A DNA stretch of 64,000 nucleotides from Prescottella equi (lineage in GTDB: Bacteria; Actinomycetota; Actinomycetes; Mycobacteriales; Mycobacteriaceae), in assembly GCF_002094305.1 (NCBI RefSeq), contig NZ_LWTX01000002.1, positions 62,001 through 126,000 of the forward strand. Reading direction: 5' to 3'. This document shows positions 1 to 64,000 of the stretch, in pieces (position 1 is the first letter of the stretch; each line of letters starts with the position of its first letter). A program made the position numbers and the translations under genes. The notes beneath the pieces are model-generated. The model saw only the letters and a list, made by a program, of their open reading frames with translations, was not told where the DNA came from and ran no database searches.

Positions 1-270
1 CGCGTGCAACGACCTTGCATACCGGTCGTCCTGTCCTGTGTTGATTCCTATCGCCCGATTGGTTACGGTCGACCAAGTCGTTCAACAGTTCAACCACATG
101 AATTGTGGCGGCGATCCTGTACCTGCGGGGGGTTACAGGGGGGGGAAGTCCACCAGTTCACGAAGCGGTGGCCCTTGCACATCACAAGACAGCCCCACGC
201 AGGGCCCATTTCGGCTGCCCTGCCGTGGGGACAAACCGAACCCAGATACTCCCATGAGGTGAGTGAATTC

Positions 271-1062
271 ATGTCCCAGAAGACTTTCCGCGTCGGAACT
301 ACGGCAGCAATCATCGGTGCCGCCGCCCTCATCATCCCCGCAGTCGCCGGCGCCGCACCCGCAGGCTCTCTCGGCTCGAGCGAAGCCCCCGAGGGGTTCG
401 CTTGTTCCGCCCTCTCCACCGAGGCAACCCCGAACGGCTGGGGAATCCCGTTCGACGACGAGGTAGAGCAGGTCGCCTATTACACCGAGGATTCAGTCCT
501 CGACGACGACGGATCGCTCGAGCTCGAGGTCGAGGGACCTGAAGATCGCTCGGTCAGCTACCACTCCGCCGGCGGCATCAAGCTCGCCGACGCGATTGCT
601 CACGAGATCGGCTTCTCCGAGCGCGCAGCGCACCCGACCGCGTCGTTCCAGCTGCGACTGACCGGAACTACCGACAATGAGCGGTTCGAGAATGGCTTCA
701 CCACGCTTGTGTGGGTGCCGGACGCTGAAGCCGAAGACACTTCCGAGGGCGGCGTCCACGCCAACCTGCAGGACGGCAAGTGGTGGAGCACCTCCAACAT
801 CGCCGACGCGCACAACCGTGAACTCGTCCCGCTCGAGGACATCGCGGCTGCGAACCAGGATGCCGTCGTGGACCACTACGGCGTGAGCATCGGCACCGGC
901 TCCGAGGCGACCTCGACCCTGGTCGACGCCGTCAAGTTCAACGGCTGCACGACCAACTTCGCGAAGAACGATCCGGCGCCGACAGGTTCGCTCGGGTCGC
1001 TCGGGTCGCTCGGGTCGCTCGACATCTTCGGCTCCCTGTCGACCGGTTCGCTCGGTTCCTGA
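271..1062 (+). CDS. Secreted protein with C-terminal GSLGS repeats, function unknown
   Basis: The protein is 263 aa. An upstream in-frame extension to the window edge exists, but the ATG at 271 is preceded by GAGGTGAG (255-262) and starts a clear Sec signal peptide (basic start, hydrophobic residues about 9-26, cleavage near AGA-A at 28). The mature part is acidic, with two cysteines (FACS and NGCT) that could pair. Right after the signal peptide it reads AGSLGSS, and the last ~25 residues are a GSL repeat ending in FGSLSTGSLGS. I do not recognise the family. The Ser/Gly tail resembles the FGS ends of the small peptides at 39.8-40.2 kb, so a surface or mycomembrane location is possible, but that is inference. 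A strong hairpin follows it. Confidence 0.7.
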   Translation: MSQKTFRVGTTAAIIGAAALIIPAVAGAAPAGSLGSSEAPEGFACSALSTEATPNGWGIPFDDEVEQVAYYTEDSVLDDDGSLELEVEGPEDRSVSYHSAGGIKLADAIAHEIGFSERAAHPTASFQLRLTGTTDNERFENGFTTLVWVPDAEAEDTSEGGVHANLQDGKWWSTSNIADAHNRELVPLEDIAAANQDAVVDHYGVSIGTGSEATSTLVDAVKFNGCTTNFAKNDPAPTGSLGSLGSLGSLDIFGSLSTGSLGS

Positions 1063-1110
1063 CCCGCCCGCCCGCGACGCAGCGTGAGCGCCCAAGCGGG
1101 CGTCCGATAA

Positions 1111-1146
1111 CTTTGGCCCCCACCCAGTGAAGGGTGGGGGCCAAAG
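1111..1146. terminator. Bidirectional intrinsic terminator
   Basis: A perfect 15-bp inverted repeat (CTTTGGCCCCCACCC with its complement) has a 6-nt loop. It sits between the convergent secreted-protein gene and ychF and has T-rich and A-rich shoulders on the two strands. Confidence 0.85.
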
Positions 1147-1218
1147 TCATGCCGATGATCCGACGGGTTCCACTCCAGACTGAGTGGAAGCCGAGATTAG
1201 CCCCCCCGACCAGGGCTT

Positions 1219-2298
1219 CTAGACGTTGAAGCGGAACTCCACGACGTCGCCGTCCTGCATGATGTAGTCCTTGCCCTCCATGCGCACTTTGCCGGCGGAC
1301 TTGGCGGCATTCATGGAGCCGGCCTCGACGAGGTCGTCGAAGGAGACGATCTCGGCCTTGATGAAGCCGCGCTCGAAGTCGGTGTGGATGACGCCGGCTG
1401 CCTGCGGGGCGGTGTCGCCCTTGTGGATCGTCCAGGCGCGCGCTTCCTTCGGGCCGGCCGTGAGGTACGTCTGCAGGCCGAGGGTGTGGAAGCCGGTGCG
1501 GGCGAGGGCGTGCAGGCCGGGCTCGGACTGGCCGATGGAGTCGAGCATCTCCTGGCGGTCGTCCTCGTCGAGCTCGAGCAGCTCGTGCTCCACCTTGGCG
1601 TCGAGGAAGACTGCGTCGGCCGGGGCCACGGAGTCACGCAGCTCGGCGACCTTGGCCTCGTCGGTGAGCACCGACTCGTCCGCGTTGAAGACGTACAGGA
1701 ACGGCTTGGTGGTGAGCAGGTGCAGCTCGCGCAGCAGCGAGAAGTCCAGCTTGTCCTTGGCGGAGAACAGGGTCTTGCCCTCGTTGAGGATCTCCTGCGC
1801 CTTGAGCGCCTCCTCGTGCTGGGGCTTGAGTTCCTTGTTCTTCTTCGCCTCCTTCTCGAGGCGCGGCAGCGCCTTCTCGAGGGACTGCATGTCGGCGATC
1901 ACGAGCTCGGTCTCGATGACCTCGATGTCCGACGCCGGGTCGACACGGCCGTCGACGTGCACGACGTCGTCGTCCGCGAACACGCGGACCACCTGGCAGA
2001 TGGCGTCCGCCTCACGGATGTTGGCGAGGAACTTGTTGCCCAGGCCCGCGCCCTCGGAGGCACCCTTGACGATGCCGGCGATGTCGACGAACGACACGGT
2101 CGCCGGGAGGATGCGCTCGGAACCGAAGATCTCCGCGAGCTTGTTCAGCCGCGGATCCGGCAGCTCCACCAGGCCGACGTTGGGCTCGATCGTGGCGAAC
2201 GGGTAGTTCGCGGCGAGCACGTCGTTCTTGGTCAGCGCGTTGAAAAGGGTCGACTTGCCGACGTTGGGGAGGCCGACGATTCCGAGGGTAAGGCTCAC
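1219..2298 (-). CDS. ychF: Ribosome-binding Obg-family ATPase YchF
   Basis: The 359-aa product has the usual family length. It starts with the G1 loop GLPNVGKST and continues with the G3-type DIAG motif and the C-terminal TGS-like domain (ending VVEFRFNV). YchF is a cytosolic P-loop protein related to Obg that binds ribosomes and prefers ATP; in other bacteria it affects stress responses and translation. It is convergent with the upstream secreted-protein gene and shares the hairpin at 1111-1146. In M. tuberculosis the recalled counterpart is Rv1112, at the end of the same conserved block. Confidence 0.95.
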   Translation of the reverse strand: MSLTLGIVGLPNVGKSTLFNALTKNDVLAANYPFATIEPNVGLVELPDPRLNKLAEIFGSERILPATVSFVDIAGIVKGASEGAGLGNKFLANIREADAICQVVRVFADDDVVHVDGRVDPASDIEVIETELVIADMQSLEKALPRLEKEAKKNKELKPQHEEALKAQEILNEGKTLFSAKDKLDFSLLRELHLLTTKPFLYVFNADESVLTDEAKVAELRDSVAPADAVFLDAKVEHELLELDEDDRQEMLDSIGQSEPGLHALARTGFHTLGLQTYLTAGPKEARAWTIHKGDTAPQAAGVIHTDFERGFIKAEIVSFDDLVEAGSMNAAKSAGKVRMEGKDYIMQDGDVVEFRFNV

Positions 2299-2371
2299 GG
2301 TATAGGGATTCTACGGCGTCGCGGCGCGGGCGCGGAGGTCGGCCGCGCCTGCGTCCGACCGCCGCCGCCCG

Positions 2372-2776
2372 TCACCGGTAGTAAGTACTGCCGGAACTGA
2401 CGTCGTTGGCGGCCACAGCAAAGACGATGATCATGAAGATCACATACAGCACCACGAGGCCGACGAAGATGCCCAGCGCGATCTTGCCGAGCGTCTTGAC
2501 CCGCTCCGACGCGTACTGCGCGCCCTGATAGTCGCCCATCGACCACTTCGGGAAGATCGAGTGCAGATGGTTGAACGCGGCGAAGGCGAGCGGCCAGAAG
2601 AAGATGATCGACGCGACGGCCCATCCGGCGTTCGACGCGGGCGGCTGCGGCTGTCCCCCGTACTGTCCGGGCACCGGACCGCCCGGATACTGCGGCGCCG
2701 CCGGATACGGCTGCTGCGGGTAGGCCGGTGCGCCGTACTGCTCGGACGGCCCGGTGTTGTAGGTCGGCTCGGACAT
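2372..2776 (-). CDS. CD225/dispanin-like membrane protein
   Basis: The 134-aa product has a Pro/Gln/Tyr/Gly-rich cytosolic N-terminus (residues 1-45). A first membrane segment (about 48-68) is followed by the GDYQGAQYASERVKT stretch typical of CD225/dispanin proteins, then a second membrane segment (about 92-118). The start is supported by a GGGGGGA stretch just upstream. Bacterial dispanins are common in actinobacteria and their roles are unknown. It lies just upstream of ychF on the same strand (73-nt gap). Confidence 0.75.
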   Translation of the reverse strand: MSEPTYNTGPSEQYGAPAYPQQPYPAAPQYPGGPVPGQYGGQPQPPASNAGWAVASIIFFWPLAFAAFNHLHSIFPKWSMGDYQGAQYASERVKTLGKIALGIFVGLVVLYVIFMIIVFAVAANDVSSGSTYYR

Positions 2777-2842
2777 GGGATCCCCCCTGGGTCTGACGAA
2801 CGTTTCTGTCGGCAGAGACCGTAGCCCAAACCGACATGTCGG

Positions 2843-3430
2843 TTACAGGTCAGGTTTGCGGGCCACCGTGACGGCCCACCCGGCGCGGTCGTGCCACGGC
2901 CGCAGGTCCCACGTCGAGAAGCGGTGCTCGCGCACCAGGCCGACGGCGGCGAGATCGGCGTCGAACTCGTCGACCGTGTACTCGTAGTCGGTCGCGAACC
3001 CGGTCACGAAGATCCCGCCCGGCACGAGGTGGTGGGCGATGCGCCCCAGCACCTGCCGTTCAGTGCCGCGGGCGACGAAGATCAGCACGTTTCCGGCCGC
3101 GACGACCGCATCGAACCGCTCCCCCGGCAGATCCAGCGTTGCGAGGTCGGCCTCGTGCACGGTGAGGGCGGGCTTCTTGCGCGCCTCCGCGACCAGCACC
3201 GGGTCCAGGTCGACGGCGGTCACGTGGTGTCCCCGGCGGGCGAGTTCGGCGCCGAGTCGTCCTGTGCCGCAACCGGCGTCGAGCACCCGGGCGTCGCGCG
3301 GCAACATCGCGTCGACCGCGCGCGCTTCGCCGTGCAGGTCGGTCCCGTCGGCTTCGAGGCGATCGAAGCGCGCGATGTACTCGCGGGAGTCGGATGCGGA
3401 TCGTTCACGCTGCCATCGGGTGTCGGCCAT
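2843..3430 (-). CDS. Class I SAM-dependent methyltransferase
   Basis: The 195-aa product starts at ATG 3430; an upstream in-frame ATG at 3487 would begin inside the hairpin at 3459-3495 and is unlikely. Motif I is VLDAGCGTGRLG, the acidic end of beta-2 is AVDLDP, and the post-motif region is FDAVVAAGN. The fold is that of ubiE/Methyltransf-type small-molecule methyltransferases. The substrate is unknown. It is separated from the upstream MFS gene by the hairpin, so it is probably transcribed on its own. Confidence 0.8.
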   Translation of the reverse strand: MADTRWQRERSASDSREYIARFDRLEADGTDLHGEARAVDAMLPRDARVLDAGCGTGRLGAELARRGHHVTAVDLDPVLVAEARKKPALTVHEADLATLDLPGERFDAVVAAGNVLIFVARGTERQVLGRIAHHLVPGGIFVTGFATDYEYTVDEFDADLAAVGLVREHRFSTWDLRPWHDRAGWAVTVARKPDL

Positions 3431-3458
3431 GCCGTCCACGATAGGTGCCACACGAAAG

Positions 3459-3495
3459 CGGGCCGGGTGTGCGTCGTCGACGCCCACCCGGCCCG
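3459..3495 (-). terminator. Terminator after the MFS gene
   Basis: An 11-bp stem (CGGGCCGGGTG with its complement) has additional pairing of GCGTCG/CGACGC toward the loop. It lies 19-55 nt beyond the MFS stop codon and before the methyltransferase start. Confidence 0.7.
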
Positions 3496-3513
3496 TTGTC
3501 CTGTTGCGGTGCG

Positions 3514-5190
3514 CTACCTGCGACTCTTCTCGGCCGGCTCCGCCGGAACCGGGTCGACCAGCACCGGGTCGCCCTGGACGATCTCGGCCAGTTCGGCGTC
3601 GATGTCCTCGCCGGACGCTTCGGCCCGACGCTGCTCGTCGGCGCTGAAGGTGCGGAGCGCAACCTCCTTGATGAAGAAGATCGCGGCCAGGCTGAGCAGC
3701 GAGACGATGCCCGAGATCAGGAAGATCCGTGCGGTCGCGTCGCCGTAGGCGCCGCGGACGATGTCCGCGATCGGGCCCGGCAGTTCCTTGAGGTTGGACA
3801 GGCCGGCGCCCGATCCGCCCGCCTGGGTCATGTCCACCCCTGCGGCCGTCAGACCCTTGATCGTCAGGTCGGAGACGTGGCTGGAGAGGACCGCGCCGAG
3901 GACGGAGACGCCGGCCGCGCCGCCGAGCGAGCGGAAGAACGAGACCACCGAACTGGCCGACCCCAGATCGGACGGGCTCACGGTGTTCTGCACCGCCAAC
4001 ACCAGGTTCTGCATGGTCAGACCCATGCCGACGCCGAGGACGAACAGGAACACCCCGAGCACACCCATGTTGGTGGCGTGGTCGATCGTCGAGAGCAGGA
4101 AGAACCCGACCGTCATCATGATCGCGCCGCCGAGGATGAAGCCCTTCCAGCGGCCGAACTTGGTGATCAGCGCACCGGAGACCGCCGAGGACACCATCGA
4201 TCCGATGACCATGGGCAGCGTCAGCAGTCCGGCCGCCGTCGGCGAGTAGCCGCGGGCGATCTGGAAGTACTGGCCCAGGAACACCGCGCCACCGAAGAGG
4301 GCGATGCCGACCGCGACGCTCGCGAGGGTCGCCAGCGCGGTGGTGCGGTCCTTGAACAGGCGCAGCGGAATGATCGGATCCTTGGCCTTGGTCTCGGTGA
4401 AGATCGCGAGCGCCAGCAGCGCCACGCCGAGCGCGACGAGACCGAAGGAGACGCCCGACGCCCAGTCGAAGTTCTTGCCCGCCAGCGTCACCCAGATCAG
4501 CAGCGTGCTGACACCGGATGCGATGAACAGGGCGCCCATGTAGTCGATGGCGACGTTCTTGCGCACGACCGGAAGGTTGAGGGTGCGCTGGATGACGAAC
4601 AGCGCGATCACCGCGAGCGGGACGCCGACGAAGAACGTCCAGCGCCAGCCCAGCCAGCTGGTGTCGACGATGAGGCCACCGATCAGCGGGCCGGCCACGG
4701 TCGCGATCGACATGACGCCGGCCATCGGGCCCTGGTAGCGGCCGCGCTCACGCGGACTGAACATCGTTGCGATGACGATGACGACCAGCGCTTGCAGGCC
4801 GCCGAGACCCAGCCCCTGGACGGCGCGAGCGCCGATGAGCATGGCCACCGACTGCGACAGGCCGGCGAGCACGGAGCCGACCGTGAAGATCACCAGCGCC
4901 AGCTGGACCAGCATCTTCTTGCTGACCATGTCCGAGAACTTGCCCCAGATCGGCGTGGTCGCGGTGGAGGCCAGCAGGGTCGCGGTGACGACCCAGGTGT
5001 ACTGGTCCTGCGTGCCGTGCAGATCGGTGATGATCGTCGGCAACGCGTTGGAGACGATCGTCGACGACAGGAAAGCGACGAACATGCCGAGGAGCAGACC
5101 CACCAGTGCCTGGATGCGCTGCGGATGGGTCATCGGCGCGTCCGCCGCCAGATCAGGCTTCCCGGTGTCCCGGGTCACGGATGTACTCAT
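3514..5190 (-). CDS. MFS drug exporter, DHA2 (EmrB/QacA-type) family
   Basis: The 558-aa membrane protein has about 14 hydrophobic segments. The N-terminal region has the DHA2 hallmark STIVSNALPTI in helix 1, followed by WGKFSDMVSKK, the motif A loop between helices 2 and 3. The extra-long C-terminal cytosolic tail is acidic. Such proteins export drugs, dyes or lipids using the proton gradient. Two MarR-family genes lie immediately upstream on the same strand (70-nt gap to the first), which fits a ligand-inducible efflux unit. The exported substrate cannot be read from the sequence. Confidence 0.9.
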   Translation of the reverse strand: MSTSVTRDTGKPDLAADAPMTHPQRIQALVGLLLGMFVAFLSSTIVSNALPTIITDLHGTQDQYTWVVTATLLASTATTPIWGKFSDMVSKKMLVQLALVIFTVGSVLAGLSQSVAMLIGARAVQGLGLGGLQALVVIVIATMFSPRERGRYQGPMAGVMSIATVAGPLIGGLIVDTSWLGWRWTFFVGVPLAVIALFVIQRTLNLPVVRKNVAIDYMGALFIASGVSTLLIWVTLAGKNFDWASGVSFGLVALGVALLALAIFTETKAKDPIIPLRLFKDRTTALATLASVAVGIALFGGAVFLGQYFQIARGYSPTAAGLLTLPMVIGSMVSSAVSGALITKFGRWKGFILGGAIMMTVGFFLLSTIDHATNMGVLGVFLFVLGVGMGLTMQNLVLAVQNTVSPSDLGSASSVVSFFRSLGGAAGVSVLGAVLSSHVSDLTIKGLTAAGVDMTQAGGSGAGLSNLKELPGPIADIVRGAYGDATARIFLISGIVSLLSLAAIFFIKEVALRTFSADEQRRAEASGEDIDAELAEIVQGDPVLVDPVPAEPAEKSRR

Positions 5191-5260
5191 GCAGAAACCT
5201 CACGAATTCTTCGAGTGAGCTCGAAAACGATTACTTGGTAAAGGAATTGACGATGCGGCG

Positions 5261-5716
5261 TCAGAGCGCCGAAACCCGGTCCCGAAACGACGCCTTCAGG
5301 TGCGTCAGCCCGTCCACGAGCTGCTGCACCTCGTCGTCCGTCCAATCGGAGATCGAGTGGAGCAACCATTCACGCTGACGCGACCGGTACCGCTCGAGAA
5401 TCGCTTCGCCCGCGGCGGTGAGCGCCGGCAGCGTGGCTCGCCTATCGGCCGGATCGGGAATCCGCGTCAGATACCCGAGTTCCTCCGCATGGGCGATGTG
5501 CCGACTCAACGTCGACGGGGTGATCCGCATCCGGTCGGCCAGCGCATTGCACCGGCTCCCCTCGGCCGCCCCGACGAGCGACAACAGTGCACCCAGAGGT
5601 TCGGTGAGGAGATCGCCGTCGGATTCGCGCGCGAGGTGCGCGTTGAGTTCACGCCCCCGACGGATGACGTCCCGCAGGAGCCCGATCAGGGTCTCCGCCG
5701 TAGTCGCCTCGGCCAT
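5261..5716 (-). CDS. MarR-family transcriptional regulator
   Basis: The 151-aa winged helix-turn-helix protein has a recognition region MRITPSTLSRHIAHAEELGYL and a wing containing DPADRRATLPALTAAG, the conserved MarR D-x-R-D/R pattern. The ATG at 5716 follows a GGGGAGGTG ribosome site; a longer frame extending upstream would read through the promoter region and was rejected. A large inverted repeat (5732-5776) lies 16 bp upstream of the start, suggesting autoregulation together with the MFS gene downstream. Confidence 0.88.
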   Translation of the reverse strand: MAEATTAETLIGLLRDVIRRGRELNAHLARESDGDLLTEPLGALLSLVGAAEGSRCNALADRMRITPSTLSRHIAHAEELGYLTRIPDPADRRATLPALTAAGEAILERYRSRQREWLLHSISDWTDDEVQQLVDGLTHLKASFRDRVSAL

Positions 5717-5731
5717 CACACCTCCCCAACT

Positions 5732-5776
5732 AGTTGCGTCATGCAACCATACGTCAGATGGTTGCATCGCGCAACT
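5732..5776. promoter_or_regulatory. Tandem inverted-repeat operator, probably for MarR
   Basis: Two 17-bp sites, AGTTGCGTCATGCAACC (5732-5748) and GGTTGCATCGCGCAACT (5760-5776), are each nearly palindromic (GTTGC-N5-GCAAC). They are also mirror images of one another (15 of 17 positions). Their centres are 28 bp apart. They sit between the two marR genes, directly in front of the marR-MFS unit. Confidence 0.75.
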
Positions 5777-5793
5777 AATATTCGGAGGCTGGA

Positions 5794-6225
5794 TCAGGCG
5801 GTGCTCTCCCCGAGCCGGTGGAGCAGCATCGTGAGCTGCTTGACGTCGGCGGGGTCCCACCGGGACAGCCGCTCGTGCCACTGTGCGATGACGGCCTGAC
5901 GCTGCGCGGTCAGCCGTTCGCGTCCGGAGTCCGTGAGAACCACCAGCCGGGCGCGCGCATCCTGCGGGTCGGGGCGGCGCTCCACCAGCCCCAGCCGAAC
6001 CAGCGCATCGATCTGCCGCGTCAACGTCGACTTCTCCAAGCCGAGTTCGCACACCAATGCCGACATGGGCACCGCGTCGGTGCGGGTGAGGATCGCCAGG
6101 AGCGGGTAGCAGGCCGGATCGAGCTTGGGGTCGATCTGCCGGGCGCGTTCGCGTGACTGGATCCGGCCACGCCGCCACATGTCGACCAGTTCGGCCTCCA
6201 GGTCGGTGATCGGATCCGACTCCAT
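5794..6225 (-). CDS. Second MarR-family transcriptional regulator
   Basis: The 143-aa product has a winged helix-turn-helix with CELGLEKSTLTRQIDALVRLGLVERR and the wing DPQDARARLVVLTDSG. The start at 6225 (MESDPI) is preferred over an Arg-rich in-frame extension to about 6279. It resembles the neighbouring MarR only at family level, so this is an old or independent pair rather than a recent tandem duplication. It may sense a different ligand for the same pump. Confidence 0.82.
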   Translation of the reverse strand: MESDPITDLEAELVDMWRRGRIQSRERARQIDPKLDPACYPLLAILTRTDAVPMSALVCELGLEKSTLTRQIDALVRLGLVERRPDPQDARARLVVLTDSGRERLTAQRQAVIAQWHERLSRWDPADVKQLTMLLHRLGESTA

Positions 6226-6323
6226 GCGCGCACGCACCCTTCTCTTCGGCCGGCGTCGGCGGACACACCGACGCCGCAATGCCCGTCAGGGTACGGCCCG
6301 GCGTTTCGGCCTACCATCGCCGC

Positions 6324-7901
6324 ATGGCTCGTTGGTCGATCGTCGTCGGTGTCTGGGCACTCGCGCTGGCCGCCGGTGTCACTGTCGCGACGGAGTCTCG
6401 GTGGTGGCTGATCGTCGCCCTTCCCCTGTTCGCGCTCGCCGTCACGGGGACCTGGGATCTCACGCAGCGACGCCACAACGTGTTGCGCAACTATCCGATC
6501 CTCGGCCATGCCCGGTTCCTGCTCGAACGCATCCGCCCCGAGATACAGCAGTACTTCGTCGAATCCCAAACCGACGGAACGCCGTTCGATCGGGAGACGC
6601 GAGATCTGGTGTACGAGCGTGCGAAAGGAACGCTCGACGAGGAACCGTTCGGCACCGAGCGGGACGTGCACGCGGTCGGCTACGAGTTCATGACGCACTC
6701 GTTGCGCGCCCGCCTCGCGCCGGCCGAAACCCCGACCGTGCGGCTCGGTGGCCCCGACTGCACCCGCCCGTACGACATCGCACTGCTCAACGTCTCCGCC
6801 ATGAGCTTCGGGTCGCTGTCCGCGAACGCGATCGAGGCCCTCAACGCGGGTGCCGCACGCGGCGGCTTCGCGCACGACACCGGTGAGGGCGGCATCAGCC
6901 GCTACCACCGCAAGCACGGTGGCGACCTCATCTGGGAGATCGCGTCCGGCTACTTCGGGTGCCGCACCCCCGACGGGAACTTCGACCCCGACCAGCTCGC
7001 CGCCAAGGCGTCCGACGACCAGGTGAAGGCGATCTCCGTCAAACTGTCACAGGGCGCCAAGCCCGGCTTCGGCGGAGTCCTGCCCGGCGCCAAGGTCACC
7101 GCCGAGATCGCGGAGGCGCGCGGTGTGCCGATCGGCGAGACCGTCACGTCACCACCCGCGCACCGGGCGTTCGGCACACCCGTCGAACTGATCGACTTCG
7201 TCACCCGGCTCCGGCAGCTGGCGGGCGGCAAACCCGTCGGATTCAAACTGTGCGTCGGCTCGCGCGTCGAGTTCCTCGCGATCTGCAAGGCCATGCTCGA
7301 ACGGGACGTCACGCCCGACTTCGTCATCGTCGACGGTGCGGAGGGCGGCACCGGGGCCGGGCCGGTCGAGTTCGAGGACCACATGGGCATGCCGCTCACC
7401 GAGGGGCTGATCATCGTCCACAACGCACTCGTCGGCGCGGGGCTGCGCGACCGCGTGAAGATCGGAGCGTCGGGCAAGGTCGCGAGCGGCGCGGACATCG
7501 TCAAACGCATCATCCAGGGCGCCGACTTCACCCTCGCCGCCCGCGCGATGATGTTCGCGGTCGGCTGCATCCAGGCGCAGAAGTGCCACACGAACCGGTG
7601 CCCCGTGGGCGTCACGACCCAGGATCCGGCCCGCACGCGGGCCCTGGACGTCCCCGACAAGACTGCGCGCGTCGCGCGGTTCCAGCAGGCCACCGTTGCG
7701 AGCGCCAAGCAGATGGTCGCCTCGATGGGCCTCGACAGCTTCGCCGAGCTGACGCCATCGATGCTCAACCGGCGCATCGACGGCGTGACCACCCGCACAT
7801 ACGCCGAGCTCTACGAGTGGCTCGAGCCGGGCGCACTCCTCGACCACGCGCCAGCCGATTGGCGGCGCGACTGGCAGGCCGCCGACGCCGCGCGGTTCTG
7901 A
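6324..7901 (+). CDS. FMN-binding glutamate synthase-family protein
   Basis: The 525-aa product has two N-terminal membrane segments (residues 5-20 and 26-42) followed by the glutamate-synthase central/FMN domain. Visible are FGSLSANAIEALN, GEGGIS, KPGFGG, the FMN site region VDGAEGGTGA, and an iron-sulfur cluster loop CIQAQKCHTNRCPVG. It lacks the glutamine amidotransferase domain, so it is not a complete GltB. Its true reaction is unknown; this membrane-anchored form (YerD/GltB2-like) is widespread in bacteria. The ATG at 6324 was chosen because upstream sequence overlaps the divergent marR promoter. Confidence 0.85.
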   Translation: MARWSIVVGVWALALAAGVTVATESRWWLIVALPLFALAVTGTWDLTQRRHNVLRNYPILGHARFLLERIRPEIQQYFVESQTDGTPFDRETRDLVYERAKGTLDEEPFGTERDVHAVGYEFMTHSLRARLAPAETPTVRLGGPDCTRPYDIALLNVSAMSFGSLSANAIEALNAGAARGGFAHDTGEGGISRYHRKHGGDLIWEIASGYFGCRTPDGNFDPDQLAAKASDDQVKAISVKLSQGAKPGFGGVLPGAKVTAEIAEARGVPIGETVTSPPAHRAFGTPVELIDFVTRLRQLAGGKPVGFKLCVGSRVEFLAICKAMLERDVTPDFVIVDGAEGGTGAGPVEFEDHMGMPLTEGLIIVHNALVGAGLRDRVKIGASGKVASGADIVKRIIQGADFTLAARAMMFAVGCIQAQKCHTNRCPVGVTTQDPARTRALDVPDKTARVARFQQATVASAKQMVASMGLDSFAELTPSMLNRRIDGVTTRTYAELYEWLEPGALLDHAPADWRRDWQAADAARF

Positions 7902-7929
7902 CCGGCCACGCGGTTCCGCCCGGCCGGCG

Positions 7930-8427
7930 CTACGGGCAGGCCGGACGCACCAGCTGCAGGATCCGGTCCACCTGATCGTCCGTCGGGACCGTCCCGTCGT
8001 TCGCGGCGGTCTCCTTGACCTTCGCCGACAACTGCTCGTCGCTCGCACCCGAGTCGATCGCGGTGCACGTCTCCTTGACGATCGATTCGATCGACTCGTC
8101 GTCGCGGTCGCTCGACAGATTCGGGTACGCGGTCCGGAACGCGGCCACGAAGGTCGTCAGCTTGGCGTTGTCCCACGCCCCGCCGATCCCCGACACCGCA
8201 CTCGAGGCCGTCGCCTGGATGCTCGACACCAGGCCCGACGCCGTCGCCTGGATGCTCGACTTGAGGGCCTCCCCAGGGCCGGTCTCGGGTGTGGACGTGA
8301 CCGCCGAACTGATCCTCTCCTTGGTCTCCTCGGATGTGCCGTTGTCGTTCGAGCACGCTCCGAGCCCGAGCACGACGGCCGTTGCGGTGACGATCGCTGC
8401 GGTGAGTCTCCCGTTGATTCTCGTCAT
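7930..8427 (-). CDS. Putative lipoprotein with a duplicated SSIQATAS motif
   Basis: The 165-aa product has a type II signal peptide with lipobox LGAC (Cys about 25) followed by a Ser/Asn/Glu-rich linker. The octapeptide SSIQATAS occurs twice, 11 residues apart (also visible as a DNA repeat near 8205-8265). The C-terminal half has two Cys that could pair (ETCTAID and RPACP). No family recognised. It would be anchored to the outer face of the plasma membrane. Confidence 0.75.
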   Translation of the reverse strand: MTRINGRLTAAIVTATAVVLGLGACSNDNGTSEETKERISSAVTSTPETGPGEALKSSIQATASGLVSSIQATASSAVSGIGGAWDNAKLTTFVAAFRTAYPNLSSDRDDESIESIVKETCTAIDSGASDEQLSAKVKETAANDGTVPTDDQVDRILQLVRPACP

Positions 8428-8569
8428 GCGCCGGATACTACGGACGCCCCGAACACCGAATGTCGGCTTTTACCGGCCCGTGACCGGATCGATTACTCGC
8501 GCCGTTCCGTAGAGAAATGCGTAGATTCGACAGGTCACTGTCACCAGCCTGTGGAAGGACCCTCACCCT

Positions 8570-9811
8570 GTGAGCCTGAAGAAGACCGCCCTGCCCACCG
8601 AGCGACCGCGGCTGCGTGAGCGCGGCGAGGTGATCAGCGCCGGCGGGTTGTGGTTGGCAAAGTGGTCGTTGTGCCTCGCCGCGATCGCGATCGGCGCGTT
8701 GGTCGTCGGCTGGATCCTGCAGAAGCTGTGGGTGATCGCGCTCCCGGTGATGCTGGCGATCGTCGTGAGTACCGTGCTGTGGCCGCCCACGCGCGCTCTC
8801 ACCAAGCGCGGAGTGCCGCCGGCCGGTGCGGCATCCATCACCCTGCTCATCTTCTTCGCCCTCTTCGGCGGCGTCGTGGCTCTCATCGTGCCGTCGGTCG
8901 TCGACCAAGCCCCCGAACTGGCGAACAAGGCCACACAGGGCATCCAGCAGGTGCAGGACTGGTTGAAGGGGCCTCCGGTCAACCTGCAGGACGACCAGAT
9001 CGACACGGCCGTCCACGCCATCACGTCGAAGCTGCAGGAATCCGGCACCGCGATCGCGTCGGGCGTCTTCACCGGCGTCACCACGGCCGGGTCGATGGTC
9101 GTCACCCTCTTCCTCGTGCTGATCCTGGCCTTCTTCTTCGTCAAGGACGGCCCGCGCTTCATCCCGTGGCTCCACGGAGTCAGCGGCGGCCGCGCCGGAC
9201 GGCACCTCGAAGAGGTCCTCGGGCGGATGTGGGACACCCTCGGCGGGTTCATCCGCACGCAGGCCCTCGTCAGCCTCATCGACGCGGTCTTCATCGGCGC
9301 GGGACTGCTGATCCTCGGGGTGCCACTCGCCCCCGTCCTCGCGATCCTGACGTTCATCGGCGGCTTCGTTCCGATCGTCGGCGCGTTCGTCGCCGGCGCC
9401 CTCGCCGTCCTGGTCGCCTTGGTGGCGAACGGCCTCACCACCGCGCTGATCGTGCTCGCCATCATCATCGCGGTCCAGCAGATCGAAGGAAATGTCCTTC
9501 AGCCGGTGCTGCAGAGCAAGAGCATGAAGCTGCACGCCGTGGTGGTGCTGCTCGCCGTCACCGCCGGCAGCTCGCTGTTCGGCATCGTCGGCGCGTTCCT
9601 CGCCGTCCCGGTCGCAGCGGTGGGCGCGGTGGTGATCCGCTACCTCGGCGAGCAGATCGACGAACGGCTCCAGGAGGACGCCCTGCTGGACGCCGCCGAC
9701 GCGACGGCCGGCGGCGCCGTCACCCCCCTGATCGGCGAGCCCACCACCGACGAGCCCAGCCCGATCGCCGAACCTGCGCCGAACCCCAACCTGCCGGGGC
9801 CGACGATCTAG
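8570..9811 (+). CDS. AI-2E family (UPF0118/PerM) membrane protein
   Basis: The 413-aa protein has GTG start (AAGGA at 8555-8559) and about eight membrane helices: pairs near residues 25-60 and 75-110, a soluble amphipathic stretch about 115-165, then a C-terminal bundle with the family-typical GGFVPIVGAFVAGALA and QQIEGNVLQPVLQSKSM. Family members are permeases or exporters of poorly known substrates; the AI-2 label is historic. The C-terminal tail is Pro-rich. It ends tail-to-tail with sbcC, overlapping it by 4 bp. The recalled M. tuberculosis counterpart is Rv1101c. Confidence 0.9.
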   Translation: MSLKKTALPTERPRLRERGEVISAGGLWLAKWSLCLAAIAIGALVVGWILQKLWVIALPVMLAIVVSTVLWPPTRALTKRGVPPAGAASITLLIFFALFGGVVALIVPSVVDQAPELANKATQGIQQVQDWLKGPPVNLQDDQIDTAVHAITSKLQESGTAIASGVFTGVTTAGSMVVTLFLVLILAFFFVKDGPRFIPWLHGVSGGRAGRHLEEVLGRMWDTLGGFIRTQALVSLIDAVFIGAGLLILGVPLAPVLAILTFIGGFVPIVGAFVAGALAVLVALVANGLTTALIVLAIIIAVQQIEGNVLQPVLQSKSMKLHAVVVLLAVTAGSSLFGIVGAFLAVPVAAVGAVVIRYLGEQIDERLQEDALLDAADATAGGAVTPLIGEPTTDEPSPIAEPAPNPNLPGPTI

Positions 9812-12789
9812 CCGGCAATCATCTCCAACGTGGACCCGGTCCGGCCGCGCAACACGTGCAGCCGGCTCGGGATCCGCTGGCGCATCTCGTCCACATGGCT
9901 GACGATGCCGACCACGCGCCCGCCCGCCCGCAACTCGTCGAGCACGCCCATCACCAGGTCCAGGGTGTCGGCGTCCAGCGTGCCGAACCCCTCGTCGATG
10001 AACATCGTGTCGAGCACGACGCCACCCGATTCGGCGGCCACGACGTCCGCGAGCCCGAGCGCGAGCGCCAGGGATGCGAGGAACGACTCGCCGCCCGACA
10101 GGGTCTTCGCGGAGCGGACCACGCCGGTGTAGTCGTCGCGGATGTCGAGCCCGAGTCCCCCGCGGCGGCCGTGGGAGCCCGCCTCGTCCGAGTGCACGAA
10201 CTCGTATCGGCCGGCGGACATGCGGCGCAGCCGCACCGACGCCGACAGCGCGACCTCCTCGAGCCGCGAGGCCAACACGTACGAGCGCAGCGACATCTTG
10301 CGTGAGTTCTGGCCGCGTCCGGCGACGACGTCGGCCAGCCCGGCCAGTTCCTCGTGTTCGGCGAGGACCGGCCCGAGCGCGGTCAGGGTCGCTTCCAACT
10401 GGTCGATGTAGTGCTCGAGGTTACGTCGGCGGTTCTCCGCCTCGTCGGCCGCACTCGCGGCCGCCTCGACGGCCCGCGCCGCCTCCCGCTCGGCTGCCTC
10501 CGGGGCGGTCAGGTCGACTGGCTCCAGACCGTCTATCGCGACGACGTCCGGCTCGGCGAGCACCGCGCGAGCGGCCGCGAGCCGGTCCCGCGCCGCAGCC
10601 AGGGTGGCCTCGATCTCCGCGATTCGCTGCGTCGGGCGCACCGCTTCCAACGCGTCGGCAATCGAGGCGAACCCTGCATCGGAGGCGGTGGCGAGGGCGC
10701 GGCTCCGGGCGTCGTGCGCAGTGGCCTCGAGCGCGGCGGCCCGATCGCGGACGTCGAGCAGTTGCGCCGCACGCGTCGCGAGATCGTCGAACCGATCCCG
10801 CCGAGCCGGAACGCTCGCGTCGTTTCCTGCCGCGGCGACGAGCCGGGCACGCAACTCGGCCACCTGGGTCTCGGTGGCCTCGATCCGCACGCGGAGCGCG
10901 GCATGATCGGCGTCGAGCGACCGGGCCTGTTCCTCCAATCGGGATCCGCGCGAACGCAAGTCGTTCACCGCGGCGGTCGCCTGCGCGAGTCCGGCGGCCA
11001 CCGTGCGGGTCTTCTCGACCTCGGCCAGCGCGGCGGCGTGGATCCGGCGCAGCTCGTCTCGGTCGCCCCCCTTCGTGCGCTGGGCCAACCGGTCGACGTG
11101 CCGCTCGGTCTCCGCCAGACGTTCCGTCTCGCGTTCGAGCACCGCCGCGGCCCGCTGTTCGGAGTCCCGGGCAGCCTCCTCGTCGTCCTTGGTGACCGTC
11201 GCGCCGCTCGGGAGCGCCGGCACGGGGTGCTCCACCGAGCCGCACACCACGCACTGCTCGCCGTCGACGAGCTGCCCCGCCAACTCCGCGGCCATGCCCG
11301 CGATGCGCTGCTCACGCAGGTCCAGCAACCGAGCGCGCGCGTCCTGGTGCGCGGTGCGCGCCCGCGCCACCGCGCCGCGTCGGGCGTCCAATGTCTCTGC
11401 CGCCGTGACGAGTTCCTCGGCGGCGGAAGCGGCGTCCGCAGCACGTACGGCGGCCTCCTCCGATCCCGGCAGGACGCTGTGCGCCTGCTCGGCCCGGCGC
11501 AACGTCTCCTCCGCCGCGGCCAGCTCTTGCGGTAACCGCGTCCGCTGGGAGGCGATCTGCTCGGCCTGTCGATCCAGATCGGCACTGCGGCGGCGCATCT
11601 CGTCCAGGTCGCGCTCGCCGCGCGTCATCGTGCGCGCCTCGCCGAGCAGCGCATCCAAGCGGACCACCTCGGCCGCCCAGTCCCGCTCCTGGGCGCGGAT
11701 CGTCGCGCGATCCGCGTCCGACTGCGGCCACGAGAGCCGCGCCACCAGACCGGCACCGTCCTCGGACGCCGCCAGCTGCTCGGCTGCCGCGCGCGCCTGC
11801 CGGCGCGCCGCCTCGGCTGCACTCGTCGCGGAATCGGCTTCCGCCGAGGCGGATGCGACGGCCTCGGCTCGCACCGCGCGAGCCGCCTCGGCCGCCAGTG
11901 CCTCACGCTCGTCGGCGCGCTCGTCGAGTTCGACGATCGCCGCGCGCGCCGCGTCCCGGCGACGTTGCAGTTCGAGCCTCTGCCGAGCTCTCGTCGCCGC
12001 CGCGCGAGCCTTCTCGCCCACGGCCCGCGCGCGAACCAGGTCGGTCGCGGTCAGCTCCGCGGTCTCGATCGCCTGGTCGAGCAGGCGCCGCGCCCAGACC
12101 AGCGGCTCGCCGTCGGATCCTGCCTCGATCCCCGCTGCCGCCGACACCTTCGCCAGCGCCAGCTCGACCTGCTTGCGCTGCTCCACGACGCGCGCGTCAC
12201 TCGCCCGCTTGCGGTCGACGAACCACTCCTCGACCGCCTTGAAACGCGTGGTGTCGAAAAGCTTCTCGAGCAGCTTGCCGCGATCTTCGTTGTCGGCGCG
12301 CAGGAACTTCGCGAACTCGCCCTGCGGCAGCAGCACGACCTGGAAGAACTGGTCGGCGGTCATCCCCAGCAGACGCTCGACCTCGCGGGCGATGTCCGGG
12401 ATCCGGGACAGGTTCTCGCCGTCGCCGTCGAGCCACGCCAGAGTCGCCTTGGCGTTCTCGGTGATCGTGCCGGTGCCGCGCTTCTTGGCACGTTGGTATT
12501 CGGGGCTGCGCGTGATCCGGATCCGCCGGCCGCCGATCGTCGCCTCCAGCGTCACCGCCGGCACCGATCCCGCCGGTGCGTGGTCCGACACCAGACGCTT
12601 GCCCTCCCTGCGGGCACCGGGGACCGTTCCGTAGAGCGCGAAGGCAACCGCGTCCAGGATCGTCGTCTTGCCCGCGCCGGTCTGCCCGTGCAGCAGGAAC
12701 AGTCCGTCCGCGCCGAGCTCGTCGAAGTCGACGGTGACGGTCTCGGCGAACGGACCGAACGCCGTCACCTGGAGATCGTGGAGTCTCAC
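9808..12789 (-). CDS. sbcC: Exonuclease SbcC, large ATPase subunit
   Basis: The 993-aa SMC-like protein starts at GTG 12789, sharing GTGA with the sbcD stop. The N-terminal Walker A is GQTGAGKTT, followed by the Q-loop-like LPQGEFAKFL. Two long Ala/Arg/Glu-rich coiled coils flank a zinc hook, QCVVCGSVEHP. The C-terminal half carries the ABC signature LSGGESFLASLALALGLADVV and Walker B VVLDTMFIDEGFGTLD. With SbcD it forms the Mre11-Rad50-type nuclease that cuts DNA hairpins and protein-blocked ends, which is relevant to the many long palindromes in this window. Confidence 0.95.
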   Translation of the reverse strand: MRLHDLQVTAFGPFAETVTVDFDELGADGLFLLHGQTGAGKTTILDAVAFALYGTVPGARREGKRLVSDHAPAGSVPAVTLEATIGGRRIRITRSPEYQRAKKRGTGTITENAKATLAWLDGDGENLSRIPDIAREVERLLGMTADQFFQVVLLPQGEFAKFLRADNEDRGKLLEKLFDTTRFKAVEEWFVDRKRASDARVVEQRKQVELALAKVSAAAGIEAGSDGEPLVWARRLLDQAIETAELTATDLVRARAVGEKARAAATRARQRLELQRRRDAARAAIVELDERADEREALAAEAARAVRAEAVASASAEADSATSAAEAARRQARAAAEQLAASEDGAGLVARLSWPQSDADRATIRAQERDWAAEVVRLDALLGEARTMTRGERDLDEMRRRSADLDRQAEQIASQRTRLPQELAAAEETLRRAEQAHSVLPGSEEAAVRAADAASAAEELVTAAETLDARRGAVARARTAHQDARARLLDLREQRIAGMAAELAGQLVDGEQCVVCGSVEHPVPALPSGATVTKDDEEAARDSEQRAAAVLERETERLAETERHVDRLAQRTKGGDRDELRRIHAAALAEVEKTRTVAAGLAQATAAVNDLRSRGSRLEEQARSLDADHAALRVRIEATETQVAELRARLVAAAGNDASVPARRDRFDDLATRAAQLLDVRDRAAALEATAHDARSRALATASDAGFASIADALEAVRPTQRIAEIEATLAAARDRLAAARAVLAEPDVVAIDGLEPVDLTAPEAAEREAARAVEAAASAADEAENRRRNLEHYIDQLEATLTALGPVLAEHEELAGLADVVAGRGQNSRKMSLRSYVLASRLEEVALSASVRLRRMSAGRYEFVHSDEAGSHGRRGGLGLDIRDDYTGVVRSAKTLSGGESFLASLALALGLADVVAAESGGVVLDTMFIDEGFGTLDADTLDLVMGVLDELRAGGRVVGIVSHVDEMRQRIPSRLHVLRGRTGSTLEMIAG

Positions 12790-13979
12790 GCGGACGCCTC
12801 GGCAAGGTCGGCCGGGCCGCCTGTGCGCGTGGGCACCTCGGCCGCGGTGGCGCTCCGGAGCGCCTGCTCGAACAGCTGCACCTCGCCGGGCGTCGCGTCG
12901 CTGCGCACGTCGGTCAGGAAACCCTCCGCGATCTCGAGATCGGAACGCCCACGCACCCGGTCGCGATACCTCAGCTCCGGATTGCCTTCGGGGCGCTGCC
13001 ATTCCATGTGCACCGCGTACGGGAATCGGGTTTGCAGGGCGCGCATGGCGTCCACCGGGCGCAGCGCGTCGGTGAGTACCGCCGACACGTAGTGGTCCTC
13101 GGCGGAATCGAACGCGGCGTCGCTCAGCAACTCGTCGAGGGTCCCGGTGAGCTGGCTGAGCCCGCGCACCACCGGCAGATCGAGCCGCTCGACCGTCGCG
13201 AGACCGGCCGCGTCGACGTCCACCAGCCACACCGCCTTGCGATGGGAACGCTCGCCGAACGAATACGGTAGGGGCGATCCGCTGTAGCGGACGTTCTCCG
13301 CGAGTGTCTGCGGCGAGTGCAGGTGCCCGAGCGCGACGTAGTCGACCCCGTCGAACGCCGACGCCGACACCGTCTCCACACCGCCGACCGAGATCGAGCG
13401 CTCCGAACCCGTGGCCTCGCCACCCACCACGAAGGCGTGCGCCAGCAGCACCGAGCGCAACCCGGGCGCACCCGCGCGACGCTCGTCGAGATCGGCTCGG
13501 ATCCTCGCCATCGCGACGTCGAGGATCTCCGCGTGCGACCGTGCCTGCGGCACACCCAACTCGGTCCGTGTGATCTCGGGCTCGAGGTACGGGATGCCGT
13601 AGAACGCGACCGGACCGTGGTCGTCGTCGAGCACGACCGGGACGTCGAGCGCCGACACACGGGTCATCAGATGCAGTCCGCCGGCTGCGGCGAAGGCCGC
13701 GCCGGCGCCCAGCCGCACCGGCGAATCGTGGTTGCCCGACGTCGCGACGATCACCGCACCGGCCGCCCGGATGGCCTCGAACCCGCGGTTGCAGACCGCG
13801 ACCGCGTCGGCACTGGGGATCGACCGGTCGTACACGTCCCCCGGTACCACCACCACGTCGACGCCGCGCTGCGCGACGACGGCCGCGATCGCATCGAGTA
13901 CCCGCGTCTGGTCGGCCAACAGGTCGACACCGTGGAAGGTGCGCCCGATGTGCCAGTCGGACGTGTGGAGGATCCTCAT
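12786..13979 (-). CDS. sbcD: Exonuclease SbcD, nuclease subunit
   Basis: The 397-aa Mre11-like calcineurin-fold phosphoesterase starts MRILHTSDWHIG, followed by the metal-binding motifs GDVYDR, SGNHDS, and later LAHAF and ALGHLHSPQ. The start was fixed at 13979 because the conserved MRILHTSDWHIG begins there. It is first in a two-gene operon with sbcC, overlapping by 4 bp. Confidence 0.95.
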   Translation of the reverse strand: MRILHTSDWHIGRTFHGVDLLADQTRVLDAIAAVVAQRGVDVVVVPGDVYDRSIPSADAVAVCNRGFEAIRAAGAVIVATSGNHDSPVRLGAGAAFAAAGGLHLMTRVSALDVPVVLDDDHGPVAFYGIPYLEPEITRTELGVPQARSHAEILDVAMARIRADLDERRAGAPGLRSVLLAHAFVVGGEATGSERSISVGGVETVSASAFDGVDYVALGHLHSPQTLAENVRYSGSPLPYSFGERSHRKAVWLVDVDAAGLATVERLDLPVVRGLSQLTGTLDELLSDAAFDSAEDHYVSAVLTDALRPVDAMRALQTRFPYAVHMEWQRPEGNPELRYRDRVRGRSDLEIAEGFLTDVRSDATPGEVQLFEQALRSATAAEVPTRTGGPADLAEASA

Positions 13980-14095
13980 GCGCAAGCACGCTAGAGCACC
14001 CGTCCGACAGCGCGGGGCCCGACCGTGGGCGATTTCCCGGCCTCCGACGGCGGCGCCATCGAGGCAGCCGGGCGATAACCGACTACTCTCGAGGT

Positions 14096-15019
14096 GTGTC
14101 CGCAACCCAACGCGCTCGATCCGGGGTGCCCCTCGACCAACGTTCCGCACTGCCCACCGTTCCCGGCATACCCGCATGGGGCGCCGTGGCCGTGGCCGCC
14201 GGAGCCACCTTCCTCGGGTTCGCCTTCGACGCCGTCTCGGGCAGCGAACTGACGTCGGCCTTCTCCGCCATGTACTTCCTCGGGTGTGTCCTGGCCGTGC
14301 TCGCGGTCCGCAAGCGCGGCCTGTTCACCGCTGTCGTGCAGCCGCCGTTGCTGCTGTTCGTCGCCGTCCCGCTGGGTGCGCAGTTCCTCACCGACGGCGC
14401 GGGCACGGGCCTCAAGGACATGGCGATCAATGTCGCCTACCCGCTGGTCAACCGGTTTCCGTTGATGCTCGCGGCAACCGTCGTCGTGGGACTGATCGCG
14501 GCAGCGCGGGTCTTCCTCGTCCAGTCTCGTCCGAGCGCGCCGGCCCGCCCGCGGGACCGCCGCGCCGAGGCTCGTCCGGCCCGCGCCCGTCGCGCACGCA
14601 ACGACCGCACCGCCACCCGCGACGACCGCACCACCGTCTTCGACCCGGTCACCGACGACCGTCGCGCACCCACCCGTGCGGCGCGTCCGTCCCGGCCCGC
14701 GGCGGAACCCGCCACCGCTCACATTCCGGCCGGCTCGCCCGGGAACCCCTACCCGGGGCGAGAGGGTCGCGCCTACGAGGACACACCCCCTCGCCGCGAC
14801 TACGGCCGACGCGAACCGCTCCGCAGTGAGAGCGGACCCCGCGAGAGCGCCCGGCGTGATCCGATTCCTCGCAGTCCCCGCCGCGAAGCCGCCTACCGGG
14901 ACCCCGTCCAGCGTGATCCGGTCGCGGCCCGTCCGCGGCGAACCGCCGAGGTACCGGCGCATCCGATCCCGGAGGTTCGCTACCGCGACCGCTCGGATCA
15001 GCCCCCGTTCGAGGGCTGA
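14096..15019 (+). CDS. DUF6542 membrane protein with Arg-rich tail
   Basis: The 307-aa protein (GTG start) has four hydrophobic segments within the first ~140 residues, matching the DUF6542 domain (GIPAWGAVAVAAGATFLG). It is followed by a long cytosolic tail very rich in Arg, Asp and Pro with repeated RD/RR units such as RDPVQRDPVAARPRR. The highly charged tail could bind nucleic acid or acidic partners, but no role is known. The recalled M. tuberculosis counterpart is Rv1111c, between ispH and ychF. Here sbcCD lies on the other side. Confidence 0.8.
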   Translation: MSATQRARSGVPLDQRSALPTVPGIPAWGAVAVAAGATFLGFAFDAVSGSELTSAFSAMYFLGCVLAVLAVRKRGLFTAVVQPPLLLFVAVPLGAQFLTDGAGTGLKDMAINVAYPLVNRFPLMLAATVVVGLIAAARVFLVQSRPSAPARPRDRRAEARPARARRARNDRTATRDDRTTVFDPVTDDRRAPTRAARPSRPAAEPATAHIPAGSPGNPYPGREGRAYEDTPPRRDYGRREPLRSESGPRESARRDPIPRSPRREAAYRDPVQRDPVAARPRRTAEVPAHPIPEVRYRDRSDQPPFEG

Positions 15020-15031
15020 TCCGGCGGGTTT

Positions 15032-16036
15032 CTAGCTGCGCGCCGCGCGCAGTTCGCGGGGAAGCGCGAAGACCAGGGTCTCGTTGGCGGTGGTGACCGA
15101 CTGCACGTCCGCGAAACCATGTTCGGCCAGTAGGTCGATGACCCCGCGGACCAGGATCTCCGGCACCGACGCACCGGAGGTGATGCCCACCGTCCGGACC
15201 CCCTCGAGCCACGCGAGGTCCACCTCGCGGGCGAAGTCGACGAGGTGCGCAGCCCGGGCGCCCGCCCCCAATGCGACCTCGACGAGGCGCACCGAGTTCG
15301 ACGAGTTCCGCGAGCCGACCACGATGACGAGATCGCACTCGGGCGCCATCGCCTTCACGGCGACCTGACGGTTCTGGGTGGCGTAGCAGATGTCGTCGCT
15401 CGGCGGATCCTGCAGCTTCGGGAACTTCTCCCGCAGGCGCTCCACGGTCTCCATCGTCTCGTCGACCGACAGCGTCGTCTGCGAGAGCCAGATCACCTTG
15501 TCCTCGTCGCGGACCGTGATCGCATCCACCGAGTCGGGGCCGTCGACGATCTGCACGTGCTCGGGCGCCTCGCCCGCGGTGCCCTCGACCTCTTCGTGGC
15601 CCTCGTGGCCGATGAGCAGGATGTCGTAGTCGTCGCGGGCGAACCGCTTCGCCTCCTGGTGCACCTTCGTCACCAGCGGGCACGTCGCGTCGATGGTGTG
15701 CAGGCTCCGCTCGGCGGCCGCGGTGTGCACGGCCGGCGACACCCCGTGCGCGGAGAACACGAGGACCGAGTTCTCGGGTACCTCGTCGGTCTCGTCGACG
15801 AAGACGACGCCGCGTTCGGCGAGCGTGTCCACGACGTGCCGGTTGTGCACGATCTCCTTGCGGACGTAGATCGGCGCCCCATGCTTCTCGAGTGCCTTCT
15901 CGACGGTCTCGACGGCGCGATCGACGCCCGCGCAGTAGCCGCGCGGCTCCGCGAGGAGGACCCGCTTTCCGCCGCCGGCCGCATCCGCGCCGGCCGATCG
16001 TGCGATACCCAGATTGAGAGGAACTGCCGATGACAT
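15032..16036 (-). CDS. ispH: 4-hydroxy-3-methylbut-2-enyl diphosphate reductase
   Basis: The 334-aa IspH/LytB performs the last step of the MEP pathway, making IPP and DMAPP. The three Cys ligands of the 4Fe-4S cluster are at residues 35 (PRGYCAGV), 119 (DATCPLV) and 217 ([10 protein letters not shown]). The conserved [18 protein letters not shown] and SRNSSNS motifs are present. It supplies precursors for the Z-prenyl diphosphate synthase encoded at 33.9-34.6 kb. It ends 12 bp from the convergent DUF6542 gene. Confidence 0.97.
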
Positions 16037-16155
16037 GCCCCCAGCCTACGGGGCACCCAGCCGACGGACCGCCGAGCACGGACTCGTGCGCCGGACAGCA
16101 GGGCCTTCGGCGCCGTCGGCTACCAAATGGCGCGCCCGTGAGGCAGGCTGTGACC

Positions 16156-16758
16156 ATGATTCGTCCCCCGTTCATGGCGCGCGTCGCCGCCGGAGTAGCC
16201 ATCACGGCGTACGAAGAGGCGCTCAAGCTGCCGTCCACGGCCATGACGCTGCCGATGACCGCGGTCAGTCAGGTGTTGCAGACCACGATGCGGGTACAGC
16301 AGTCGATGACCGCGCTCGCCATCAAGGGTGACCGCGCCTTCTGCCTTCTCGACCGCACCGAGGAAGAACCCGAATGGGCCGTCTTCGACGAGGACCGCGC
16401 CGACTTCGACACCGACGGTGAAACGGACGTCGACGATTCCGACGGCGCCGAGGACGCCGAGCGCCGCTCGGCTCCCGGCCGATTCGCCCTCTACTCGATG
16501 ACGCCCGGCGAGGACGAGACGCCGGCCACGTCGGCACCGGCGGAGGAGTCGGCACCCGCCACCGGGCACGTGCCGGTTCCGGAGATCGCCGAGGAACTCG
16601 ACTACGCCGCACTCACGCTGGCTCAGCTGCGCTCGCGACTGCGGTCGCTGTCGGTCGACGACCTGACGGCACTGCTCGAATACGAGGAGCGGACGGCGGC
16701 CCGGGCACCGTTCCAGACGATGCTCGCCAACCGCATCACCTCCGCCCGCGCCAAGTGA
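16156..16758 (+). CDS. Lipid droplet-associated protein-like
   Basis: The 200-aa product has an amphipathic or hydrophobic N-terminal segment (about 7-55, with [20 protein letters not shown]), a very acidic middle ([19 protein letters not shown]) and a helical C-terminus ([26 protein letters not shown]). Related actinobacterial proteins beside xseA are annotated as lipid-droplet associated. A GTG six bases upstream is an alternative start. Its stop overlaps the xseA start by 4 bp, so it is the first gene of an xseAB operon. Confidence 0.75.
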
Positions 16759-18011
16759 CCTCCGCGCGCCCCGCATCCGGCGGCCCGTCCCCCAGTTCGC
16801 CCGAGCAACCGTGGCCCGTGCGGACCGTTTCCACCAAGGTCGCACAGTGGATCGACCGGCTCGGCAGCGTCTGGGTGGAGGGTCAGATCACTCAGATCAA
16901 CGCCCGACCGGGGACCCGGACGGCGTTCCTCGTGCTGCGCGATCCGTCCGTGGACATGTCGCTGTCGGTGACGTGTTCGCCGCAACTGCTGCGCGATGCG
17001 CCGGTCCCCCTCACCGAGGGCAGCCGTGTCGTGATGTTCGGCAAGCTGTCGTTCTGGACCGGCCGCGGGTCCGTATCGCTGCGAGTCACCGAGATCCGGG
17101 CCGTCGGTATCGGCGAACTGCTCGCCCGGATCGAACGCCTGCGGGCGCTGCTCGCGGCGGAGGGTCTGTTCGATCCACGGCTCAAGCGGCCGCTGCCCTT
17201 CCTGCCCGGCACCATCGGGTTGATCACCGGGCGGGCCAGCGCCGCCGAGCACGATGTGCTGAGTGTCGCGCAGCGGAGGTGGCCGGCGGTGCGCTTCGAG
17301 GTCCGCAACACCGCGGTGCAGGGCCCGACGGCGGTCCCGCAGATCATCGAGGCGCTCGAGGAGCTCGACCGCGATCCCGGTGTCGACGTCATCATCCTCG
17401 CTCGCGGCGGCGGCAGCGTCGAGGACCTGCTGCCGTTCTCCGACGAGACGCTGTGCCGCGCGATCGTCGCGTGCACGACGCCGGTGGTCAGCGCGATCGG
17501 TCACGAGCCCGACAGCCCGCTGAGCGATCACGTCGCCGACCTCCGCGCCGCAACCCCGACCGACGCCGCCAAGCGTGTCGTGCCCGACGCGGTGGCCGAG
17601 CAGGCCCTGGTCTCCGAACTGCGGGGACGGGCCGGCGCCGCCCTGCGGAACTGGGTGGCCCGGGAATCGCATCTCGTCGCGCAGTTGCGCAGCCGACCGG
17701 TGCTCGCCGATCCACTGTCCGGGATCGACCGTCGGGCCGAGGAGGTGGAACGGCTCCGCGACACCGCGCGCCGGGACGTCACCCGCACGATCGACGCGGA
17801 GGCCACCGCCGTCGAGCACCTGCGGGCGCGGCTGGCCACGCTCGGTCCCGCCGCGACCCTCGCCCGCGGTTACGCGGTGGTGCAGCGCGTGTACGGCGAC
17901 ACCGAACCCGAGGTGCTGCGTTCGGTCGACGACGCGCCACCCGGCACGCAGATTCGAGTCAGATTGGCCGACGGCGCCGTGCGCGCCGCCGTGATGGGAA
18001 GAGAATCATGA
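16755..18011 (+). CDS. xseA: Exodeoxyribonuclease VII large subunit
   Basis: The 418-aa XseA has an N-terminal OB fold ([24 protein letters not shown]), the catalytic domain with [32 protein letters not shown] and [13 protein letters not shown], then a coiled-coil C-terminus. With XseB it degrades single-stranded DNA in both directions. The GTG start at 16755 overlaps the upstream stop (GTGA). Confidence 0.96.
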
Positions 18012-18238
18012 GCAACACCGATGTGGCCGAACTCGGATACGAGGCGGCACGGGACGAGCTGGTCGTCGTCGTGAAGACCCTCGAGCTGGGCGGCCTGGAC
18101 CTGGACGAGTCGCTCGCGCTGTGGGAACGCGGCGAGGCGCTCGCCAAGCGGTGCGAGGAGCACCTCGCGGGCGCTCGCAAGCGCGTCGAGGATGCCCTCG
18201 CGCACGCCGACGACGTAGACGAGGACGACGCCGAGTGA
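18008..18238 (+). CDS. xseB: Exodeoxyribonuclease VII small subunit
   Basis: The 76-aa helical protein has the XseB pattern ([39 protein letters not shown] split across two helices) and an acidic tail. It overlaps xseA by 4 bp (ATGA), implying translational coupling to the large subunit with which it assembles. Confidence 0.95.
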
Positions 18239-18257
18239 CGACTCGGCGCCGACGGTC

Positions 18258-18824
18258 CTAGGGCTGCAACGGTGCCACGTCGATCGCGGCCGCGAGCTGC
18301 TTGAAGTCCTCCGCCGGTGCCGGTCCGGTGATGAGGACACGGGCGTCGCCGAAGTCCGAGACCCAGATCGCCTCGGAGTCGCCGTCGTCGAACACGTCCC
18401 ACTGCCGGCTGCCGATCCGCTCGGTGCCGCTCTGGATCCGGGTGTCGCCCGCCACGAACGGGACCAGCGTCTCCACCGTCGCGTCGCTCTGGGTGAGCTG
18501 GATGTACCGACCGACCTCGGTGATGAACCCGATGTTGCTCGAGTCGCCGCCGCCGTCACCCGAGACGATGCTGCGGCTGCCCGAGTTCGGCTGCCAGCCC
18601 TCGGGGATCTCCGGCTTGCGGATCGGGAAGCCGAGCTCGCGCGAGTCGTACTTGAAGGCCGCGTCCGCGTCGAAGCTGGGGACCGGACCGGGCTTCGGAC
18701 CACCCGGGCTGAACGAGCACTGACTCGCCACGCCCGCGATCAGCAGACACGCGACCACGAGCGGGATCAGGGACCACATCATGTCGTGGCCGTTCTGCAG
18801 GATGCGGGGCTTCTTGTCGGGCAC
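18258..18824 (-). CDS. DUF4245 membrane-anchored protein
   Basis: The 188-aa product starts at a GTG giving PDKKPRILQNGHD, the usual family start; an in-frame ATG at 18875 would add 17 residues. One N-terminal membrane segment (about 18-37) leads to an extracellular domain with many conserved W/F/G residues. The recalled M. tuberculosis counterpart is Rv1100, also divergent from glpX. Function is unknown. It is convergent with xseB, 19 bp apart. Confidence 0.82.
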   Translation of the reverse strand: MPDKKPRILQNGHDMMWSLIPLVVACLLIAGVASQCSFSPGGPKPGPVPSFDADAAFKYDSRELGFPIRKPEIPEGWQPNSGSRSIVSGDGGGDSSNIGFITEVGRYIQLTQSDATVETLVPFVAGDTRIQSGTERIGSRQWDVFDDGDSEAIWVSDFGDARVLITGPAPAEDFKQLAAAIDVAPLQP

Positions 18825-19003
18825 GGTGTCCAGTATTCCTGTTCCCGGCTCCGGGTGGCCCAGCAGGCCACGCATCGTCGGGTAATGAAAGAATCATCCT
18901 CGAGATTCGTCCACCGAATCGACGGCCCGACCGCACCGCGGTCGACCGCCCCGAAGTGTCGGCCACCACATTGCGCCGACCTTGACTGCAGGAGGCACTG
19001 CCC

Positions 19004-20044
19004 ATGACGGCCAGCACCCCATCGAGTCGCCGCGAGGCCCCGGACCGCAACCTCGCTCTCGAGCTGGTACGCGTCACAGAGGCCGCCGCCATGGCTGCCG
19101 GCCGTTGGGTCGGACGGGGCGACAAGGAGGGCGGCGACGGTGCCGCCGTCGACGCCATGCGGCACATGGTGAGCTCGGTCTCGATGCAGGGCGTCGTCGT
19201 CATCGGTGAGGGCGAGAAGGACGAAGCCCCCATGCTGTACAACGGCGAAGAGGTCGGCAACGGCGACGGCCCGCTGTGCGACGTCGCGGTCGACCCCATC
19301 GACGGCACGACGCTGATGAGCAAGGGCGCCCCCGGCTCCATCGCGGTGCTCGCGGTCGCCGAGCGCGGCGCGATGTTCGACCCGTCCGCCGTGTTCTACA
19401 TGGACAAGATCGCCGTCGGCCCCGAGGCCGCCGACGTCATCGACCTGGCTGCCGGTGTCGCGGAGAACATCCGTCGCGTCGCGAAGGCCAAGAATCGCGC
19501 GGTGTCCGACACCACGGTCACGATCCTGGACCGTCCGCGGCACGCCGACATCATCCGCGAGATCCGCGAGACGGGCGCCCGCATCCGGCTGATCTCCGAC
19601 GGCGACGTCGCCGGCGCCATCGCGACGGCCCGCCCCGATTCGGGTGTCGACATGCTGCTGGGTATCGGCGGCACCCCCGAGGGCATCATCGCCGCGGCCG
19701 CACTGCGGTGCATGGGTGGAGCCCTGCAGGGCAAGCTCGCCCCGAAGGACGAAGCCGAGCGGCAGAAGGCCCTCGACGCCGGCCACGACCTGGACCGCGT
19801 CCTGCGCACCGAGGAGCTCGTCACCGGCGAGAACATCTTCTTCTGCGCCACGGGTGTCACCGACGGCGACCTGCTCAAGGGTGTGCGCTACTACGGCGGC
19901 GGCGCGACGACGCAGTCGATCGTCATGCGCAGCAAGTCCGGCACCGTCCGCATGATCGAGGCGTACCACCGCCTCGAGAAGCTGCACGAGTTCTCGTCGA
20001 TCAACTTCGACGGCGTCGACGGCGCACAGCCCCCGATGCCGTGA
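19004..20044 (+). CDS. glpX: Class II fructose-1,6-bisphosphatase
   Basis: The 346-aa GlpX has the metal-site motifs [20 protein letters not shown] and the DGDVAGAI segment, plus LGIGGTPEG. It hydrolyses fructose 1,6-bisphosphate to fructose 6-phosphate in gluconeogenesis; in mycolata it is often the only such enzyme. AGGAGG (18990-18995) sets the start. A strong hairpin follows, separating it from fumC. Confidence 0.96.
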
Positions 20045-20062
20045 TGTAGGCGCTCCGCGCCT

Positions 20063-20102
20063 GTGCGCACTTTTGGTAGCTCCGACCACCGAAAGTGCGC
20101 AC
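20063..20102 (+). terminator. Terminator between glpX and fumC
   Basis: The stem has 11 perfect base pairs (GTGCGCACTTT and complement) extended by four more with one wobble, around a 10-nt loop. It lies 19 bp after the glpX stop. Confidence 0.75.
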
Positions 20103-20137
20103 GGGCGGCGCAGCCGCCCGGGTGGCAAGCTGGATGC

Positions 20138-21544
20138 ATGAGCGACAGCAGCGATCCGCAGTTCCGTATCGAACACGACACGATGGGCGAGGTCCGCGTC
20201 CCGGTCGACGCGCTGTGGCGCGCCCAGACGCAACGCGCCGTCGAGAACTTCCCGATCTCCGGCCGCGGCCTCGAGCGCGCCCAGATTCGCGCCATGGGGC
20301 TGCTGAAAGCCGCTTGCGCACAGGTCAACAAGGACCTCGGACTGCTCGATCCGGACAAGGCCGACGCAATCATCGCCGCCGCGAACGAGATCGCCGACGG
20401 CCGCCACGACGACCAGTTCCCGATCGACGTGTTCCAGACCGGATCCGGGACGAGTTCGAACATGAACGCCAACGAGGTGATCGCGAGTCTGGCGGCGAAG
20501 GCCGGTGTCACGGTTCACCCCAACGACGACGTGAACATGTCGCAGTCGTCGAACGACACGTTCCCGACGGCCACGCACGTCGCCGCGACGGAGGCCGCCG
20601 TCAAGGATCTGGTTCCCGCTCTCGACCACCTGCGGCTCGCCCTGTTCGACAAGGCGGCACAGTGGAAGACGGTGGTCAAGTCCGGGCGCACGCACCTGAT
20701 GGATGCCGTCCCGGTCACGCTCGGTCAGGAGTTCGGTGGCTACGCGCACCAGATCGAGGCCGGTATCGAACGGGTCCTCGCGACGCTCCCCCGCCTCGGC
20801 GAGCTGCCCATCGGCGGCACCGCGGTCGGAACGGGCCTCAACGCGCCGGACGGCTTCGGGCCCCGGGTCGTCACGGAGCTGGTCCGCACCACGGGATTGG
20901 ACGCACTCTCCCCCGCTCGCAACAGTTTCGAGGCGCAGGCCGTGCGCGACGGACTGGTGGAGGCGTCCGGTGCGCTGCGCACCGTCGCCGTCTCACTGAC
21001 GAAGATCGCCAACGACGTCCGGTGGATGGGCTCGGGCCCGCTGACCGGTCTCGGCGAGATCCGGTTGCCGGACCTGCAGCCCGGCAGTTCGATCATGCCC
21101 GGCAAGGTCAATCCTGTTCTGCCCGAGGCGGTCACACAGGTCGCAGCGCAGGTGGTCGGCAACGACGCCGCTGTCGCGTGGGGCGGCGCGGCCGGCGCGT
21201 TCGAGCTGAACGTGTACATCCCGGTGATGGCGCGCAACCTGCTGGAGTCGTTCCGTCTGCTCGCCAACGTCTCCCGACTGTTCGCCGATCGCTGCATCAC
21301 CGGCCTCGAAGCGAACGAGGAGCACCTGCGCACGCTCGCCGAGTCGTCGCCGTCGATCGTCACCCCGCTCAACTCCGCGATCGGCTACGAGGAGGCCGCC
21401 GCGGTCGCGAAACAGGCACTGAAGGAGAAGAAGACGATTCGGCAGACCGTGATCGATCGCGGACTGATCGGCGACGGACTCACCGAGGCCGAACTCGACC
21501 GTCGCCTGGACGTTCTCGCCATGACCAGGGCGGACGACGAGTAG
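20138..21544 (+). CDS. fumC: Class II fumarate hydratase
   Basis: The 468-aa enzyme of the fumarase/aspartase superfamily interconverts fumarate and malate in the TCA cycle. Visible motifs are [34 protein letters not shown], and the signature [11 protein letters not shown]. The start at 20138 is chosen because upstream in-frame sequence runs through the terminator hairpin. The glpX-fumC order is the one recalled in M. tuberculosis. Confidence 0.96.
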
Positions 21545-21572
21545 CCCCACGACGATTCACCAGGAGTGCACC

Positions 21573-21995
21573 GTGGAAAACCGACCGGACGCAGCAGTAC
21601 AGGTAGTCGAGGACTTCTTCGCGGCCCTCACCGACATGGACGTCGACCGCGCGGTCGAGTACCTCACCCCGGACATCGTGTGGCAGAACACGACACTCCC
21701 GACATTGCGCGGACAGTCCGCGGTCCGGCGGGCACTCGCTTTCGCGAACAAGCCGACTCGGCGTTTCGAGGCGGTGATGCAGAACATCGCGAGCGACGGC
21801 GACGCTGTCCTCACCGAACGTATCGACACGCTGTTCGTCGGCCCGCTGCGCTCGACGTTCTGGGTGTGCGGAACCTTCGAGTTGCGCGACGGCCGGATCG
21901 CGGTCTGGCGGGACCGCTTCAGCTGGGGCAACGTGGCTGTGGGCACCGTCACCGCGACGGCCCGCGCACTCCGGGGTGGTGACCGACGCGGGTAG
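21573..21995 (+). CDS. Limonene-1,2-epoxide hydrolase-like protein
   Basis: The 140-aa product adopts the small alpha+beta NTF2/LEH fold. The catalytic pattern of limonene epoxide hydrolase is recognisable: Arg and Asp in LTERIDTLF and a second Asp in AVWRDRFSW. Similar mycobacterial enzymes hydrolyse bulky epoxides, including sterol-type ones. The GTG start follows CAGGAG. It is co-directional with fumC (28-bp gap) and with the following CMD gene, and it faces a KstD-type dehydrogenase, hinting at lipid or steroid catabolism. Confidence 0.8.
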   Translation: MENRPDAAVQVVEDFFAALTDMDVDRAVEYLTPDIVWQNTTLPTLRGQSAVRRALAFANKPTRRFEAVMQNIASDGDAVLTERIDTLFVGPLRSTFWVCGTFELRDGRIAVWRDRFSWGNVAVGTVTATARALRGGDRRG

Positions 21996-22059
21996 GCTCC
22001 CTGACCGTGCGGTACCGGCGATACGTGCCGCGAGATCCTCACACAGGAAGCCGACGGCG

Positions 22060-22470
22060 ATGACCGAACAGCAGAACTCCTCCCCCGCATTCGAGGCCGG
22101 CCTCGATATCCGCACCGAGGTGATGGGCGCCGACTTCGTCGAGAGGGCTTTCGAGCGCACACGCGGCACCGATTCCGAGGACATTCAGGAGTTCATCACC
22201 GAACACGTCTGGGGATCGGTGTGGACCCGCCCCGGATTGGACCGCCGCAGCCGCAGCCTGATCAACCTCGGCATGCTCATCGCGCTGCGCGCCGAGAACG
22301 AACTACGCGGCCACGTCCGGGGTGCCCTCCGGAACGGGCTCACCCGCACCGAGATCGTCGAGACCGTGATCCATGCGAGCGCCTACTGCGGCGCTCCCGC
22401 CGGGCTCGCCGCGATGCGCGTCGTGCAGGAGGTTCTCGAAGCCGAGTTGGGTCCGCTCAGCGAGGACTGA
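22060..22470 (+). CDS. Carboxymuconolactone decarboxylase-family protein
   Basis: The 136-aa all-helical protein shows the CMD/PcaC pattern: VWTRPGLDRRSRSLINLGMLIALRAENELRGHVRGAL then EIVETVIHASAYCGAPAGLAA. It has one Cys in the active region and no CXXC, so it resembles PcaC-type decarboxylases rather than AhpD peroxidases. The substrate is unknown. Its 3' end overlaps the convergent kstD-like gene by 14 bp. Confidence 0.85.
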   Translation: MTEQQNSSPAFEAGLDIRTEVMGADFVERAFERTRGTDSEDIQEFITEHVWGSVWTRPGLDRRSRSLINLGMLIALRAENELRGHVRGALRNGLTRTEIVETVIHASAYCGAPAGLAAMRVVQEVLEAELGPLSED

Positions 22471-24160
22471 GCGGACGCCCCGCCTTGGCGGCGATGTCCA
22501 GTGCCGCAAGATAACCGAACACCAGCGCCGGCCCGATGGTGGCGCCGGGCCCGGCGTAGGTGTGACCCATCACGGGGGCGCTGGTGTTGCCCGCCGCGTA
22601 CAGCCCCTCGATCACCGAACCGTCCTCGCGCAGCGCCCGCCCGTCCACGTCGGTGACTATCCCGCCCTTCGTCCCGAGATCGCCGGGCACCATCTGCGCG
22701 GCGTAGAACGGCGCCTTGGTGAGTTCCCCGAGGCTCGGGTTGGGCTTGTTCGTGATGTCGCCGTAGTAGTGGTCGTAGCGGCTCTCACCGCGATGGAAGT
22801 CCTCGTCGGTTCCGCTGCGCGCGAAGCCGTTGAACCGCTCCACGGTCGCCGCGAGCGCGTCGGCGGGGACGCCGATCTTGCCGGCGAGTTCCTCGATGCT
22901 CGACGCCTTCACGATCGCGCCGCTCTCGAGCCACTTCCGCGGCAGCGGGCTGCGCGCGGTGACGCCCGCGAAGAGGTAGCGGTCCCGGTAGGTCTGGTCG
23001 AATATCAGCCATGCCGGAAGGTTTTCGCCGGGACCTTCGCCCTGACCGAACTCGCCGCCGTACATGCGGTGCGTCGCCTCCACGTACGGGAGCGACTCGT
23101 TCATGAACCGCTCGCCCCGGTCGTTGACCATGATGCTGCGCGGCAGCGACCGTTCGGCGAGCGCGAACCACGGCCCCTTGGGCAGCGGGATGGACGGCGC
23201 CCACCACGCGTCGTCCATGAAATCGATTGCGGCACCGACCTTCAGTCCCGCGTTTATGCCGTCCCCGGTGTTGCTCGGGGCACCGATCGTCCATTCCGAA
23301 CCGATCGGCGCACGTTGGTACTTCTTTCGCATCTCGTCGTTGGCGTCGAAACCACCGCACGCGAGGACGACGCCGTACTCCACCCTGAGTGTGCTTTTGC
23401 CGCTCCCGGTTTCGACGACGACCCCGGTCACGCGCCCGTCCTCGACGAGGAGGTCGACCAGGCCGGTGTTCAGCCGCACCGGGACCCCGGCCCCGCGCAC
23501 ACCGAGCATGAGTTCGGCCATGAGGGCTCCACCCATCCCGATGAGCTTCTGCCGCCGCGCTTTCGCGACGAACGTCCGCATCCCGACCCTGATCATCCGG
23601 ACCGGTCCGCGCCAGTGCCGCAGTCCGGTACTGAGCCAGCGATAGTCGGACTGCTTGACCACGACGTTGAGCGGAGCCTTGCTGTACGGCGGGTGCAGCG
23701 TGGCGAGGTCGTCACCCAGCGCCCGCGCGTCGAACGGTTTGGGCTCGCACGAGCGCCCCGTCGACAGTCCGCCGGGCGCCTCCGGGTAGTAGTCGGAGTA
23801 GTTCTTCACCCACTCGAGCTTCAGCGGCGAGTGGTCGACGAGGAACTGCAGCGCCTCGGGACCGCGGTCGATGTAGGTGTCGATACGGGCCGGGTCGACG
23901 CCGGGACCGATGATGCTGTGCAGGTAGCGGCGGGCCGCCTCGACGTCGTCGGCGGGGGCTTCACGCTTCAACACCGAGTTGCCGGGGATCCAGACGCCAC
24001 CACCGGACCGAGACGTGGAACCGCCCCAGTACCGGGACTTCTCGACGATGACCACCTTCAGCCCCTGGTGCGCAGCCGTGATCGCGGCGGCCATACCGGC
24101 GCCTCCGGCACCCACCACCACGACGTCGAACTGCTCGTCCTGACCCGTGTTCTGCTCCAT
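22457..24160 (-). CDS. kstD: 3-ketosteroid delta-1-dehydrogenase-like flavoprotein
   Basis: The 567-aa protein has an N-terminal FAD Rossmann motif (VVVGAGGAGMAAAITA ... VIVEK), the fumarate-reductase-like fold, SGGGVWIPGNSVL, and the C-terminal THYAGPG-like stretch (HTYAGPGATIGPALVFG) with the Tyr and Gly typical of KstD active sites. KstD introduces the C1-C2 double bond in the steroid A ring. The start at 24160 (MEQNTG) was preferred over an upstream ATG because the latter would put the KstR-like operator (24203-24216) inside the gene. Several KstD paralogues exist in rhodococci; the exact substrate is not determinable here. Confidence 0.82.
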   Translation of the reverse strand: MEQNTGQDEQFDVVVVGAGGAGMAAAITAAHQGLKVVIVEKSRYWGGSTSRSGGGVWIPGNSVLKREAPADDVEAARRYLHSIIGPGVDPARIDTYIDRGPEALQFLVDHSPLKLEWVKNYSDYYPEAPGGLSTGRSCEPKPFDARALGDDLATLHPPYSKAPLNVVVKQSDYRWLSTGLRHWRGPVRMIRVGMRTFVAKARRQKLIGMGGALMAELMLGVRGAGVPVRLNTGLVDLLVEDGRVTGVVVETGSGKSTLRVEYGVVLACGGFDANDEMRKKYQRAPIGSEWTIGAPSNTGDGINAGLKVGAAIDFMDDAWWAPSIPLPKGPWFALAERSLPRSIMVNDRGERFMNESLPYVEATHRMYGGEFGQGEGPGENLPAWLIFDQTYRDRYLFAGVTARSPLPRKWLESGAIVKASSIEELAGKIGVPADALAATVERFNGFARSGTDEDFHRGESRYDHYYGDITNKPNPSLGELTKAPFYAAQMVPGDLGTKGGIVTDVDGRALREDGSVIEGLYAAGNTSAPVMGHTYAGPGATIGPALVFGYLAALDIAAKAGRPLSPR

Positions 24161-24202
24161 GACCACCCCTCGGTACGCGACGACGAACCACTGCGGCAAA
24201 TC

Positions 24203-24216
24203 TAGAACACGTTTCA
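24203..24216. promoter_or_regulatory. KstR-like operator upstream of kstD
   Basis: TAGAACACGTTTCA matches the TnnAACnnGTTnnA consensus known for the steroid-catabolism repressor KstR at every defined position. It lies 43 bp upstream of the kstD ATG. A second short palindrome, TTCAATATTGAA, begins at 24213. Confidence 0.75.
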
Positions 24217-24464
24217 ATATTGAACAACGATTTGAGGGTGGAACCGGCCGCACGCTGGCGCGACCCGGCTGGGCGATCCGGTTCGTGGGGTGAAATCATG
24301 GATGAAATGCCCGTTGTCGTCCGGTTTCGGTTTCTCCCGTGACCACTGTGGCGGCTAGCGTCTGAGTCGCTGCTTCTCCTCTGTCGAAGCAGCAGCGGCA
24401 CTCGCCCACCCCCCGACGCGGGCGAGCGCTGCACCGCCGGGCGGTGGGTGCGGTCACGCCGGCC
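24217..24464. other. Intergenic region without recognised gene
   Basis: Between the kstD promoter and the phoH2 terminator I see no coding frame with a convincing ribosome site or codon pattern. It contains the second half of the AT-rich palindrome next to the KstR-like site, then GC-rich sequence without obvious structure. Confidence 0.5.
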
Positions 24465-24513
24465 GCAGCCACCGTCCGGCCACCTCCCCCCTCGGAGGCC
24501 GTCCGGTGGCTGC
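24465..24513 (-). terminator. Terminator downstream of phoH2
   Basis: A 10-bp outer stem (GCAGCCACCG and its complement) has more interrupted pairing inside. It begins 25 bp beyond the phoH2 stop codon. Confidence 0.6.
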
Positions 24514-24537
24514 GAATGCCCACCCCCGGTGGACTAC

Positions 24538-25845
24538 TCAGGCGGGACCGAACTCCTCGAGCATCTCCGTCACCAGCGCGGCGATGGGCGAACGCTCACT
24601 GCGAGTGAGAGTCACATGCGCGAACAGCGGGTGCCCCTTGAGCTTCTCGATAACCGCGGCGACGCCGTCGTGCCGCCCGACCCGCAGGTTGTCCCGCTGC
24701 GCGACGTCGTGGGTGAGCACGACCCGCGATCCGGTGCCGAGCCGGGAGAGCACGGTGAGCAGAACGTTGCGCTCGAGGGACTGCGCCTCGTCCACGATCA
24801 CGAAGGAGTCGTGTAGTGAGCGGCCACGAATGTGCGTGAGGGGCAGCACTTCCAGCATTCCGCGGCTGAGCACTTCCTCCATCACCTCGGGGCTGGCGAG
24901 GCCGTCGAGGGTGTCGAAGACGGCCTGCGCCCACGGGCCCATCTTCTCGCTCTCGCTGCCCGGCAGGTAGCCCAGTTCCTGACCCCCCACCGCGTACAGC
25001 GGACGGAAGACGACGATCTTGCGGTGGCTGCGCCGCTCCAGCACAGCCTCGAGTCCGGCCGTGAGCGCCAGCGCGGACTTACCGGTGCCCGCCTTGCCGC
25101 CGAGCGAGACGATCCCGATGCTCTCGTCGAGCAGCAGATCCAGCGCCACCCGCTGCTCCGCGGATCGGCCGTGCAGCCCGAATGCCTCCCGCTCACCACG
25201 AACCAACTGCACGCGCTTGTCCGGCGTGACGCGCCCCAGCGCACTGGACCGGCCACCGAGGAGCCGAATACCCGTGTGGCAGGGCAGTTCCCGCGCCTCG
25301 TCCAGGTCGACGACGCCCTCGGAGAACAACTGGTCGATGAACTCGGAGCTGACATCGATCTCCGTCATCCCGGTCCAGCCGGACGGGACCACGTCGTGTG
25401 CACGGAACTCGTCGGCCGGCAGACCCACCGCGCCGGCCTTGACCCGGAGCGGGATGTCCTTGCTGACCAGCACGACGTCCTTGCCTTCGGCAGCAAGGTT
25501 CAGAGCACAGGCCAGAATCCTGGAATCGTTGCTGTCCGTGCGGAATCCGACTGGGAGCACGGAAGGGTCCGTGTGGTTGAGTTCCACCTGGAGTGTGCCG
25601 TTCTCGGTGCCGATCGGCACCGGGCGGTCGAGACGACCGAACTCGAGACGGAGGTCGTCGAGCATCCGCAGCGCTTCGCGGGCGAACCATCCCAGCTCGT
25701 GATGGTGGCGCTTGTCCTCGAGTTCGCTGATCACGATCAGTGGCAGCACCACTTCGTGTTCGGCGAATCTACTGACGGCCCACGGGTCCGAGAGCAGGAC
25801 CGAGGTGTCGAGGACGTAGGTGCGGACGGAGCTGATTGCGGTCAC
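24538..25845 (-). CDS. phoH2: PhoH2: PIN-domain RNase fused to PhoH helicase/ATPase
   Basis: The 435-aa product has an N-terminal PIN domain (residues about 8-140: [12 protein letters not shown], the acidic [18 protein letters not shown] and SKDIPLR) followed by a PhoH ATPase with Walker [13 protein letters not shown] and Walker [13 protein letters not shown]. Mycobacterial PhoH2 is a sequence-specific RNA helicase/RNase paired with the small protein PhoAT. The GTG start at 25845 has a GAGGAG site and shares GTGA with the stop of the small frame upstream. Confidence 0.93.
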
Positions 25846-25952
25846 GTGAGGCTCCTCGTTCGTTCGCGTGGCACCCGCGCAAACCTGTTCGCTGGACCGG
25901 TCCGGGCCCGAGTGTCAGATGACACGAGGGCCGGGTGCCGGCCCCCTCGCAC
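25842..25952 (-). CDS. Small Arg-rich protein overlapping phoH2, candidate PhoAT
   Basis: A 36-aa frame starts at GTG 25952 and ends at a TGA that overlaps the phoH2 GTG start in the four bases GTGA. An in-frame stop lies 15 bp upstream of the GTG, so it cannot be much longer. The peptide is strongly basic (about nine Arg, few acidic residues; it ends in RERTRSLT). Position, overlap and partner match the mycobacterial phoAT-phoH2 toxin-antitoxin-like pair as I recall it, but the ribosome site is weak and I cannot compare the sequences. A 17-aa frame (25915-25968) with the better site GGGAGGT lies just ahead and could be a leader. Confidence 0.4.
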
Positions 25953-26142
25953 TGAATGTTCCAGTCACGATCAGGACCTCCCGTACAGACAACTTCGCCT
26001 GCTGTCTGTTACGCGCGACGCTACGCCCCCGGACCGATCGCCCAGTGCACGCGTCCGGCGTGTCGAGTGAAGTCGACGTGAACGGCAGCTCACGTGAAGA
26101 TCCACCCGCCCCGGCCCGGTGCCGGTCCGCCACACTGGATCG

Positions 26143-26757
26143 ATGATCGCCTTCCGCCCCGTCGCCCCGGACGGACTGATCGAACTGGTCGCTACTCGCG
26201 CCGCCTCCGCACCGGATGTCCGGGTGGTCGCGATCTCCGGCGCGGACGCGGCCGATCCGGTGGAGTTCGCCGAGCGGGTGGCCGCACGCCTGCGTCTTTC
26301 CGGGCGTCCCGCAGCGGTGGTGTCCTTGCACGACTACGTCCGGCCGGCATCGCTCCGGTTCGAGCACGGCCATCGCGACGACTACAGCTATCGCCACGGA
26401 TGGTTCGACTATCCCGCGCTGCTGCGGGAGGTCGTGACGGCGCTCCGTGAGCGGCGGCAGTGGCTGCCCCGGCTGTGGGACGAGGCCGCCGACCGTTCGG
26501 CGCGGGCATCCGTCGTCGAGGCCGGCCCCGGCCAGGTGCTCCTGATCGCCGGCCCGATGCTGCACGGACGCGGCCTCGATCCCGATGTGGTCGTGCAACT
26601 GACGCTCTCCCGCGGCGCCCTCGAGCGCCGCACCCGGCCCGAGAATCTGTGGACGATCGATCCACTGCTCGCACACGACGCCGCGATCGACGCCCCGGCG
26701 GACATCGTGGTGCGCTACGACCACCCCGACCGCCCGGCGATATCGGCCGGGCCGTGA
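26143..26757 (+). CDS. Uridine kinase-like protein lacking a normal P-loop
   Basis: The 204-aa product resembles the uridine kinase/phosphoribulokinase fold of actinobacteria: SLHDYVRPASLRFEHGHRDDYSYRHGWFDYPALLREV matches the family's DxxHxxR and WFDYDAL region, and QVLLIAGPML matches the later beta strand. At the place of the Walker A loop it reads ISGADAADPVEFA, without Gly-Lys-Ser/Thr. ATP-dependent kinase activity is therefore doubtful. No good ribosome site is visible before the ATG. Confidence 0.65.
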   Translation: MIAFRPVAPDGLIELVATRAASAPDVRVVAISGADAADPVEFAERVAARLRLSGRPAAVVSLHDYVRPASLRFEHGHRDDYSYRHGWFDYPALLREVVTALRERRQWLPRLWDEAADRSARASVVEAGPGQVLLIAGPMLHGRGLDPDVVVQLTLSRGALERRTRPENLWTIDPLLAHDAAIDAPADIVVRYDHPDRPAISAGP

Positions 26758-26762
26758 ACACG

Positions 26763-26798
26763 ACGACGGCCCGCACCCCATCGGGCACGGGCCGTCGT
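26763..26798. terminator. Bidirectional terminator before glyA 3' end
   Basis: An 11-bp stem (ACGACGGCCCG and complement) with a 14-nt loop lies between the convergent kinase-like gene and glyA. Confidence 0.7.
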
Positions 26799-26808
26799 GG
26801 ACCGAGTA

Positions 26809-28119
26809 TCAGGCCTTGGGCAGCAGGCCCCAGTTCTCGAGGCCGTCGTACAGCGGGAAGTCCTGCGCCAGCTTGGAGACGCGGGCACGCAGCGCCGGGA
26901 CGTCCGCGTCGGCGCCCTTGGCCAGCGCGGTCGCGATGATGTCGGCGACCTCCGTGAACTCGGCATCGCCGAAGCCACGGGTGGCCAGGGCCGGGGTGCC
27001 GATGCGCAGGCCCGACGGGTTCATCGGCGGGCGCGGGTCGAACGGCACGGCGTTGCGGTTGACGGTGATGCCGATCTCGTGGAGCAGATCCTCACCCTGC
27101 TGGCCGTCGAGCTGCGAGTGACGCAGGTCGACCAGCACCAGGTGGACGTCGGTGCCACCGGTGAGCACCGAGATTCCGTTGCCGGCGACGTCGGCGCCAC
27201 CGAGACGCTCGGCGAGGATCTTCGAACCGGCCAGGGTGCGCTCCTGACGGGCCTTGAACTCCGGGGTGCCGGCGATCTTCATCGCGACGGCCTTCGCGGC
27301 GATCGCGTGCATGAGCGGGCCGCCCTGCTGGCCGGGGAACACCGAGGAGTTGAGCTTCTTCGCCCACTCCTTCTTCGCCAGGATCATGCCGGAGCGGGGG
27401 CCACCGAGGGTCTTGTGGACGGTGGTGGAGACGACGTCCGCATGCGGGACCGGCGACGGGTGCAGACCCGCGGCGACCAGACCGGCGAAGTGCGCCATGT
27501 CGACCCACAGCTTGGCGCCGATCTCGTCGGCGATCGAGCGGAACGCAGCGAAGTCGAGGTGACGCGGGTACGCGGACCAGCCGGCGATCAGGACCTGCGG
27601 CTTCTCCCGCAGCGCGGTCTCGCGGACCTGGTCCATGTCGACGACGTGGGTGTCCTCACGGACGCCGTAGGACGCGACCTCGTACAGCTTGCCGGAGAAG
27701 TTCAGCTTCATGCCGTGGGTGAGGTGACCGCCGTGCGCGAGGTCCATGCCCATCAGCTTCTCGCCCGGGTTCATCAGCGCCATCAGCACCGCGGCGTTGG
27801 CCTGCGCGCCGGCATGCGGCTGGACGTTCGCGAACTCCGCGCCGAAGACCTCCTTGGCACGACCCCGCGCCAGGTCCTCGACGACGTCGACGAACTCGCA
27901 GCCGCCGTAGTACCGGCGGCCCGGGTAGCCCTCGGCGTACTTGTTGGTGAGCACGCTGCCCTGGGCCTCGAGGACGGCGCGGGGAACGAAGTTCTCCGAC
28001 GCGATCATCTCGAGGGTGTCACGCTGACGCGACAACTCACCCGCCATCGCGGTGGCGACCTCGGGGTCCAGTTCGGCGAGGGACGCGGTGTTCACGTCGG
28101 TGGCAGGCACAGCAGTCAT
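26809..28119 (-). CDS. glyA: Serine hydroxymethyltransferase
   Basis: The 436-aa PLP enzyme makes glycine and methylene-tetrahydrofolate from serine. Visible are MIASENFVP, the [15 protein letters not shown] motif, HGGHLTHG, and the PLP lysine in [16 protein letters not shown]. The frame ends in the usual C-terminal region (QDFPLYDGL). It is preceded by a 42-bp gap after the DUF885 gene on the same strand; the spacing could hold its own promoter. Confidence 0.97.
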
Positions 28120-28161
28120 CAGCGAATCTCCAGGCTGGATTGCGGAAGTATCCCCTCCAGT

Positions 28162-29406
28162 CTAAGGACGAGGCTGTTCGGTCCCCAAAGCGGCTCCACC
28201 GGCGGCCACCAGCTCGTCACGGAGCGCGCCTGGTGTGAGCGGCTCGTCGAGCAGCCGTCGGAACCGCTCGGAGCGCTCCGGGCCGACGGGCGCGCGGTCC
28301 AACCAGGCGCCGAGCAGCCGGTAGCCCTCGACGTACGTGCTGATGTAGGCCCGCCACAGCGGCGACGACAGGAACCGCAGGCTCTGCTTGGCCCGCTCGG
28401 GGCTCGACAGCGTCCAGCGCTGCAGGAACGCGGCGACGTCGTCCGCGTCGGCGCCACGATCGTGGAGCAGCAGCGCGGCGTCCTGACGCACCGACAGCAG
28501 CCCGGCCGACGCCGCGGACAGCTCCTCGGCCCGCTCTCCGTCGAACCGGAGCCCCAGGTCGGCGTAGATCTCCTGCGCCCAGCGTCCCCAGCCCTGACCC
28601 ACGATGGACGCCAGCGCCAGGTCCGCGAGCCCCTCGGCCATGAGGCACTGCGGGGTGTTGACGACGAACAGCGTCTGTTCGAGCTGTCCGGCACCCACGA
28701 GGCCGGCCTCCTTGCGGCAGTGTTCGGTGTGGTGACCCGGGTAGGACTCGTGCGCGATCAACCGCGGCAGGTTCGACATGTGCTGATCGAGATCCGAGTT
28801 GATTGCGACCGTGGACCGGTAGCCGCCGAGGTAGTAGTTGAACCCGGACCACGGCTTGTCGCCGACGACCTCGTACTCCACCCGCTCGGTCTCGGGCAGC
28901 GTGTACTCGGCGCGCACCCGGTCCCGCAGCGCGCTGTCGAACGCGTCGACGCACTCGGCCAGCCGCTCCGGCGGGATGCGGTCGGCGGCGCGGTGCGCCT
29001 CCATCCGCTGGGCGAGGGTGCCCGGTCCCGGCAGGACGGCGTCCATCCGGCGGTGCGCTTCGCGGTAGGTGTCGGGGTCCGCGGGCTCGATCCGGACGTC
29101 GAAGTAGGCCGCGACCTCGTCGACGAAACCGATGTCGTCCCCGGCGAACTTGCGGGCCGAGCACTCGAGCGCAGTGAGGTGCGCGTCGAGGAAGCGCGTC
29201 CGTTCCACCGTGAACCCCGCTCCGGACAGTTCCGTCCGCAGTGCCCGGGCATCGACGGCGAGTCGGCGAGGATCCATCCGCGGCTCGTTCTCGACCTGGC
29301 GGCGCAGCGCCGGATCGCCGGTGTAGGCGTCGACGAACCCCTCTTCCAGGCGGTCGAACCGCAGGCCGAGCAGGAGATAGTCGCGCACCAATGCGTCCGG
29401 TTCCAT
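28162..29406 (-). CDS. DUF885 protein, probable metallopeptidase
   Basis: The 414-aa product carries the DUF885 zinc signature HESYPGHHTEH and, about 40 residues later, MAEGLADLA with the third ligand Glu, as in gluzincin peptidases. The N-terminus is helical. No signal peptide or membrane segment is seen, so a cytosolic location is likely. Peptidase activity is inferred from the motif. It lies directly upstream of glyA. Confidence 0.8.
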   Translation of the reverse strand: MEPDALVRDYLLLGLRFDRLEEGFVDAYTGDPALRRQVENEPRMDPRRLAVDARALRTELSGAGFTVERTRFLDAHLTALECSARKFAGDDIGFVDEVAAYFDVRIEPADPDTYREAHRRMDAVLPGPGTLAQRMEAHRAADRIPPERLAECVDAFDSALRDRVRAEYTLPETERVEYEVVGDKPWSGFNYYLGGYRSTVAINSDLDQHMSNLPRLIAHESYPGHHTEHCRKEAGLVGAGQLEQTLFVVNTPQCLMAEGLADLALASIVGQGWGRWAQEIYADLGLRFDGERAEELSAASAGLLSVRQDAALLLHDRGADADDVAAFLQRWTLSSPERAKQSLRFLSSPLWRAYISTYVEGYRLLGAWLDRAPVGPERSERFRRLLDEPLTPGALRDELVAAGGAALGTEQPRP

Positions 29407-29589
29407 GATGGGGACAGTAGTCCGTCACCTGTGGTTACAGCAGGCCGTCGCCCACGGTTTCCACCGTGAGGTGGACCCGGCGCAGCGGGCTCGTGTGGTT
29501 GCGAGCACAATTTGGCTCATGCACCTGCCTTCCCCCAGCACGCGCATGCGCCGATCTCAATCGAAGCCACTCTCCCGAGAGGTGCAGCG

Positions 29590-30522
29590 ATGGCACGGGT
29601 GAGCGAATCCAGCCCCTACGTCGAGTTCGACCGCAAGCAGTGGCGCAAGCTCCGCAAGTCGACGCCACTCGTCCTCACCGAGGAAGAACTCGTCGGGCTC
29701 CGCGGCCTCGGAGAGCAGATCGACCTCGACGAGGTCGCCGAGGTCTATCTCCCGCTCGCACGTCTGATCCACCTGCAGGTCGCCGCCCGCCAGCGGCTGT
29801 TCGCCGCAACCGCAACGTTCCTCGGGGACAAGCACCCCGACCGTCAGGTGCCGTTCGTCATCGGTGTCGCCGGCAGCGTCGCGGTCGGCAAGTCGACCAC
29901 CGCCCGGGTCCTGCAGGCGCTCCTCGCCCGCTGGGAGCACCACCCCCGCGTCGACCTCGTCACCACCGACGGGTTCCTCTACCCCACCGCCGAACTGACC
30001 CGCCGGGGCATGATGCACCGCAAAGGATTTCCGGAGAGCTACGACCGCCGCAAGCTGCTGCGGTTCGTGACCGAGGTCAAGTCGGGTGCCGAAGAAGTTG
30101 CAGCCCCGGTGTACTCGCACATCTCGTACGACGTCATTCCGGGCCAGTACCACCTCGTCCGGCAGCCGGACATCCTCATCATCGAGGGCCTCAACGTGCT
30201 GCAGACCGGCCCGCGGCTGATGGTCTCGGACCTGTTCGACTTCTCGATCTACGTCGACGCGCGCATCGAGGACATCGAGGCGTGGTACATCAAACGTTTT
30301 CTGGCGCTGCGGAAGACGTCGTTCGCGGATCCGAACGCCCACTTCCATCACTACGCGGCCCTGTCCGACGAACATGCGACGCTCGCGGCCGAGGACATCT
30401 GGAACTCGATCAACCGGCCGAACCTGGTCGAGAACATCCTCCCGACCCGCCCCCGCGCAACGCTGGTGCTGCGCAAGGACGCCGACCACACCATCAACCG
30501 CCTGCGCCTGCGCAAGCTCTGA
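29590..30522 (+). CDS. coaA: Type I pantothenate kinase
   Basis: The 310-aa enzyme phosphorylates pantothenate, the first step of CoA synthesis. Motifs: Walker [41 protein letters not shown], and the C-terminal [17 protein letters not shown] at 29578-29583 fixes the ATG at 29590 and rejects the longer in-frame ATG at 29512. It is divergent from the DUF885 gene. Confidence 0.96.
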
Positions 30523-30528
30523 CGGCCC

Positions 30529-30566
30529 GGTGTCCTGTGCGTCCCCCTCCGGACGCACAGGACACC
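30529..30566. terminator. Bidirectional terminator between coaA and serine hydrolase gene
   Basis: A stem of 16 bp containing GTGTCCTGTGCGTCC and its complement has a CCCTCC loop. It lies between the two convergent stop codons. Confidence 0.85.
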
Positions 30567-30570
30567 CGGG

Positions 30571-31710
30571 TCACAGCCCCGCGTACGCCTGCGCGACGTA
30601 ACTCTCGGTGCGCGGTGCACCGAGGAGTTGCGGGGACATCTTGTTCATCACGTATGCGAAGGTCATCCGGCGGTCGAGGTCGTTGACGACGATCGAACCG
30701 CCGTACCCGGTCCACCAGCACACCCGCCCGTCGGGGATCGACGGATGGATCGCGGGCGCCGGCAGCGCGTATCCGAGGCCGAAACGCACTGCCGCGCCGA
30801 GCACCTGGTCGACGCCGTCGGACTGGATGTCGAAGATCCGGTCGATCGTCGCGGGACGCAGCAACTGCTCCCCCGACACCGTCCGGCCTCCGTGCGAAAC
30901 GACTGATTGGACCAGTGCGACCGACCGCGCGTTCCCATGACCGTTCGCGCCACCGATCTCCGCGCTCCGCCACAACCTGCTCGACGTCTCCGGCACCGGG
31001 ATCACCGGGTTCGCCATCGTCTTGACGAACACCCCGTCGGGCGGCAGTGCCGCATAGTCGAATCCGGAGGGCGGGGGCGCGATCAGCGGCGCGATCCTCG
31101 GATCGACGTCGGCAGGAACACCGATCAGATAGTCGCCGCCGCAGGCCGCCGCGACCTCCGTCGCGAAGAACTCGCCCAGACCGACCCCGGTGACGCGGCG
31201 GACCATTCCACCGACGAGGTGCCCGAAGTTCGTCGCGTGGTAGCCGGACGCCGTGCCGGGTTCCCACCAGGGTGCCTGCTCCGCGAGCAGGTCCTCCGCC
31301 CGGACGGCGTCGCAGATGTCGGCGAGGGACACCGGCTGCTGCCAACCGCTCACACCCGACGTGTGACCGAGGACGTGACGCACCAGCACCGCGCCCTTGC
31401 CGTTCGCCGCGAACTCCGGCCAGTAGCGGGCGACGGGCGCGTCCAGATCGAGTTGCCCACGATCGACCAGCAGCAACGCCGCGAGTGTCGTCATGGTCTT
31501 CGTCAGCGAGTACGTGTTGACGACAGTGTCCTTGACCCACGGGGTGCCCGTGTCGACGTCCGCGACACCGCCCCACAGGTCGACCACGGTCTCCCCCTCG
31601 GCTACCACACACACCGACGCCCCGACGTCGGTGCCGTCGTCGAGGTTGCGCTGCAACAGGTCCCGCAAACCCGAGAACGCGGGGTCGGCGAAGCCCTCGA
31701 CGGCCGTCAT
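30571..31710 (-). CDS. Beta-lactamase-fold serine hydrolase (EstB/class C type)
   Basis: The 379-aa product has catalytic motifs SLTK (S-x-x-K) and GYHATNFG (the Tyr motif), and a C-terminal WTGYGGSIV in place of KTG. Such proteins are usually esterases or carboxylesterases. There is no signal peptide, so it is probably intracellular. Its ATG overlaps the stop of the upstream monooxygenase gene (ATGA), so the two are co-translated; it may hydrolyse the ester or lactone product of that oxidation. Confidence 0.85.
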   Translation of the reverse strand: MTAVEGFADPAFSGLRDLLQRNLDDGTDVGASVCVVAEGETVVDLWGGVADVDTGTPWVKDTVVNTYSLTKTMTTLAALLLVDRGQLDLDAPVARYWPEFAANGKGAVLVRHVLGHTSGVSGWQQPVSLADICDAVRAEDLLAEQAPWWEPGTASGYHATNFGHLVGGMVRRVTGVGLGEFFATEVAAACGGDYLIGVPADVDPRIAPLIAPPPSGFDYAALPPDGVFVKTMANPVIPVPETSSRLWRSAEIGGANGHGNARSVALVQSVVSHGGRTVSGEQLLRPATIDRIFDIQSDGVDQVLGAAVRFGLGYALPAPAIHPSIPDGRVCWWTGYGGSIVVNDLDRRMTFAYVMNKMSPQLLGAPRTESYVAQAYAGL

Positions 31711-33041
31711 CGCGCCCCCACCGGCGCCTGCTGTGCCCGCTTCTCGCCGGCCGCGATCTCCTTCTTCAAGTCCCGCACGTAGCGCGCGAAGTCGACCTGG
31801 ATCGTGTGCCTCGGCGTCTGGTAGTACTGCGCGAGGCTGGCCGCGTCGTCGGCCCCGATGATGCGCCGCATCTCGTCGTCCGACGGCGGCACGTACGTGC
31901 CGGTGAGTACGCCGGCAACCAGCTTGCTCTGCTGCTCGGCGAGGTTGACGATCGTCGGCGACGCCTGCGCGAGGCCCATGAAGAACAGGTTGTCGACACC
32001 GGGCTGCATGATCCGTTTGAACAGCGGAAAGCGGTGCTGCGCATCCGGTTGCAGCGAGGGATCGTCGAAGAACGGAAAGCTCATGTTGTACCCTGTGGCG
32101 CACACGACGACATCGGCGGGGATCCGCCGTCCGTCGACGAGCCGGACGTGGTCGCCGTCGAGCGATTCGATCGCGGGAACGCACGTCAGGTCCCGGGATC
32201 CCGCCTTCGCCAGGAAGTCGATACTGACCGACGGGTGCGCACCGAGCGGCTCGTGGTCGGGCTCGGGTAGACCGTAGTCCTGCATCTGACCGAGCGACTT
32301 CTTGATCTTGCGCCGCGCGATGGCCAGCCCCAGTTTCTTCGGCATCCACGGAGGCATCATCATCTTGTCGGCCGGCTTGCCCTCGCGGTACTTGGTCAGC
32401 ACCCAGACCCCGCGCCGGGCGGATACCCACACGTGCTTCGCGATCGACCGGTGCGACAGCTCCGACGCGATATCGAGCGCCGAGTTGCCCATACCGACGA
32501 CCACGACGTTCTTGCCGCGCATGTCGATCGGGTCGAACACGTTGAGGTAGTCGTGACTGTGGATGATCGCCCCGTCGAAGGTGCCCGGATACTCGGGCAT
32601 CCGCGGATCCCAGTGGTGTCCGTTGGCGACGACGAGGGCGTCGTACGTACGGGTCTCGCCGGTGTCGAGTGTGACGTCCCAGGTGCCGTCCGCGTTCCGC
32701 CGCGCCTTCTCGACCATCGTCTTGAACGTGATGGTCTCCCGCAGGCCGAACTTCTCGACGTAGTCACGGAAGTAGCCGTGCATCAGCGAGTGGTGCGGGA
32801 AGTGCGGCCAGTCCGCGGGAACCGGGAAGTCCTCGAACTGCAGCCGGGTCGACGACGTGTCGATGTGCAGGCTTTCGTAGCACGACGACATGCCGGTGGG
32901 GTTCTTGTAGTACCAGTTGCCGCCGACGTCGTCCGACGCCTCGAAGCAGTCGTACGGAATCCCGTGATCCTTGAGCCGCTTGGCCGTGGTGAAGCCGGAA
33001 CAGCCGGCGCCGATGATGCACACCTTGGGCAGCTGGGGCAT
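31707..33041 (-). CDS. Flavin-containing monooxygenase (FMO-type)
   Basis: The 444-aa protein shows the FAD motif IIGAGCSGFTTAKRL, the FMO fingerprint FDGAIIHSHDY (FxGxxxHxxxY), the NADPH motif VVGMGNSALDIASEL, and the C-terminal ATGYN. FMOs oxygenate N, S or ketone groups; some actinobacterial ones are Baeyer-Villiger enzymes. The operon with a serine hydrolase and a divergent TetR regulator recalls mycobacterial mymA/ethA-type loci. Confidence 0.9.
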   Translation of the reverse strand: MPQLPKVCIIGAGCSGFTTAKRLKDHGIPYDCFEASDDVGGNWYYKNPTGMSSCYESLHIDTSSTRLQFEDFPVPADWPHFPHHSLMHGYFRDYVEKFGLRETITFKTMVEKARRNADGTWDVTLDTGETRTYDALVVANGHHWDPRMPEYPGTFDGAIIHSHDYLNVFDPIDMRGKNVVVVGMGNSALDIASELSHRSIAKHVWVSARRGVWVLTKYREGKPADKMMMPPWMPKKLGLAIARRKIKKSLGQMQDYGLPEPDHEPLGAHPSVSIDFLAKAGSRDLTCVPAIESLDGDHVRLVDGRRIPADVVVCATGYNMSFPFFDDPSLQPDAQHRFPLFKRIMQPGVDNLFFMGLAQASPTIVNLAEQQSKLVAGVLTGTYVPPSDDEMRRIIGADDAASLAQYYQTPRHTIQVDFARYVRDLKKEIAAGEKRAQQAPVGAR

Positions 33042-33110
33042 GGAAGCTCCCTTCCCACAATCGGATTGCAGCAGACAACTGAAAGGACGTGACGTACGTC
33101 ATAGAACCGG

Positions 33111-33136
33111 ATTCGCTGACATACTGTCAAGCGAAT
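33111..33136. promoter_or_regulatory. Imperfect palindrome between FMO and tetR genes
   Basis: ATTCGCTGAC and GTCAAGCGAAT form an inverted repeat with one unpaired base around ATACT. It lies in the 146-bp divergent promoter region, as expected for an autoregulatory TetR operator. Confidence 0.6.
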
Positions 33137-33187
33137 GTCGGCGGGGCGGAACCGGCAGTGTCCGTACGATCTGACCGGAGGTGTGCA

Positions 33188-33817
33188 TTGAACGAGACCG
33201 GAGCAGCGCCAGTCAGGAAGCCGACACTGCGGGACGAGCAGAAGCGGCTGACGCGCCGACGCCTTCTCGACTGCGCGCGAGACCTGTTCGCCGCGAACGG
33301 CTACGCCGCAGTGAAGATCGAGGACATCGCGTCCGCAGCCGGCTGCAGCCGGGCCACGTTCTATCTGCACTTCACCGGCAAGACCGACATCTTGCGCAAG
33401 ATCGGATCCGAGTCGATGGACCCACGCGCCGCGTCGGTCTACGCCGACCTCGACGACGTCCTCGGGACCGGGTCGCGGGCCGAGTTCACCCGCTGGGTCG
33501 AGCGCGCCATCGACTGGTTCGACCGCAATCGCGCGATCCTGCCCGCGTGGGACGAGGCCCTCGTCCTCGAGCCGGACTTCCGGGAACCTGCCCGGGAGGC
33601 CATCGCGGCACTACCGGACGCGATGCCGTCCTACCTCGCACGCTGGGGCAGCGCCCGGGAGCGCGAGGCGCGGGTCCGGATCGAACTCCTCGTCACGCAA
33701 CTCGAACGGTTCTTCACCCGCTGGGCCGTGCAGGGCACGATCGAGATCCCCCGCGACCAGGCCGCGGAGGTCCTCACCGACATCTGGTACCCCGCCCTCA
33801 CCCCGCCGGCGAGCTGA
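33188..33817 (+). CDS. TetR-family transcriptional regulator
   Basis: The 209-aa product has a TetR helix-turn-helix (IEDIASAAGCSRATFYLHFTGKTDI, residues about 38-62) and a variable ligand domain. The best start is TTG 33188, because GGAGGTG (33177-33183) stands just ahead; the longer frame from an ATG at 33089 would overlap the palindrome. It is divergent from the FMO-hydrolase operon and probably represses it. Confidence 0.82.
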   Translation: MNETGAAPVRKPTLRDEQKRLTRRRLLDCARDLFAANGYAAVKIEDIASAAGCSRATFYLHFTGKTDILRKIGSESMDPRAASVYADLDDVLGTGSRAEFTRWVERAIDWFDRNRAILPAWDEALVLEPDFREPAREAIAALPDAMPSYLARWGSAREREARVRIELLVTQLERFFTRWAVQGTIEIPRDQAAEVLTDIWYPALTPPAS

Positions 33818-33850
33818 CGACCGTCGGACGCCCCGCGCCGACGGCGGCGG

Positions 33851-34618
33851 CTACGTGCCGAAGCGTCGGTGCCGGGCGGCGTAGTCGCGCAGCGCGCGCA
33901 GGAAGTCGACGCGCCGGAACTCGGGCCAGTAGGCCTCGGTGAACCAGATCTCCGAGTACGCGCTCTGCCACAGCAGGAAGCCGGACAGCCGCTGCTCCCC
34001 CGACGTCCGGATCACCAGGTCCGGATCGGGCTGGCCCGACGTGTACAGGTGCCCGTCGATACCTTCGACGCTCATCGCCTTGACGAGGTCGTCGCCGGTC
34101 AGCCCTGCAGCCAGCTTGTCGCGCAGCAGGGACTGGACGGCGTCGGCGATCTCCTGCCGGCCGCCGTAGCCGACCGCGACGTTGACGTGGGTGCCCGTGC
34201 GGCCACGGGTGCCCTCGGCGGCTTCCCGCAGCCGCCGCGCCTGATCCTCCGGCAGCAGGTCGAGCGTGCCGACGATCTTCACACTCCAGTTCTTGCCCGG
34301 CCCGGAGATCTCCTCGACCACCTCGGTGATGATCTCGAGCAGCGTGTCGAGCTCCTCGGGCTCGCGCCGCAGGTTCTCGGTGGACAGCAGGTAGATGGTG
34401 GCCATCTCGATCCCGGCCGCGTCGCACCAGCGCAGCAGTTCCGCGATCTTGCGCGCGCCCATCCGATGACCATGGCTGACGTCGGTGAATCCGTTCTCAC
34501 GCGCCCACCGGCGGTTGCCGTCGCACATCACCGCCACATGGCGCGGATGCTGTAAACCGTCGAGACGGCGCAGGAGCCGTCGCTCGTAGATGCTGTACAG
34601 CAGGCCGCGCAACTTCAC
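33851..34618 (-). CDS. uppS: cis-prenyl diphosphate synthase (UppS family)
   Basis: The 255-aa enzyme has the catalytic Asp in AVMCDGNRRWA, LLSTENLRR, and the C-terminal IRTSGEQRLSGFLLWQ-SAYSE. The family adds isoprene units in Z configuration. By position next to hemolysin III it corresponds to M. tuberculosis Rv1086, the short-chain (Z,E-farnesyl) synthase, rather than the decaprenyl synthase, but chain length cannot be read from the sequence alone. Confidence 0.92.
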   Translation of the reverse strand: MKLRGLLYSIYERRLLRRLDGLQHPRHVAVMCDGNRRWARENGFTDVSHGHRMGARKIAELLRWCDAAGIEMATIYLLSTENLRREPEELDTLLEIITEVVEEISGPGKNWSVKIVGTLDLLPEDQARRLREAAEGTRGRTGTHVNVAVGYGGRQEIADAVQSLLRDKLAAGLTGDDLVKAMSVEGIDGHLYTSGQPDPDLVIRTSGEQRLSGFLLWQSAYSEIWFTEAYWPEFRRVDFLRALRDYAARHRRFGT

Positions 34619-34719
34619 CTGGACATCACCACGGGATCAAAGACTACGCCGCGAACCTGCGGTGCCCGCGCCGAGCACCCGAGTGTCGCGAATGCCTCAG
34701 TACCGACCCCCTTCCAGGT

Positions 34720-34731
34720 TACGGTACCGTA
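34720..34731. promoter_or_regulatory. Palindromic site TACGGTACCGTA
   Basis: A 12-bp perfect palindrome is followed by AGGTTACTG, a partial direct copy of the GTTACGG half. It lies in the divergent uppS/hemolysin III promoter region and resembles a TetR-type operator. The regulator is unknown. Confidence 0.45.
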
Positions 34732-34795
34732 GGTTACTGTTGCGTAGCTTTTGCGGAGACTGTCCCATGGAGCGGAACGACAGACAGGGCACGAC

Positions 34796-35464
34796 ATGAC
34801 GGCACTCGGACTCGACGACCTCCCGGTCAAGCCCCGCATGCGCGGGTGGATCCACGCGTGGTCACTCGTGGTCGCCATCCTCGCGAGCGCCGTCCTGGTA
34901 TCGCTCGCCTTCACCGCCGAAGGGCCGCGCGCCGGAATCGCCACCCTCGTCTACGGCGTCACCGTCTGCGGCCTGTTCGCGGTGAGCACGACGTACCACC
35001 GGATCCACTGGCACACGGTTCGCGCGCGGACGTGGATGAAACGCGCCGACCACTCGATGATCTTCCTGTTCATCGCCGGCAGCTACACCCCGTTCGGACT
35101 GCTGGCACTGCCACCGCACACCGGCGCCGTCCTACTGACCGTCGTGTGGTGCGGCGCGCTTGCGGGCGTCGCACTGAAGATGCTCTGGCCCACCGCTCCT
35201 CGCTGGATCGGGGTCCCGCTGTATCTCCTGCTCGGCTGGGCGATCGTCCCGGTGGCCGGCGAACTCGTCGACCAGGCCGGCGTGGCACCGATGGTCCTGC
35301 TGGCCGTCGGCGGCGTCCTCTACAGCGCCGGCGCGGTCCTCTACGCCACCAAGTGGCCCAACCCGTGGCCGCAGACTTTCGGGCACCACGAGTTCTTCCA
35401 CGCCGCAACAGCGGTCGCGGCTCTGTGCCACTTCGTCGCGGTCTGCCTGGTGGTGTTCGGGTAG
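34796..35464 (+). CDS. Hemolysin III/PAQR-family membrane protein
   Basis: The 222-aa protein with seven hydrophobic segments carries the PAQR metal-site motifs STTYHR, KRADHSMIF and GHHEFFHAAT. The family includes adiponectin receptor relatives with hydrolase-like zinc sites; the bacterial role is unclear and haemolytic activity should not be assumed. The recalled counterpart is Rv1085c. It marks the left border of the accessory island that follows. Confidence 0.88.
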   Translation: MTALGLDDLPVKPRMRGWIHAWSLVVAILASAVLVSLAFTAEGPRAGIATLVYGVTVCGLFAVSTTYHRIHWHTVRARTWMKRADHSMIFLFIAGSYTPFGLLALPPHTGAVLLTVVWCGALAGVALKMLWPTAPRWIGVPLYLLLGWAIVPVAGELVDQAGVAPMVLLAVGGVLYSAGAVLYATKWPNPWPQTFGHHEFFHAATAVAALCHFVAVCLVVFG

Positions 35465-35541
35465 GCCCGAGCAACGCAAAACGGACCCGCCGGGCGAGTC
35501 GGTCTGCCTACCCTGTTCTGATCCGACGCGGGAGGAACAGT

Positions 35542-37059
35542 GTGACAACGACCGAAGGCACGGTGGGTGACGTCACCCGACTGGCCCCACAGGATGCCGA
35601 CTTCGTCTATCACGAGCGCGAGCACCACATCTCGAACTCGACGGGCATCTACCTCTTCGACACGACGGCCGAGACCACGTCGATCACACAGGCCGAGGCC
35701 ATCGATTGGATGCGTCCGCGTCTCGGCTACAGCGGAGTGTTCACCCGCCGGCTCCGGCACGTACCGTTCGCTCTCGACTATCCCTGTTGGGTCCCCGACC
35801 CCACCCTCGACCTCTCGAAGCACGTGATCGTCGAACGCGTCGACGGCCCCGGATGGGATGCGCTGCGCCACCACATCGCGCGGTTCTCCGGCAAGCCGCT
35901 GGATCTCACCCGCCCGCCGTGGCAGTTGCATTTCCTCACCGACGTCACCGGCATCGACGGCCTGCCCGACCGCATGACGGTCGCGGTTCTGCGCTGCCAC
36001 CACAGCTCCGGGGACGGTCTCGCGGCACGCGACCTGGCGTTGCGTATCTTCGGCCGCGCGGGCGATCACCCACCTGTTCCCCGACCGACGGCGAGGTGGT
36101 CCACGACCGCCGAATTCGTCCGCGCCGTCGGCCGATTGCCCCGGCAGTGGCGTGCCTTCCGCCGAGGACTCACCGAGTCCGGAGAAGGAGCACGCCGGGT
36201 TGCCGAGCAGATCCGATCCGGCGCGATCGCTCCGGCGCCTCCGCGGCGCCCCGCGACTCGCTTCAACACGGCCATCACCTCGGACCTCACTTTCGACGTC
36301 GTGAGCTTCTCACCGAGCGACATCCGCACCGTTCGATCCGCCGTCGAGGGCGCGACCTTCAACGACGTTCTGCTGGCGACGATTTCCGGCGCACTCGCCG
36401 GCTACCTCGCGGAGAAGGACGAGACACCGCCGAGTTCCCTCGCAGCACTGGTACCGATGTCGCTGCGCGGCACCCGTCCGGGGGTGGCGGACCATCCGGA
36501 CGGGAACCGCGCGAACCACTTGGCGCTGATGGCGGTGGACCTCCATACGGACATCGACGACCCGATCCAGCGACTGCGCGCCATCCACACTTCGGTCCGC
36601 GCCGAGAAGAATCGGCACCGTAATCCCGACGTCCAGGCGGCCGCTTCGAGAATCGACACATCGCCTGCTTGGCTGCTGAGTCTCGTCATACGACTGCAGA
36701 ACCTGCGCAATCGGTCCGACGACACTGTCGAAGCAGTCAACACGATGGTCAGCAACATCCCGTGGACCGGCGAGGACCTCGTCCTCGGAAATGCGCCCCT
36801 GGTGCGAAGCTTCGGCATTCTGGGAATCATCGACAGGGTCGGTTTGAGGCACCTGATCGTGTCCCATCACGACGACGAAATCGAGATCTCGTTCTGTGCC
36901 GACGCTGCAATGATGCCGGACACCGATCGCTACAAGGTTCTCCTCACGCAGTCATTCCGCGCACTGGTGGAATCTGCTGATCGCGCCGTGACCTCGGATA
37001 TCGCCGGACGTTCCTCTGATTTGCGAGAAGTTTCGCGAAACCGACCCATCCGCCCGTGA
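35542..37059 (+). CDS. WS/DGAT-family acyltransferase
   Basis: The 505-aa protein has a GTG start with GGAGGA (35531-35536). The acyltransferase motif HHxxxDG is present as CHHSSGDG (His153, His154, Asp158), preceded by the PPW motif (residues 125-127). The C-terminal half contains NDVLLATISGAL, as in WS/DGATs. These enzymes transfer acyl groups from acyl-CoA to alcohols or diacylglycerol. Two hairpins and the small peptide genes follow on the same strand. A role in lipidating peptides is speculative; triacylglycerol or wax ester synthesis is the default. Confidence 0.88.
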   Translation: MTTTEGTVGDVTRLAPQDADFVYHEREHHISNSTGIYLFDTTAETTSITQAEAIDWMRPRLGYSGVFTRRLRHVPFALDYPCWVPDPTLDLSKHVIVERVDGPGWDALRHHIARFSGKPLDLTRPPWQLHFLTDVTGIDGLPDRMTVAVLRCHHSSGDGLAARDLALRIFGRAGDHPPVPRPTARWSTTAEFVRAVGRLPRQWRAFRRGLTESGEGARRVAEQIRSGAIAPAPPRRPATRFNTAITSDLTFDVVSFSPSDIRTVRSAVEGATFNDVLLATISGALAGYLAEKDETPPSSLAALVPMSLRGTRPGVADHPDGNRANHLALMAVDLHTDIDDPIQRLRAIHTSVRAEKNRHRNPDVQAAASRIDTSPAWLLSLVIRLQNLRNRSDDTVEAVNTMVSNIPWTGEDLVLGNAPLVRSFGILGIIDRVGLRHLIVSHHDDEIEISFCADAAMMPDTDRYKVLLTQSFRALVESADRAVTSDIAGRSSDLREVSRNRPIRP

Positions 37060-37087
37060 TCCGTTGTTACCGTTCAGTTCGGATCAC
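37056..37087 (+). terminator. Hairpin at the WS/DGAT stop codon
   Basis: An 8-bp inverted repeat (GTGATCCG and complement) with a 16-nt loop spans the stop region. There is no clear T run, so termination is uncertain. Confidence 0.4.
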
Positions 37088-37126
37088 AGGCAATCAGCCC
37101 GTGATGCGCGGAAACCGGTGTGTCAT

Positions 37127-37150
37127 CCGAATCCCGTGTGCGGGATTCGG
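37127..37150 (+). promoter_or_regulatory. Hairpin in the leader of the first peptide gene
   Basis: CCGAATCCCG, loop TGTG, and its exact complement form a 10-bp stem ending 34 bp before the ATG at 37185. It may stop read-through from the acyltransferase gene or protect the 5' end of the peptide mRNA. Confidence 0.55.
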
Positions 37151-37184
37151 CGCCGGGTACACATAACGTCCTGAGGAGGCATAA

Positions 37185-37379
37185 ATGGGTTCACTCGAAG
37201 GAGTTCTCGGAGCGATCTTGGGAAATGAAGGGCTCGGCTCGCTCATGGCTGACGGCCTGCTCCCGGCGTTCCTCGGTTCGGCTCAGACGAGCATCACGGA
37301 AGCGCTTGCCGCCCTTGGTGAACTCGTCAACATCGGTTTCGGCTCGATCGACAGCTTCTCGGCCGCCCCGACGCCGTAG
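37185..37379 (+). CDS. Small acidic mycomembrane-peptide candidate 1 (64 aa)
   Basis: It begins MGSLEGVLGAILG and has a perfect GAGGAGG site (37173-37179) five bases before the ATG. It has six acidic and no basic residues, no Cys and no signal peptide. Hydrophobic residues recur every 3-4 positions, so amphipathic helices are likely. Ser is frequent. These traits match corynebacterial PorA/PorH-type peptides. The C-terminus is SAAPTP, unlike the FGS ends of later members. Confidence 0.72.
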   Translation: MGSLEGVLGAILGNEGLGSLMADGLLPAFLGSAQTSITEALAALGELVNIGFGSIDSFSAAPTP

Positions 37380-37485
37380 TACTCCGTCAGTTCACGATCG
37401 AGCACCCTAGTCGGCTGGAGTTCGTTTCGCGCCCCAGCCCACACGGCCCGTCGATCACTCAGATCCGCGACATCTAAGGAGAATC

Positions 37486-37602
37486 ATGGGATCCATCTAC
37501 GAAGCCCTCGGAGTTGTGACCGGGAGCGTGAGTGCACAGATCACGAAGGGCATCAATGCCCTCTTCACGCTGAGCGGCTACCCCGGCGGAATGCCGAAGT
37601 AG
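37486..37602 (+). CDS. Small mycomembrane-peptide candidate 2 (38 aa)
   Basis: It starts MGSIYEALGVV, with AAGGAGA (37476-37482) four bases before the ATG. It is the only member with a net positive charge (Glu6, Lys21, Lys38), and it ends GYPGGMPK. No signal peptide or Cys. Its hydrophobic pattern and MGS start tie it to the neighbouring peptides. The opposite charge could allow pairing with an acidic partner, as PorA and PorH pair in Corynebacterium; that is inference. Confidence 0.68.
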   Translation: MGSIYEALGVVTGSVSAQITKGINALFTLSGYPGGMPK

Positions 37603-37624
37603 CAAATCCGGACGCACCGCAATC

Positions 37625-37655
37625 GGGCCTCGCGCAATTGATTTGCGCGGGTCCC
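37625..37655 (+). terminator. Terminator after peptide 2
   Basis: The stem GGGcCTCGCGCAA against TTGCGCGGGtCCC has one mismatch and a short loop, and is followed by GTTTGCGTTTGG. It separates peptide genes 1-2 from the mycoloyltransferase gene. Confidence 0.65.
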
Positions 37656-37772
37656 GTTTGCGTTTGGCGCCTCGGCCTACTCAGCCCTGGCACTCGTGCG
37701 CGCCCGCGCCCACCGACCTCGTGCACCGCAGGCTCGGCGCACCTGAACAGCCTGCCCCGAAGGACATCGAGA

Positions 37773-38804
37773 ATGACGAGCCTCGGAACATTCCGACGAC
37801 GCAGCACGTCCACCCACCTCCGTCGCGCCGCGTGCACCCTCGCCGCGACAACTGCATTGACCACGATGTCGGTTGCCGCCGCTCCGTTCTCACTCGCCGA
37901 GACACCATCTCAGAGCACCCGAGCGTCGATAGTCGAGACGATCGACGTCACCGATCGTCTCCTTCTCCTTCAGGTCACTTCAGCGGCCATGGGTCGCGAC
38001 GTACCTGTGAACGTGATCGTGCCGGCGGACCGCTCCGAAGCGCGGGGTGTCTACTACCTGCTCGACGGCAACTCCGGTCAGGTCGACACCACCAACTGGC
38101 TCGATCCGCGCCGGGGAAATGCCGAAGAGTTCTTTGCGGACAAGAACGCCTACGTCGTCATGCCCGTCGGGGGAACAGGCAGCCTCTACTCCGACTGGGA
38201 GACCGAGCACCCGAAGTTCGGCAAGACGAAGTGGGAGACGTTCCTGACCGAGGAACTGCCCTCGGTCATCGATGCGCAGTTCGCTACCAATGGACGTAAC
38301 GTGATCGGCGGAATCTCCTCCGGTGCGCAGGGCGCACTGATGTTGGCGTCGAGGACGCCCGACCTATACACCGGCGCAGTCGGTTACAGCGGTTGCTATC
38401 TCACCGAAGGCCCCGTCGGCCGTGCGCTCACCGATCTGGTCGTGCTCAACGGCATGGCCAACTCCGAGATGATGTGGGGTCCGGAGGGCAGCGAGGCATG
38501 GCGTGAGCACGACCTCTTCCGCAATGCGTCCGCCCTCGCAGGCAAGAAGATCTATCTCTCCTCCGGCAACGGCCTACCCGGACCACACGAATCACTGAAT
38601 CACCAAGGCATCGCGCAGACCGTCATCGTGGGTGGACTTCTCGAAGCCGGCTCGAACCTGTGCACCGATCAACTTGCGCAGGCACTTCGGGACGCCAGTG
38701 TCGACGTCACCCGCAGCGCACAGCCCGTCGGCGTCCACGCGTGGCCGTACTGGCGCGACGAACTCGGCCGCTCGTGGCCCACCATCGAAGCAGCCCTCCG
38801 GTAG
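37773..38804 (+). CDS. Mycoloyltransferase, antigen 85 family
   Basis: The 343-aa product has an Arg-rich start, a long signal peptide (about 1-42, ending SVAAAP/SLAE) and the Ag85 alpha/beta hydrolase fold. The nucleophile Ser182 lies in GGISSGAQG, Glu273 in GNGLPGPHE and His322 in VHAWPYW, equivalent to the Ag85 Ser-Glu-His triad region. The family transfers mycolic acids from trehalose monomycolate to trehalose, arabinogalactan or proteins; C. glutamicum MytC acts on small porin peptides. An AAGGA site (37760-37764) supports the ATG. Its position among six tiny peptide genes suggests the MytC-like role. Confidence 0.88.
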   Translation: MTSLGTFRRRSTSTHLRRAACTLAATTALTTMSVAAAPFSLAETPSQSTRASIVETIDVTDRLLLLQVTSAAMGRDVPVNVIVPADRSEARGVYYLLDGNSGQVDTTNWLDPRRGNAEEFFADKNAYVVMPVGGTGSLYSDWETEHPKFGKTKWETFLTEELPSVIDAQFATNGRNVIGGISSGAQGALMLASRTPDLYTGAVGYSGCYLTEGPVGRALTDLVVLNGMANSEMMWGPEGSEAWREHDLFRNASALAGKKIYLSSGNGLPGPHESLNHQGIAQTVIVGGLLEAGSNLCTDQLAQALRDASVDVTRSAQPVGVHAWPYWRDELGRSWPTIEAALR

Positions 38805-39053
38805 CGCTCGGTCGACGAAGCGGTCGTGCCCGCAACGACTTCGGGCACATGGACTCTTGCGGTCACCTTATCGCTGTCGAACGTTCGACCAGTTTACGAA
38901 ACCGGAAGAAACGCCGCAGTTTCGACAGGACGAACCGACCGTTCGTTGCTACAGTTCGGTGCGTACGGGCAATTGCTCGTGCTGAACTCGGCACTCGCAT
39001 TTCTGTCGGGACCCCGGCGGAGATGCGCGGCCGCACACTGTCGGGAGTAGAAA

Positions 39054-39167
39054 ATGGGTTCCTTAGCGGACATCTTCGATTCCGTCCAGTCGATCGATCT
39101 GGCGGGCAGCACGGTCAAGGCCATCCTGGATTGGCTGGGTGGCATCGTCACGAGCAGTGGGGCCTGA
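39054..39167 (+). CDS. Small mycomembrane-peptide candidate 3 (37 aa)
   Basis: It starts MGSLADIFDSV, with GGGAG (39043-39047) before the ATG, and ends VTSSGA. It carries four Asp and one Lys and has no signal peptide or Cys. Hydrophobic spacing suggests one amphipathic helix broken by LAGS and GG. It shares SLAD with peptide 4. A 249-bp gap separates it from the mycoloyltransferase gene, enough for its own promoter. Confidence 0.7.
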   Translation: MGSLADIFDSVQSIDLAGSTVKAILDWLGGIVTSSGA

Positions 39168-39196
39168 TTCGGCCTGAGCTCGACCGGCGAACTGTG

Positions 39197-39217
39197 CGTG
39201 ATCGCGATGCGATCACG
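39197..39217 (+). promoter_or_regulatory. Hairpin between peptide genes 3 and 4
   Basis: CGTGATCGC, loop GAT, and its exact complement form a 9-bp stem without a T run. Processing or stabilising of the mRNA is as likely as termination. Confidence 0.5.
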
Positions 39218-39283
39218 ACCCGCTTCACATCAATCGACTACAGCGCCCTCAACGGGGGCCTGTAACAAATCCGGAGGTTGGAA

Positions 39284-39400
39284 ATGAGCTCGCTCGCAGA
39301 CCTGATCAAGATCCCCGTGATGAGCGTCGACGCCCTCGGTGTCGGCCTGCTCAATTCGTTCCGCAACTTGATCGATTACGCCGGCCTCGTCCTGAGCTGA
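39284..39400 (+). CDS. Small mycomembrane-peptide candidate 4 (38 aa)
   Basis: It starts MSSLADLIKIPV, with GGAGGT (39273-39278), and ends AGLVLS. It is the most hydrophobic member, with Asp6, Asp16 and Asp31 balanced by Lys9 and Arg27. No signal peptide or Cys. SLAD and a C-terminal Ser link it to peptides 3, 5 and 6. A 17-bp terminator stem follows 31 bp after the stop codon. Confidence 0.7.
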   Translation: MSSLADLIKIPVMSVDALGVGLLNSFRNLIDYAGLVLS

Positions 39401-39430
39401 GGTCGACGCCGATCGAGTACGTCGGCAGGA

Positions 39431-39468
39431 CAGCTGGGGCCCGTGCAGATATGCACGGGCCCCAGCTG
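39431..39468 (+). terminator. Strong intrinsic terminator after peptide 4
   Basis: A perfect 17-bp stem (starting CAGCTGGGGCCCGTGCA) with loop GATA is followed by TTTCCGCTTT. It ends the peptide 3-4 transcription unit. Confidence 0.9.
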
Positions 39469-39775
39469 TTTCCGCTTTACGGGACTGTAGTGCGCACCCA
39501 GAACGGGATACCGGCCCCTGATCCGATGGACAAATACCGGCGGGAAATCGGCCGCGTTGACGAAAAGCCAGAAAACGTCAGAGACGACGCGCGAAGAACC
39601 GCCAAAGGTACGTGAGGGATTCGCGCCGCGGTCCGGTTTCACGAATATCTGAAATCGCCACAAAAGATACCAACCGATTGCTAGCGTCTCACCCGTCACG
39701 AGTCGGACGACTCGCGGACAGATCGCGCACCGCTCGAGCAGTGGGGCGCCCACCGCACTACGCAAGGAGACTCAC
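39469..39775. other. Intergenic region, probable promoter of peptide genes 5-6
   Basis: About 300 bp lie between a strong terminator and the next peptide gene. No frame on the + strand looks coding. A 129-codon open frame on the - strand crosses the terminator and the preceding gene and is taken as chance. The segment is less GC-rich than its surroundings (for example AAATCGCCACAAAAGATACC near 39651), as expected for a promoter region. Confidence 0.5.
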
Positions 39776-39883
39776 ATGGGATCGCTCGAAGGCCTGTTCG
39801 CCAATTCATCGGCCGCGCTCGAGGACCTGTTCGACACCATCACCGGCTCGGTCGAGGGCATCTTCGGCATCTTCGGCAGCTGA
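39776..39883 (+). CDS. Small mycomembrane-peptide candidate 5 (35 aa)
   Basis: It starts MGSLEGLFANS, sharing MGSLEG with peptide 1, and ends GIFGIFGS. It has AAGGAGA (39764-39770) five bases before the ATG. It carries five acidic and no basic residues. Hydrophobic Leu, Phe and Ile recur at helical spacing with small residues opposite. The penultimate-Gly, terminal-Ser end FGS recurs in peptide 6. No signal peptide or Cys. Confidence 0.72.
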   Translation: MGSLEGLFANSSAALEDLFDTITGSVEGIFGIFGS

Positions 39884-40012
39884 GCCTGATTCGGCATCGG
39901 GGCAGTCGGGTTCATTCCTGAACCTGCGGCGCCCTCGCTCCTCCACGGAGCACCCCACCATATTTCGCAGGCCCGGCTCACTCCCCGGCCCGCCCTGTCT
40001 TGGAGGTACACC

Positions 40013-40159
40013 ATGGACTTCGGTTCTCTCACCGCCGCGATCGGCATCCCGTTCGGCAGTGCCGATCTCGTTCTCGCCGGCATCATCGACTCGGTCGACT
40101 ACGTGCTGTCCGGTATCACTGCCGTCGCCGGCAACGTGCTGAGCAGCTTCGGCTCCTGA
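40013..40159 (+). CDS. Small mycomembrane-peptide candidate 6 (48 aa)
   Basis: It starts MDFGSLTAAIG and ends VLSSFGS, with GGAGGT (40002-40007). It has four Asp and no basic residues. It contains the internal FGS at residues 14-16 as well as the terminal one. The central part (LVLAGIIDSVDYVLSGITAV) is a continuous amphipathic hydrophobic stretch long enough to span a membrane. It shares FGSL and FGS with the secreted protein at 271-1062. Confidence 0.72.
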   Translation: MDFGSLTAAIGIPFGSADLVLAGIIDSVDYVLSGITAVAGNVLSSFGS

Positions 40160-40170
40160 GCGACTGATTC

Positions 40171-40209
40171 GAGTTCGGCCCGTTCGGCATCGCCGAACGG
40201 GCCGAACTC
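40171..40209. terminator. Bidirectional terminator at the right end of the peptide island
   Basis: A perfect 18-bp stem (starting GAGTTCGGCCCG) has a 3-nt loop. Its right arm overlaps the stop codon of the convergent YyaL-like gene by two bases. Confidence 0.9.
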
Positions 40210-42232
40210 ATCTCTCGATCTGCGCGCGCAGATCCTCCGGGTCCGTCACCGGCCGATCACACACGAATCCCCGGCACACGTAGGCGGTGGGCGCCCCGTC
40301 GATCTGCGGCCGGTCCGCCAGCAGCGGCGTGGAATCCGCTCGCCCTGCCACCACCACAGCGCCGCCGGGCGCGAGAACCCGCGCCTGCATGGACAGCTCG
40401 GACGGCGCGTCCTCGGACACCGCGATCTGCAGGGGTCCGCGGACGAACGCCTCGGCGACGGCCAGCCAGTGCCCGGCGGATCGCGGTGCACGTTGCAGGG
40501 CCACCGAGGCACGATTCAGCGAGTCCGCGGCGGCCGCCGCGTACCTCGCCGACCGGTCCGCGGCCACCAGCGACGACGCCGTGAGCAGTGCCTCCGTCGT
40601 CACCGATGCCCCGGAGGGCGTCGCGCCGTCCAGCGGATCGCGGGGCCTGGCCACCAGCGTCTCGGCGTCGTCGGCGGTGTCGAACCAGCTTCCCGGCTCG
40701 TCGGGGTCGGCGAAGTGATCGATGGCAGTGTCCAGCAGTCCTGTTGCCGCCTCCAGCCACTCGGCCGCACCGGTTACCTGGTGCAGCGTCGACAATCCCG
40801 TCGCCAGGGCGCCGTAGTCCTCGAGAATCCCGGCCGGCTCCCCCACCGTCCCACCGAGCGACGCGCGCCGCAGCCGTCCGTCCACCAGGTGCGTCGACAG
40901 CACCATGTGCGCGCATTCCTCGGCGGCCTCGACCCAGTCGGCACGACCGAGCGCGGCCCCGGCCTCGGCGAGCGCGGTGATCGCCAGTCCGTTCCAGGCC
41001 GTGACGACCTTGTCGTCCCGCGCCGGCTGCGGACGCCGGGTTCGCGCGGCGAGTAGCCGTGAACGGATGTCGGCCAGCCGATCCGCGTCCAGCGGATCGG
41101 CGGGCAACTGCAGCACCGACGTGCCGCGCTCGAAGGTTCCGGTGTCGGTGACCGCGAACGTCTCGGCAGCCCACCGCCCGTCGTCGTCTCCGACGACGTC
41201 GGCGATCTGCTGCGCCGTCCACGCGTAGGTGAGGCCTTCCTCGCCGTCGGTGTCCGCGTCGAGTGCGGAGGCGAACGCCCCTGCCGCGGTGCGAAGGTCG
41301 CGCAGAAGGAAGTCGACGGTTTCCTCCGTCACGCGGCGTGCGAGCGCCGAACCGGTCCGACGGGCGAGGTGCGCATAGAACCGCACCAGCAAAGCGTTGT
41401 CGTAGAGCATCTTCTCGAAGTGCGGCACCACCCACTGGGTGTCCACCGAGTAGCGGGCGAAGCCGCCACCGAGCTGGTCGTAGATGCCCCCGCGGGCCAT
41501 CGCCTCCGCGGTGCGCTCGACCGCCCGCAGGGTCGGTCCGGCCGACGTCCGCTCGTAGGACCGCAGCAGTCCTTCGAGCAGCATCGACGGCGGGAACTTG
41601 GGCGCCCCGCCGAACCCGCCGTGATCGCGGTCCTCGTCGCGCAGCACGTTCGCAACGGCACCCGACAGCAGCGGGACGTCGATCGGCGCCCCACCCGCGG
41701 GCAGGGCGCTGCTGCTGCGACGCAGCTCCGCCACCACAGACGCGGCTGCGTCGTCCACATCACCGCGACGACTCCGCCACGTGTCGGTGACTGCGTGGAG
41801 CAGCTGCACGAACGACGGCATCCCGCCGCGCGGTTCCCGCGGGTAGTACGTACCGCAGTAGAACGGCGCACCGTCCGGGGTGAGGAAGCACGTCATGGGC
41901 CAGCCGCCCTGGCCCGTCATCGCGACCGTGGCGTTCATGTAGACGGCGTCGAGGTCGGGCCGCTCCTCGCGGTCGACCTTGATGCACACGAAGTACTCGT
42001 TCATCACGGCCGCCGTCGCGTCGTCCTCGAACGACTCGTGCGCCATGACATGGCACCAGTGGCAGGCCGCATAGCCGATGGACAGCAGGACCGGCACGTC
42101 CCTCTCGCGCGCCCACGCCAGCGCGTCCGGTCCCCACTGGTGCCAGTGGACCGGGTTGTCGGCGTGCTGACGCAGATACGGGCTGGTCGCCTCGCCGAGC
42201 GTGTTGCGCTCACGTCCCCCCGGCGAAGTCAC
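40208..42232 (-). CDS. Thioredoxin-domain protein of the YyaL/DUF255 family
   Basis: The 674-aa protein (GTG start) has an N-terminal thioredoxin-like domain with SPYLRQHADNPVHWHQW and the redox-like motif YAACHWCHVM, then an (alpha/alpha)6 barrel resembling N-acylglucosamine epimerases (GGIYDQLGGGFARYSVDTQWVVPHFEKMLYD). The function is unknown; some relatives are implicated in sugar or spermatogenesis-linked metabolism. It follows the small membrane protein and mca on the same strand with a short gap, matching recalled Rv1084-Rv1083-Rv1082. Confidence 0.9.
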   Translation of the reverse strand: MTSPGGRERNTLGEATSPYLRQHADNPVHWHQWGPDALAWARERDVPVLLSIGYAACHWCHVMAHESFEDDATAAVMNEYFVCIKVDREERPDLDAVYMNATVAMTGQGGWPMTCFLTPDGAPFYCGTYYPREPRGGMPSFVQLLHAVTDTWRSRRGDVDDAAASVVAELRRSSSALPAGGAPIDVPLLSGAVANVLRDEDRDHGGFGGAPKFPPSMLLEGLLRSYERTSAGPTLRAVERTAEAMARGGIYDQLGGGFARYSVDTQWVVPHFEKMLYDNALLVRFYAHLARRTGSALARRVTEETVDFLLRDLRTAAGAFASALDADTDGEEGLTYAWTAQQIADVVGDDDGRWAAETFAVTDTGTFERGTSVLQLPADPLDADRLADIRSRLLAARTRRPQPARDDKVVTAWNGLAITALAEAGAALGRADWVEAAEECAHMVLSTHLVDGRLRRASLGGTVGEPAGILEDYGALATGLSTLHQVTGAAEWLEAATGLLDTAIDHFADPDEPGSWFDTADDAETLVARPRDPLDGATPSGASVTTEALLTASSLVAADRSARYAAAAADSLNRASVALQRAPRSAGHWLAVAEAFVRGPLQIAVSEDAPSELSMQARVLAPGGAVVVAGRADSTPLLADRPQIDGAPTAYVCRGFVCDRPVTDPEDLRAQIER

Positions 42233-42240
42233 GACGCCCC

Positions 42241-42576
42241 CTAGCTCGCCGGCTTCGCAGGCGGGTCCTGCTCGGTCCGCGAATCCTGCGTCCTGTGCTC
42301 GGCCCTCTGCTTCGGCTCGGTGACCTCGGCGATCGTGGCGACCCCCAGATCGGTTCCCTCGTCCGCCGCCTGATCCGCCTCGGGGTGCTCGGGCTGGAAC
42401 GTGTCCGGGAGCTTCTTGAGCTGCTTGTTCATCGAACGAATCAACAGGACCGTGCCGACCAGGAGCGCAACGACGAGCACCAGCCCGAGCGGTGACGCCT
42501 TGCCGAACTCGGGCCCCTGCGGGCTGCTCGGGGTGCTCGTGCCCTGGGCGAGGATCTCCCACGCCAACGTCGTCAT
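42241..42576 (-). CDS. Small membrane protein next to mca (Rv1083-like)
   Basis: The 111-aa product starts at ATG 42576, sharing one base with the mca stop. One membrane helix (about residues 30-47, LGLVLVVALLVGTVLLI) is followed by a charged cytosolic tail rich in Glu, Pro and Gln. No domain is recognised. Tight coupling between mca and the YyaL-like gene suggests a shared operon. Confidence 0.8.
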   Translation of the reverse strand: MTTLAWEILAQGTSTPSSPQGPEFGKASPLGLVLVVALLVGTVLLIRSMNKQLKKLPDTFQPEHPEADQAADEGTDLGVATIAEVTEPKQRAEHRTQDSRTEQDPPAKPAS

Positions 42577-43454
42577 CACTGCTTCTCATCCTTCACGATG
42601 CCCGCGAACAGGTCGTTCTCCGGTATTGCGGTGTGTACCCGGGTCTTGGCCAACTCGAACTCCTCGGTCGGCCAGATCTTCTGCTGGATGTCGAGCGGCA
42701 CCGCGAAGAAGGACCCGTTGGGGTCGATCTGGGTCGCGTGGGCACGCAGCGCGTCGTCCCGCTGCGGGAAGTAGTCGCCGCACTCGATCTGCGTGGTGAC
42801 CCGCGCCATGAGGTCACCCTGCTCGGTCTTCCACTTCTTCAACCACTCGGCCATCGGGAAGTCCTCGCCGCGTCGCTCGTACTCCTCCTGGAACTGGACC
42901 AGACGCTTCCGGATGAATCCGTGCGAGTAGTAGACCTTCTGCACCTCCCACGGCGCACCGGCGTCCGGGAACTGCTCCGGATCGGCGGCCGCGTCGTACG
43001 CGGCCATCGACACCTCGTGGCACTTGATGTGGTCCGGGTGCGGGTAGCCGCCGTTCTCGTCGTACGTGGTCATCACGTGCGGGCGGAACTCGCGGATCAC
43101 CTTCACCAGCGCCTCGGTGGGCACCTCGAGAGGCTCGAGCGCAAAGCAACCCTCGGGCAGCGGCGGCTTGGGGTCGCCCTCCGGCAGTCCGGAGTCGACG
43201 AATCCGAGCCATGTCTGCCGCACCCCGAGGATGCGGGCGGCCTCGGCCATCTCCTCCTGCCGCACCTCGCTCATCCGCTCCCGGATGCCCGGCACGTCCA
43301 TCGCCGGGTTGAGGATGTCGCCACGCTCACCACCGGTGAGGGTCACCACGAGAACCTCGTTGCCCTCCGCGGCGTAGCGAGCCATCGTCGCAGCGCCCTT
43401 GCTCGACTCGTCGTCGGGATGGGCATGAACGGCCATGAGTCGGAATCCGCTCAC
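42576..43454 (-). CDS. mca: Mycothiol S-conjugate amidase
   Basis: The 292-aa zinc enzyme cleaves mycothiol conjugates of toxins to release a mercapturic acid. Motifs: [15 protein letters not shown] (zinc ligands His, Asp), HPDHIKCHE (third ligand) and GERGDILNP. The GTG at 43454 is preferred because GAGGTGA lies about 8 bp before it and homologues start at that point; an ATG ten codons upstream is less likely. It shows that the host makes mycothiol. Confidence 0.95.
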
Positions 43455-43660
43455 GTGTGTCTTCACCTCAGCTTCGCGTGTCACTGTCGTGGCGTGTCAC
43501 CTGCAGTGTCCGACCGCTACCACTCGCGGGGCGCAGTCGTCCTTCCCCTATAGTTCCACCTGGCACATACGACCGTCTGTCGTACCCCCGCTACGCGCGG
43601 TAAACGGCGACTCCGACGGCCGCACACAGCCCCCTTGACCGACGGCGCGAGAGCAGAGTG

Positions 43661-44086
43661 ATGAGCAGTACCCCCTCCCCGGATCGCTACGGAACCGCCC
43701 GACGCCGGTCGGGTCCGCTCCCCTGGGGCAAGCTGCTGCTCACCGGCCTCGTGGTGCTCGCCGGCATCGGAATCGCGTACATCGGCTACACCAAGTTCGC
43801 GGTCAAGGACGTCGAGGGCAAGCAGATCGCATTCGACATCGTCGACGACCGGACGATGAACATCCAGTTCACCGTGACGCGCGACAACCCATCCGAGCCC
43901 GCGGTCTGCATCATCCGGACCCGGTCCAAGGACGGCTCGGAGACCGGCCGCCGCGAGGTGTACGTCGCTCCGTCCGACTCGGACACCGTCGAGATCACCG
44001 CCCCCGTCTACGCATCCAAGCCGCCCGCTATGGGCGATCTGTACGGATGCAGTACGAACGTTCCGGACTACCTTCGCGCGGGCTGA
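43661..44086 (+). CDS. DUF4307 membrane protein
   Basis: The 141-aa product has one membrane helix (about residues 23-43) and an extracytoplasmic domain with two Cys (AVCIIRT and YGCSTN), matching the DUF4307 pattern. It is divergent from mca, as recalled for Rv1081c. Function is unknown. A GTG just before the ATG is an alternative start. Confidence 0.82.
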   Translation: MSSTPSPDRYGTARRRSGPLPWGKLLLTGLVVLAGIGIAYIGYTKFAVKDVEGKQIAFDIVDDRTMNIQFTVTRDNPSEPAVCIIRTRSKDGSETGRREVYVAPSDSDTVEITAPVYASKPPAMGDLYGCSTNVPDYLRAG

Positions 44087-44091
44087 GCGGA

Positions 44092-44121
44092 CGGCCGATC
44101 GGCCGTTGTTCCGATCGGCCG
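44092..44121 (+). terminator. Terminator after the DUF4307 gene
   Basis: CGGCCGATCGG and its complement form an 11-bp stem with loop CCGTTGTT, followed by GAAAACC. It separates this gene from greA. Confidence 0.7.
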
Positions 44122-44149
44122 AAAACCCTCATCGTGCTAAAATGAGTCG

Positions 44150-44177
44150 ATACACGGTTCCACTCGGAGCCGTGTAT
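44150..44177 (+). promoter_or_regulatory. Hairpin in the greA leader
   Basis: ATACACGG and its complement pair around a 12-nt loop, just after a TAAAAT box (44138-44143) that may be a -10 element. This leaves a leader of about 180 nt before the greA start. Whether the stem is transcribed depends on the true start site. Confidence 0.4.
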
Positions 44178-44332
44178 TGCTGCATTGACGGCAGGACGAG
44201 TCTGCTCACGCGGTGGGCGTACCCGGGGGATTTCGCCACGGACTAGAGCCGGCCTGACCGTTGATCGTTGCTGTTCGCAGCGATCTGCCGAGGGAGTCCA
44301 CCCGGACTTCGACTACAAGGGAGTGATCGAGA

Positions 44333-44827
44333 ATGACCGAGACCCAGGTGACCTGGCTTACTCAGGAGTCTCACGACAGGCTCAAGAATGAGCTCGACCA
44401 GCTCATCGCCAATCGTCCGGTCATTGCCGCCGAGATCAACGAGCGTCGCGAAGAGGGCGACCTCAAGGAGAACGGTGGCTACCATGCTGCGCGCGAGGAG
44501 CAAGGCCAGCAGGAGGCGCGTATCCGCCAGCTGCAGGAGCTGCTGAACAACGCCAAGGTCGGCGAGGCGCCCACGCAGTCCGGCGTCGCGCTGCCCGGGT
44601 CCGTCGTCAAGGTCTACTACGACGGCGACGAGTCCGACACCGAGACGTTCCTGATCGCGACCCGTGAAGAGGGCGCCCGCGACAACAAGCTCGAGGTCTA
44701 CTCCCCCAACTCGCCGCTCGGTGGAGCCCTGCTCAACGCCAAGGTCGGCGAGACCCGCGAGTACACCCTGCCCAACGGCAGCCTGATGAAGGTCACGCTC
44801 ATCAGCGCGGAGCCGTACCACGGCTGA
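44333..44827 (+). CDS. greA: Transcription elongation factor GreA
   Basis: The 164-aa product has an N-terminal antiparallel coiled coil with the acidic tip ([24 protein letters not shown]) and a C-terminal FKBP-like domain ([15 protein letters not shown]). GreA rescues backtracked RNA polymerase by stimulating transcript cleavage. AAGGGAG about 9 bp before the ATG supports the start. The recalled counterpart is Rv1080c. Confidence 0.97.
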
Positions 44828-44843
44828 TCCCGCCTCGAACGTC

Positions 44844-44882
44844 CCGAACCCCGGCCGAGCATCCGCTCGGACCGGGGTTCGG
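44844..44882. terminator. Bidirectional terminator after greA
   Basis: CCGAACCCCGG plus CCGAG pair with their complements in a 16-bp stem carrying one bulged A, with loop CATCCG. It lies between the convergent greA and SEC-C genes. Confidence 0.85.
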
Positions 44883-44898
44883 CTGTTCTCGGGACCGG

Positions 44899-46770
44899 TC
44901 AGTTCAGCACGTCGACGACGTCCTCGGATTCGACGTCGTCGGCCGTCAGCACGGCGAGGACCGCGTCCAGTCGGTCGGGGTCGACCTGTTCGACGCCGCC
45001 GAGGATCTGCGTCCGCTCACCGGTCGGCACGACGCGGGCGCACAGCAACTCCCCGACCGCGCGAGCCCCGTCGTCGACCGTGGCCGACTCGTCGGTGGCG
45101 AGATCCCGCAGCGTCGCGGTCGAACCGTCCACGGACACCACTTCGTGCACCGACCGCCGCACCCGCAGCCAGCGGTCGGCCAGTTCCCGTTCGTCCGCCG
45201 GCAGCAGGACCCCGCGCCGGGCGACGAACAGGCGGAACAGGCCGCCCTCGAACAGCGCGGTGTCGATCACGAGGGGCTCGTCGAACGCGCGGGCAACGGC
45301 GTCCTCGTCGTCCCAGTGCGCGGCCCGACGCTGCGCCAGCCCCAGAACCAGATCGAACAGCACCGTCGACTGCGCGTACAGCGTCGCCTTCTCGTACAGC
45401 CAGGAGGCACGGTCGTCGAGCGTGGCGTCGGCCTTGCCGAGGTGACACACCTTGTACTTGCGCCCCGACCCGCACCAGCACTTGTCGTTACGGCCGAGTT
45501 CGGGGTGCTCGGCGGGCGCGAAACGAGTCAGCACGTCGTACAGCCGTTCGTCCCGGCCGCCGTCGATCCGGCCCAGCAGTGACAGTCCCCGTTGTGCGTC
45601 GCCGCGGTCCGACGCGATCTGCGCCAGTTCGAACAGTGCCGGCGTCCACTCCTCGTCCATCGCCGCGGCGTCCGCGAAGTGGCGTTCGGCCTCGAGCACG
45701 TCGCCGAGGGTGTCCGCGGCCATCCCGGCCAGCCAGTGACCCGACGCCTTGGCTCGCCGCGGCCCCGCACCCACCACCGCCGACGCCGTCGTGTACAGCG
45801 CGGGGATGTAGTCGTCCTCGACCGCGTTGACCAGATCCAGCACCGCGGCAGCCGCCGCCGGATCCTCCAACCCCGCAACGGAGTCCGCGTCCTCGCACAC
45901 CCGCGCCAGAACCTCCGGGAGATCGAGCTCGTCGTCGTGCACGATGCCGACCAGTTGAACGAACGACACCACCGCGCTCGCCTCGTCCGGGTGCAGCTCG
46001 TGCTCTCGCGCCACCATCGCGATGTGCGCGGCGAGGTGGTGTGCATCGAAATCGAAACCGCGCGCAGCGATGTAGTCGCCCTCGCACTCGTAGCCGGCGG
46101 CCTCGATCAGCTCGCCGAGCGGCATCGTCGGCGTGGCGCACAGGGCGTCGTCGTCCGCAAGCAGCTGCCAGGCAACGGTTTCCAGATTGTCCGCGTTGTC
46201 CGCGCCGACGATCCGGTCGAGCCGATCGGCCATGTCGGGTACGTCGGCCACATCACCGCCGGCCGACGACAATTCGAGCGATCCGCCGGCGCCGACCGTC
46301 ACCGCGATCAGATCGACCGACGAAAATCCTTGCAGCGCTTCGGTTCCGAACAGCAGCACGGGCCCGTCCGGGAGGTCCTCGTCCGCGATCCCCAGCGCCG
46401 CCAGCTCGTCGGCGTCGTAGTCCGGGAAGAGAACACGGACCGATTCGTCGGCCCGTCCCAGCGCCGACATCACGACCGGGGCCAGGTCGGGGTCGGCGTG
46501 CAGCAACCCCGACTCGATCTCACCGCCCGACAGCCGGTGGGTGAACACCCGCCCCTCCAGCAGCGTGTCGAGGACCGCGTTGCGGCCGTCGGCGAGCAGC
46601 ACCACCGAGGGATGGTCCAGCAGTTCGACGAACTCGGTCATCTCCGGCAGCGAGCCGTGCCCGGCGTCGACGAGCCGCTGCGCCCAGTCCTCGCCGGTCG
46701 ACGGGCCGGAGGCACGCAGGTCCGCGATGGCAGCGGTGGTCAGGTCACGGGGATCGGGCGTCGCACTCAC
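44899..46770 (-). CDS. SEC-C motif-containing protein of unknown function
   Basis: The 623-aa product is acidic and helical, with a TPR-like stretch (LGDVLEAERHFADAAAMDEEWTPALFELAQIA) before the zinc-binding SEC-C motif NDKCWCGSGRKYKVCH (Cys-x-Cys-x8-Cys-His). In SecA such a motif binds SecB or ribosomes; in stand-alone proteins the role is unknown. The GTG start at 46770 lies directly behind GAGG with no spacing, so the true start may be slightly different. It follows the NlpC/P60 gene by 9 bp, suggesting co-transcription. Confidence 0.82.
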   Translation of the reverse strand: MSATPDPRDLTTAAIADLRASGPSTGEDWAQRLVDAGHGSLPEMTEFVELLDHPSVVLLADGRNAVLDTLLEGRVFTHRLSGGEIESGLLHADPDLAPVVMSALGRADESVRVLFPDYDADELAALGIADEDLPDGPVLLFGTEALQGFSSVDLIAVTVGAGGSLELSSAGGDVADVPDMADRLDRIVGADNADNLETVAWQLLADDDALCATPTMPLGELIEAAGYECEGDYIAARGFDFDAHHLAAHIAMVAREHELHPDEASAVVSFVQLVGIVHDDELDLPEVLARVCEDADSVAGLEDPAAAAAVLDLVNAVEDDYIPALYTTASAVVGAGPRRAKASGHWLAGMAADTLGDVLEAERHFADAAAMDEEWTPALFELAQIASDRGDAQRGLSLLGRIDGGRDERLYDVLTRFAPAEHPELGRNDKCWCGSGRKYKVCHLGKADATLDDRASWLYEKATLYAQSTVLFDLVLGLAQRRAAHWDDEDAVARAFDEPLVIDTALFEGGLFRLFVARRGVLLPADERELADRWLRVRRSVHEVVSVDGSTATLRDLATDESATVDDGARAVGELLCARVVPTGERTQILGGVEQVDPDRLDAVLAVLTADDVESEDVVDVLN

Positions 46771-46779
46771 CTCGTGATT

Positions 46780-48144
46780 TTAGGCCAGTACGCGGCGCGC
46801 CTTCATTCCGTCGAAGACCGGGCCGACCTTCACCACTTCGCCGAAGGTCGGCGCGTGCACCATCATGCCGTTGCCCATGTAGATGCCGACGTGCCCGGGA
46901 CCGCCGGCCTGCCAGTTGCCGAAGACCAGATCGCCGGGCTGCGCGGCGGCCATCGGAATCTCCGTTCCGACACCCCACTGGGTCTCCGACGTCCGCGGCA
47001 ACACGACCTTGCCGCCACTGGCGGCGAAGATCGCATACGACGTGAGGCCCGAGCAGTCGAAACCGCCCGCCGTCGGACCGCTGATGTTGCCACCGCCCCA
47101 CACGTACGGAAGGCCCAGGTACCGCATCGCGAGCTGGACGATCGCGCCACCGATACCGGTGGTCGGCAGGTTGATGTCGAGGTTGAAGTTCGCGAACGGC
47201 GAGAGCAACTGCTCGAACTGTCCCTCCGACGCCCGGATCTTCTGGATGTACGGGCCGCTCTGGTCGGCCGCGTCGTCGACGCCCGACGGGACCCCGCCGG
47301 CCTTGCGCACCGCGCGGGCGCCCGCGTTGAAGGCCGCCAACGCGAGGTCGAGGGTGTCGCCTTGGACGAGCCCCTCGTTCTTCCAGGCTTCGACCTGAGC
47401 GTAGTTGTCGCACAACATGTGTCCGGCCGCCATGACGGAGTCGGCGACGCCCAGGATGTCGGCGTTGCCGTCCCCGTCGGCGTCCTTGCCGTACTTGGCC
47501 CACTCACTCGGCATGAACTTGGCGGGTCCGCGCCCTCCTGCGAGCGACACCGGCGCCGTGGGGCCGTACCGGAAGTCGTTCTCCACGGAGAACAGGGCCG
47601 CGAGCGTGGGCGCCTTCACGCCGCCACAGATCTCGCCGGCCTGCCGCAGCCACGGGGCGAACACAGCGATCGCGCCGACCTGACCGAAATTCGCGGTGGG
47701 CAGGATCGCCGGCAGCGTCGGCAGCGTGAGACTACCGACGCCGGGCAGAGTGATCGCGGGAGCCGTGTCCGCAACCGCGACCGGAGCGGACACGACGGGA
47801 GCGGGAGCGGGAGCGGGCGCAGCCGCCACCGGCGGGGCCGGCTCGGGCGCAGCGGCTTCCGGCGTGGGGGCCTGTGTGGGGGACGCCTCCGGTACAGCAG
47901 GCTTCGGGGCTTCGAGAGCGGGGATGGCCCGCACGAGATCGCTGGCCGCCTGCTGCCGCATGTCCGGCGGGAGCAGCGCGACGATGCTGTTCACCGGCTC
48001 CACGAGCTGCGGCGCGGACTGCAGCGCGGCCGGTACCGGTTGTGTTTCGGGAGCCTGATCGGGAGTTGCATTCGCCACTGCCGGGAACGCGACACCTGTT
48101 ACTGCTGCGACAGCCACGATGGCGGCTGCGGGCTCCCATGTCAT
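46780..48144 (-). CDS. Secreted peptidoglycan hydrolase, transglycosylase-like plus NlpC/P60
   Basis: The 454-aa product has an N-terminal hydrophobic signal segment (1-26, no basic residue before it, which is unusual), a Pro/Ala-rich wall-spanning linker (about 30-140), a lysozyme/SLT-like domain (FSVENDFRYGP with catalytic Glu, FMPSEWAKYG) and a C-terminal NlpC/P60 domain with Cys in FDCSGLTSYA and His in GHVGIYMG. It probably cuts both glycan and peptide bonds of peptidoglycan, acting like RipA-class enzymes. AGGAGC before the ATG supports the start. Confidence 0.9.
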   Translation of the reverse strand: MTWEPAAAIVAVAAVTGVAFPAVANATPDQAPETQPVPAALQSAPQLVEPVNSIVALLPPDMRQQAASDLVRAIPALEAPKPAVPEASPTQAPTPEAAAPEPAPPVAAAPAPAPAPVVSAPVAVADTAPAITLPGVGSLTLPTLPAILPTANFGQVGAIAVFAPWLRQAGEICGGVKAPTLAALFSVENDFRYGPTAPVSLAGGRGPAKFMPSEWAKYGKDADGDGNADILGVADSVMAAGHMLCDNYAQVEAWKNEGLVQGDTLDLALAAFNAGARAVRKAGGVPSGVDDAADQSGPYIQKIRASEGQFEQLLSPFANFNLDINLPTTGIGGAIVQLAMRYLGLPYVWGGGNISGPTAGGFDCSGLTSYAIFAASGGKVVLPRTSETQWGVGTEIPMAAAQPGDLVFGNWQAGGPGHVGIYMGNGMMVHAPTFGEVVKVGPVFDGMKARRVLA

Positions 48145-48229
48145 ACACCGCTCCTGGGGTCGTACTTGATCCGAGGACTCACGGTAACGGGCAAACCGAC
48201 TGCCGGGGGTGGGATTCAGGAAACCCTCA

Positions 48230-48291
48230 GCGTTTCGCGCACTTGTCGTCGACCGGTGTTCACCGGACGCGACGACAAGTGCGCGAAACGC
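48230..48291. terminator. Very long perfect inverted repeat between NlpC and metB genes
   Basis: Two 22-bp arms match exactly (left arm begins GCGTTTCGCGCACTTG) around an 18-nt spacer that itself contains CCGGTG/CACCGG. It lies 15 bp beyond the metB stop. Both flanking genes are on the - strand, so it should end metB transcripts. Confidence 0.85.
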
Positions 48292-48306
48292 GGGGGTGGG
48301 GCCGGA

Positions 48307-49461
48307 TCAGCCGAGCGCCTGCTCGACGTCGGCGAGCAGGTCGGCGGCGTCCTCGATGCCCACCGACAGACGCACCAGATCCTCGGGAACCTCGAGCGCG
48401 GACCCGGCCGTGGACGCATGCGTCATCGCGCCCGGGTGCTCGATCAACGACTCGACACCACCGAGCGACTCGGCGAGCGTGAAGATCTGTGTGCGCGCGC
48501 AGAAGTCGAGCGCGGCCTGCCGGCCGCCCTTCAGGCGCACCGAGATCATGCCGCCGAACCGGCGCATCTGCTTGGCCGCCACGGCATGCCCCGGATGTGA
48601 CTCGAGGCCCGGGTAGATGACCTGAGCGATCGCGGAGTGCCCGGTCAGCAGGTCGACGATCTTCTCGGCGTTGTCGCTGTGCCGCTCCATACGCAGCGCG
48701 AGCGTCTTGATGCCACGCATCGTGAGGAAAGCGTCGAACGGACCCGGCACCGCGCCGGCGCCGTTCTGCAGGAACGCGAACTTGGTGTCGAGCTCCTCGT
48801 CGTTCGTCACGAGCGCACCACCGACGACGTCGGAGTGGCCACCGATGTACTTGGTCGTCGAGTGCAGCGCGATGTCGGCACCCAACTGCAGCGGCTGCTG
48901 CAGGTACGGCGAAGCGAACGTGTTGTCCACCACCAGCTTCGCGCCGGCGGCCTGCGCCACCTCGGAGATCGCCGCGATGTCACCGACGTTGAGCAGTGGG
49001 TTCGTCGGCGTCTCGACCCACACCAGCTTGGTGTTCGGCCGGATCGCGGCGCGAACGGCATCGACGTCGGACACCGCGGCCGGCGTGTACTCGATTCCCC
49101 ACTGCGTGAAGACCTTGTCGATCAGTCGGAACGTGCCGCCGTAGGCGTCGTTCGGGATCACCAGGTGGTCGCCGGGGCGCAGCAGCGACCGCAGCACGCA
49201 GTCCGTCGCTGCCATACCCGAGCCGAACGCCCGGCCGAACGTGCCCGATTCGAGCGCCGCGAGGTTGGCTTCGAGCGGACGACGCGTCGGGTTGCCCGTG
49301 CGCGCGTACTCGAACCCGCCGCGCATGCCGCCGACACCGTCCTGCGCGAACGTGGAACTGGCGTAGATCGGGACGTTGACCGCACCGGTCTGCGGATCCG
49401 GCTCGTAACCGGCGTGAATGGCCCTGGTGGAGAAACCGCTGGAAATTCCCTGCTCACTCAT
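48307..49461 (-). CDS. metB: Cystathionine gamma-synthase (or lyase)
   Basis: The 384-aa PLP enzyme of the Cys/Met family has VPIYASSTFAQDG, the PLP site ALHSTTKYIGGHSDVVGG with its Lys, and the C-terminal SLGGVESLIEHPGAMTH. Synthase and lyase activities cannot be separated with certainty from sequence. It lies downstream of cbs on the same strand, which fits transsulfuration between homocysteine and cysteine. Confidence 0.93.
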   Translation of the reverse strand: MSEQGISSGFSTRAIHAGYEPDPQTGAVNVPIYASSTFAQDGVGGMRGGFEYARTGNPTRRPLEANLAALESGTFGRAFGSGMAATDCVLRSLLRPGDHLVIPNDAYGGTFRLIDKVFTQWGIEYTPAAVSDVDAVRAAIRPNTKLVWVETPTNPLLNVGDIAAISEVAQAAGAKLVVDNTFASPYLQQPLQLGADIALHSTTKYIGGHSDVVGGALVTNDEELDTKFAFLQNGAGAVPGPFDAFLTMRGIKTLALRMERHSDNAEKIVDLLTGHSAIAQVIYPGLESHPGHAVAAKQMRRFGGMISVRLKGGRQAALDFCARTQIFTLAESLGGVESLIEHPGAMTHASTAGSALEVPEDLVRLSVGIEDAADLLADVEQALG

Positions 49462-49530
49462 GGCGCCCAGCCTAGCGACCGGCGACCGGGGGCCGTCGGT
49501 TCAGCCCGCGATCGTCTGCCCGACAGCCAC

Positions 49531-49582
49531 CCGAAACGACGAGTTCCCGGTGGGCATCCACCGGGAACTCGTCGGGGTTCGG
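49531..49582 (-). terminator. Hairpin between cbs and metB
   Basis: A 17-bp perfect stem with loop GCAT is extended by CCGAA/TTCGG across a small internal loop. It begins 5 bp after the cbs stop, so cbs and metB may be separate transcripts. Confidence 0.8.
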
Positions 49583-49586
49583 GCAA

Positions 49587-50969
49587 TCAGGCTCCCGCGC
49601 TGAGGAACCCGAGCAGGTCGTGGCGGGTGATGACACCGACGGGCTTGCCGTCGTCGACGACCATGAGCGCGTCGGTCTCGCCGAGCGCCTTGGTGGCCGA
49701 CGACACCGGCTCCTGTGCACCGATCAGCGGGAACGGCTTGCTCATGTGCTTCTCGACCGGATCGGCGAGTGCCGCGCGGCCCTCGAATACCGCGCTCAGC
49801 AGGTCGCGCTCGGACACGCTGCCCGCGACCTCGCCCGCCATGACCGGCGGTTCGGCGCCGACGACCGGCATCTGGGAGACGCCGTACTCGCGCAGGATCT
49901 CGATCGCGTCACGCAGCGTCTCGGACGGGTGCGTGTGGACCAGGTCGGGCAGTTCACCGGACTTGCCGCGCAGCACGTCCCCGACGGTGGGCTCGGTGGT
50001 GTCGCCGTCGAGCGGCGTGCGCAGGAAGCCGTACGACGCCATCCACTCGTCGTTGAAGATCTTCGACAGGTACCCGCGTCCGCCGTCGGGCAGCAGCACC
50101 ACGACGACGGCGTCGGGATCACGCTTGGCCACCTCGAGCGCCGCGACTACGGCCATGCCGCACGAGCCGCCGACCAGCAGGCCCTCCTCGCGGGCCAGGC
50201 GCCGGGTCATCTCGAAGGAATCGGCGTCCGAGACGGCGATGATCTCGTCGGGCACGGACGGGTCGTAGGCGGAGGGCCAGAAGTCCTCGCCGACACCTTC
50301 GACCAGATACGGCCGACCGGTGCCACCCGAGTAGACCGAGCCCTCCGGGTCGGCGCCGATGATCTTGACCTTGCCGCCCGAGATCTCCTTGAGGTAGCGG
50401 CCGGTACCGGTGATGGTGCCGCCCGTACCGACGCCGGCGACGAAGTGCGTCACCTTGCCCTCGGTGTCCCGCCAGATCTCGGGCCCGGTGGTCTCGTAAT
50501 GACTGTCCGGTCCGCCCGGATTCGCGTACTGGTTGGGCTTCCAGGCGCCCGGGATCTCCTTCACCAGACGGTCGGAGACGTTGTAGTAGCTGTCCGGGTG
50601 CTCGGGCGCCACCGCGGTGGGGCACACCACGACCTCGGCACCGTACGCCCGCAGGACGTTTCGCTTGTCCTCGCTGACCTTGTCGGGGCACACGAACACG
50701 CACTTGTAGCCGCGCTTCTGTGCCACCAGGGCCAGTCCGACGCCGGTGTTGCCGGACGTGGGCTCGACGATGGTGCCGCCGGGCTTCAGCTCGCCCGACG
50801 CCTCGGCGGCGTCGATCATCTTGACCGCGATGCGGTCCTTCGAGCTGCCACCCGGGTTGAGGTACTCGACCTTCGCCGCGACCAGGCCGGAATTCGCGCC
50901 GACGACCGAGGACAGCTTGACCAGAGGTGTGTTGCCGATGAGATCGACGACATGATCCGCGATGCGCAT
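49587..50969 (-). CDS. cbs: Cystathionine beta-synthase
   Basis: The 460-aa enzyme condenses serine and homocysteine to cystathionine. The PLP domain shows NTPLVKLS, NPGGSSKDR with the PLP Lys, EPTSGNTGVGLA and the GTGGTITGTG phosphate loop. Two C-terminal CBS domains follow (about 340-460). There is no N-terminal heme region, unlike the human enzyme. The start codon ATG at 50969 is supported by the conserved MRIADHVVDLIGNTP. Confidence 0.95.
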   Translation of the reverse strand: MRIADHVVDLIGNTPLVKLSSVVGANSGLVAAKVEYLNPGGSSKDRIAVKMIDAAEASGELKPGGTIVEPTSGNTGVGLALVAQKRGYKCVFVCPDKVSEDKRNVLRAYGAEVVVCPTAVAPEHPDSYYNVSDRLVKEIPGAWKPNQYANPGGPDSHYETTGPEIWRDTEGKVTHFVAGVGTGGTITGTGRYLKEISGGKVKIIGADPEGSVYSGGTGRPYLVEGVGEDFWPSAYDPSVPDEIIAVSDADSFEMTRRLAREEGLLVGGSCGMAVVAALEVAKRDPDAVVVVLLPDGGRGYLSKIFNDEWMASYGFLRTPLDGDTTEPTVGDVLRGKSGELPDLVHTHPSETLRDAIEILREYGVSQMPVVGAEPPVMAGEVAGSVSERDLLSAVFEGRAALADPVEKHMSKPFPLIGAQEPVSSATKALGETDALMVVDDGKPVGVITRHDLLGFLSAGA

Positions 50970-51109
50970 GCCCCCATGTTTCCAGATCGAATTCGGACAC
51001 GTCTCGTGAAGGGGGCATTACCTGCGCCGACAGGTTCCCGGACACCGCTCCACCGAGGCGCGAGACGACTAGATTCAAAGGTCCGACACACTCGCGGAGG
51101 GTGAGTCCG

Positions 51110-52087
51110 ATGGATCGGTGGCGGACGGCGGCGAGAGCGGGGACGGCTGCCCTGCTCGCGGGCTCCGGCGCGGGTACGGCGTCGTGGGCGGCGTACACGT
51201 ACCTGGTGTGGCAGGCAGGGCTCGCGCGAGGACAGATCGTCCCCACCCGCCGGTGGCCCCCGCAGGCGGACGGCATCTACACGCCGGGGTCCGCGCAGCC
51301 GGAACGCTGGCGTCACGGCTCCGACGTCGACCTGCACCTGATGGTCTTCGGCGACTCGACCGCGGCTGGACTCGGCTGCGACGTCGCCGCAGAAGTTCCC
51401 GGCGTCCTGCTGGCCCGTGATCTCGCCGAGCGCACGGGAGCGCGGGTTCGACTGAGCACCAAGGCGATCTCGGGTGCCACGTCGCGCGGGCTGGTCGGCC
51501 AGGTCGACGCGATGTTCGTCGCGGGGCCCGCGCCCGACGCGGCAGTGATCATGATCGGCGCCAACGACGTCACGACCGGGATGTCGTTGCCCGGGTCCGC
51601 CCGTCGGCTGGGCCGCGTGGTGTCCCGCCTGCGTGACGCCGGTGTCGTCGTGGTCGTCGGTACGTGCCCCGACCTGGGGGTGATCACCGCGATCCCGCAG
51701 CCCCTGCGGGTGCTCGCCCACAGCTGGGGCATGCAGCTGGCGAGACTGCAGGCGGCGGCCACGCGGGCAGCCGGCGGGCACCCCGTCCCGCTCGGCCGTC
51801 TACTCGCGGCGCGCTTCCTGGAGGACCCTGCGCCGATGCTGTCCGACGACCGCTACCACCCGTCCGCCGCGGGCTATCGCCTGGCCGCGGATCGCCTGGC
51901 TCCGGCCCTGATGCGGGCTCTCGCTGAGTGGGACGGGCCTTCGTCACGCGGCGGGCCCGGACGCGCTCCCGAAATCGACCGGTTCCCGCAGGTTACGACG
52001 GCGACACCCCCCGCGAACGTGCTGTGGGAGCGGCTGTGGGGCCCATTCGGGAGACGGCAAGGTGGTGATGCCGCGCGGGCAACGTAA
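51110..52087 (+). CDS. SGNH/GDSL-type hydrolase
   Basis: The 325-aa product has an N-terminal hydrophobic anchor or signal (about 10-30), block I FGDSTAAG, block III IMIGANDVT and block V DDRYHPSAAG with the catalytic Asp and His. It is probably a cell-envelope esterase; recalled Rv1075c is an esterase in M. tuberculosis. GGAGG at 51096-51100 fits the ATG at 51110 rather than the GTG at 51101. Confidence 0.88.
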   Translation: MDRWRTAARAGTAALLAGSGAGTASWAAYTYLVWQAGLARGQIVPTRRWPPQADGIYTPGSAQPERWRHGSDVDLHLMVFGDSTAAGLGCDVAAEVPGVLLARDLAERTGARVRLSTKAISGATSRGLVGQVDAMFVAGPAPDAAVIMIGANDVTTGMSLPGSARRLGRVVSRLRDAGVVVVVGTCPDLGVITAIPQPLRVLAHSWGMQLARLQAAATRAAGGHPVPLGRLLAARFLEDPAPMLSDDRYHPSAAGYRLAADRLAPALMRALAEWDGPSSRGGPGRAPEIDRFPQVTTATPPANVLWERLWGPFGRRQGGDAARAT

Positions 52088-52125
52088 GTTCAAGGGCGAA
52101 GAGACCAACGTACGAAGGAGTTTCC

Positions 52126-53343
52126 ATGCCCGAGGCAGTCATTGTCTCCGTTGCCCGCTCGCCCATCGGCCGCGCCGTCAAGGGCTCGCTGGCCAGCATG
52201 CGCCCGGACGATCTGGCAGCTCAGATGGTTGCCGCCGCGATCGCCAAGGTCCCCGAGCTCGATCCCGCCGACATCGACGACCTGATGCTGGGCTGCGGTC
52301 TGCCCGGCGGCAAGGCCGGCTTCAACATGGGCCGCATCGTCGCCATCAAGCTCGGGTACGACACCCTGCCCGGCACCACGATCACCCGCTACTGCTCGTC
52401 GTCGCTGCAGACCACCCGTATGGCGCTGCACGCGATCAAGGCCGGCGAGGGTGACGTGTTCATCTCCGCCGGTGTCGAGTCGGTGTCGAGCTTCGCGGCC
52501 GGCAACTCGGACTCGCTGCCCGACACGAAGAACCCGTTCTTCGCCGAGGCCATGGAGCGCACCGCCGTCGCCGCGCAGGGTGGCGTGCAGTGGAGCGATC
52601 CGCGCGAGAACGGCATCGTCCCTGACGCATACATCGCGATGGGCCAGACCGCCGAGAACGTCGCGCAGCTGACCGGCATCAGCCGCGAGGACCAGGACCA
52701 CTGGGGCGTCCGTTCGCAGAACCGCGCCGAGGAGGCCATCAAGTCCGGCTTCTTCGAGCGCGAGATCACCCCGGTCACGCTGGCCGACGGCACCGTCGTC
52801 AGCACCGACGACGGCCCGCGCGCCGGCGTCACCTACGAGGCCGTCAGCCAGCTGAAGCCGGTCTTCCGTCCCGACGGCACCATCAACGCCGGCAACTGCT
52901 GCCCGCTGAACGACGGTGCTGCCGCGCTGGTCATCATGAGCGACACCAAGGCCAAGGAGCTGGGCCTGACCCCGCTCGCGCGCGTCGTCTCCACCGGCGT
53001 CTCCGGCCTGTCCCCCGAGATCATGGGCCTGGGCCCGATCGAGGCGACCAAGAAGGCCCTCGCGCTCGCCGGCAAGTCGATCAGCGACATCGACCTGTTC
53101 GAGATCAACGAGGCCTTCGCGGTGCAGGTGCTGGGCTCGGCCCGCGCGCTGAACATCGACGAGGACAAGCTGAACGTCTCCGGTGGCTCCATTGCCGTCG
53201 GCCACCCGTTCGGCATGACCGGCGCCCGCATTACCGCGACGCTGATCAACAACCTGCAGACGCAGGACAAGCAGTTCGGCGTCGAGACCATGTGCGTCGG
53301 CGGCGGCCAGGGCATGGCGATGGTGCTCGAGCGCCTGAGCTGA
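52126..53343 (+). CDS. fadA: Acetyl-CoA acetyltransferase (thiolase)
   Basis: The 405-aa thiolase has the acyl-accepting Cys in RYCSSSLQTT, EINEAFAVQ, GHPFGMTGAR and the C-terminal active Cys in CVGGGQGMAM. It cleaves or forms acetoacetyl-CoA or longer 3-ketoacyl-CoA. CGAAGGAG lies 8 bp before the ATG. The recalled counterpart is fadA3. Confidence 0.94.
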   Translation: MPEAVIVSVARSPIGRAVKGSLASMRPDDLAAQMVAAAIAKVPELDPADIDDLMLGCGLPGGKAGFNMGRIVAIKLGYDTLPGTTITRYCSSSLQTTRMALHAIKAGEGDVFISAGVESVSSFAAGNSDSLPDTKNPFFAEAMERTAVAAQGGVQWSDPRENGIVPDAYIAMGQTAENVAQLTGISREDQDHWGVRSQNRAEEAIKSGFFEREITPVTLADGTVVSTDDGPRAGVTYEAVSQLKPVFRPDGTINAGNCCPLNDGAAALVIMSDTKAKELGLTPLARVVSTGVSGLSPEIMGLGPIEATKKALALAGKSISDIDLFEINEAFAVQVLGSARALNIDEDKLNVSGGSIAVGHPFGMTGARITATLINNLQTQDKQFGVETMCVGGGQGMAMVLERLS

Positions 53344-53360
53344 TTCTCGGTTGAGCCGCG

Positions 53361-53413
53361 AACGGGCGGTTACTGCGTACGGCTTCCGGCCGTTGCCGCA
53401 GTAACCGCCCGTT
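53361..53413. terminator. Inverted repeat 1 after fadA
   Basis: Seventeen-bp arms (AACGGGCGGTTACTGCG and complement) enclose a spacer with further ACGGC/GCCGT pairing. It lies 17 bp beyond the fadA stop. Confidence 0.8.
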
Positions 53414-53436
53414 TCGTGTTCTGTGACCGAGACGCA

Positions 53437-53474
53437 GAACGGGCGGCCGCCGCTCTCGCGACGACCGCCCGTTC
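53437..53474. terminator. Inverted repeat 2 before the Bax-inhibitor-like gene 3' end
   Basis: Arms GAACGGGCGG and CCGCCCGTTC match exactly and repeat the outer part of the preceding inverted repeat. One hairpin may serve each convergent gene. Confidence 0.7.
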
Positions 53475-53492
53475 GTGTCCGGCGCGGTGAGA

Positions 53493-54338
53493 CTAGTCGT
53501 TGTTGAAGTAGCTCAGCAGGCGCAGGATCTCGACGTACAGCCACACCAGGGTGACGGTGAGGCCGAGCGCGACGCCCCACGCGGCCTTCTCCGGCGCCTG
53601 AGCGCGGATCAGCTCGTCCGCAGCGTCGAAGTCGAGCAGGAAGCTGAATGCGGCCAGGGCGATGCACACCAGGCTGAAGACGATCGCGACGGTGCCGCCG
53701 TCACGCAGGCCGAAACCGCCGTCGGTGAAGAAGCTGGCGATCAGGTTGCCGATCATGAGGACCATGACGCCGATGAGGCCGCCGATGATCATGCGAGTCA
53801 GGCGCGGGGTGACGCGAATGGCACCGGTCTTGTAGACGACCAGCATGCCGAAGAAGACACCGAAGGTGCCGAGGACGGCCTGGCCGATCAGCATCGAGCC
53901 GCCGACCCCACCGAATTCGACATTCGTGAACATGAAGGACAGCGCGCCGAGGAACACGCCCTCACACGCGGCGTAGGCGAGCACGATCGCCGGGTTGTCC
54001 ATCTTGCGGCCGAACGACGCGACCATCACCAGCACGAAGCCGATGAGACCGCCGCCGATGACGAACGGTGCCGCGAGATTCGTGTTTCCGTCGACCAGGA
54101 AGTACGAGACGATCGCGGAGATCGTCAGCACACCGAGCGTGATCGCGGTCTTGGTGACGACGTCGTCGATCGTCATCGCCCGCTGTCTGGTCTGCTGGAA
54201 CTGCTCGGGAGCGCCGTACTGCTGGCCGTACTCCTGCGCGACCTGCGCGCCGCCGGCCTGCGCGGATCCGAACGTGGCGTATCCCGTGCCCTCCTGCTTG
54301 GGCAGGTTCTTGAACACCGGGTTGCTGGTGGTGCGCAC
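53493..54338 (-). CDS. Bax inhibitor-1/YccA-family membrane protein
   Basis: The 281-aa product has a soluble N-terminus rich in Gln/Tyr followed by seven membrane segments, as in the BI-1 family (calcium-leak-type channels in structural studies; physiological role unclear). GTG 54338 gives RTTSNPVFKNLPKQ and has GAAGGGA nine bases away. An ATG three codons upstream touches that site and is less likely. The recalled counterpart is Rv1072. Confidence 0.88.
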   Translation of the reverse strand: MRTTSNPVFKNLPKQEGTGYATFGSAQAGGAQVAQEYGQQYGAPEQFQQTRQRAMTIDDVVTKTAITLGVLTISAIVSYFLVDGNTNLAAPFVIGGGLIGFVLVMVASFGRKMDNPAIVLAYAACEGVFLGALSFMFTNVEFGGVGGSMLIGQAVLGTFGVFFGMLVVYKTGAIRVTPRLTRMIIGGLIGVMVLMIGNLIASFFTDGGFGLRDGGTVAIVFSLVCIALAAFSFLLDFDAADELIRAQAPEKAAWGVALGLTVTLVWLYVEILRLLSYFNND

Positions 54339-54582
54339 CGTGAACATCCCTTCTCGTGGTCGTCTGTCGGGCTTGTGGGGCCCGAGCTCGGCCGGGTGGA
54401 CCGGCGTCGTTGTCCGTAGAACGCACCGCCCGGCAGGGAAAGTTCCCACACCACGAAGATGACTTGGACAATTCGGACTTTACCGGGCGCCCGCAAGTGG
54501 ATGCCATCCGAGCGCCCCATGCAACCGTATCGCCGTCGGCCACAATCCAGCGCGAATCGGCGATCCGGAACAGAATGAAGTC

Positions 54583-54927
54583 ATGGGCATCGAAGAAGGA
54601 CCAGACGACACTCTGGACGTCAGCGAGAGCCTCGACTCCGACGAGGTCCGCAACGAGGACGGCGACGACGTGGTCGATCCGCCGGACCACTGGAGCGAGG
54701 CGGACCGGTTCGGCACCACCCTGCGGGAGGCCGAACAGGGCGAGAGCCTCGATCAGCGACTCGCGGAGGAGGAGCCGGACGTCCCGCCGTCCGGTGGAGA
54801 GGACGAGTCCGAGGACCCCGACGAACTCCAGGGAGCCGAGATCATCGACGGGGTGATCGTCGAGGACGTCGGCCTCCACCGCGGGCAGGTCGACGGCGAC
54901 GCGGCGGGCGGCGGACCCGTCGAATAG
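54583..54927 (+). CDS. DUF5709 acidic protein
   Basis: The 114-aa product is very acidic (Asp/Glu about one third of residues) and hydrophilic, with DHWSEADRFGTT and the DELQGAEIIDGVIVEDVGLHRG tail typical of DUF5709. No catalytic motif or membrane segment. It ends three bases before the convergent methyltransferase stop. Confidence 0.75.
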   Translation: MGIEEGPDDTLDVSESLDSDEVRNEDGDDVVDPPDHWSEADRFGTTLREAEQGESLDQRLAEEEPDVPPSGGEDESEDPDELQGAEIIDGVIVEDVGLHRGQVDGDAAGGGPVE

Positions 54928-54930
54928 CGG

Positions 54931-56064
54931 CTACACCGCTCGCACCGACCGCGTGACGGTGAACTTCGGGTTGCGGCCGACCTCCTCGGTGCGGCCCACT
55001 GCGCGCTCGAGGGCGCGCTTGTACCCGAGGTGCGAGTTGTAGACGGTCCACAGTTCGCCCCCGGGTCGCAGAACCCGGCCCGCGGCGTCGAACATCTTGC
55101 CTGCACTGCCGGTGTGCACCGCCGCCCCGACATGGAACGGCGGATTGCACAGGATCAGGTCGACGCTCGATTCGGGCAGCGAGGACAGCGCGTCGTCGCG
55201 GATCACGCGCACCCGCGCCGCCACCCCGTTCGCGCGGGCGGTGGCGGCCGCGGACGCGACGGCCGCGGCCGACTGGTCGCTCGCGATCACCTCCGCCGAC
55301 GGCTGCGCCTTCGCGAGACTCACCGCGAGAATGCCCGTCCCGCACCCGAGATCGACGGCCGTGCCGGCCTCCCGCATGCGGGGCAGGAATTCCAGCAGGA
55401 ATCGGGTGCCGATGTCGAGCTTCGGACCGGCGAACACCGCGCCGTGCGCGGCGACGTCCGATCCGAGTTCGTCGACGTGCTCGACAACCGGGAATCGCGG
55501 GGGCTCGGTACTCGTGCGCGGCGTGTCGGCGATCAGCACGCGGGACTTCTGCCGACCGAGCGTTGCGCGCACTCCACCGAAGGAGCGGCGCAGTACGTCG
55601 TTCATCGCCGGGGTGATGTGCTTGTTGCGGCCGCCCGCGAACACGACGACGTCAGGGTCTGCGTACCGCGCGACCGCGTCGGCGACCTCGTCGAGCTCGT
55701 CCAGGCTGCGCGGCAGCTGCAGCAGCACGACACGCGCGCCGGTCAGCAGGTCCTCCCCCAGTGCGCAGGACCGATACCGGCCCGCGAGCCCGAACCGTTC
55801 CGCATTGTTCGCGAGCGCACGTTCACCGGTGAGCGGATCCTGGTGCACACGAATACCGTTCGCACCGAATCGGACGGCTGCAGCAAGCGTGAGCGCACCG
55901 TAGTGGTCGCCGACCACGACCACCGACGCCTCCGGGGCGGCCGACAGTGCGTCCGCGGCCTCGTCGAGGATCAGCCGGTCGGCCGCGTCGACGGCGAACA
56001 GGTTGGGTGCCTCGACGTCCGGGAAACGTGTGAGGCCGGCGAACAGGTCATCGACGGAGAGCAT
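54931..56064 (-). CDS. RsmC/RlmG-like methyltransferase
   Basis: The 377-aa protein has a degenerate N-terminal and an active C-terminal methyltransferase domain. Motif I is AVDLGCGTGILAVSLA and the catalytic motif IV is LILCNPPFHVGAAV, typical of N2-guanine rRNA methyltransferases. The position of the modified base is not determinable. The ATG at 56064 was chosen over an upstream in-frame ATG at 56169 whose extra residues look non-conserved. Confidence 0.85.
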   Translation of the reverse strand: MLSVDDLFAGLTRFPDVEAPNLFAVDAADRLILDEAADALSAAPEASVVVVGDHYGALTLAAAVRFGANGIRVHQDPLTGERALANNAERFGLAGRYRSCALGEDLLTGARVVLLQLPRSLDELDEVADAVARYADPDVVVFAGGRNKHITPAMNDVLRRSFGGVRATLGRQKSRVLIADTPRTSTEPPRFPVVEHVDELGSDVAAHGAVFAGPKLDIGTRFLLEFLPRMREAGTAVDLGCGTGILAVSLAKAQPSAEVIASDQSAAAVASAAATARANGVAARVRVIRDDALSSLPESSVDLILCNPPFHVGAAVHTGSAGKMFDAAGRVLRPGGELWTVYNSHLGYKRALERAVGRTEEVGRNPKFTVTRSVRAV

Positions 56065-56197
56065 GACGTCCAGTGTGCGCGACCGGCCGGTGCGCGGCGC
56101 AGTCGGCCTGAGCGCCCGTTCCCGACCTGAATCTGCGGCAATCGGCCCGACGCACACAGGAGTGGACATCGGCGACGCCCACTGGCGACGGACTCGG

Positions 56198-57289
56198 TCA
56201 GGCGTCGACGCGCTCGGCTAGGAATGCGTCGATGTGCCGCCACGTGGTCTCTTTCGCACCGGGCCCGGCCAGCAGGCCCAGGTGGCTGCCCGGCGCGGTC
56301 TCGAACCGCACCGACGGCGAGCCGGTCAGCACGTCGACGATCGCGGCGACCGAATCGGCCGTCGCGATGACGTCGCCCGTGCCGCCGACCGCGAGCACCG
56401 GGACGGCGAGTTCGGCGAGCTTGATCGTCTTGCCGCCCAAGGTGATCCGGCCGTCGCGCAAACTGTTTCCGAGCACCAGCTCCTCGGCCGTCTGGTAGAA
56501 CAGCCGCGCCGGATAGCCGGGCATCTCGGCCATGAACCGGTCGATGGCCTCCATCCGGGCGAGGGTCTCGGTGTCGTGCAGATTGTTCGCGACGAACCAC
56601 GGTTTGAGCAGCTCCCGTTGCGGAGCGGTGGCCCGGTAGGCGATCTGGACCAGCGGCGCCGGGAGCCCGCCCATCAGGCGCGTCAGCTCGGTCACCGGGC
56701 GATGCCCAGTGATGCGGCCCACGGCCTGCGCCACCGCCATGGTCGGAATCCTGGAGTAGTCGATCGGCGTGCCCAGGGCGGTGACCGAGGCGATGGGAAG
56801 CTCCGGGTGCGCCGACGCGGTCAGCAACGAGATGGTCCCGCCGAGGCTCCAGCCGACGACATCGACGGGCGCGCCGTCGTGCAGGGCACTCACGCGCCGC
56901 AGCGCGGCCGGGACGATGTCGTCGATCCAGTCCTCGAAGCCGAGATTCCGGTCGGCATAGCCGATGGTTCCGTAGTCGACGACGTACGGCGTACGGCCGG
57001 TCTGCGCCAGGTGCGCGACGAGGGACTGGCCAGGGCGCAGGTCGTAGCAGTGCATCGGTACCGCCAGCGGCGGCACCAACAGGACCGGCGCCCCGACGCT
57101 GCGCACCCCGTAGCGGTGCAGGTCGCGGTGGGGTTCGCGATGCACCAGCACGGACGGCGTCCGCTCCACCGGCGCGACGCCACCTCCGAACGTCAGCCCC
57201 CAAGCATTGCGCAGCGACGTGTTCAGCCGCGATCCCCAGCCCGATTCCCGCACGACTCTCCCCTGCCCTGTCGACCTTGTTGCGGGCAT
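56198..57289 (-). CDS. Alpha/beta hydrolase, PhaC-like
   Basis: The 363-aa product has the lipase box GWSLGGTIS, a later Asp in VGGTGDVIA and His in PGSHLGLLAG. The overall pattern (GAPVLLVPPLAVPMHCYDLRPG near residue 70) resembles PHA-synthase/depolymerase-type hydrolases. The nucleophile is Ser, not the Cys of true PHA synthases, so hydrolysis is more likely. It lies 12 bp downstream of the flavin reductase gene. Confidence 0.82.
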   Translation of the reverse strand: MPATRSTGQGRVVRESGWGSRLNTSLRNAWGLTFGGGVAPVERTPSVLVHREPHRDLHRYGVRSVGAPVLLVPPLAVPMHCYDLRPGQSLVAHLAQTGRTPYVVDYGTIGYADRNLGFEDWIDDIVPAALRRVSALHDGAPVDVVGWSLGGTISLLTASAHPELPIASVTALGTPIDYSRIPTMAVAQAVGRITGHRPVTELTRLMGGLPAPLVQIAYRATAPQRELLKPWFVANNLHDTETLARMEAIDRFMAEMPGYPARLFYQTAEELVLGNSLRDGRITLGGKTIKLAELAVPVLAVGGTGDVIATADSVAAIVDVLTGSPSVRFETAPGSHLGLLAGPGAKETTWRHIDAFLAERVDA

Positions 57290-57301
57290 CTTACCGGTGA
57301 G

Positions 57302-57931
57302 TCAGTTAGCGCGCTGCCGCGCCAGCAACTCCTCGAACGGCACCGCGTCGGCGAAGGGATCTGCCGGCGCGGTCCGCTCACGCGATGCCATCGCTGCCGC
57401 AAGCTCGTCACCCGCTCGTGCAATCCGCCCCGCGAGGGCCTGGTCACCCGAGCCCGCCCAGTCCTCCGAGGCCGCGTAGACCGCCGTGGGGACGACGCCT
57501 GCGCGCAGGTACGCGAACATCGGCCGGATCGCGTGCTCGAGCGCGAGCGAGTGCCGCGCGGTGCCGCCGGTCGCACCGATCAACGTCGGCATGCCGTCGA
57601 GCGTCCCCTGCTCGAGAACGTCGAAGAACGACTTGTACAGGCCGCTGTAGGACGCGTTGAAGATCGGTGTGACGGCGATGAGGCCGTCGGACGCCGCGAC
57701 CCGATCGACGACCGATCGCAGGGCGCCACCGGGAAATCCGGTGAGCAGATTGTCGACGAGCGCGTGTGCGTGGTCGCGCAGCTCGACGACCTCGACGTCG
57801 GCGTCGACGCCGCGGCCGGTGAGCGCGTCCACGGTGGCGGCGGTGAGCCGGTCGGCGAGCAGCCGGCTCGACGACGGCTGCGTCAGGCCCGCCGAGAGCA
57901 CCGTCAGAGCGCGTGTCTTCGTCTCGGTCAC
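57302..57931 (-). CDS. NAD(P)H-dependent FMN reductase (CE1759 type)
   Basis: The 209-aa flavodoxin-like protein begins with LSAGLTQPSSSRLLAD and contains TPIFNASYSGLYKSFFD and IGATGGTARHSL, typical of FMN reductases that feed LLM-class monooxygenases. Its GTG start overlaps the LLM stop (GTGA), so the two form a two-component system. Confidence 0.88.
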   Translation of the reverse strand: MTETKTRALTVLSAGLTQPSSSRLLADRLTAATVDALTGRGVDADVEVVELRDHAHALVDNLLTGFPGGALRSVVDRVAASDGLIAVTPIFNASYSGLYKSFFDVLEQGTLDGMPTLIGATGGTARHSLALEHAIRPMFAYLRAGVVPTAVYAASEDWAGSGDQALAGRIARAGDELAAAMASRERTAPADPFADAVPFEELLARQRAN

Positions 57932-59016
57932 GACAGCACCTCCGCCTTCCTGCCGGCCAGCAGGCTCGCGTGGGTGGGTGCGTCGGGGACGTGCGCGGGG
58001 CGCATCGCATCCATCTCGCGACGGAGCACCGGCACGACTTCCTCACCGAGCAGGTCGAGCTGCTCGAGGACGGTCTTCAGGGGCAGCCCGGCGTGATCCA
58101 CGAGGAACAGCTGACGCCGGTAGTCGCCGAAGCTCTCCCGGAAGGTGAGGGTCTTGTCGATGACCTCCTGCGGGCTGCCCACGGTGAGCGGGGTCTGTTC
58201 GGTGAACTCCTCGAGCGACGGGCCGTGGCCGTAGACCGGCGCGTTGTCGAAGTAGGGGCGGAACTCCCGGACGGCGTCCTGCGAGTTCTTCCGCATGAAC
58301 ACCTGGCCGCCGAGCCCGACGATCGCCTGGTCGGCGGATCCGTGACCGTAGTGCTCGTAGCGCCGCCGGTACAGGTTGACGAGCTGGATGAAGTGCTCCT
58401 TGGGCCAGAAGATGTTGTTCGCGAAGAAGCCGTCGCCGTAGTACGCGGCCTGCTCGGCGATCTCGGGGCTGCGGATCGACCCGTGCCACACGAACGGCGG
58501 GACGTCGTCGAGTGGACGTGGCGTCGACGTGAAGCCCTGCAGCGGAGTCCGGAAGCGCCCCTGCCAGTTCACGACGTCCTCGCGCCACAGCTTGTGCAGC
58601 AGCGCGTAGTTCTCGATCGCGAGCGGGATGCCCTCGCGGATGTCCTTACCGAACCACGGATATACCGGCCCGGTGTTGCCACGACCGAGCATGAGGTCGA
58701 CCCGGCCGTCTGCCAGGTGCTGGAGCATCGCGAAGTCCTCGGCGATCTTCACCGGATCGTTCGTGGTGATGAGCGTGGTGGACGTCGAGAGCGTGATGCG
58801 CTCGGTGCGCGCCGCGATGTAGCCGAGCATCGTCGTCGGCGACGACGGCACGAACGGTGGATTGTGGTGCTCACCGGTGGCGAACACGTCGAGGCCGACC
58901 TCCTCGGCCTTCTGCGCGAGGGCGACCATCGCCTTGATCCGCTCGGCCTCGGTCGGCGTCCGACCGGTCGTGGGGTCCGCGGTCACGTCACCGACGGTGA
59001 AGATTCCGAACTGCAT
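57928..59016 (-). CDS. LLM-class flavin-dependent monooxygenase
   Basis: The 362-aa TIM-barrel protein of the luciferase-like family contains VFATGEHHNPPF, the RVDLMLGRGNTGPVYPWFG flavin/substrate region and the C-terminal GSPQEVIDK. It uses reduced flavin supplied by the neighbouring reductase. GGGAGGTAGGG before the ATG supports the start. The substrate is unknown. Confidence 0.9.
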   Translation of the reverse strand: MQFGIFTVGDVTADPTTGRTPTEAERIKAMVALAQKAEEVGLDVFATGEHHNPPFVPSSPTTMLGYIAARTERITLSTSTTLITTNDPVKIAEDFAMLQHLADGRVDLMLGRGNTGPVYPWFGKDIREGIPLAIENYALLHKLWREDVVNWQGRFRTPLQGFTSTPRPLDDVPPFVWHGSIRSPEIAEQAAYYGDGFFANNIFWPKEHFIQLVNLYRRRYEHYGHGSADQAIVGLGGQVFMRKNSQDAVREFRPYFDNAPVYGHGPSLEEFTEQTPLTVGSPQEVIDKTLTFRESFGDYRRQLFLVDHAGLPLKTVLEQLDLLGEEVVPVLRREMDAMRPAHVPDAPTHASLLAGRKAEVLS

Positions 59017-59160
59017 GCCCTACCTCCCAGGTATTTCAACTTTCAACTATATGCCACCAACCCGAACGCCACGCCGCATATTCCGCGCATGTCCTTGACG
59101 TTCCCGCCGAAGCGTCATTGACTGCACTCGAGGATCGCCACCACCACCGCAGGGGGTCGT

Positions 59161-60798
59161 ATGAGGGTCACGCACGAGGTCACCAACCAGGTTCCGCCGC
59201 TGATCGACTACGACGCCGCCGACTATCCGCCGATCCTGGAGGCCCTGCAGCGGGAGGGCGCACATCACGCACTCGACGAGATCCATCGCGTCGGGCGTCT
59301 CGCGGGCGGCGCCGAGGCGCAGGCGCTCGGCGATCTGGCCGAGGCCCACCCCCCGGTTCTGCGGACCCACGACCGCTACGGCAACCGGATCGACGAAGTC
59401 GAGTACGACCCCGCCTACCACCAATTGATGGACACCGCGGTGGAGCTGGGCCTGCACGGCGCCCCGTGGGCGGATCCCCGTCCGCAGGCTCACCTGATCC
59501 GCGCCGCCAAGAACGCCGTGTGGGGGCAGGTCGACGCCGGACACGGGTGCCCGATCTCCATGACCTATGCCGTGGTCCCGGCACTGCGACACGCTCCGGA
59601 ACTGGCGCTGCAGTACGAACCGCTGCTCACCGCCAAGGTGTACGACCCCGAGTTGCGCGCCCCGCTCACCAAGCCGGGGCTGATCGCCGGAATGTCGATG
59701 ACCGAGAAGCAGGGCGGCTCCGACGTCCGGGCCGGCACCACCCGCGCGGTCCCGCAACCGGACGGTTCGTACCTGGTCACCGGGCACAAATGGTTCACGT
59801 CGGCGCCGATGTCGGACATCTTCCTGGTCCTCGCACAGGCGCCCGGCGGACTCACGTGCTTCCTGCTCCCGCGGATACTGCCCGACGGCTCACGGAACGC
59901 GATGTTCCTGCAGCGCCTCAAGGACAAGCTCGGTAACCACTCCAACGCGAGCAGCGAGGTGGAGTACGACGACGCCGTCGCCTGGCGCGTGGGCGACGAG
60001 GGCCGCGGGGTCCGGACCATCATCGAGATGGTCAACATGACGCGTCTCGACTGCACGATCGGCACCGCCACGGGCATGCGCCTGGGCGTCGCGCAGGCCG
60101 CCCACCACGCGGCTCACCGCAGCGCGTTCGGTGCCCATCTGATCGACCAGCCGCTCATGCGGAACGTGCTCGCGGACCTCGCCGTCGAATCGGAGGCGTC
60201 GACCACCGTCGCGATGTGGCTCGCCGCTCTCACCGACCACGCCGACAACGGCGATCCGCAGGCGTCGATCCTGCGCCGCGTCGCGCTCGCGGTGAGCAAG
60301 TACTACGTGTGCAAGCGCGGGCCGGCGCATGCCGCGGAGGCACTGGAGTGCCTGGGCGGCAACGGTTACGTCGAGGAATCGCGGATGCCGCGGTTGTACC
60401 GGGAGGCACCGCTGCTGTCGGTGTGGGAGGGCTCCGGCAACGTCGCGGCGCTCGACGTCCTGCGAGCGATGGCCCGTCAGCCCGAGTCGGTCGAGGCGTT
60501 CTTCGACGAACTCGACGCCAGTGCGGGAGGCGACCAGCGACTCGACACGGCGGTCGAGAAGCTGAAGGGCGCGTTTACCGACGTCGCCAGCCTCGAGCAT
60601 CGCGCTCGAAGTGTGGTGGGCGAGATGGCCCTCGCGCTGCAGGGCGCGTTGCTGGTCAGGTACGGGCATCCGGCGGTCGCCGACGCATTCTGTGCGAGCC
60701 GGCTGTCCGGCGAGTGGGGCACCGTGTTCGGAACGCTGCCGACCGGCCTCGACCTGGCGTCGATCATCGATCGCGCGACGCCCAAGGTGGGTTCGTGA
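59161..60798 (+). CDS. AidB-like acyl-CoA dehydrogenase
   Basis: The 545-aa flavoprotein matches the AidB subfamily: [29 protein letters not shown], and C-terminal YREAPLLSVWEGSGNVAALD, in which AidB-type proteins have Arg-Glu instead of the usual acyl-CoA dehydrogenase base. AidB binds DNA and FAD and is linked to alkylation resistance in E. coli; a plain acyl-CoA dehydrogenase role is also possible. It is divergent from the LLM operon (144 bp). Confidence 0.88.
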   Translation: MRVTHEVTNQVPPLIDYDAADYPPILEALQREGAHHALDEIHRVGRLAGGAEAQALGDLAEAHPPVLRTHDRYGNRIDEVEYDPAYHQLMDTAVELGLHGAPWADPRPQAHLIRAAKNAVWGQVDAGHGCPISMTYAVVPALRHAPELALQYEPLLTAKVYDPELRAPLTKPGLIAGMSMTEKQGGSDVRAGTTRAVPQPDGSYLVTGHKWFTSAPMSDIFLVLAQAPGGLTCFLLPRILPDGSRNAMFLQRLKDKLGNHSNASSEVEYDDAVAWRVGDEGRGVRTIIEMVNMTRLDCTIGTATGMRLGVAQAAHHAAHRSAFGAHLIDQPLMRNVLADLAVESEASTTVAMWLAALTDHADNGDPQASILRRVALAVSKYYVCKRGPAHAAEALECLGGNGYVEESRMPRLYREAPLLSVWEGSGNVAALDVLRAMARQPESVEAFFDELDASAGGDQRLDTAVEKLKGAFTDVASLEHRARSVVGEMALALQGALLVRYGHPAVADAFCASRLSGEWGTVFGTLPTGLDLASIIDRATPKVGS

Positions 60799-60853
60799 GC
60801 GCCCCGAACCCGGAACACTCGCACCAGCGCGCCCGCAGCGTCATAGTGGAGTC

Positions 60854-61192
60854 ATGAGTGACCTCGACGCCCAGCCCGAAGTGACCCCGGATCACGACCG
60901 CCGCCGCTACGAGATTCGAGTGGGTGACGCGACCGCCGGGTTCACCCAGTTCGTCGACAGCGGTGACCAGCGCATCTTCTTCCACACGGAGATCGGAGAA
61001 CGTTTCGCGGGGCGCGGTCTCGCCGGAACGCTGATCCGTGCCGCGCTCGACGACACCGTCGCGCACGGTAAGCGAATCGTGCCGATCTGCCCGTTCGTTG
61101 CGGGTTTCCTCGACAAGCACGACGACTTCAAGGGGTTCGTGGACGCCGTCACGCCGGCCGCACAGCAAGCCGTCATCGATTCCCAGCGCTGA
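60854..61192 (+). CDS. Small GNAT-family acetyltransferase-like protein
   Basis: The 112-aa product matches the YjdJ-type mini-GNAT: FFHTEIGERFAGRGLAGTLIRAALDD contains the acetyl-CoA loop (RxxGxG-like RGLAG), followed by GKRIVPICPFV. The family is thought to acetylate small molecules or proteins. ATG 60854 follows GTGGAG. It lies 55 bp after the AidB-like gene. Confidence 0.82.
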   Translation: MSDLDAQPEVTPDHDRRRYEIRVGDATAGFTQFVDSGDQRIFFHTEIGERFAGRGLAGTLIRAALDDTVAHGKRIVPICPFVAGFLDKHDDFKGFVDAVTPAAQQAVIDSQR

Positions 61193-61209
61193 CCCGCGTC
61201 CGCCGACAC

Positions 61210-61245
61210 GACAGGCCCCACTTCCGGTCGGAAGTGGGGCCTGTC
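61210..61245. terminator. Bidirectional terminator between GNAT gene and cspA
   Basis: A perfect 16-bp stem (starting GACAGGCCCCACTTCC) with loop GGTC lies between the two convergent genes, followed by GTTCTC on the + strand. Confidence 0.9.
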
Positions 61246-61278
61246 GTTCTCACATCGCCCGGTACGGGCGACACGCGA

Positions 61279-61482
61279 TCAGATCGCGGTGATGTTCGTG
61301 GCCTGGGGGCCCTTGGCGCCCTGGCCCAGATCGTAGGAAACGCGCTGGTTCTCGTCCAGGCTGCGGAAGCCGCCGCCCTGGATCTCCGAGTAGTGCGCGA
61401 ACACGTCAGCGCTGCCGTCCTCGGGAGCGATGAAGCCGAAGCCCTTTTCAGCGTTGAACCACTTGACGGTGCCGTTTGCCAT
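61279..61482 (-). CDS. cspA: Cold shock protein CspA family
   Basis: The 67-aa OB-fold RNA chaperone has RNP1 KGFGFIAPE and RNP2 DVFAHYSEI, plus the typical start [17 protein letters not shown] site precedes the ATG, so the much longer in-frame extension was rejected. A leader of up to ~160 bp before the next gene contains the short inverted repeat ACAACT/AGTTGT (61581-61597). Confidence 0.95.
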
Positions 61483-61642
61483 TTCTTGCTCCTCTTGCTT
61501 GCCGATCACGAATCGCCGATGTTCGAGCGACCCGGGCCGGTACTGCTGAAAGCGATACCCGAAGAGGAGATCCATCCCCCACAACTTAGGGAGTTGTGCG
61601 CGCAACGAGCGGGCACAAATCACTATGACCACTTTCAGTGAA

Positions 61643-62083
61643 TCACACTCGGGCCGCGAAGTCGACGCGTTTCCGATCACTTTGCTGGGCAACGGCTTTT
61701 CCCGCTGCGCTTCGCGCACCGCCGACACAGCGTGCCGTTGTAGCGATGTGGCGCGCGCTTCGGTCGGTTCGACGGTGCACGTGACCGAGCCGACGGATCT
61801 CCCGCAGCCAGAAGTGCGCCGCGAGGGTCGTCTGCGCGTCGGCCGCCGAGCCGTCCGAGGGGCCGTCGACAACAGCGACAAGCGATTCCGCGAGCGCGGC
61901 GAGCTTGAGGTTGTTCGCCTGCGAATGCCGCAGCAACTGGTCCGCAGACTCGTCGGCGTCACATCGATAGAGGATTCCCACTATCTCCAGCGCGCGGGCA
62001 CGGACAGCAGCGGATCGGTTGTGCCGCAATCCGACTGGCGTCGAACTGTCGACATCCGACGACGGGATGAAATTGTGGTGCAT
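61643..62083 (-). CDS. Stand-alone ANTAR-domain RNA-binding protein
   Basis: The 146-aa product starts MHHNFIPSS with AAGGAAG 5-7 bp ahead. Residues about 25-75 fit the three-helix ANTAR domain ([41 protein letters not shown]), including the conserved late Ala and Leu positions. ANTAR proteins bind double-hexaloop RNA hairpins and block termination. No GAF or receiver domain is attached. The C-terminal half is basic and unrecognised. It is upstream of cspA on the same strand. Confidence 0.65.
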
Positions 62084-62837
62084 GGAACTTCCTTCGTGGT
62101 CGTCGCGAGACCATCTCTGCGACAACACATATCCGCGCCTTCGCGCCTGTGAATAAGATCGTTCGGTCGAAGTTCGGCTCGACTCGCGAGCACTCGACCG
62201 GTGAGTTCGTGAGGAGTCAGGGCTGCGTCGCTGCGGCGGCTCAGGAGCGGTGTCCGAGCTGACACACCGACAAGACGGCGGACCTGACCAGGACAGTCTA
62301 CGCGATCCCGACACGGAAGGACACCTCTCCGGCCGGAGACTCACGTCGACACGTCGCGTGAGCGCCGCGTCAACCATCGAATCCTCCACGACTTCAGAAT
62401 GATTCGCCCCCGACCCCCAACCGACCACACGTTCGCACCGACACGCATGCGGGATGTGGCATCGGTCTCGATCCCGTGGAATCACCTCCCCTCACGCCGT
62501 CGCGGGTACGCCCCGTGTGGGCGCAATCCGACGAGTCCGCCCCCAGGCGTCACAGGCCGGGCAAACCGACCCTGACGGCTTCTGCCGGCCTGCTGCCCGC
62601 GATGGTGGACCTCGCCGTCACCGGAGTACCGACCGAGGGCATCGCCGTCGGCGGACTGTCAGCGCTTGCGGTCGGCGTTGCCGCGGTCGCGATCTGAACT
62701 TGCTGCGCGAGGCCCTTCTCCGCTCTCGCGCGGATCGATAGCATGGTGAGTGCGCCGCAATGGGCTGCGACGAGGACGCCATCGGCGCTTCGATCGCAGC
62801 ACGGGGAGCGCTGCGGTCCCGCCGAAAGGATCGACCG
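62084..62837. other. Long intergenic region, possible tiny gene 62476-62697
   Basis: About 750 bp contain no recognised gene. The upstream part holds the ANTAR gene promoter and GC-rich inverted segments. A 73-codon + strand frame at 62476-62697 (GTG start) ends in a hydrophobic stretch (GIAVGGLSALAVGVAAVAI) and could encode a small membrane peptide, but no ribosome site is visible and its N-terminal half looks like random GC-rich sequence. Confidence 0.4.
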
Positions 62838-63077
62838 ATGACTCAGGTGCGCGTTCCGCCTTCCCCGTCCACATTCCTCACGCTCGCAAGGGTTCTCGTC
62901 GTAGCCACTGTCGCAGCGACCGGACTGGCGATTCCGCCGGCCGCAGTTTCGACCGCCGCCCCGATCGTCCCGCGCGATCTCCCCACGGTTGCGGCCGCCC
63001 AGTCGAGCCCGGACCGCACCGCACCATGTCGGCGATGGCAGAACCCGAACGCTTACGGGCACTGGCACTGCAGGTGA
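62838..63077 (+). CDS. Small secreted two-cysteine protein
   Basis: The 79-aa product has GAAAGGA (62824-62830) seven bases before the ATG. A signal peptide (hydrophobic about 14-34, cleavage near STAAP about 41) leaves a short mature peptide ending CRRWQNPNAYGHWHCR, with two Cys 14 residues apart that can form a disulfide loop rich in His, Trp and Asn. No family recognised. His residues could bind metal, which is a guess. Confidence 0.6.
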   Translation: MTQVRVPPSPSTFLTLARVLVVATVAATGLAIPPAAVSTAAPIVPRDLPTVAAAQSSPDRTAPCRRWQNPNAYGHWHCR

Positions 63078-63124
63078 GCGGGTAGACGCCGCGTGCGCGC
63101 CACCTACCCCCTCCTGCGGGCGTC

Positions 63125-63598
63125 TCAGTTGCAGGCGTTCATCTCTTCGGGGGTATCGGCATTGCTGATGCACTCCGAATAGCTGTCCCAGTCGTTGGAA
63201 ATCTGGTTCAGGTCGTCACCCAGCTGATCCACCGCAGTGAAGACGATGACGATGCCCGCGATACCACCGACCACCGCGAGCACGCTGAGCACGATGCCCG
63301 AGATCGTGACACCCTTGTTGCTCGCCTGCGCCTTGCGTACCCGACTGAGGCCCGCCAAACCCAGGGCGAGGCCGATTACGCCGAGGATCAGCCCGATGAA
63401 ACCCGTCAACGGCACCAGACAGAACAGCAGGCCCACGATGCCGAGGATCAGCGCCGCCAGGCCCAACCCGTTGCGCTCGGGGTTACCCGGGATCTGGCCG
63501 TAGCCCTGCGGCATCGACTGCTGCGGCATCTGGCCGTAGGCCGGCTGCGCGCCCTGAGGTGCACCCCCACCGGGGTACTGCGGAAACTGCTCTGTCAT
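63125..63598 (-). CDS. DUF4190-type membrane protein
   Basis: The 157-aa product has a Pro/Gln/Gly/Tyr-rich N-terminus (residues 1-40), two membrane helices (about 45-82 with a LLFCLVPLTGFIGLILGV core, and 97-119) and a short C-terminal extracellular tail with two Cys (YSECIS and MNACN). The pattern is that of DUF4190. Function is unknown. It resembles the dispanin-like protein at 2372-2776 in layout but not in sequence. Confidence 0.78.
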   Translation of the reverse strand: MTEQFPQYPGGGAPQGAQPAYGQMPQQSMPQGYGQIPGNPERNGLGLAALILGIVGLLFCLVPLTGFIGLILGVIGLALGLAGLSRVRKAQASNKGVTISGIVLSVLAVVGGIAGIVIVFTAVDQLGDDLNQISNDWDSYSECISNADTPEEMNACN

Positions 63599-63812
63599 TT
63601 GAATCCCCCTCGCTCACAACTCAATTCAGTCCCCACCGCAGCTGGAGGCGGAAATGGGCAGGCGCGAGCGATGGAACTACAGATCCCCACCCGTGAATCC
63701 CCCAAGAAAACCGACCAGCTCGGTTGTAGAGCACAAGGTATACCGCACCACCGACACGAACCGAATCGGAACTGCCGATATTCATGAGCGAAGGCGACGA
63801 AATGGCGGAAGG

Positions 63813-63842
63813 TCCCGTCCACCGGAAGCGCGGTGGACGGGA
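63813..63842 (-). terminator. Terminator downstream of the tRNA gene
   Basis: TCCCGTCCACC and its complement form an 11-bp stem with an 8-nt loop, starting 39 bp beyond the 3' end of the tRNA on the - strand. Confidence 0.7.
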
Positions 63843-63880
63843 TCCCCGATGCCATGTGCCGTCAGACGGCGGGACGGGCG

Positions 63881-63954
63881 TGCCCCCAGTGGGACTCGAA
63901 CCCACACTCGGCGGATTTTAAGTCCGCTGCCTCTGCCAATTGGGCTATGGGGGC
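63881..63954 (-). tRNA. tRNA-Leu (anticodon UAA), class I-like body
   Basis: The 74-nt cloverleaf has a 7-bp acceptor stem GCCCCCA/TGGGGGC, an anticodon stem GCGGA/TCCGC with loop CTTAAAA (anticodon TAA at positions 34-36), and T arm GTGGG-TTCGAGT-CCCAC. The variable region is only about five bases, unlike the long arm of usual tRNA-Leu. The discriminator base is A. CCA is not encoded. Confidence 0.88.
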
Positions 63955-64000
63955 CCACCACCGGCCCGACTCCGGTGGCCACGACAGTGGAAACCAAGGA

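Follow-up and report, generated by a model that had tools for sequence, protein, structure and literature searches.

Small helical mycoloylated porins have been described from Corynebacterium, where the gene for PorH (57 aa) lies upstream of that for PorA (45 aa), and the available text of a preprint presents the two proteins as a co-dependent pair in which mycoloylation of at least one partner is needed (PMC12632848). A further small protein, ProtX of C. glutamicum, is a predicted helical and mycoloylated protein of the mycomembrane (PMC5310785, PMC9671496, in the parts accessible to us). In rhodococci the channels identified in the literature consulted are of the MspA type, including PorARr and PorBRr, which are encoded by adjacent genes (PMC9233653, excerpts). 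MytC orthologues have been reported from Nocardia, Gordonia and Rhodococcus, some of them inactive in C. glutamicum, and a loop is said to distinguish MytC and confer its specificity for peptides; the portion of that paper available to us names no native substrate for the orthologues of these three genera (PMC5310785).

Organization and coding potential of the locus

Within the window, the whole 64-kb stretch of DNA analysed here, the original prediction had placed six short genes around a mycoloyltransferase, and our analysis confirmed the positions and lengths of all six ORFs, which are on the + strand: F1 (37185..37379; 64 aa, beginning MGSL), F2 (37486..37602; 38 aa, beginning MGSI and containing LSG), F5 (39054..39167; 37 aa), F6 (39284..39400; 38 aa, beginning MSSL and containing IPVMS), F7 (39776..39883; 35 aa), and F8 (40013..40159; 48 aa, a relative of F6 containing IPFGSAD). 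The transferase gene (37773..38804, + strand) lies between F2 and F5; upstream the neighbor of the locus is a WS/DGAT gene and downstream it is a minus-strand ORF (40208–42589). As had been claimed, all six peptides are free of Cys, they have no obvious signal peptide (judged by inspection), and most are acidic (five of six, with net charges of −6 for F1, +1 for F2, −3 for F5, −1 for F6, −5 for F7, and −4 for F8). The claim that every gene has a strong ribosome site held for five, which have Shine-Dalgarno (SD) sequences of 5–6 nt, and failed for F5, which has GGAG only. Five of the peptides passed a strict small-ORF filter (SD of at least 5, 28–95 aa, no Cys, little Arg, hydrophobic), as did two other ORFs in the remainder of the 64-kb window, one of which appears by eye to be a cold-shock protein.

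High-GC DNA often yields short ORFs, and 113 of at least 30 aa occur on both strands of positions 34000–43500, so the peptides could in principle be chance ORFs; we give this explanation almost no credence, as the starts, SD sequences, stops, and the sequences themselves are kept across species, hairpins stand at the ends of the pairs, and median dN/dS values fall within 0.17–0.52 for F1 (0.35), F2 (0.42), F5 (0.52) and F6 (0.17). A chance origin was already unlikely for these four. F7 and F8 evolve near neutrality (median dN/dS 0.78 and 0.93, respectively), and F8, in which a third-position excess is absent, is the weakest case; nonetheless, judged from sequence, the six ORFs are real genes.

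On the same footing the six genes group into three cassettes of two, F1F2, F5F6 and F7F8, each encoding a first and a second peptide. Before every pair there is a promoter-like box on the + strand that matches TTGYTASMGT: the extended −10 box TTGTTACCGT before F1F2 (37064..37073), TTGCTACAGT before F5F6 (38946..38955), and TTGCTAGCGT before F7F8 (39678..39687). These are the only three matches in the 64-kb window, against 0.09 expected for a pattern that was itself derived from these sites. The TTGTTACC portion of the F1F2 box is identical in all eight aligned rows (the window and seven relatives), and the other two boxes are only loosely kept in relatives. Each pair also ends in a 3' hairpin on the + strand; that of F1F2 (37618..37662; 20-nt arms, 85% paired, fold z −2.9) ranks among the top three inverted repeats listed for the locus, and those of F5F6 (39430..39469) and F7F8 (40171..40209) are each 18-bp perfect stems with a fold z of −8.2. 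The F1F2 hairpin reaches about −30 kcal/mol or better in 8/8 loci (the window and seven relatives), and the F5F6 and F7F8 hairpins are present in 6/6 and 7/7 of the loci folded. Fold energies were −30 to −44 kcal/mol 3' of second peptides versus −10 to −31 kcal/mol 3' of first peptides, a contrast that overlaps for F7 in one relative (G009). A sigma-70 scan and a T-run terminator scan found nothing at the pairs, and an Rfam scan gave no match. Each cassette is probably transcribed separately, as a unit of two genes that has a promoter and a terminator hairpin to itself; the two-small-gene unit that marks the PorA/PorH families is recognizable here, in all three pairs, by signs in the DNA alone (box, pair and hairpin). 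The original prediction had overlooked the pairing, the promoter boxes and the hairpins, as well as the additional pair F3F4 and the broader distribution of the genes.

Distribution and kinship of the peptide pairs

The peptides proved to be kept in relatives, with the locus genes in the same order in relatives of the genus. Of 14 genomes from the genus, 10 carry relatives of F1 and F2 next to the transferase, and the remaining four have neither the transferase nor F1F2; the count of 10 includes G009 (79% complete), in which the transferase is a fragment and F1 and F2 lack a clean start, for which reason this genome was left out of alignments A1 and A2. Across the family, 43 of the 301 genomes searched matched F1 at E ≤ 0.01, with three of the matches being weak and inside long ORFs. 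We rejected as chance the weak matches in G309, G135 and G221 (F1 search) and in G251 and G259, which lie inside ORFs of more than 400 codons with E-values above 1e-3. An F2-type profile matched 44/301 genomes at E ≤ 0.001, from 6 of the 31 genera in the family sample. In 39 of the 40 genomes examined for neighbors (the 44 minus G152, G182, G191, and G245), F2 is preceded by an F1-like ORF at a distance of no more than 300 nt, and in 37 of the 40 a mycoloyltransferase lies within 1500 nt downstream of the F1F2-type pair.

The pairs are related to one another, the F5/F7 set to the F1 set (hhalign 95.4%) and the F6/F8 set to the F2/F4 set (90.1%). A fourth pair, F3F4, is present in two relatives, and in G010 and G012 it stands between F1F2 and the transferase. 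There are also nine F6/F8-like copies away from the locus; the eight inspected all have an F5/F7-like ORF upstream (weak in L258), the ninth (G010 contig 9) being outside this set. On plasmids, F1 was without a match and all transferases were <60% identical.

Comparison with PorH/PorA and other families

The resemblance to PorH and PorA is one of layout and general character: small genes lie side by side in twos, the longer one leading in the F1F2 pair, and encode peptides of tens of residues with no obvious signal peptide, and the PorH and PorA proteins compared are likewise acidic and Cys-free. In addition, a mycoloyltransferase modifies PorH and PorA in Corynebacterium, and one is linked in the genome to the peptides here. 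The systems differ in location, as PorH/PorA are encoded between groEL2 and ppk2 whereas the window peptides are encoded beside mycoloyltransferase genes, and also in that window-type loci hold up to four pairs together (L055) and their peptides have an N-terminal MGS motif; the prediction of more peptides in one place than a porH-porA pair was borne out.

Sequence homology to PorH/PorA was not found. Models NF033925, NF033937, and NF033938 matched 0/15 F1-type members (alignment A7) and 0/15 F2-type members (A8) at E ≤ 0.1, a threshold at which positive controls from groEL2-ppk2 loci were recovered for 11/11 PorH and 9/13 PorA. These control rows were chosen by eye (11 PorH and 13 PorA from 20 loci, with others, e.g., the PorH of L179 and rows of L187, L188, and L189, omitted) from a second set of PPK2 neighborhoods, the first having held no porH/porA-like ORFs. 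Profile comparison of the peptides with PorA/PorH gave only 0.4–4.2%, compared with 76.7% for the control of PorH against PorA. A search of the 301 genomes with an approximate C. glutamicum PorA query gave no match, a null that is uninformative because no positive control responded either.

The six window peptides did not reach the Pfam cut-off and had no match in NCBIfam at E ≤ 1 or in PHROGs at E ≤ 0.1; a CheC match of F1 (E-value 0.016, below the Pfam cut-off) was taken as chance. Searches of the PDB with A7, A8, and A3 gave no match. MspA-type porins (PF09203) are likewise mycomembrane channels of Rhodococcus and its relatives; they differ in being about 200 aa or more and in having Sec signal peptides, and none of the six peptides matched PF09203 at E ≤ 1. 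Short, hydrophobic, paired peptides without leaders might also suggest leaderless two-peptide bacteriocins or membrane-active toxins, and one of the 15 F1-type members matches the RiPP precursor model TigB (E-value 0.035, which we take as chance). We consider this highly improbable given the acidity of five of the six peptides, an order beside the transferase that is kept in relatives, the lack of PHROGs matches, and the fact that no immunity or transporter gene was recognized by eye among the neighboring ORFs, of which a minority had a domain scan.

Single-chain AlphaFold2 models were all helix at low confidence (F1: pLDDT 65, pTM 0.30; F2: 68, 0.33), and the hydrophobic moments of the peptides (z 1.3–2.5) were lower than those of one PorH and one PorA (3.1 and 3.3). 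Ser3 is invariant in all four peptide alignments (the F3 of L057 is without it), and a second conserved Ser at 13–14 occurs in three of the four, although it is not kept in the wider F2 set. By description, ProtX resembles the window peptides in being small and predicted to be helical, and differs in that its mycoloylated Ser is penultimate (PMC5310785, in part). It is rather unlikely, in our view, that the peptides are ProtX-like mycoloylated structural or surface peptides linked to the wall, tying the mycomembrane to it or serving as contact sites, e.g., for phages, instead of forming pores. The weak amphipathicity and the rapid change of F7 and F8, which suits exposed surface proteins, would fit such a role, as would the reports that PorH and ProtX are wall-linked and that ProtX, for which a pore is unproven, behaves as a receptor for phages (PMC12632848, PMC9671496, partial texts); the consistent two-gene pairing, however, is the layout of the PorH/PorA channels and unlike that of a lone gene like protX.

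The mycoloyltransferase of the window

The window transferase (343 aa, with a signal-like N-terminus by eye) matches PF00756, the antigen 85/mycoloyltransferase superfamily, with an E-value of 1.3e-31, and the Ser-Glu-His set was rightly predicted to be intact, as Ser182, Glu291 and His322 occupy the triad positions in the alignment with MytC. It shares this triad and its superfamily with Cmt1/MytC (PDB 4h18, 8qhf), its best solved relative (172 bits), followed by PS1/MytA (156). In our tree (R. spelaei being in the sample twice, as L043 and L128, the latter dropped) the window enzyme falls in a clade we term TfB, outside the MytC clade (split 99/93), whereas a second rhodococcal type, TfA, is placed with MytC in common starred clades (28 rows, 100/98). 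An AU test against a single clade with MytC gave p = 0.0085, a value that is too favorable because the rows were named after the tree had been seen. The stretch between our alignment anchors, which we infer to be the published MytC loop, has 33 residues in the window enzyme and in 15/15 TfB, 45 in MytC, 40–44 in 16/16 TfA, and 32 in MytA.

The original prediction made this enzyme the local equivalent of MytC, mycoloylating the peptides on either side of it. Its adjacency, the top score of Cmt1/MytC among solved structures, the joint presence or absence of transferase and F1F2 in the genus (10/14 and 4/14), and a TfB-type enzyme standing alone 3' of the pair in G076 and G098 would agree with this; the tree split, the AU result even if too favorable, the shorter loop, and nine g22 loci in which the stretch covered includes the pair and TfA but lacks TfB all speak against it, making it unlikely. 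TfA, absent at the window locus, adjoins the pair in all but one of the five other genera examined, and the window transferase probably does not correspond to MytC. The broader claim of an equivalent of the corynebacterial system stood as regards layout, conserved genes, and linkage to mycoloyltransferases in several genera, and did not stand as regards the identity of this enzyme; the function put forward is a reasonable hypothesis.

A candidate family of two-peptide mycomembrane proteins

Our best reading is that the pairs represent a family, not described before, of helical mycomembrane proteins made of two peptides; they are probably O-mycoloylated and may be pores. We lean, if not strongly, toward an arrangement of three duplicated two-peptide cassettes around a mycoloyltransferase, in which the partners would be exported, mycoloylated, and assembled as mycomembrane helices, most simply as channels. 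The candidate peptides would be exported without the aid of a signal peptide, a mycolic acid would be put on a serine of one or both partners (candidates being the near-universal Ser3, the Ser at 13–14, and the LSG serine of F2), and the two partners may then assemble as helices, the simplest outcome being hetero-oligomeric channels like PorH/PorA. A longer-loop MytC relative, such as the TfA beside the pair in other genera, is more likely to be the modifying enzyme than the TfB of the window, and here it may be a paralogue whose gene lies at another place in the genome.

By analogy, the peptides seem to be another, unrelated form of the corynebacterial two-peptide outer-membrane pores. This pore reading is weakened by the absent PorA/PorH homology, given that PorH and PorA were themselves linked in the same test, and by the lower hydrophobic moments, the low-confidence helix models, and the near-neutrality of F7 and F8. 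As an MspA porin is encoded in the same genome (one match, C2:222645), the peptides need not be the main channel. A second, anion-selective channel has reportedly been found in R. equi. We can only tentatively suggest, with somewhat less than even confidence, that these are independently evolved two-peptide helical mycomembrane channels of rhodococci, multiplied into interchangeable pairs at one locus and substrates of the reported Rhodococcus MytC orthologues, one pair possibly being that second R. equi channel. The locus supplies testable candidate substrates with transferases adjoining them in rhodococci, and pairs found with TfA, with TfB, with both, or with neither offer a natural comparison set for matching transferases to the peptides they modify and for learning how peptides that have no signal sequence cross the plasma membrane.

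Small peptide genes and their spread in relatives

All six short ORFs of the original prediction were present in the window exactly as it gave them, beginning at 37185 (F1), 37486 (F2), 39054 (F5), 39284 (F6), 39776 (F7) and 40013 (F8); the genome carrying them is 5.2 Mb in size, with the window on its contig C2. Cys was absent from all six peptides and five of the six were acidic, as had been described; the strong ribosome site claimed for each gene was found for five of them (a 5-6 nt Shine-Dalgarno sequence), F5 having only GGAG. A strict ORF filter passed five of the six genes; elsewhere in the window it let through only two ORFs, of which one was read by eye as a cold-shock protein.

Conservation in relatives, proposed at the outset as a test, was borne out: in the fetched genomes the relatives keep order, start, Shine-Dalgarno sequence and stop. 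F1 had matches in 43 of 301 family genomes at E ≤ 0.01 (three of them weak and inside long ORFs) and F2 in 46 of 301 (two weak), while a wider F2 profile matched 44 of 301 genomes at E ≤ 0.001, spanning 6 of 31 genera; an F1 match was also present in 39 of these 44, and both peptides occurred in 10 of the 14 genomes of the window's genus. Median dN/dS was 0.35 for F1, 0.42 for F2, 0.52 for F5 and 0.17 for F6, and the values for F7 (0.78) and F8 (0.93) mark these two as fast-evolving. F8 alone among the six genes had no third-position excess, and its standing as a gene rests on its kinship with F6, its position and a frame open in seven loci. Two extra peptides, F3 and F4, are present in two relatives of the same genus, as a fourth pair between F1F2 and the transferase (L055:5465-5845, 52 and 41 residues; L057:5441-5823, 52 and 40 residues).

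A duplicated two-peptide cassette

The top three listed inverted repeats in the 3.3 kb locus lie directly 3' of F2, F6 and F8, where fold z-scores were -2.9, -8.2 and -8.2, compared with -1.2, -1.9 and -1.1 between the two genes of each pair and -1.2 downstream of the transferase. Over the loci folded, hairpin energies were -30 to -44 kcal/mol after second peptides (F2, F6, F8) and -10 to -31 after first peptides (F1, F5, F7), ranges that just touch owing to F7 of genome G009. A promoter-like box, TTGYTASMGT, lies 88-111 nt upstream of F1, F5 and F7 (37064, 38946 and 39678); these three occurrences in 64 kb (0.09 expected) are of a post hoc pattern derived from the three upstream alignments, whose weight comes from there being no other site in the window and from TTGTTACC being kept in the F1 rows (8 of 8), the box before F5 and F7 being kept only loosely. 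A wax ester synthase/diacylglycerol acyltransferase gene (35542-37059, start uncertain; PF03007, PF06974) ends 4 nt before the F1F2 box.

Profile comparison by hhalign shows F5/F7 to be relatives of the F1 set (95.4%, E 1.9e-8), and F6/F8 to be relatives of F2/F4 (90.1%, E 1.6e-6). First and second peptides align with each other over 11 columns only, at the MGS start (72.3%). Nine F6/F8-like copies lie away from the locus, with an F5/F7-like ORF just upstream in all eight inspected (a weak match in L258). Together, the hairpins, boxes, kinship and paired distant copies show that the unit is a two-peptide cassette, since duplicated.

Linkage to mycoloyltransferases

We inspected the neighbourhoods of 40 of the 44 genomes matching the wider F2 profile. 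An F1-like ORF lay upstream of F2 in 39 of the 40, the exception being G009, where F1 was not called, and a transferase lay within 1500 nt downstream of the pair in 37, with F3F4 intervening in G010 and G012. The three pairs lacking a downstream transferase (G209, G282, G236) all belong to genus g23, where transferase-free pairs also occur as second clusters. Four g23 loci (L130, L137, L140, L141) hold more F1/F2-type pairs (61-63 plus 47-48 residues) with no transferase in the fetched stretch, two pairs standing in tandem in L140 and L141.

The transferases following the pair are of two kinds: TfB, orthologous to the window's enzyme (37773..38804, + strand), and the longer-loop TfA, which is missing from the window. 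TfA follows the pair in the g22 and g46 loci, two fetched transferase-bearing g23 loci, two of three g21 genomes, and G002 and G003 of the window's genus; TfB accompanies it in the TfA-bearing g21, g23 and g46 loci and in G002 and G003. TfB occurs alone in most of the window's genus, in G098 (g21) and in G076 (g13).

Other small ORFs were seen near mycoloyltransferases. A 46-residue ORF (MGSSEIIAIL..., Ser-rich tail, good Shine-Dalgarno sequence; L198:3890-4030, corresponding to C5:295777-295914 of the window's own genome, minus strand) is convergent with another mycoloyltransferase and may be a ProtX-like partner. Of 41 genomes searched, 12 had a match to it; these all belong to the window's genus (12 of its 14), and two of them have an internal stop. 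In nine of the 12 it was seen beside a listed transferase. Peptide-like short ORFs preceded by Shine-Dalgarno sequences were also found at L031:907-1044 (45 residues), L032:1022-1267 (81), L044:8930-9022 (30) and, from the window's genus, L023:2575-2682 (35), the other three being from elsewhere; two of the four have a GSIDFFS/GSMESFGS stretch resembling the F1 tail.

Relation of the transferases to MytC

The solved structures nearest the window's enzyme were Cmt1/MytC (172 bits) and then PS1/MytA (156 bits). The original prediction had likened this enzyme to MytC, an equivalence that was not supported: in a 66-row tree it fell outside (dividing branch 99/93) the clade of MytC, TfA and the own-genome paralogues L196, L197, L199 and L200 (28 rows, 100/98), and it has a stretch of 33 residues where MytC has 45. 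An AU test disfavoured holding TfB and MytC together (p 0.0085, a value too favourable since the rows were named once the tree had been seen). L196, the neighbour of TfA in the tree, is a separate gene, as G002 and G003 each encode an orthologue of it (86 and 84% identical) alongside TfA (51 and 52%).

According to a passage of PMC5310785, MytC is set apart by a loop that would define peptide specificity, and its orthologues, some of them inactive in C. glutamicum, occur in Nocardia, Gordonia and Rhodococcus. Between our chosen anchors there are 45 residues in MytC, 40-44 in TfA (16 of 16), 33 in the window's enzyme and TfB (15 of 15 for TfB), and 32 in MytA; as that passage does not give the loop residues, we infer that this stretch corresponds to the published loop.

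Candidate function

According to a preprint (PMC12632848), the gene of PorH (57 residues) lies upstream of that of PorA (45 residues), PorH assembles at the surface only if PorA is present and one partner or both are mycoloylated, and the two are predicted to form a helical ring of five plus five. The window's pairs have the same kind of gene layout. All four peptide alignments have an invariant Ser3 (F3, outside them, lacks it in L057). Three of them (F2/F4, F5/F7 and F6/F8) also share a conserved second Ser at 13-14, which the wider F2 set does not keep; F2 further carries a conserved LSG, of which the wider set retains SG. Mycoloylated sites are described as Ser/Gly-rich with no strict consensus (PMC11066868), and one model places PorA Ser15 within a short linker (PMC11927696). 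Taken with the conserved Ser, this suggests, from sequence, that the peptides may be mycoloylated.

Two points count against a pore: amphipathicity is weaker than in PorH/PorA, and structure models of the peptides were of low confidence. The organism also has another candidate main channel, given a single MspA-type porin match in the genome (C2:222645-223214). The second, anion-selective channel of R. equi is reportedly a small protein, and the R. erythropolis channel is said to be small as well. A passage of PMC9233653 credits R. equi, by citation, with channels selective for anions beside cation-selective ones.

As a control, 11 of 11 corynebacterial PorH and 9 of 13 PorA from groEL2-ppk2 neighbourhoods were recognised by the NCBIfam models for these families (E ≤ 0.1), compared with 0 of 15 each for F1-type and F2-type peptides. 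The six window peptides fell below every Pfam cut-off and had no NCBIfam match at E ≤ 1 and no PHROGs match at E ≤ 0.1; the F1-type (A7), F2-type (A8) and one further (A3) peptide sets had no match among PDB chains at E ≤ 0.1. Among the open-access papers listed, no title or abstract opening describes such peptides in Rhodococcus. We regard the peptides as an undescribed family, one that most likely works like PorH/PorA or ProtX.
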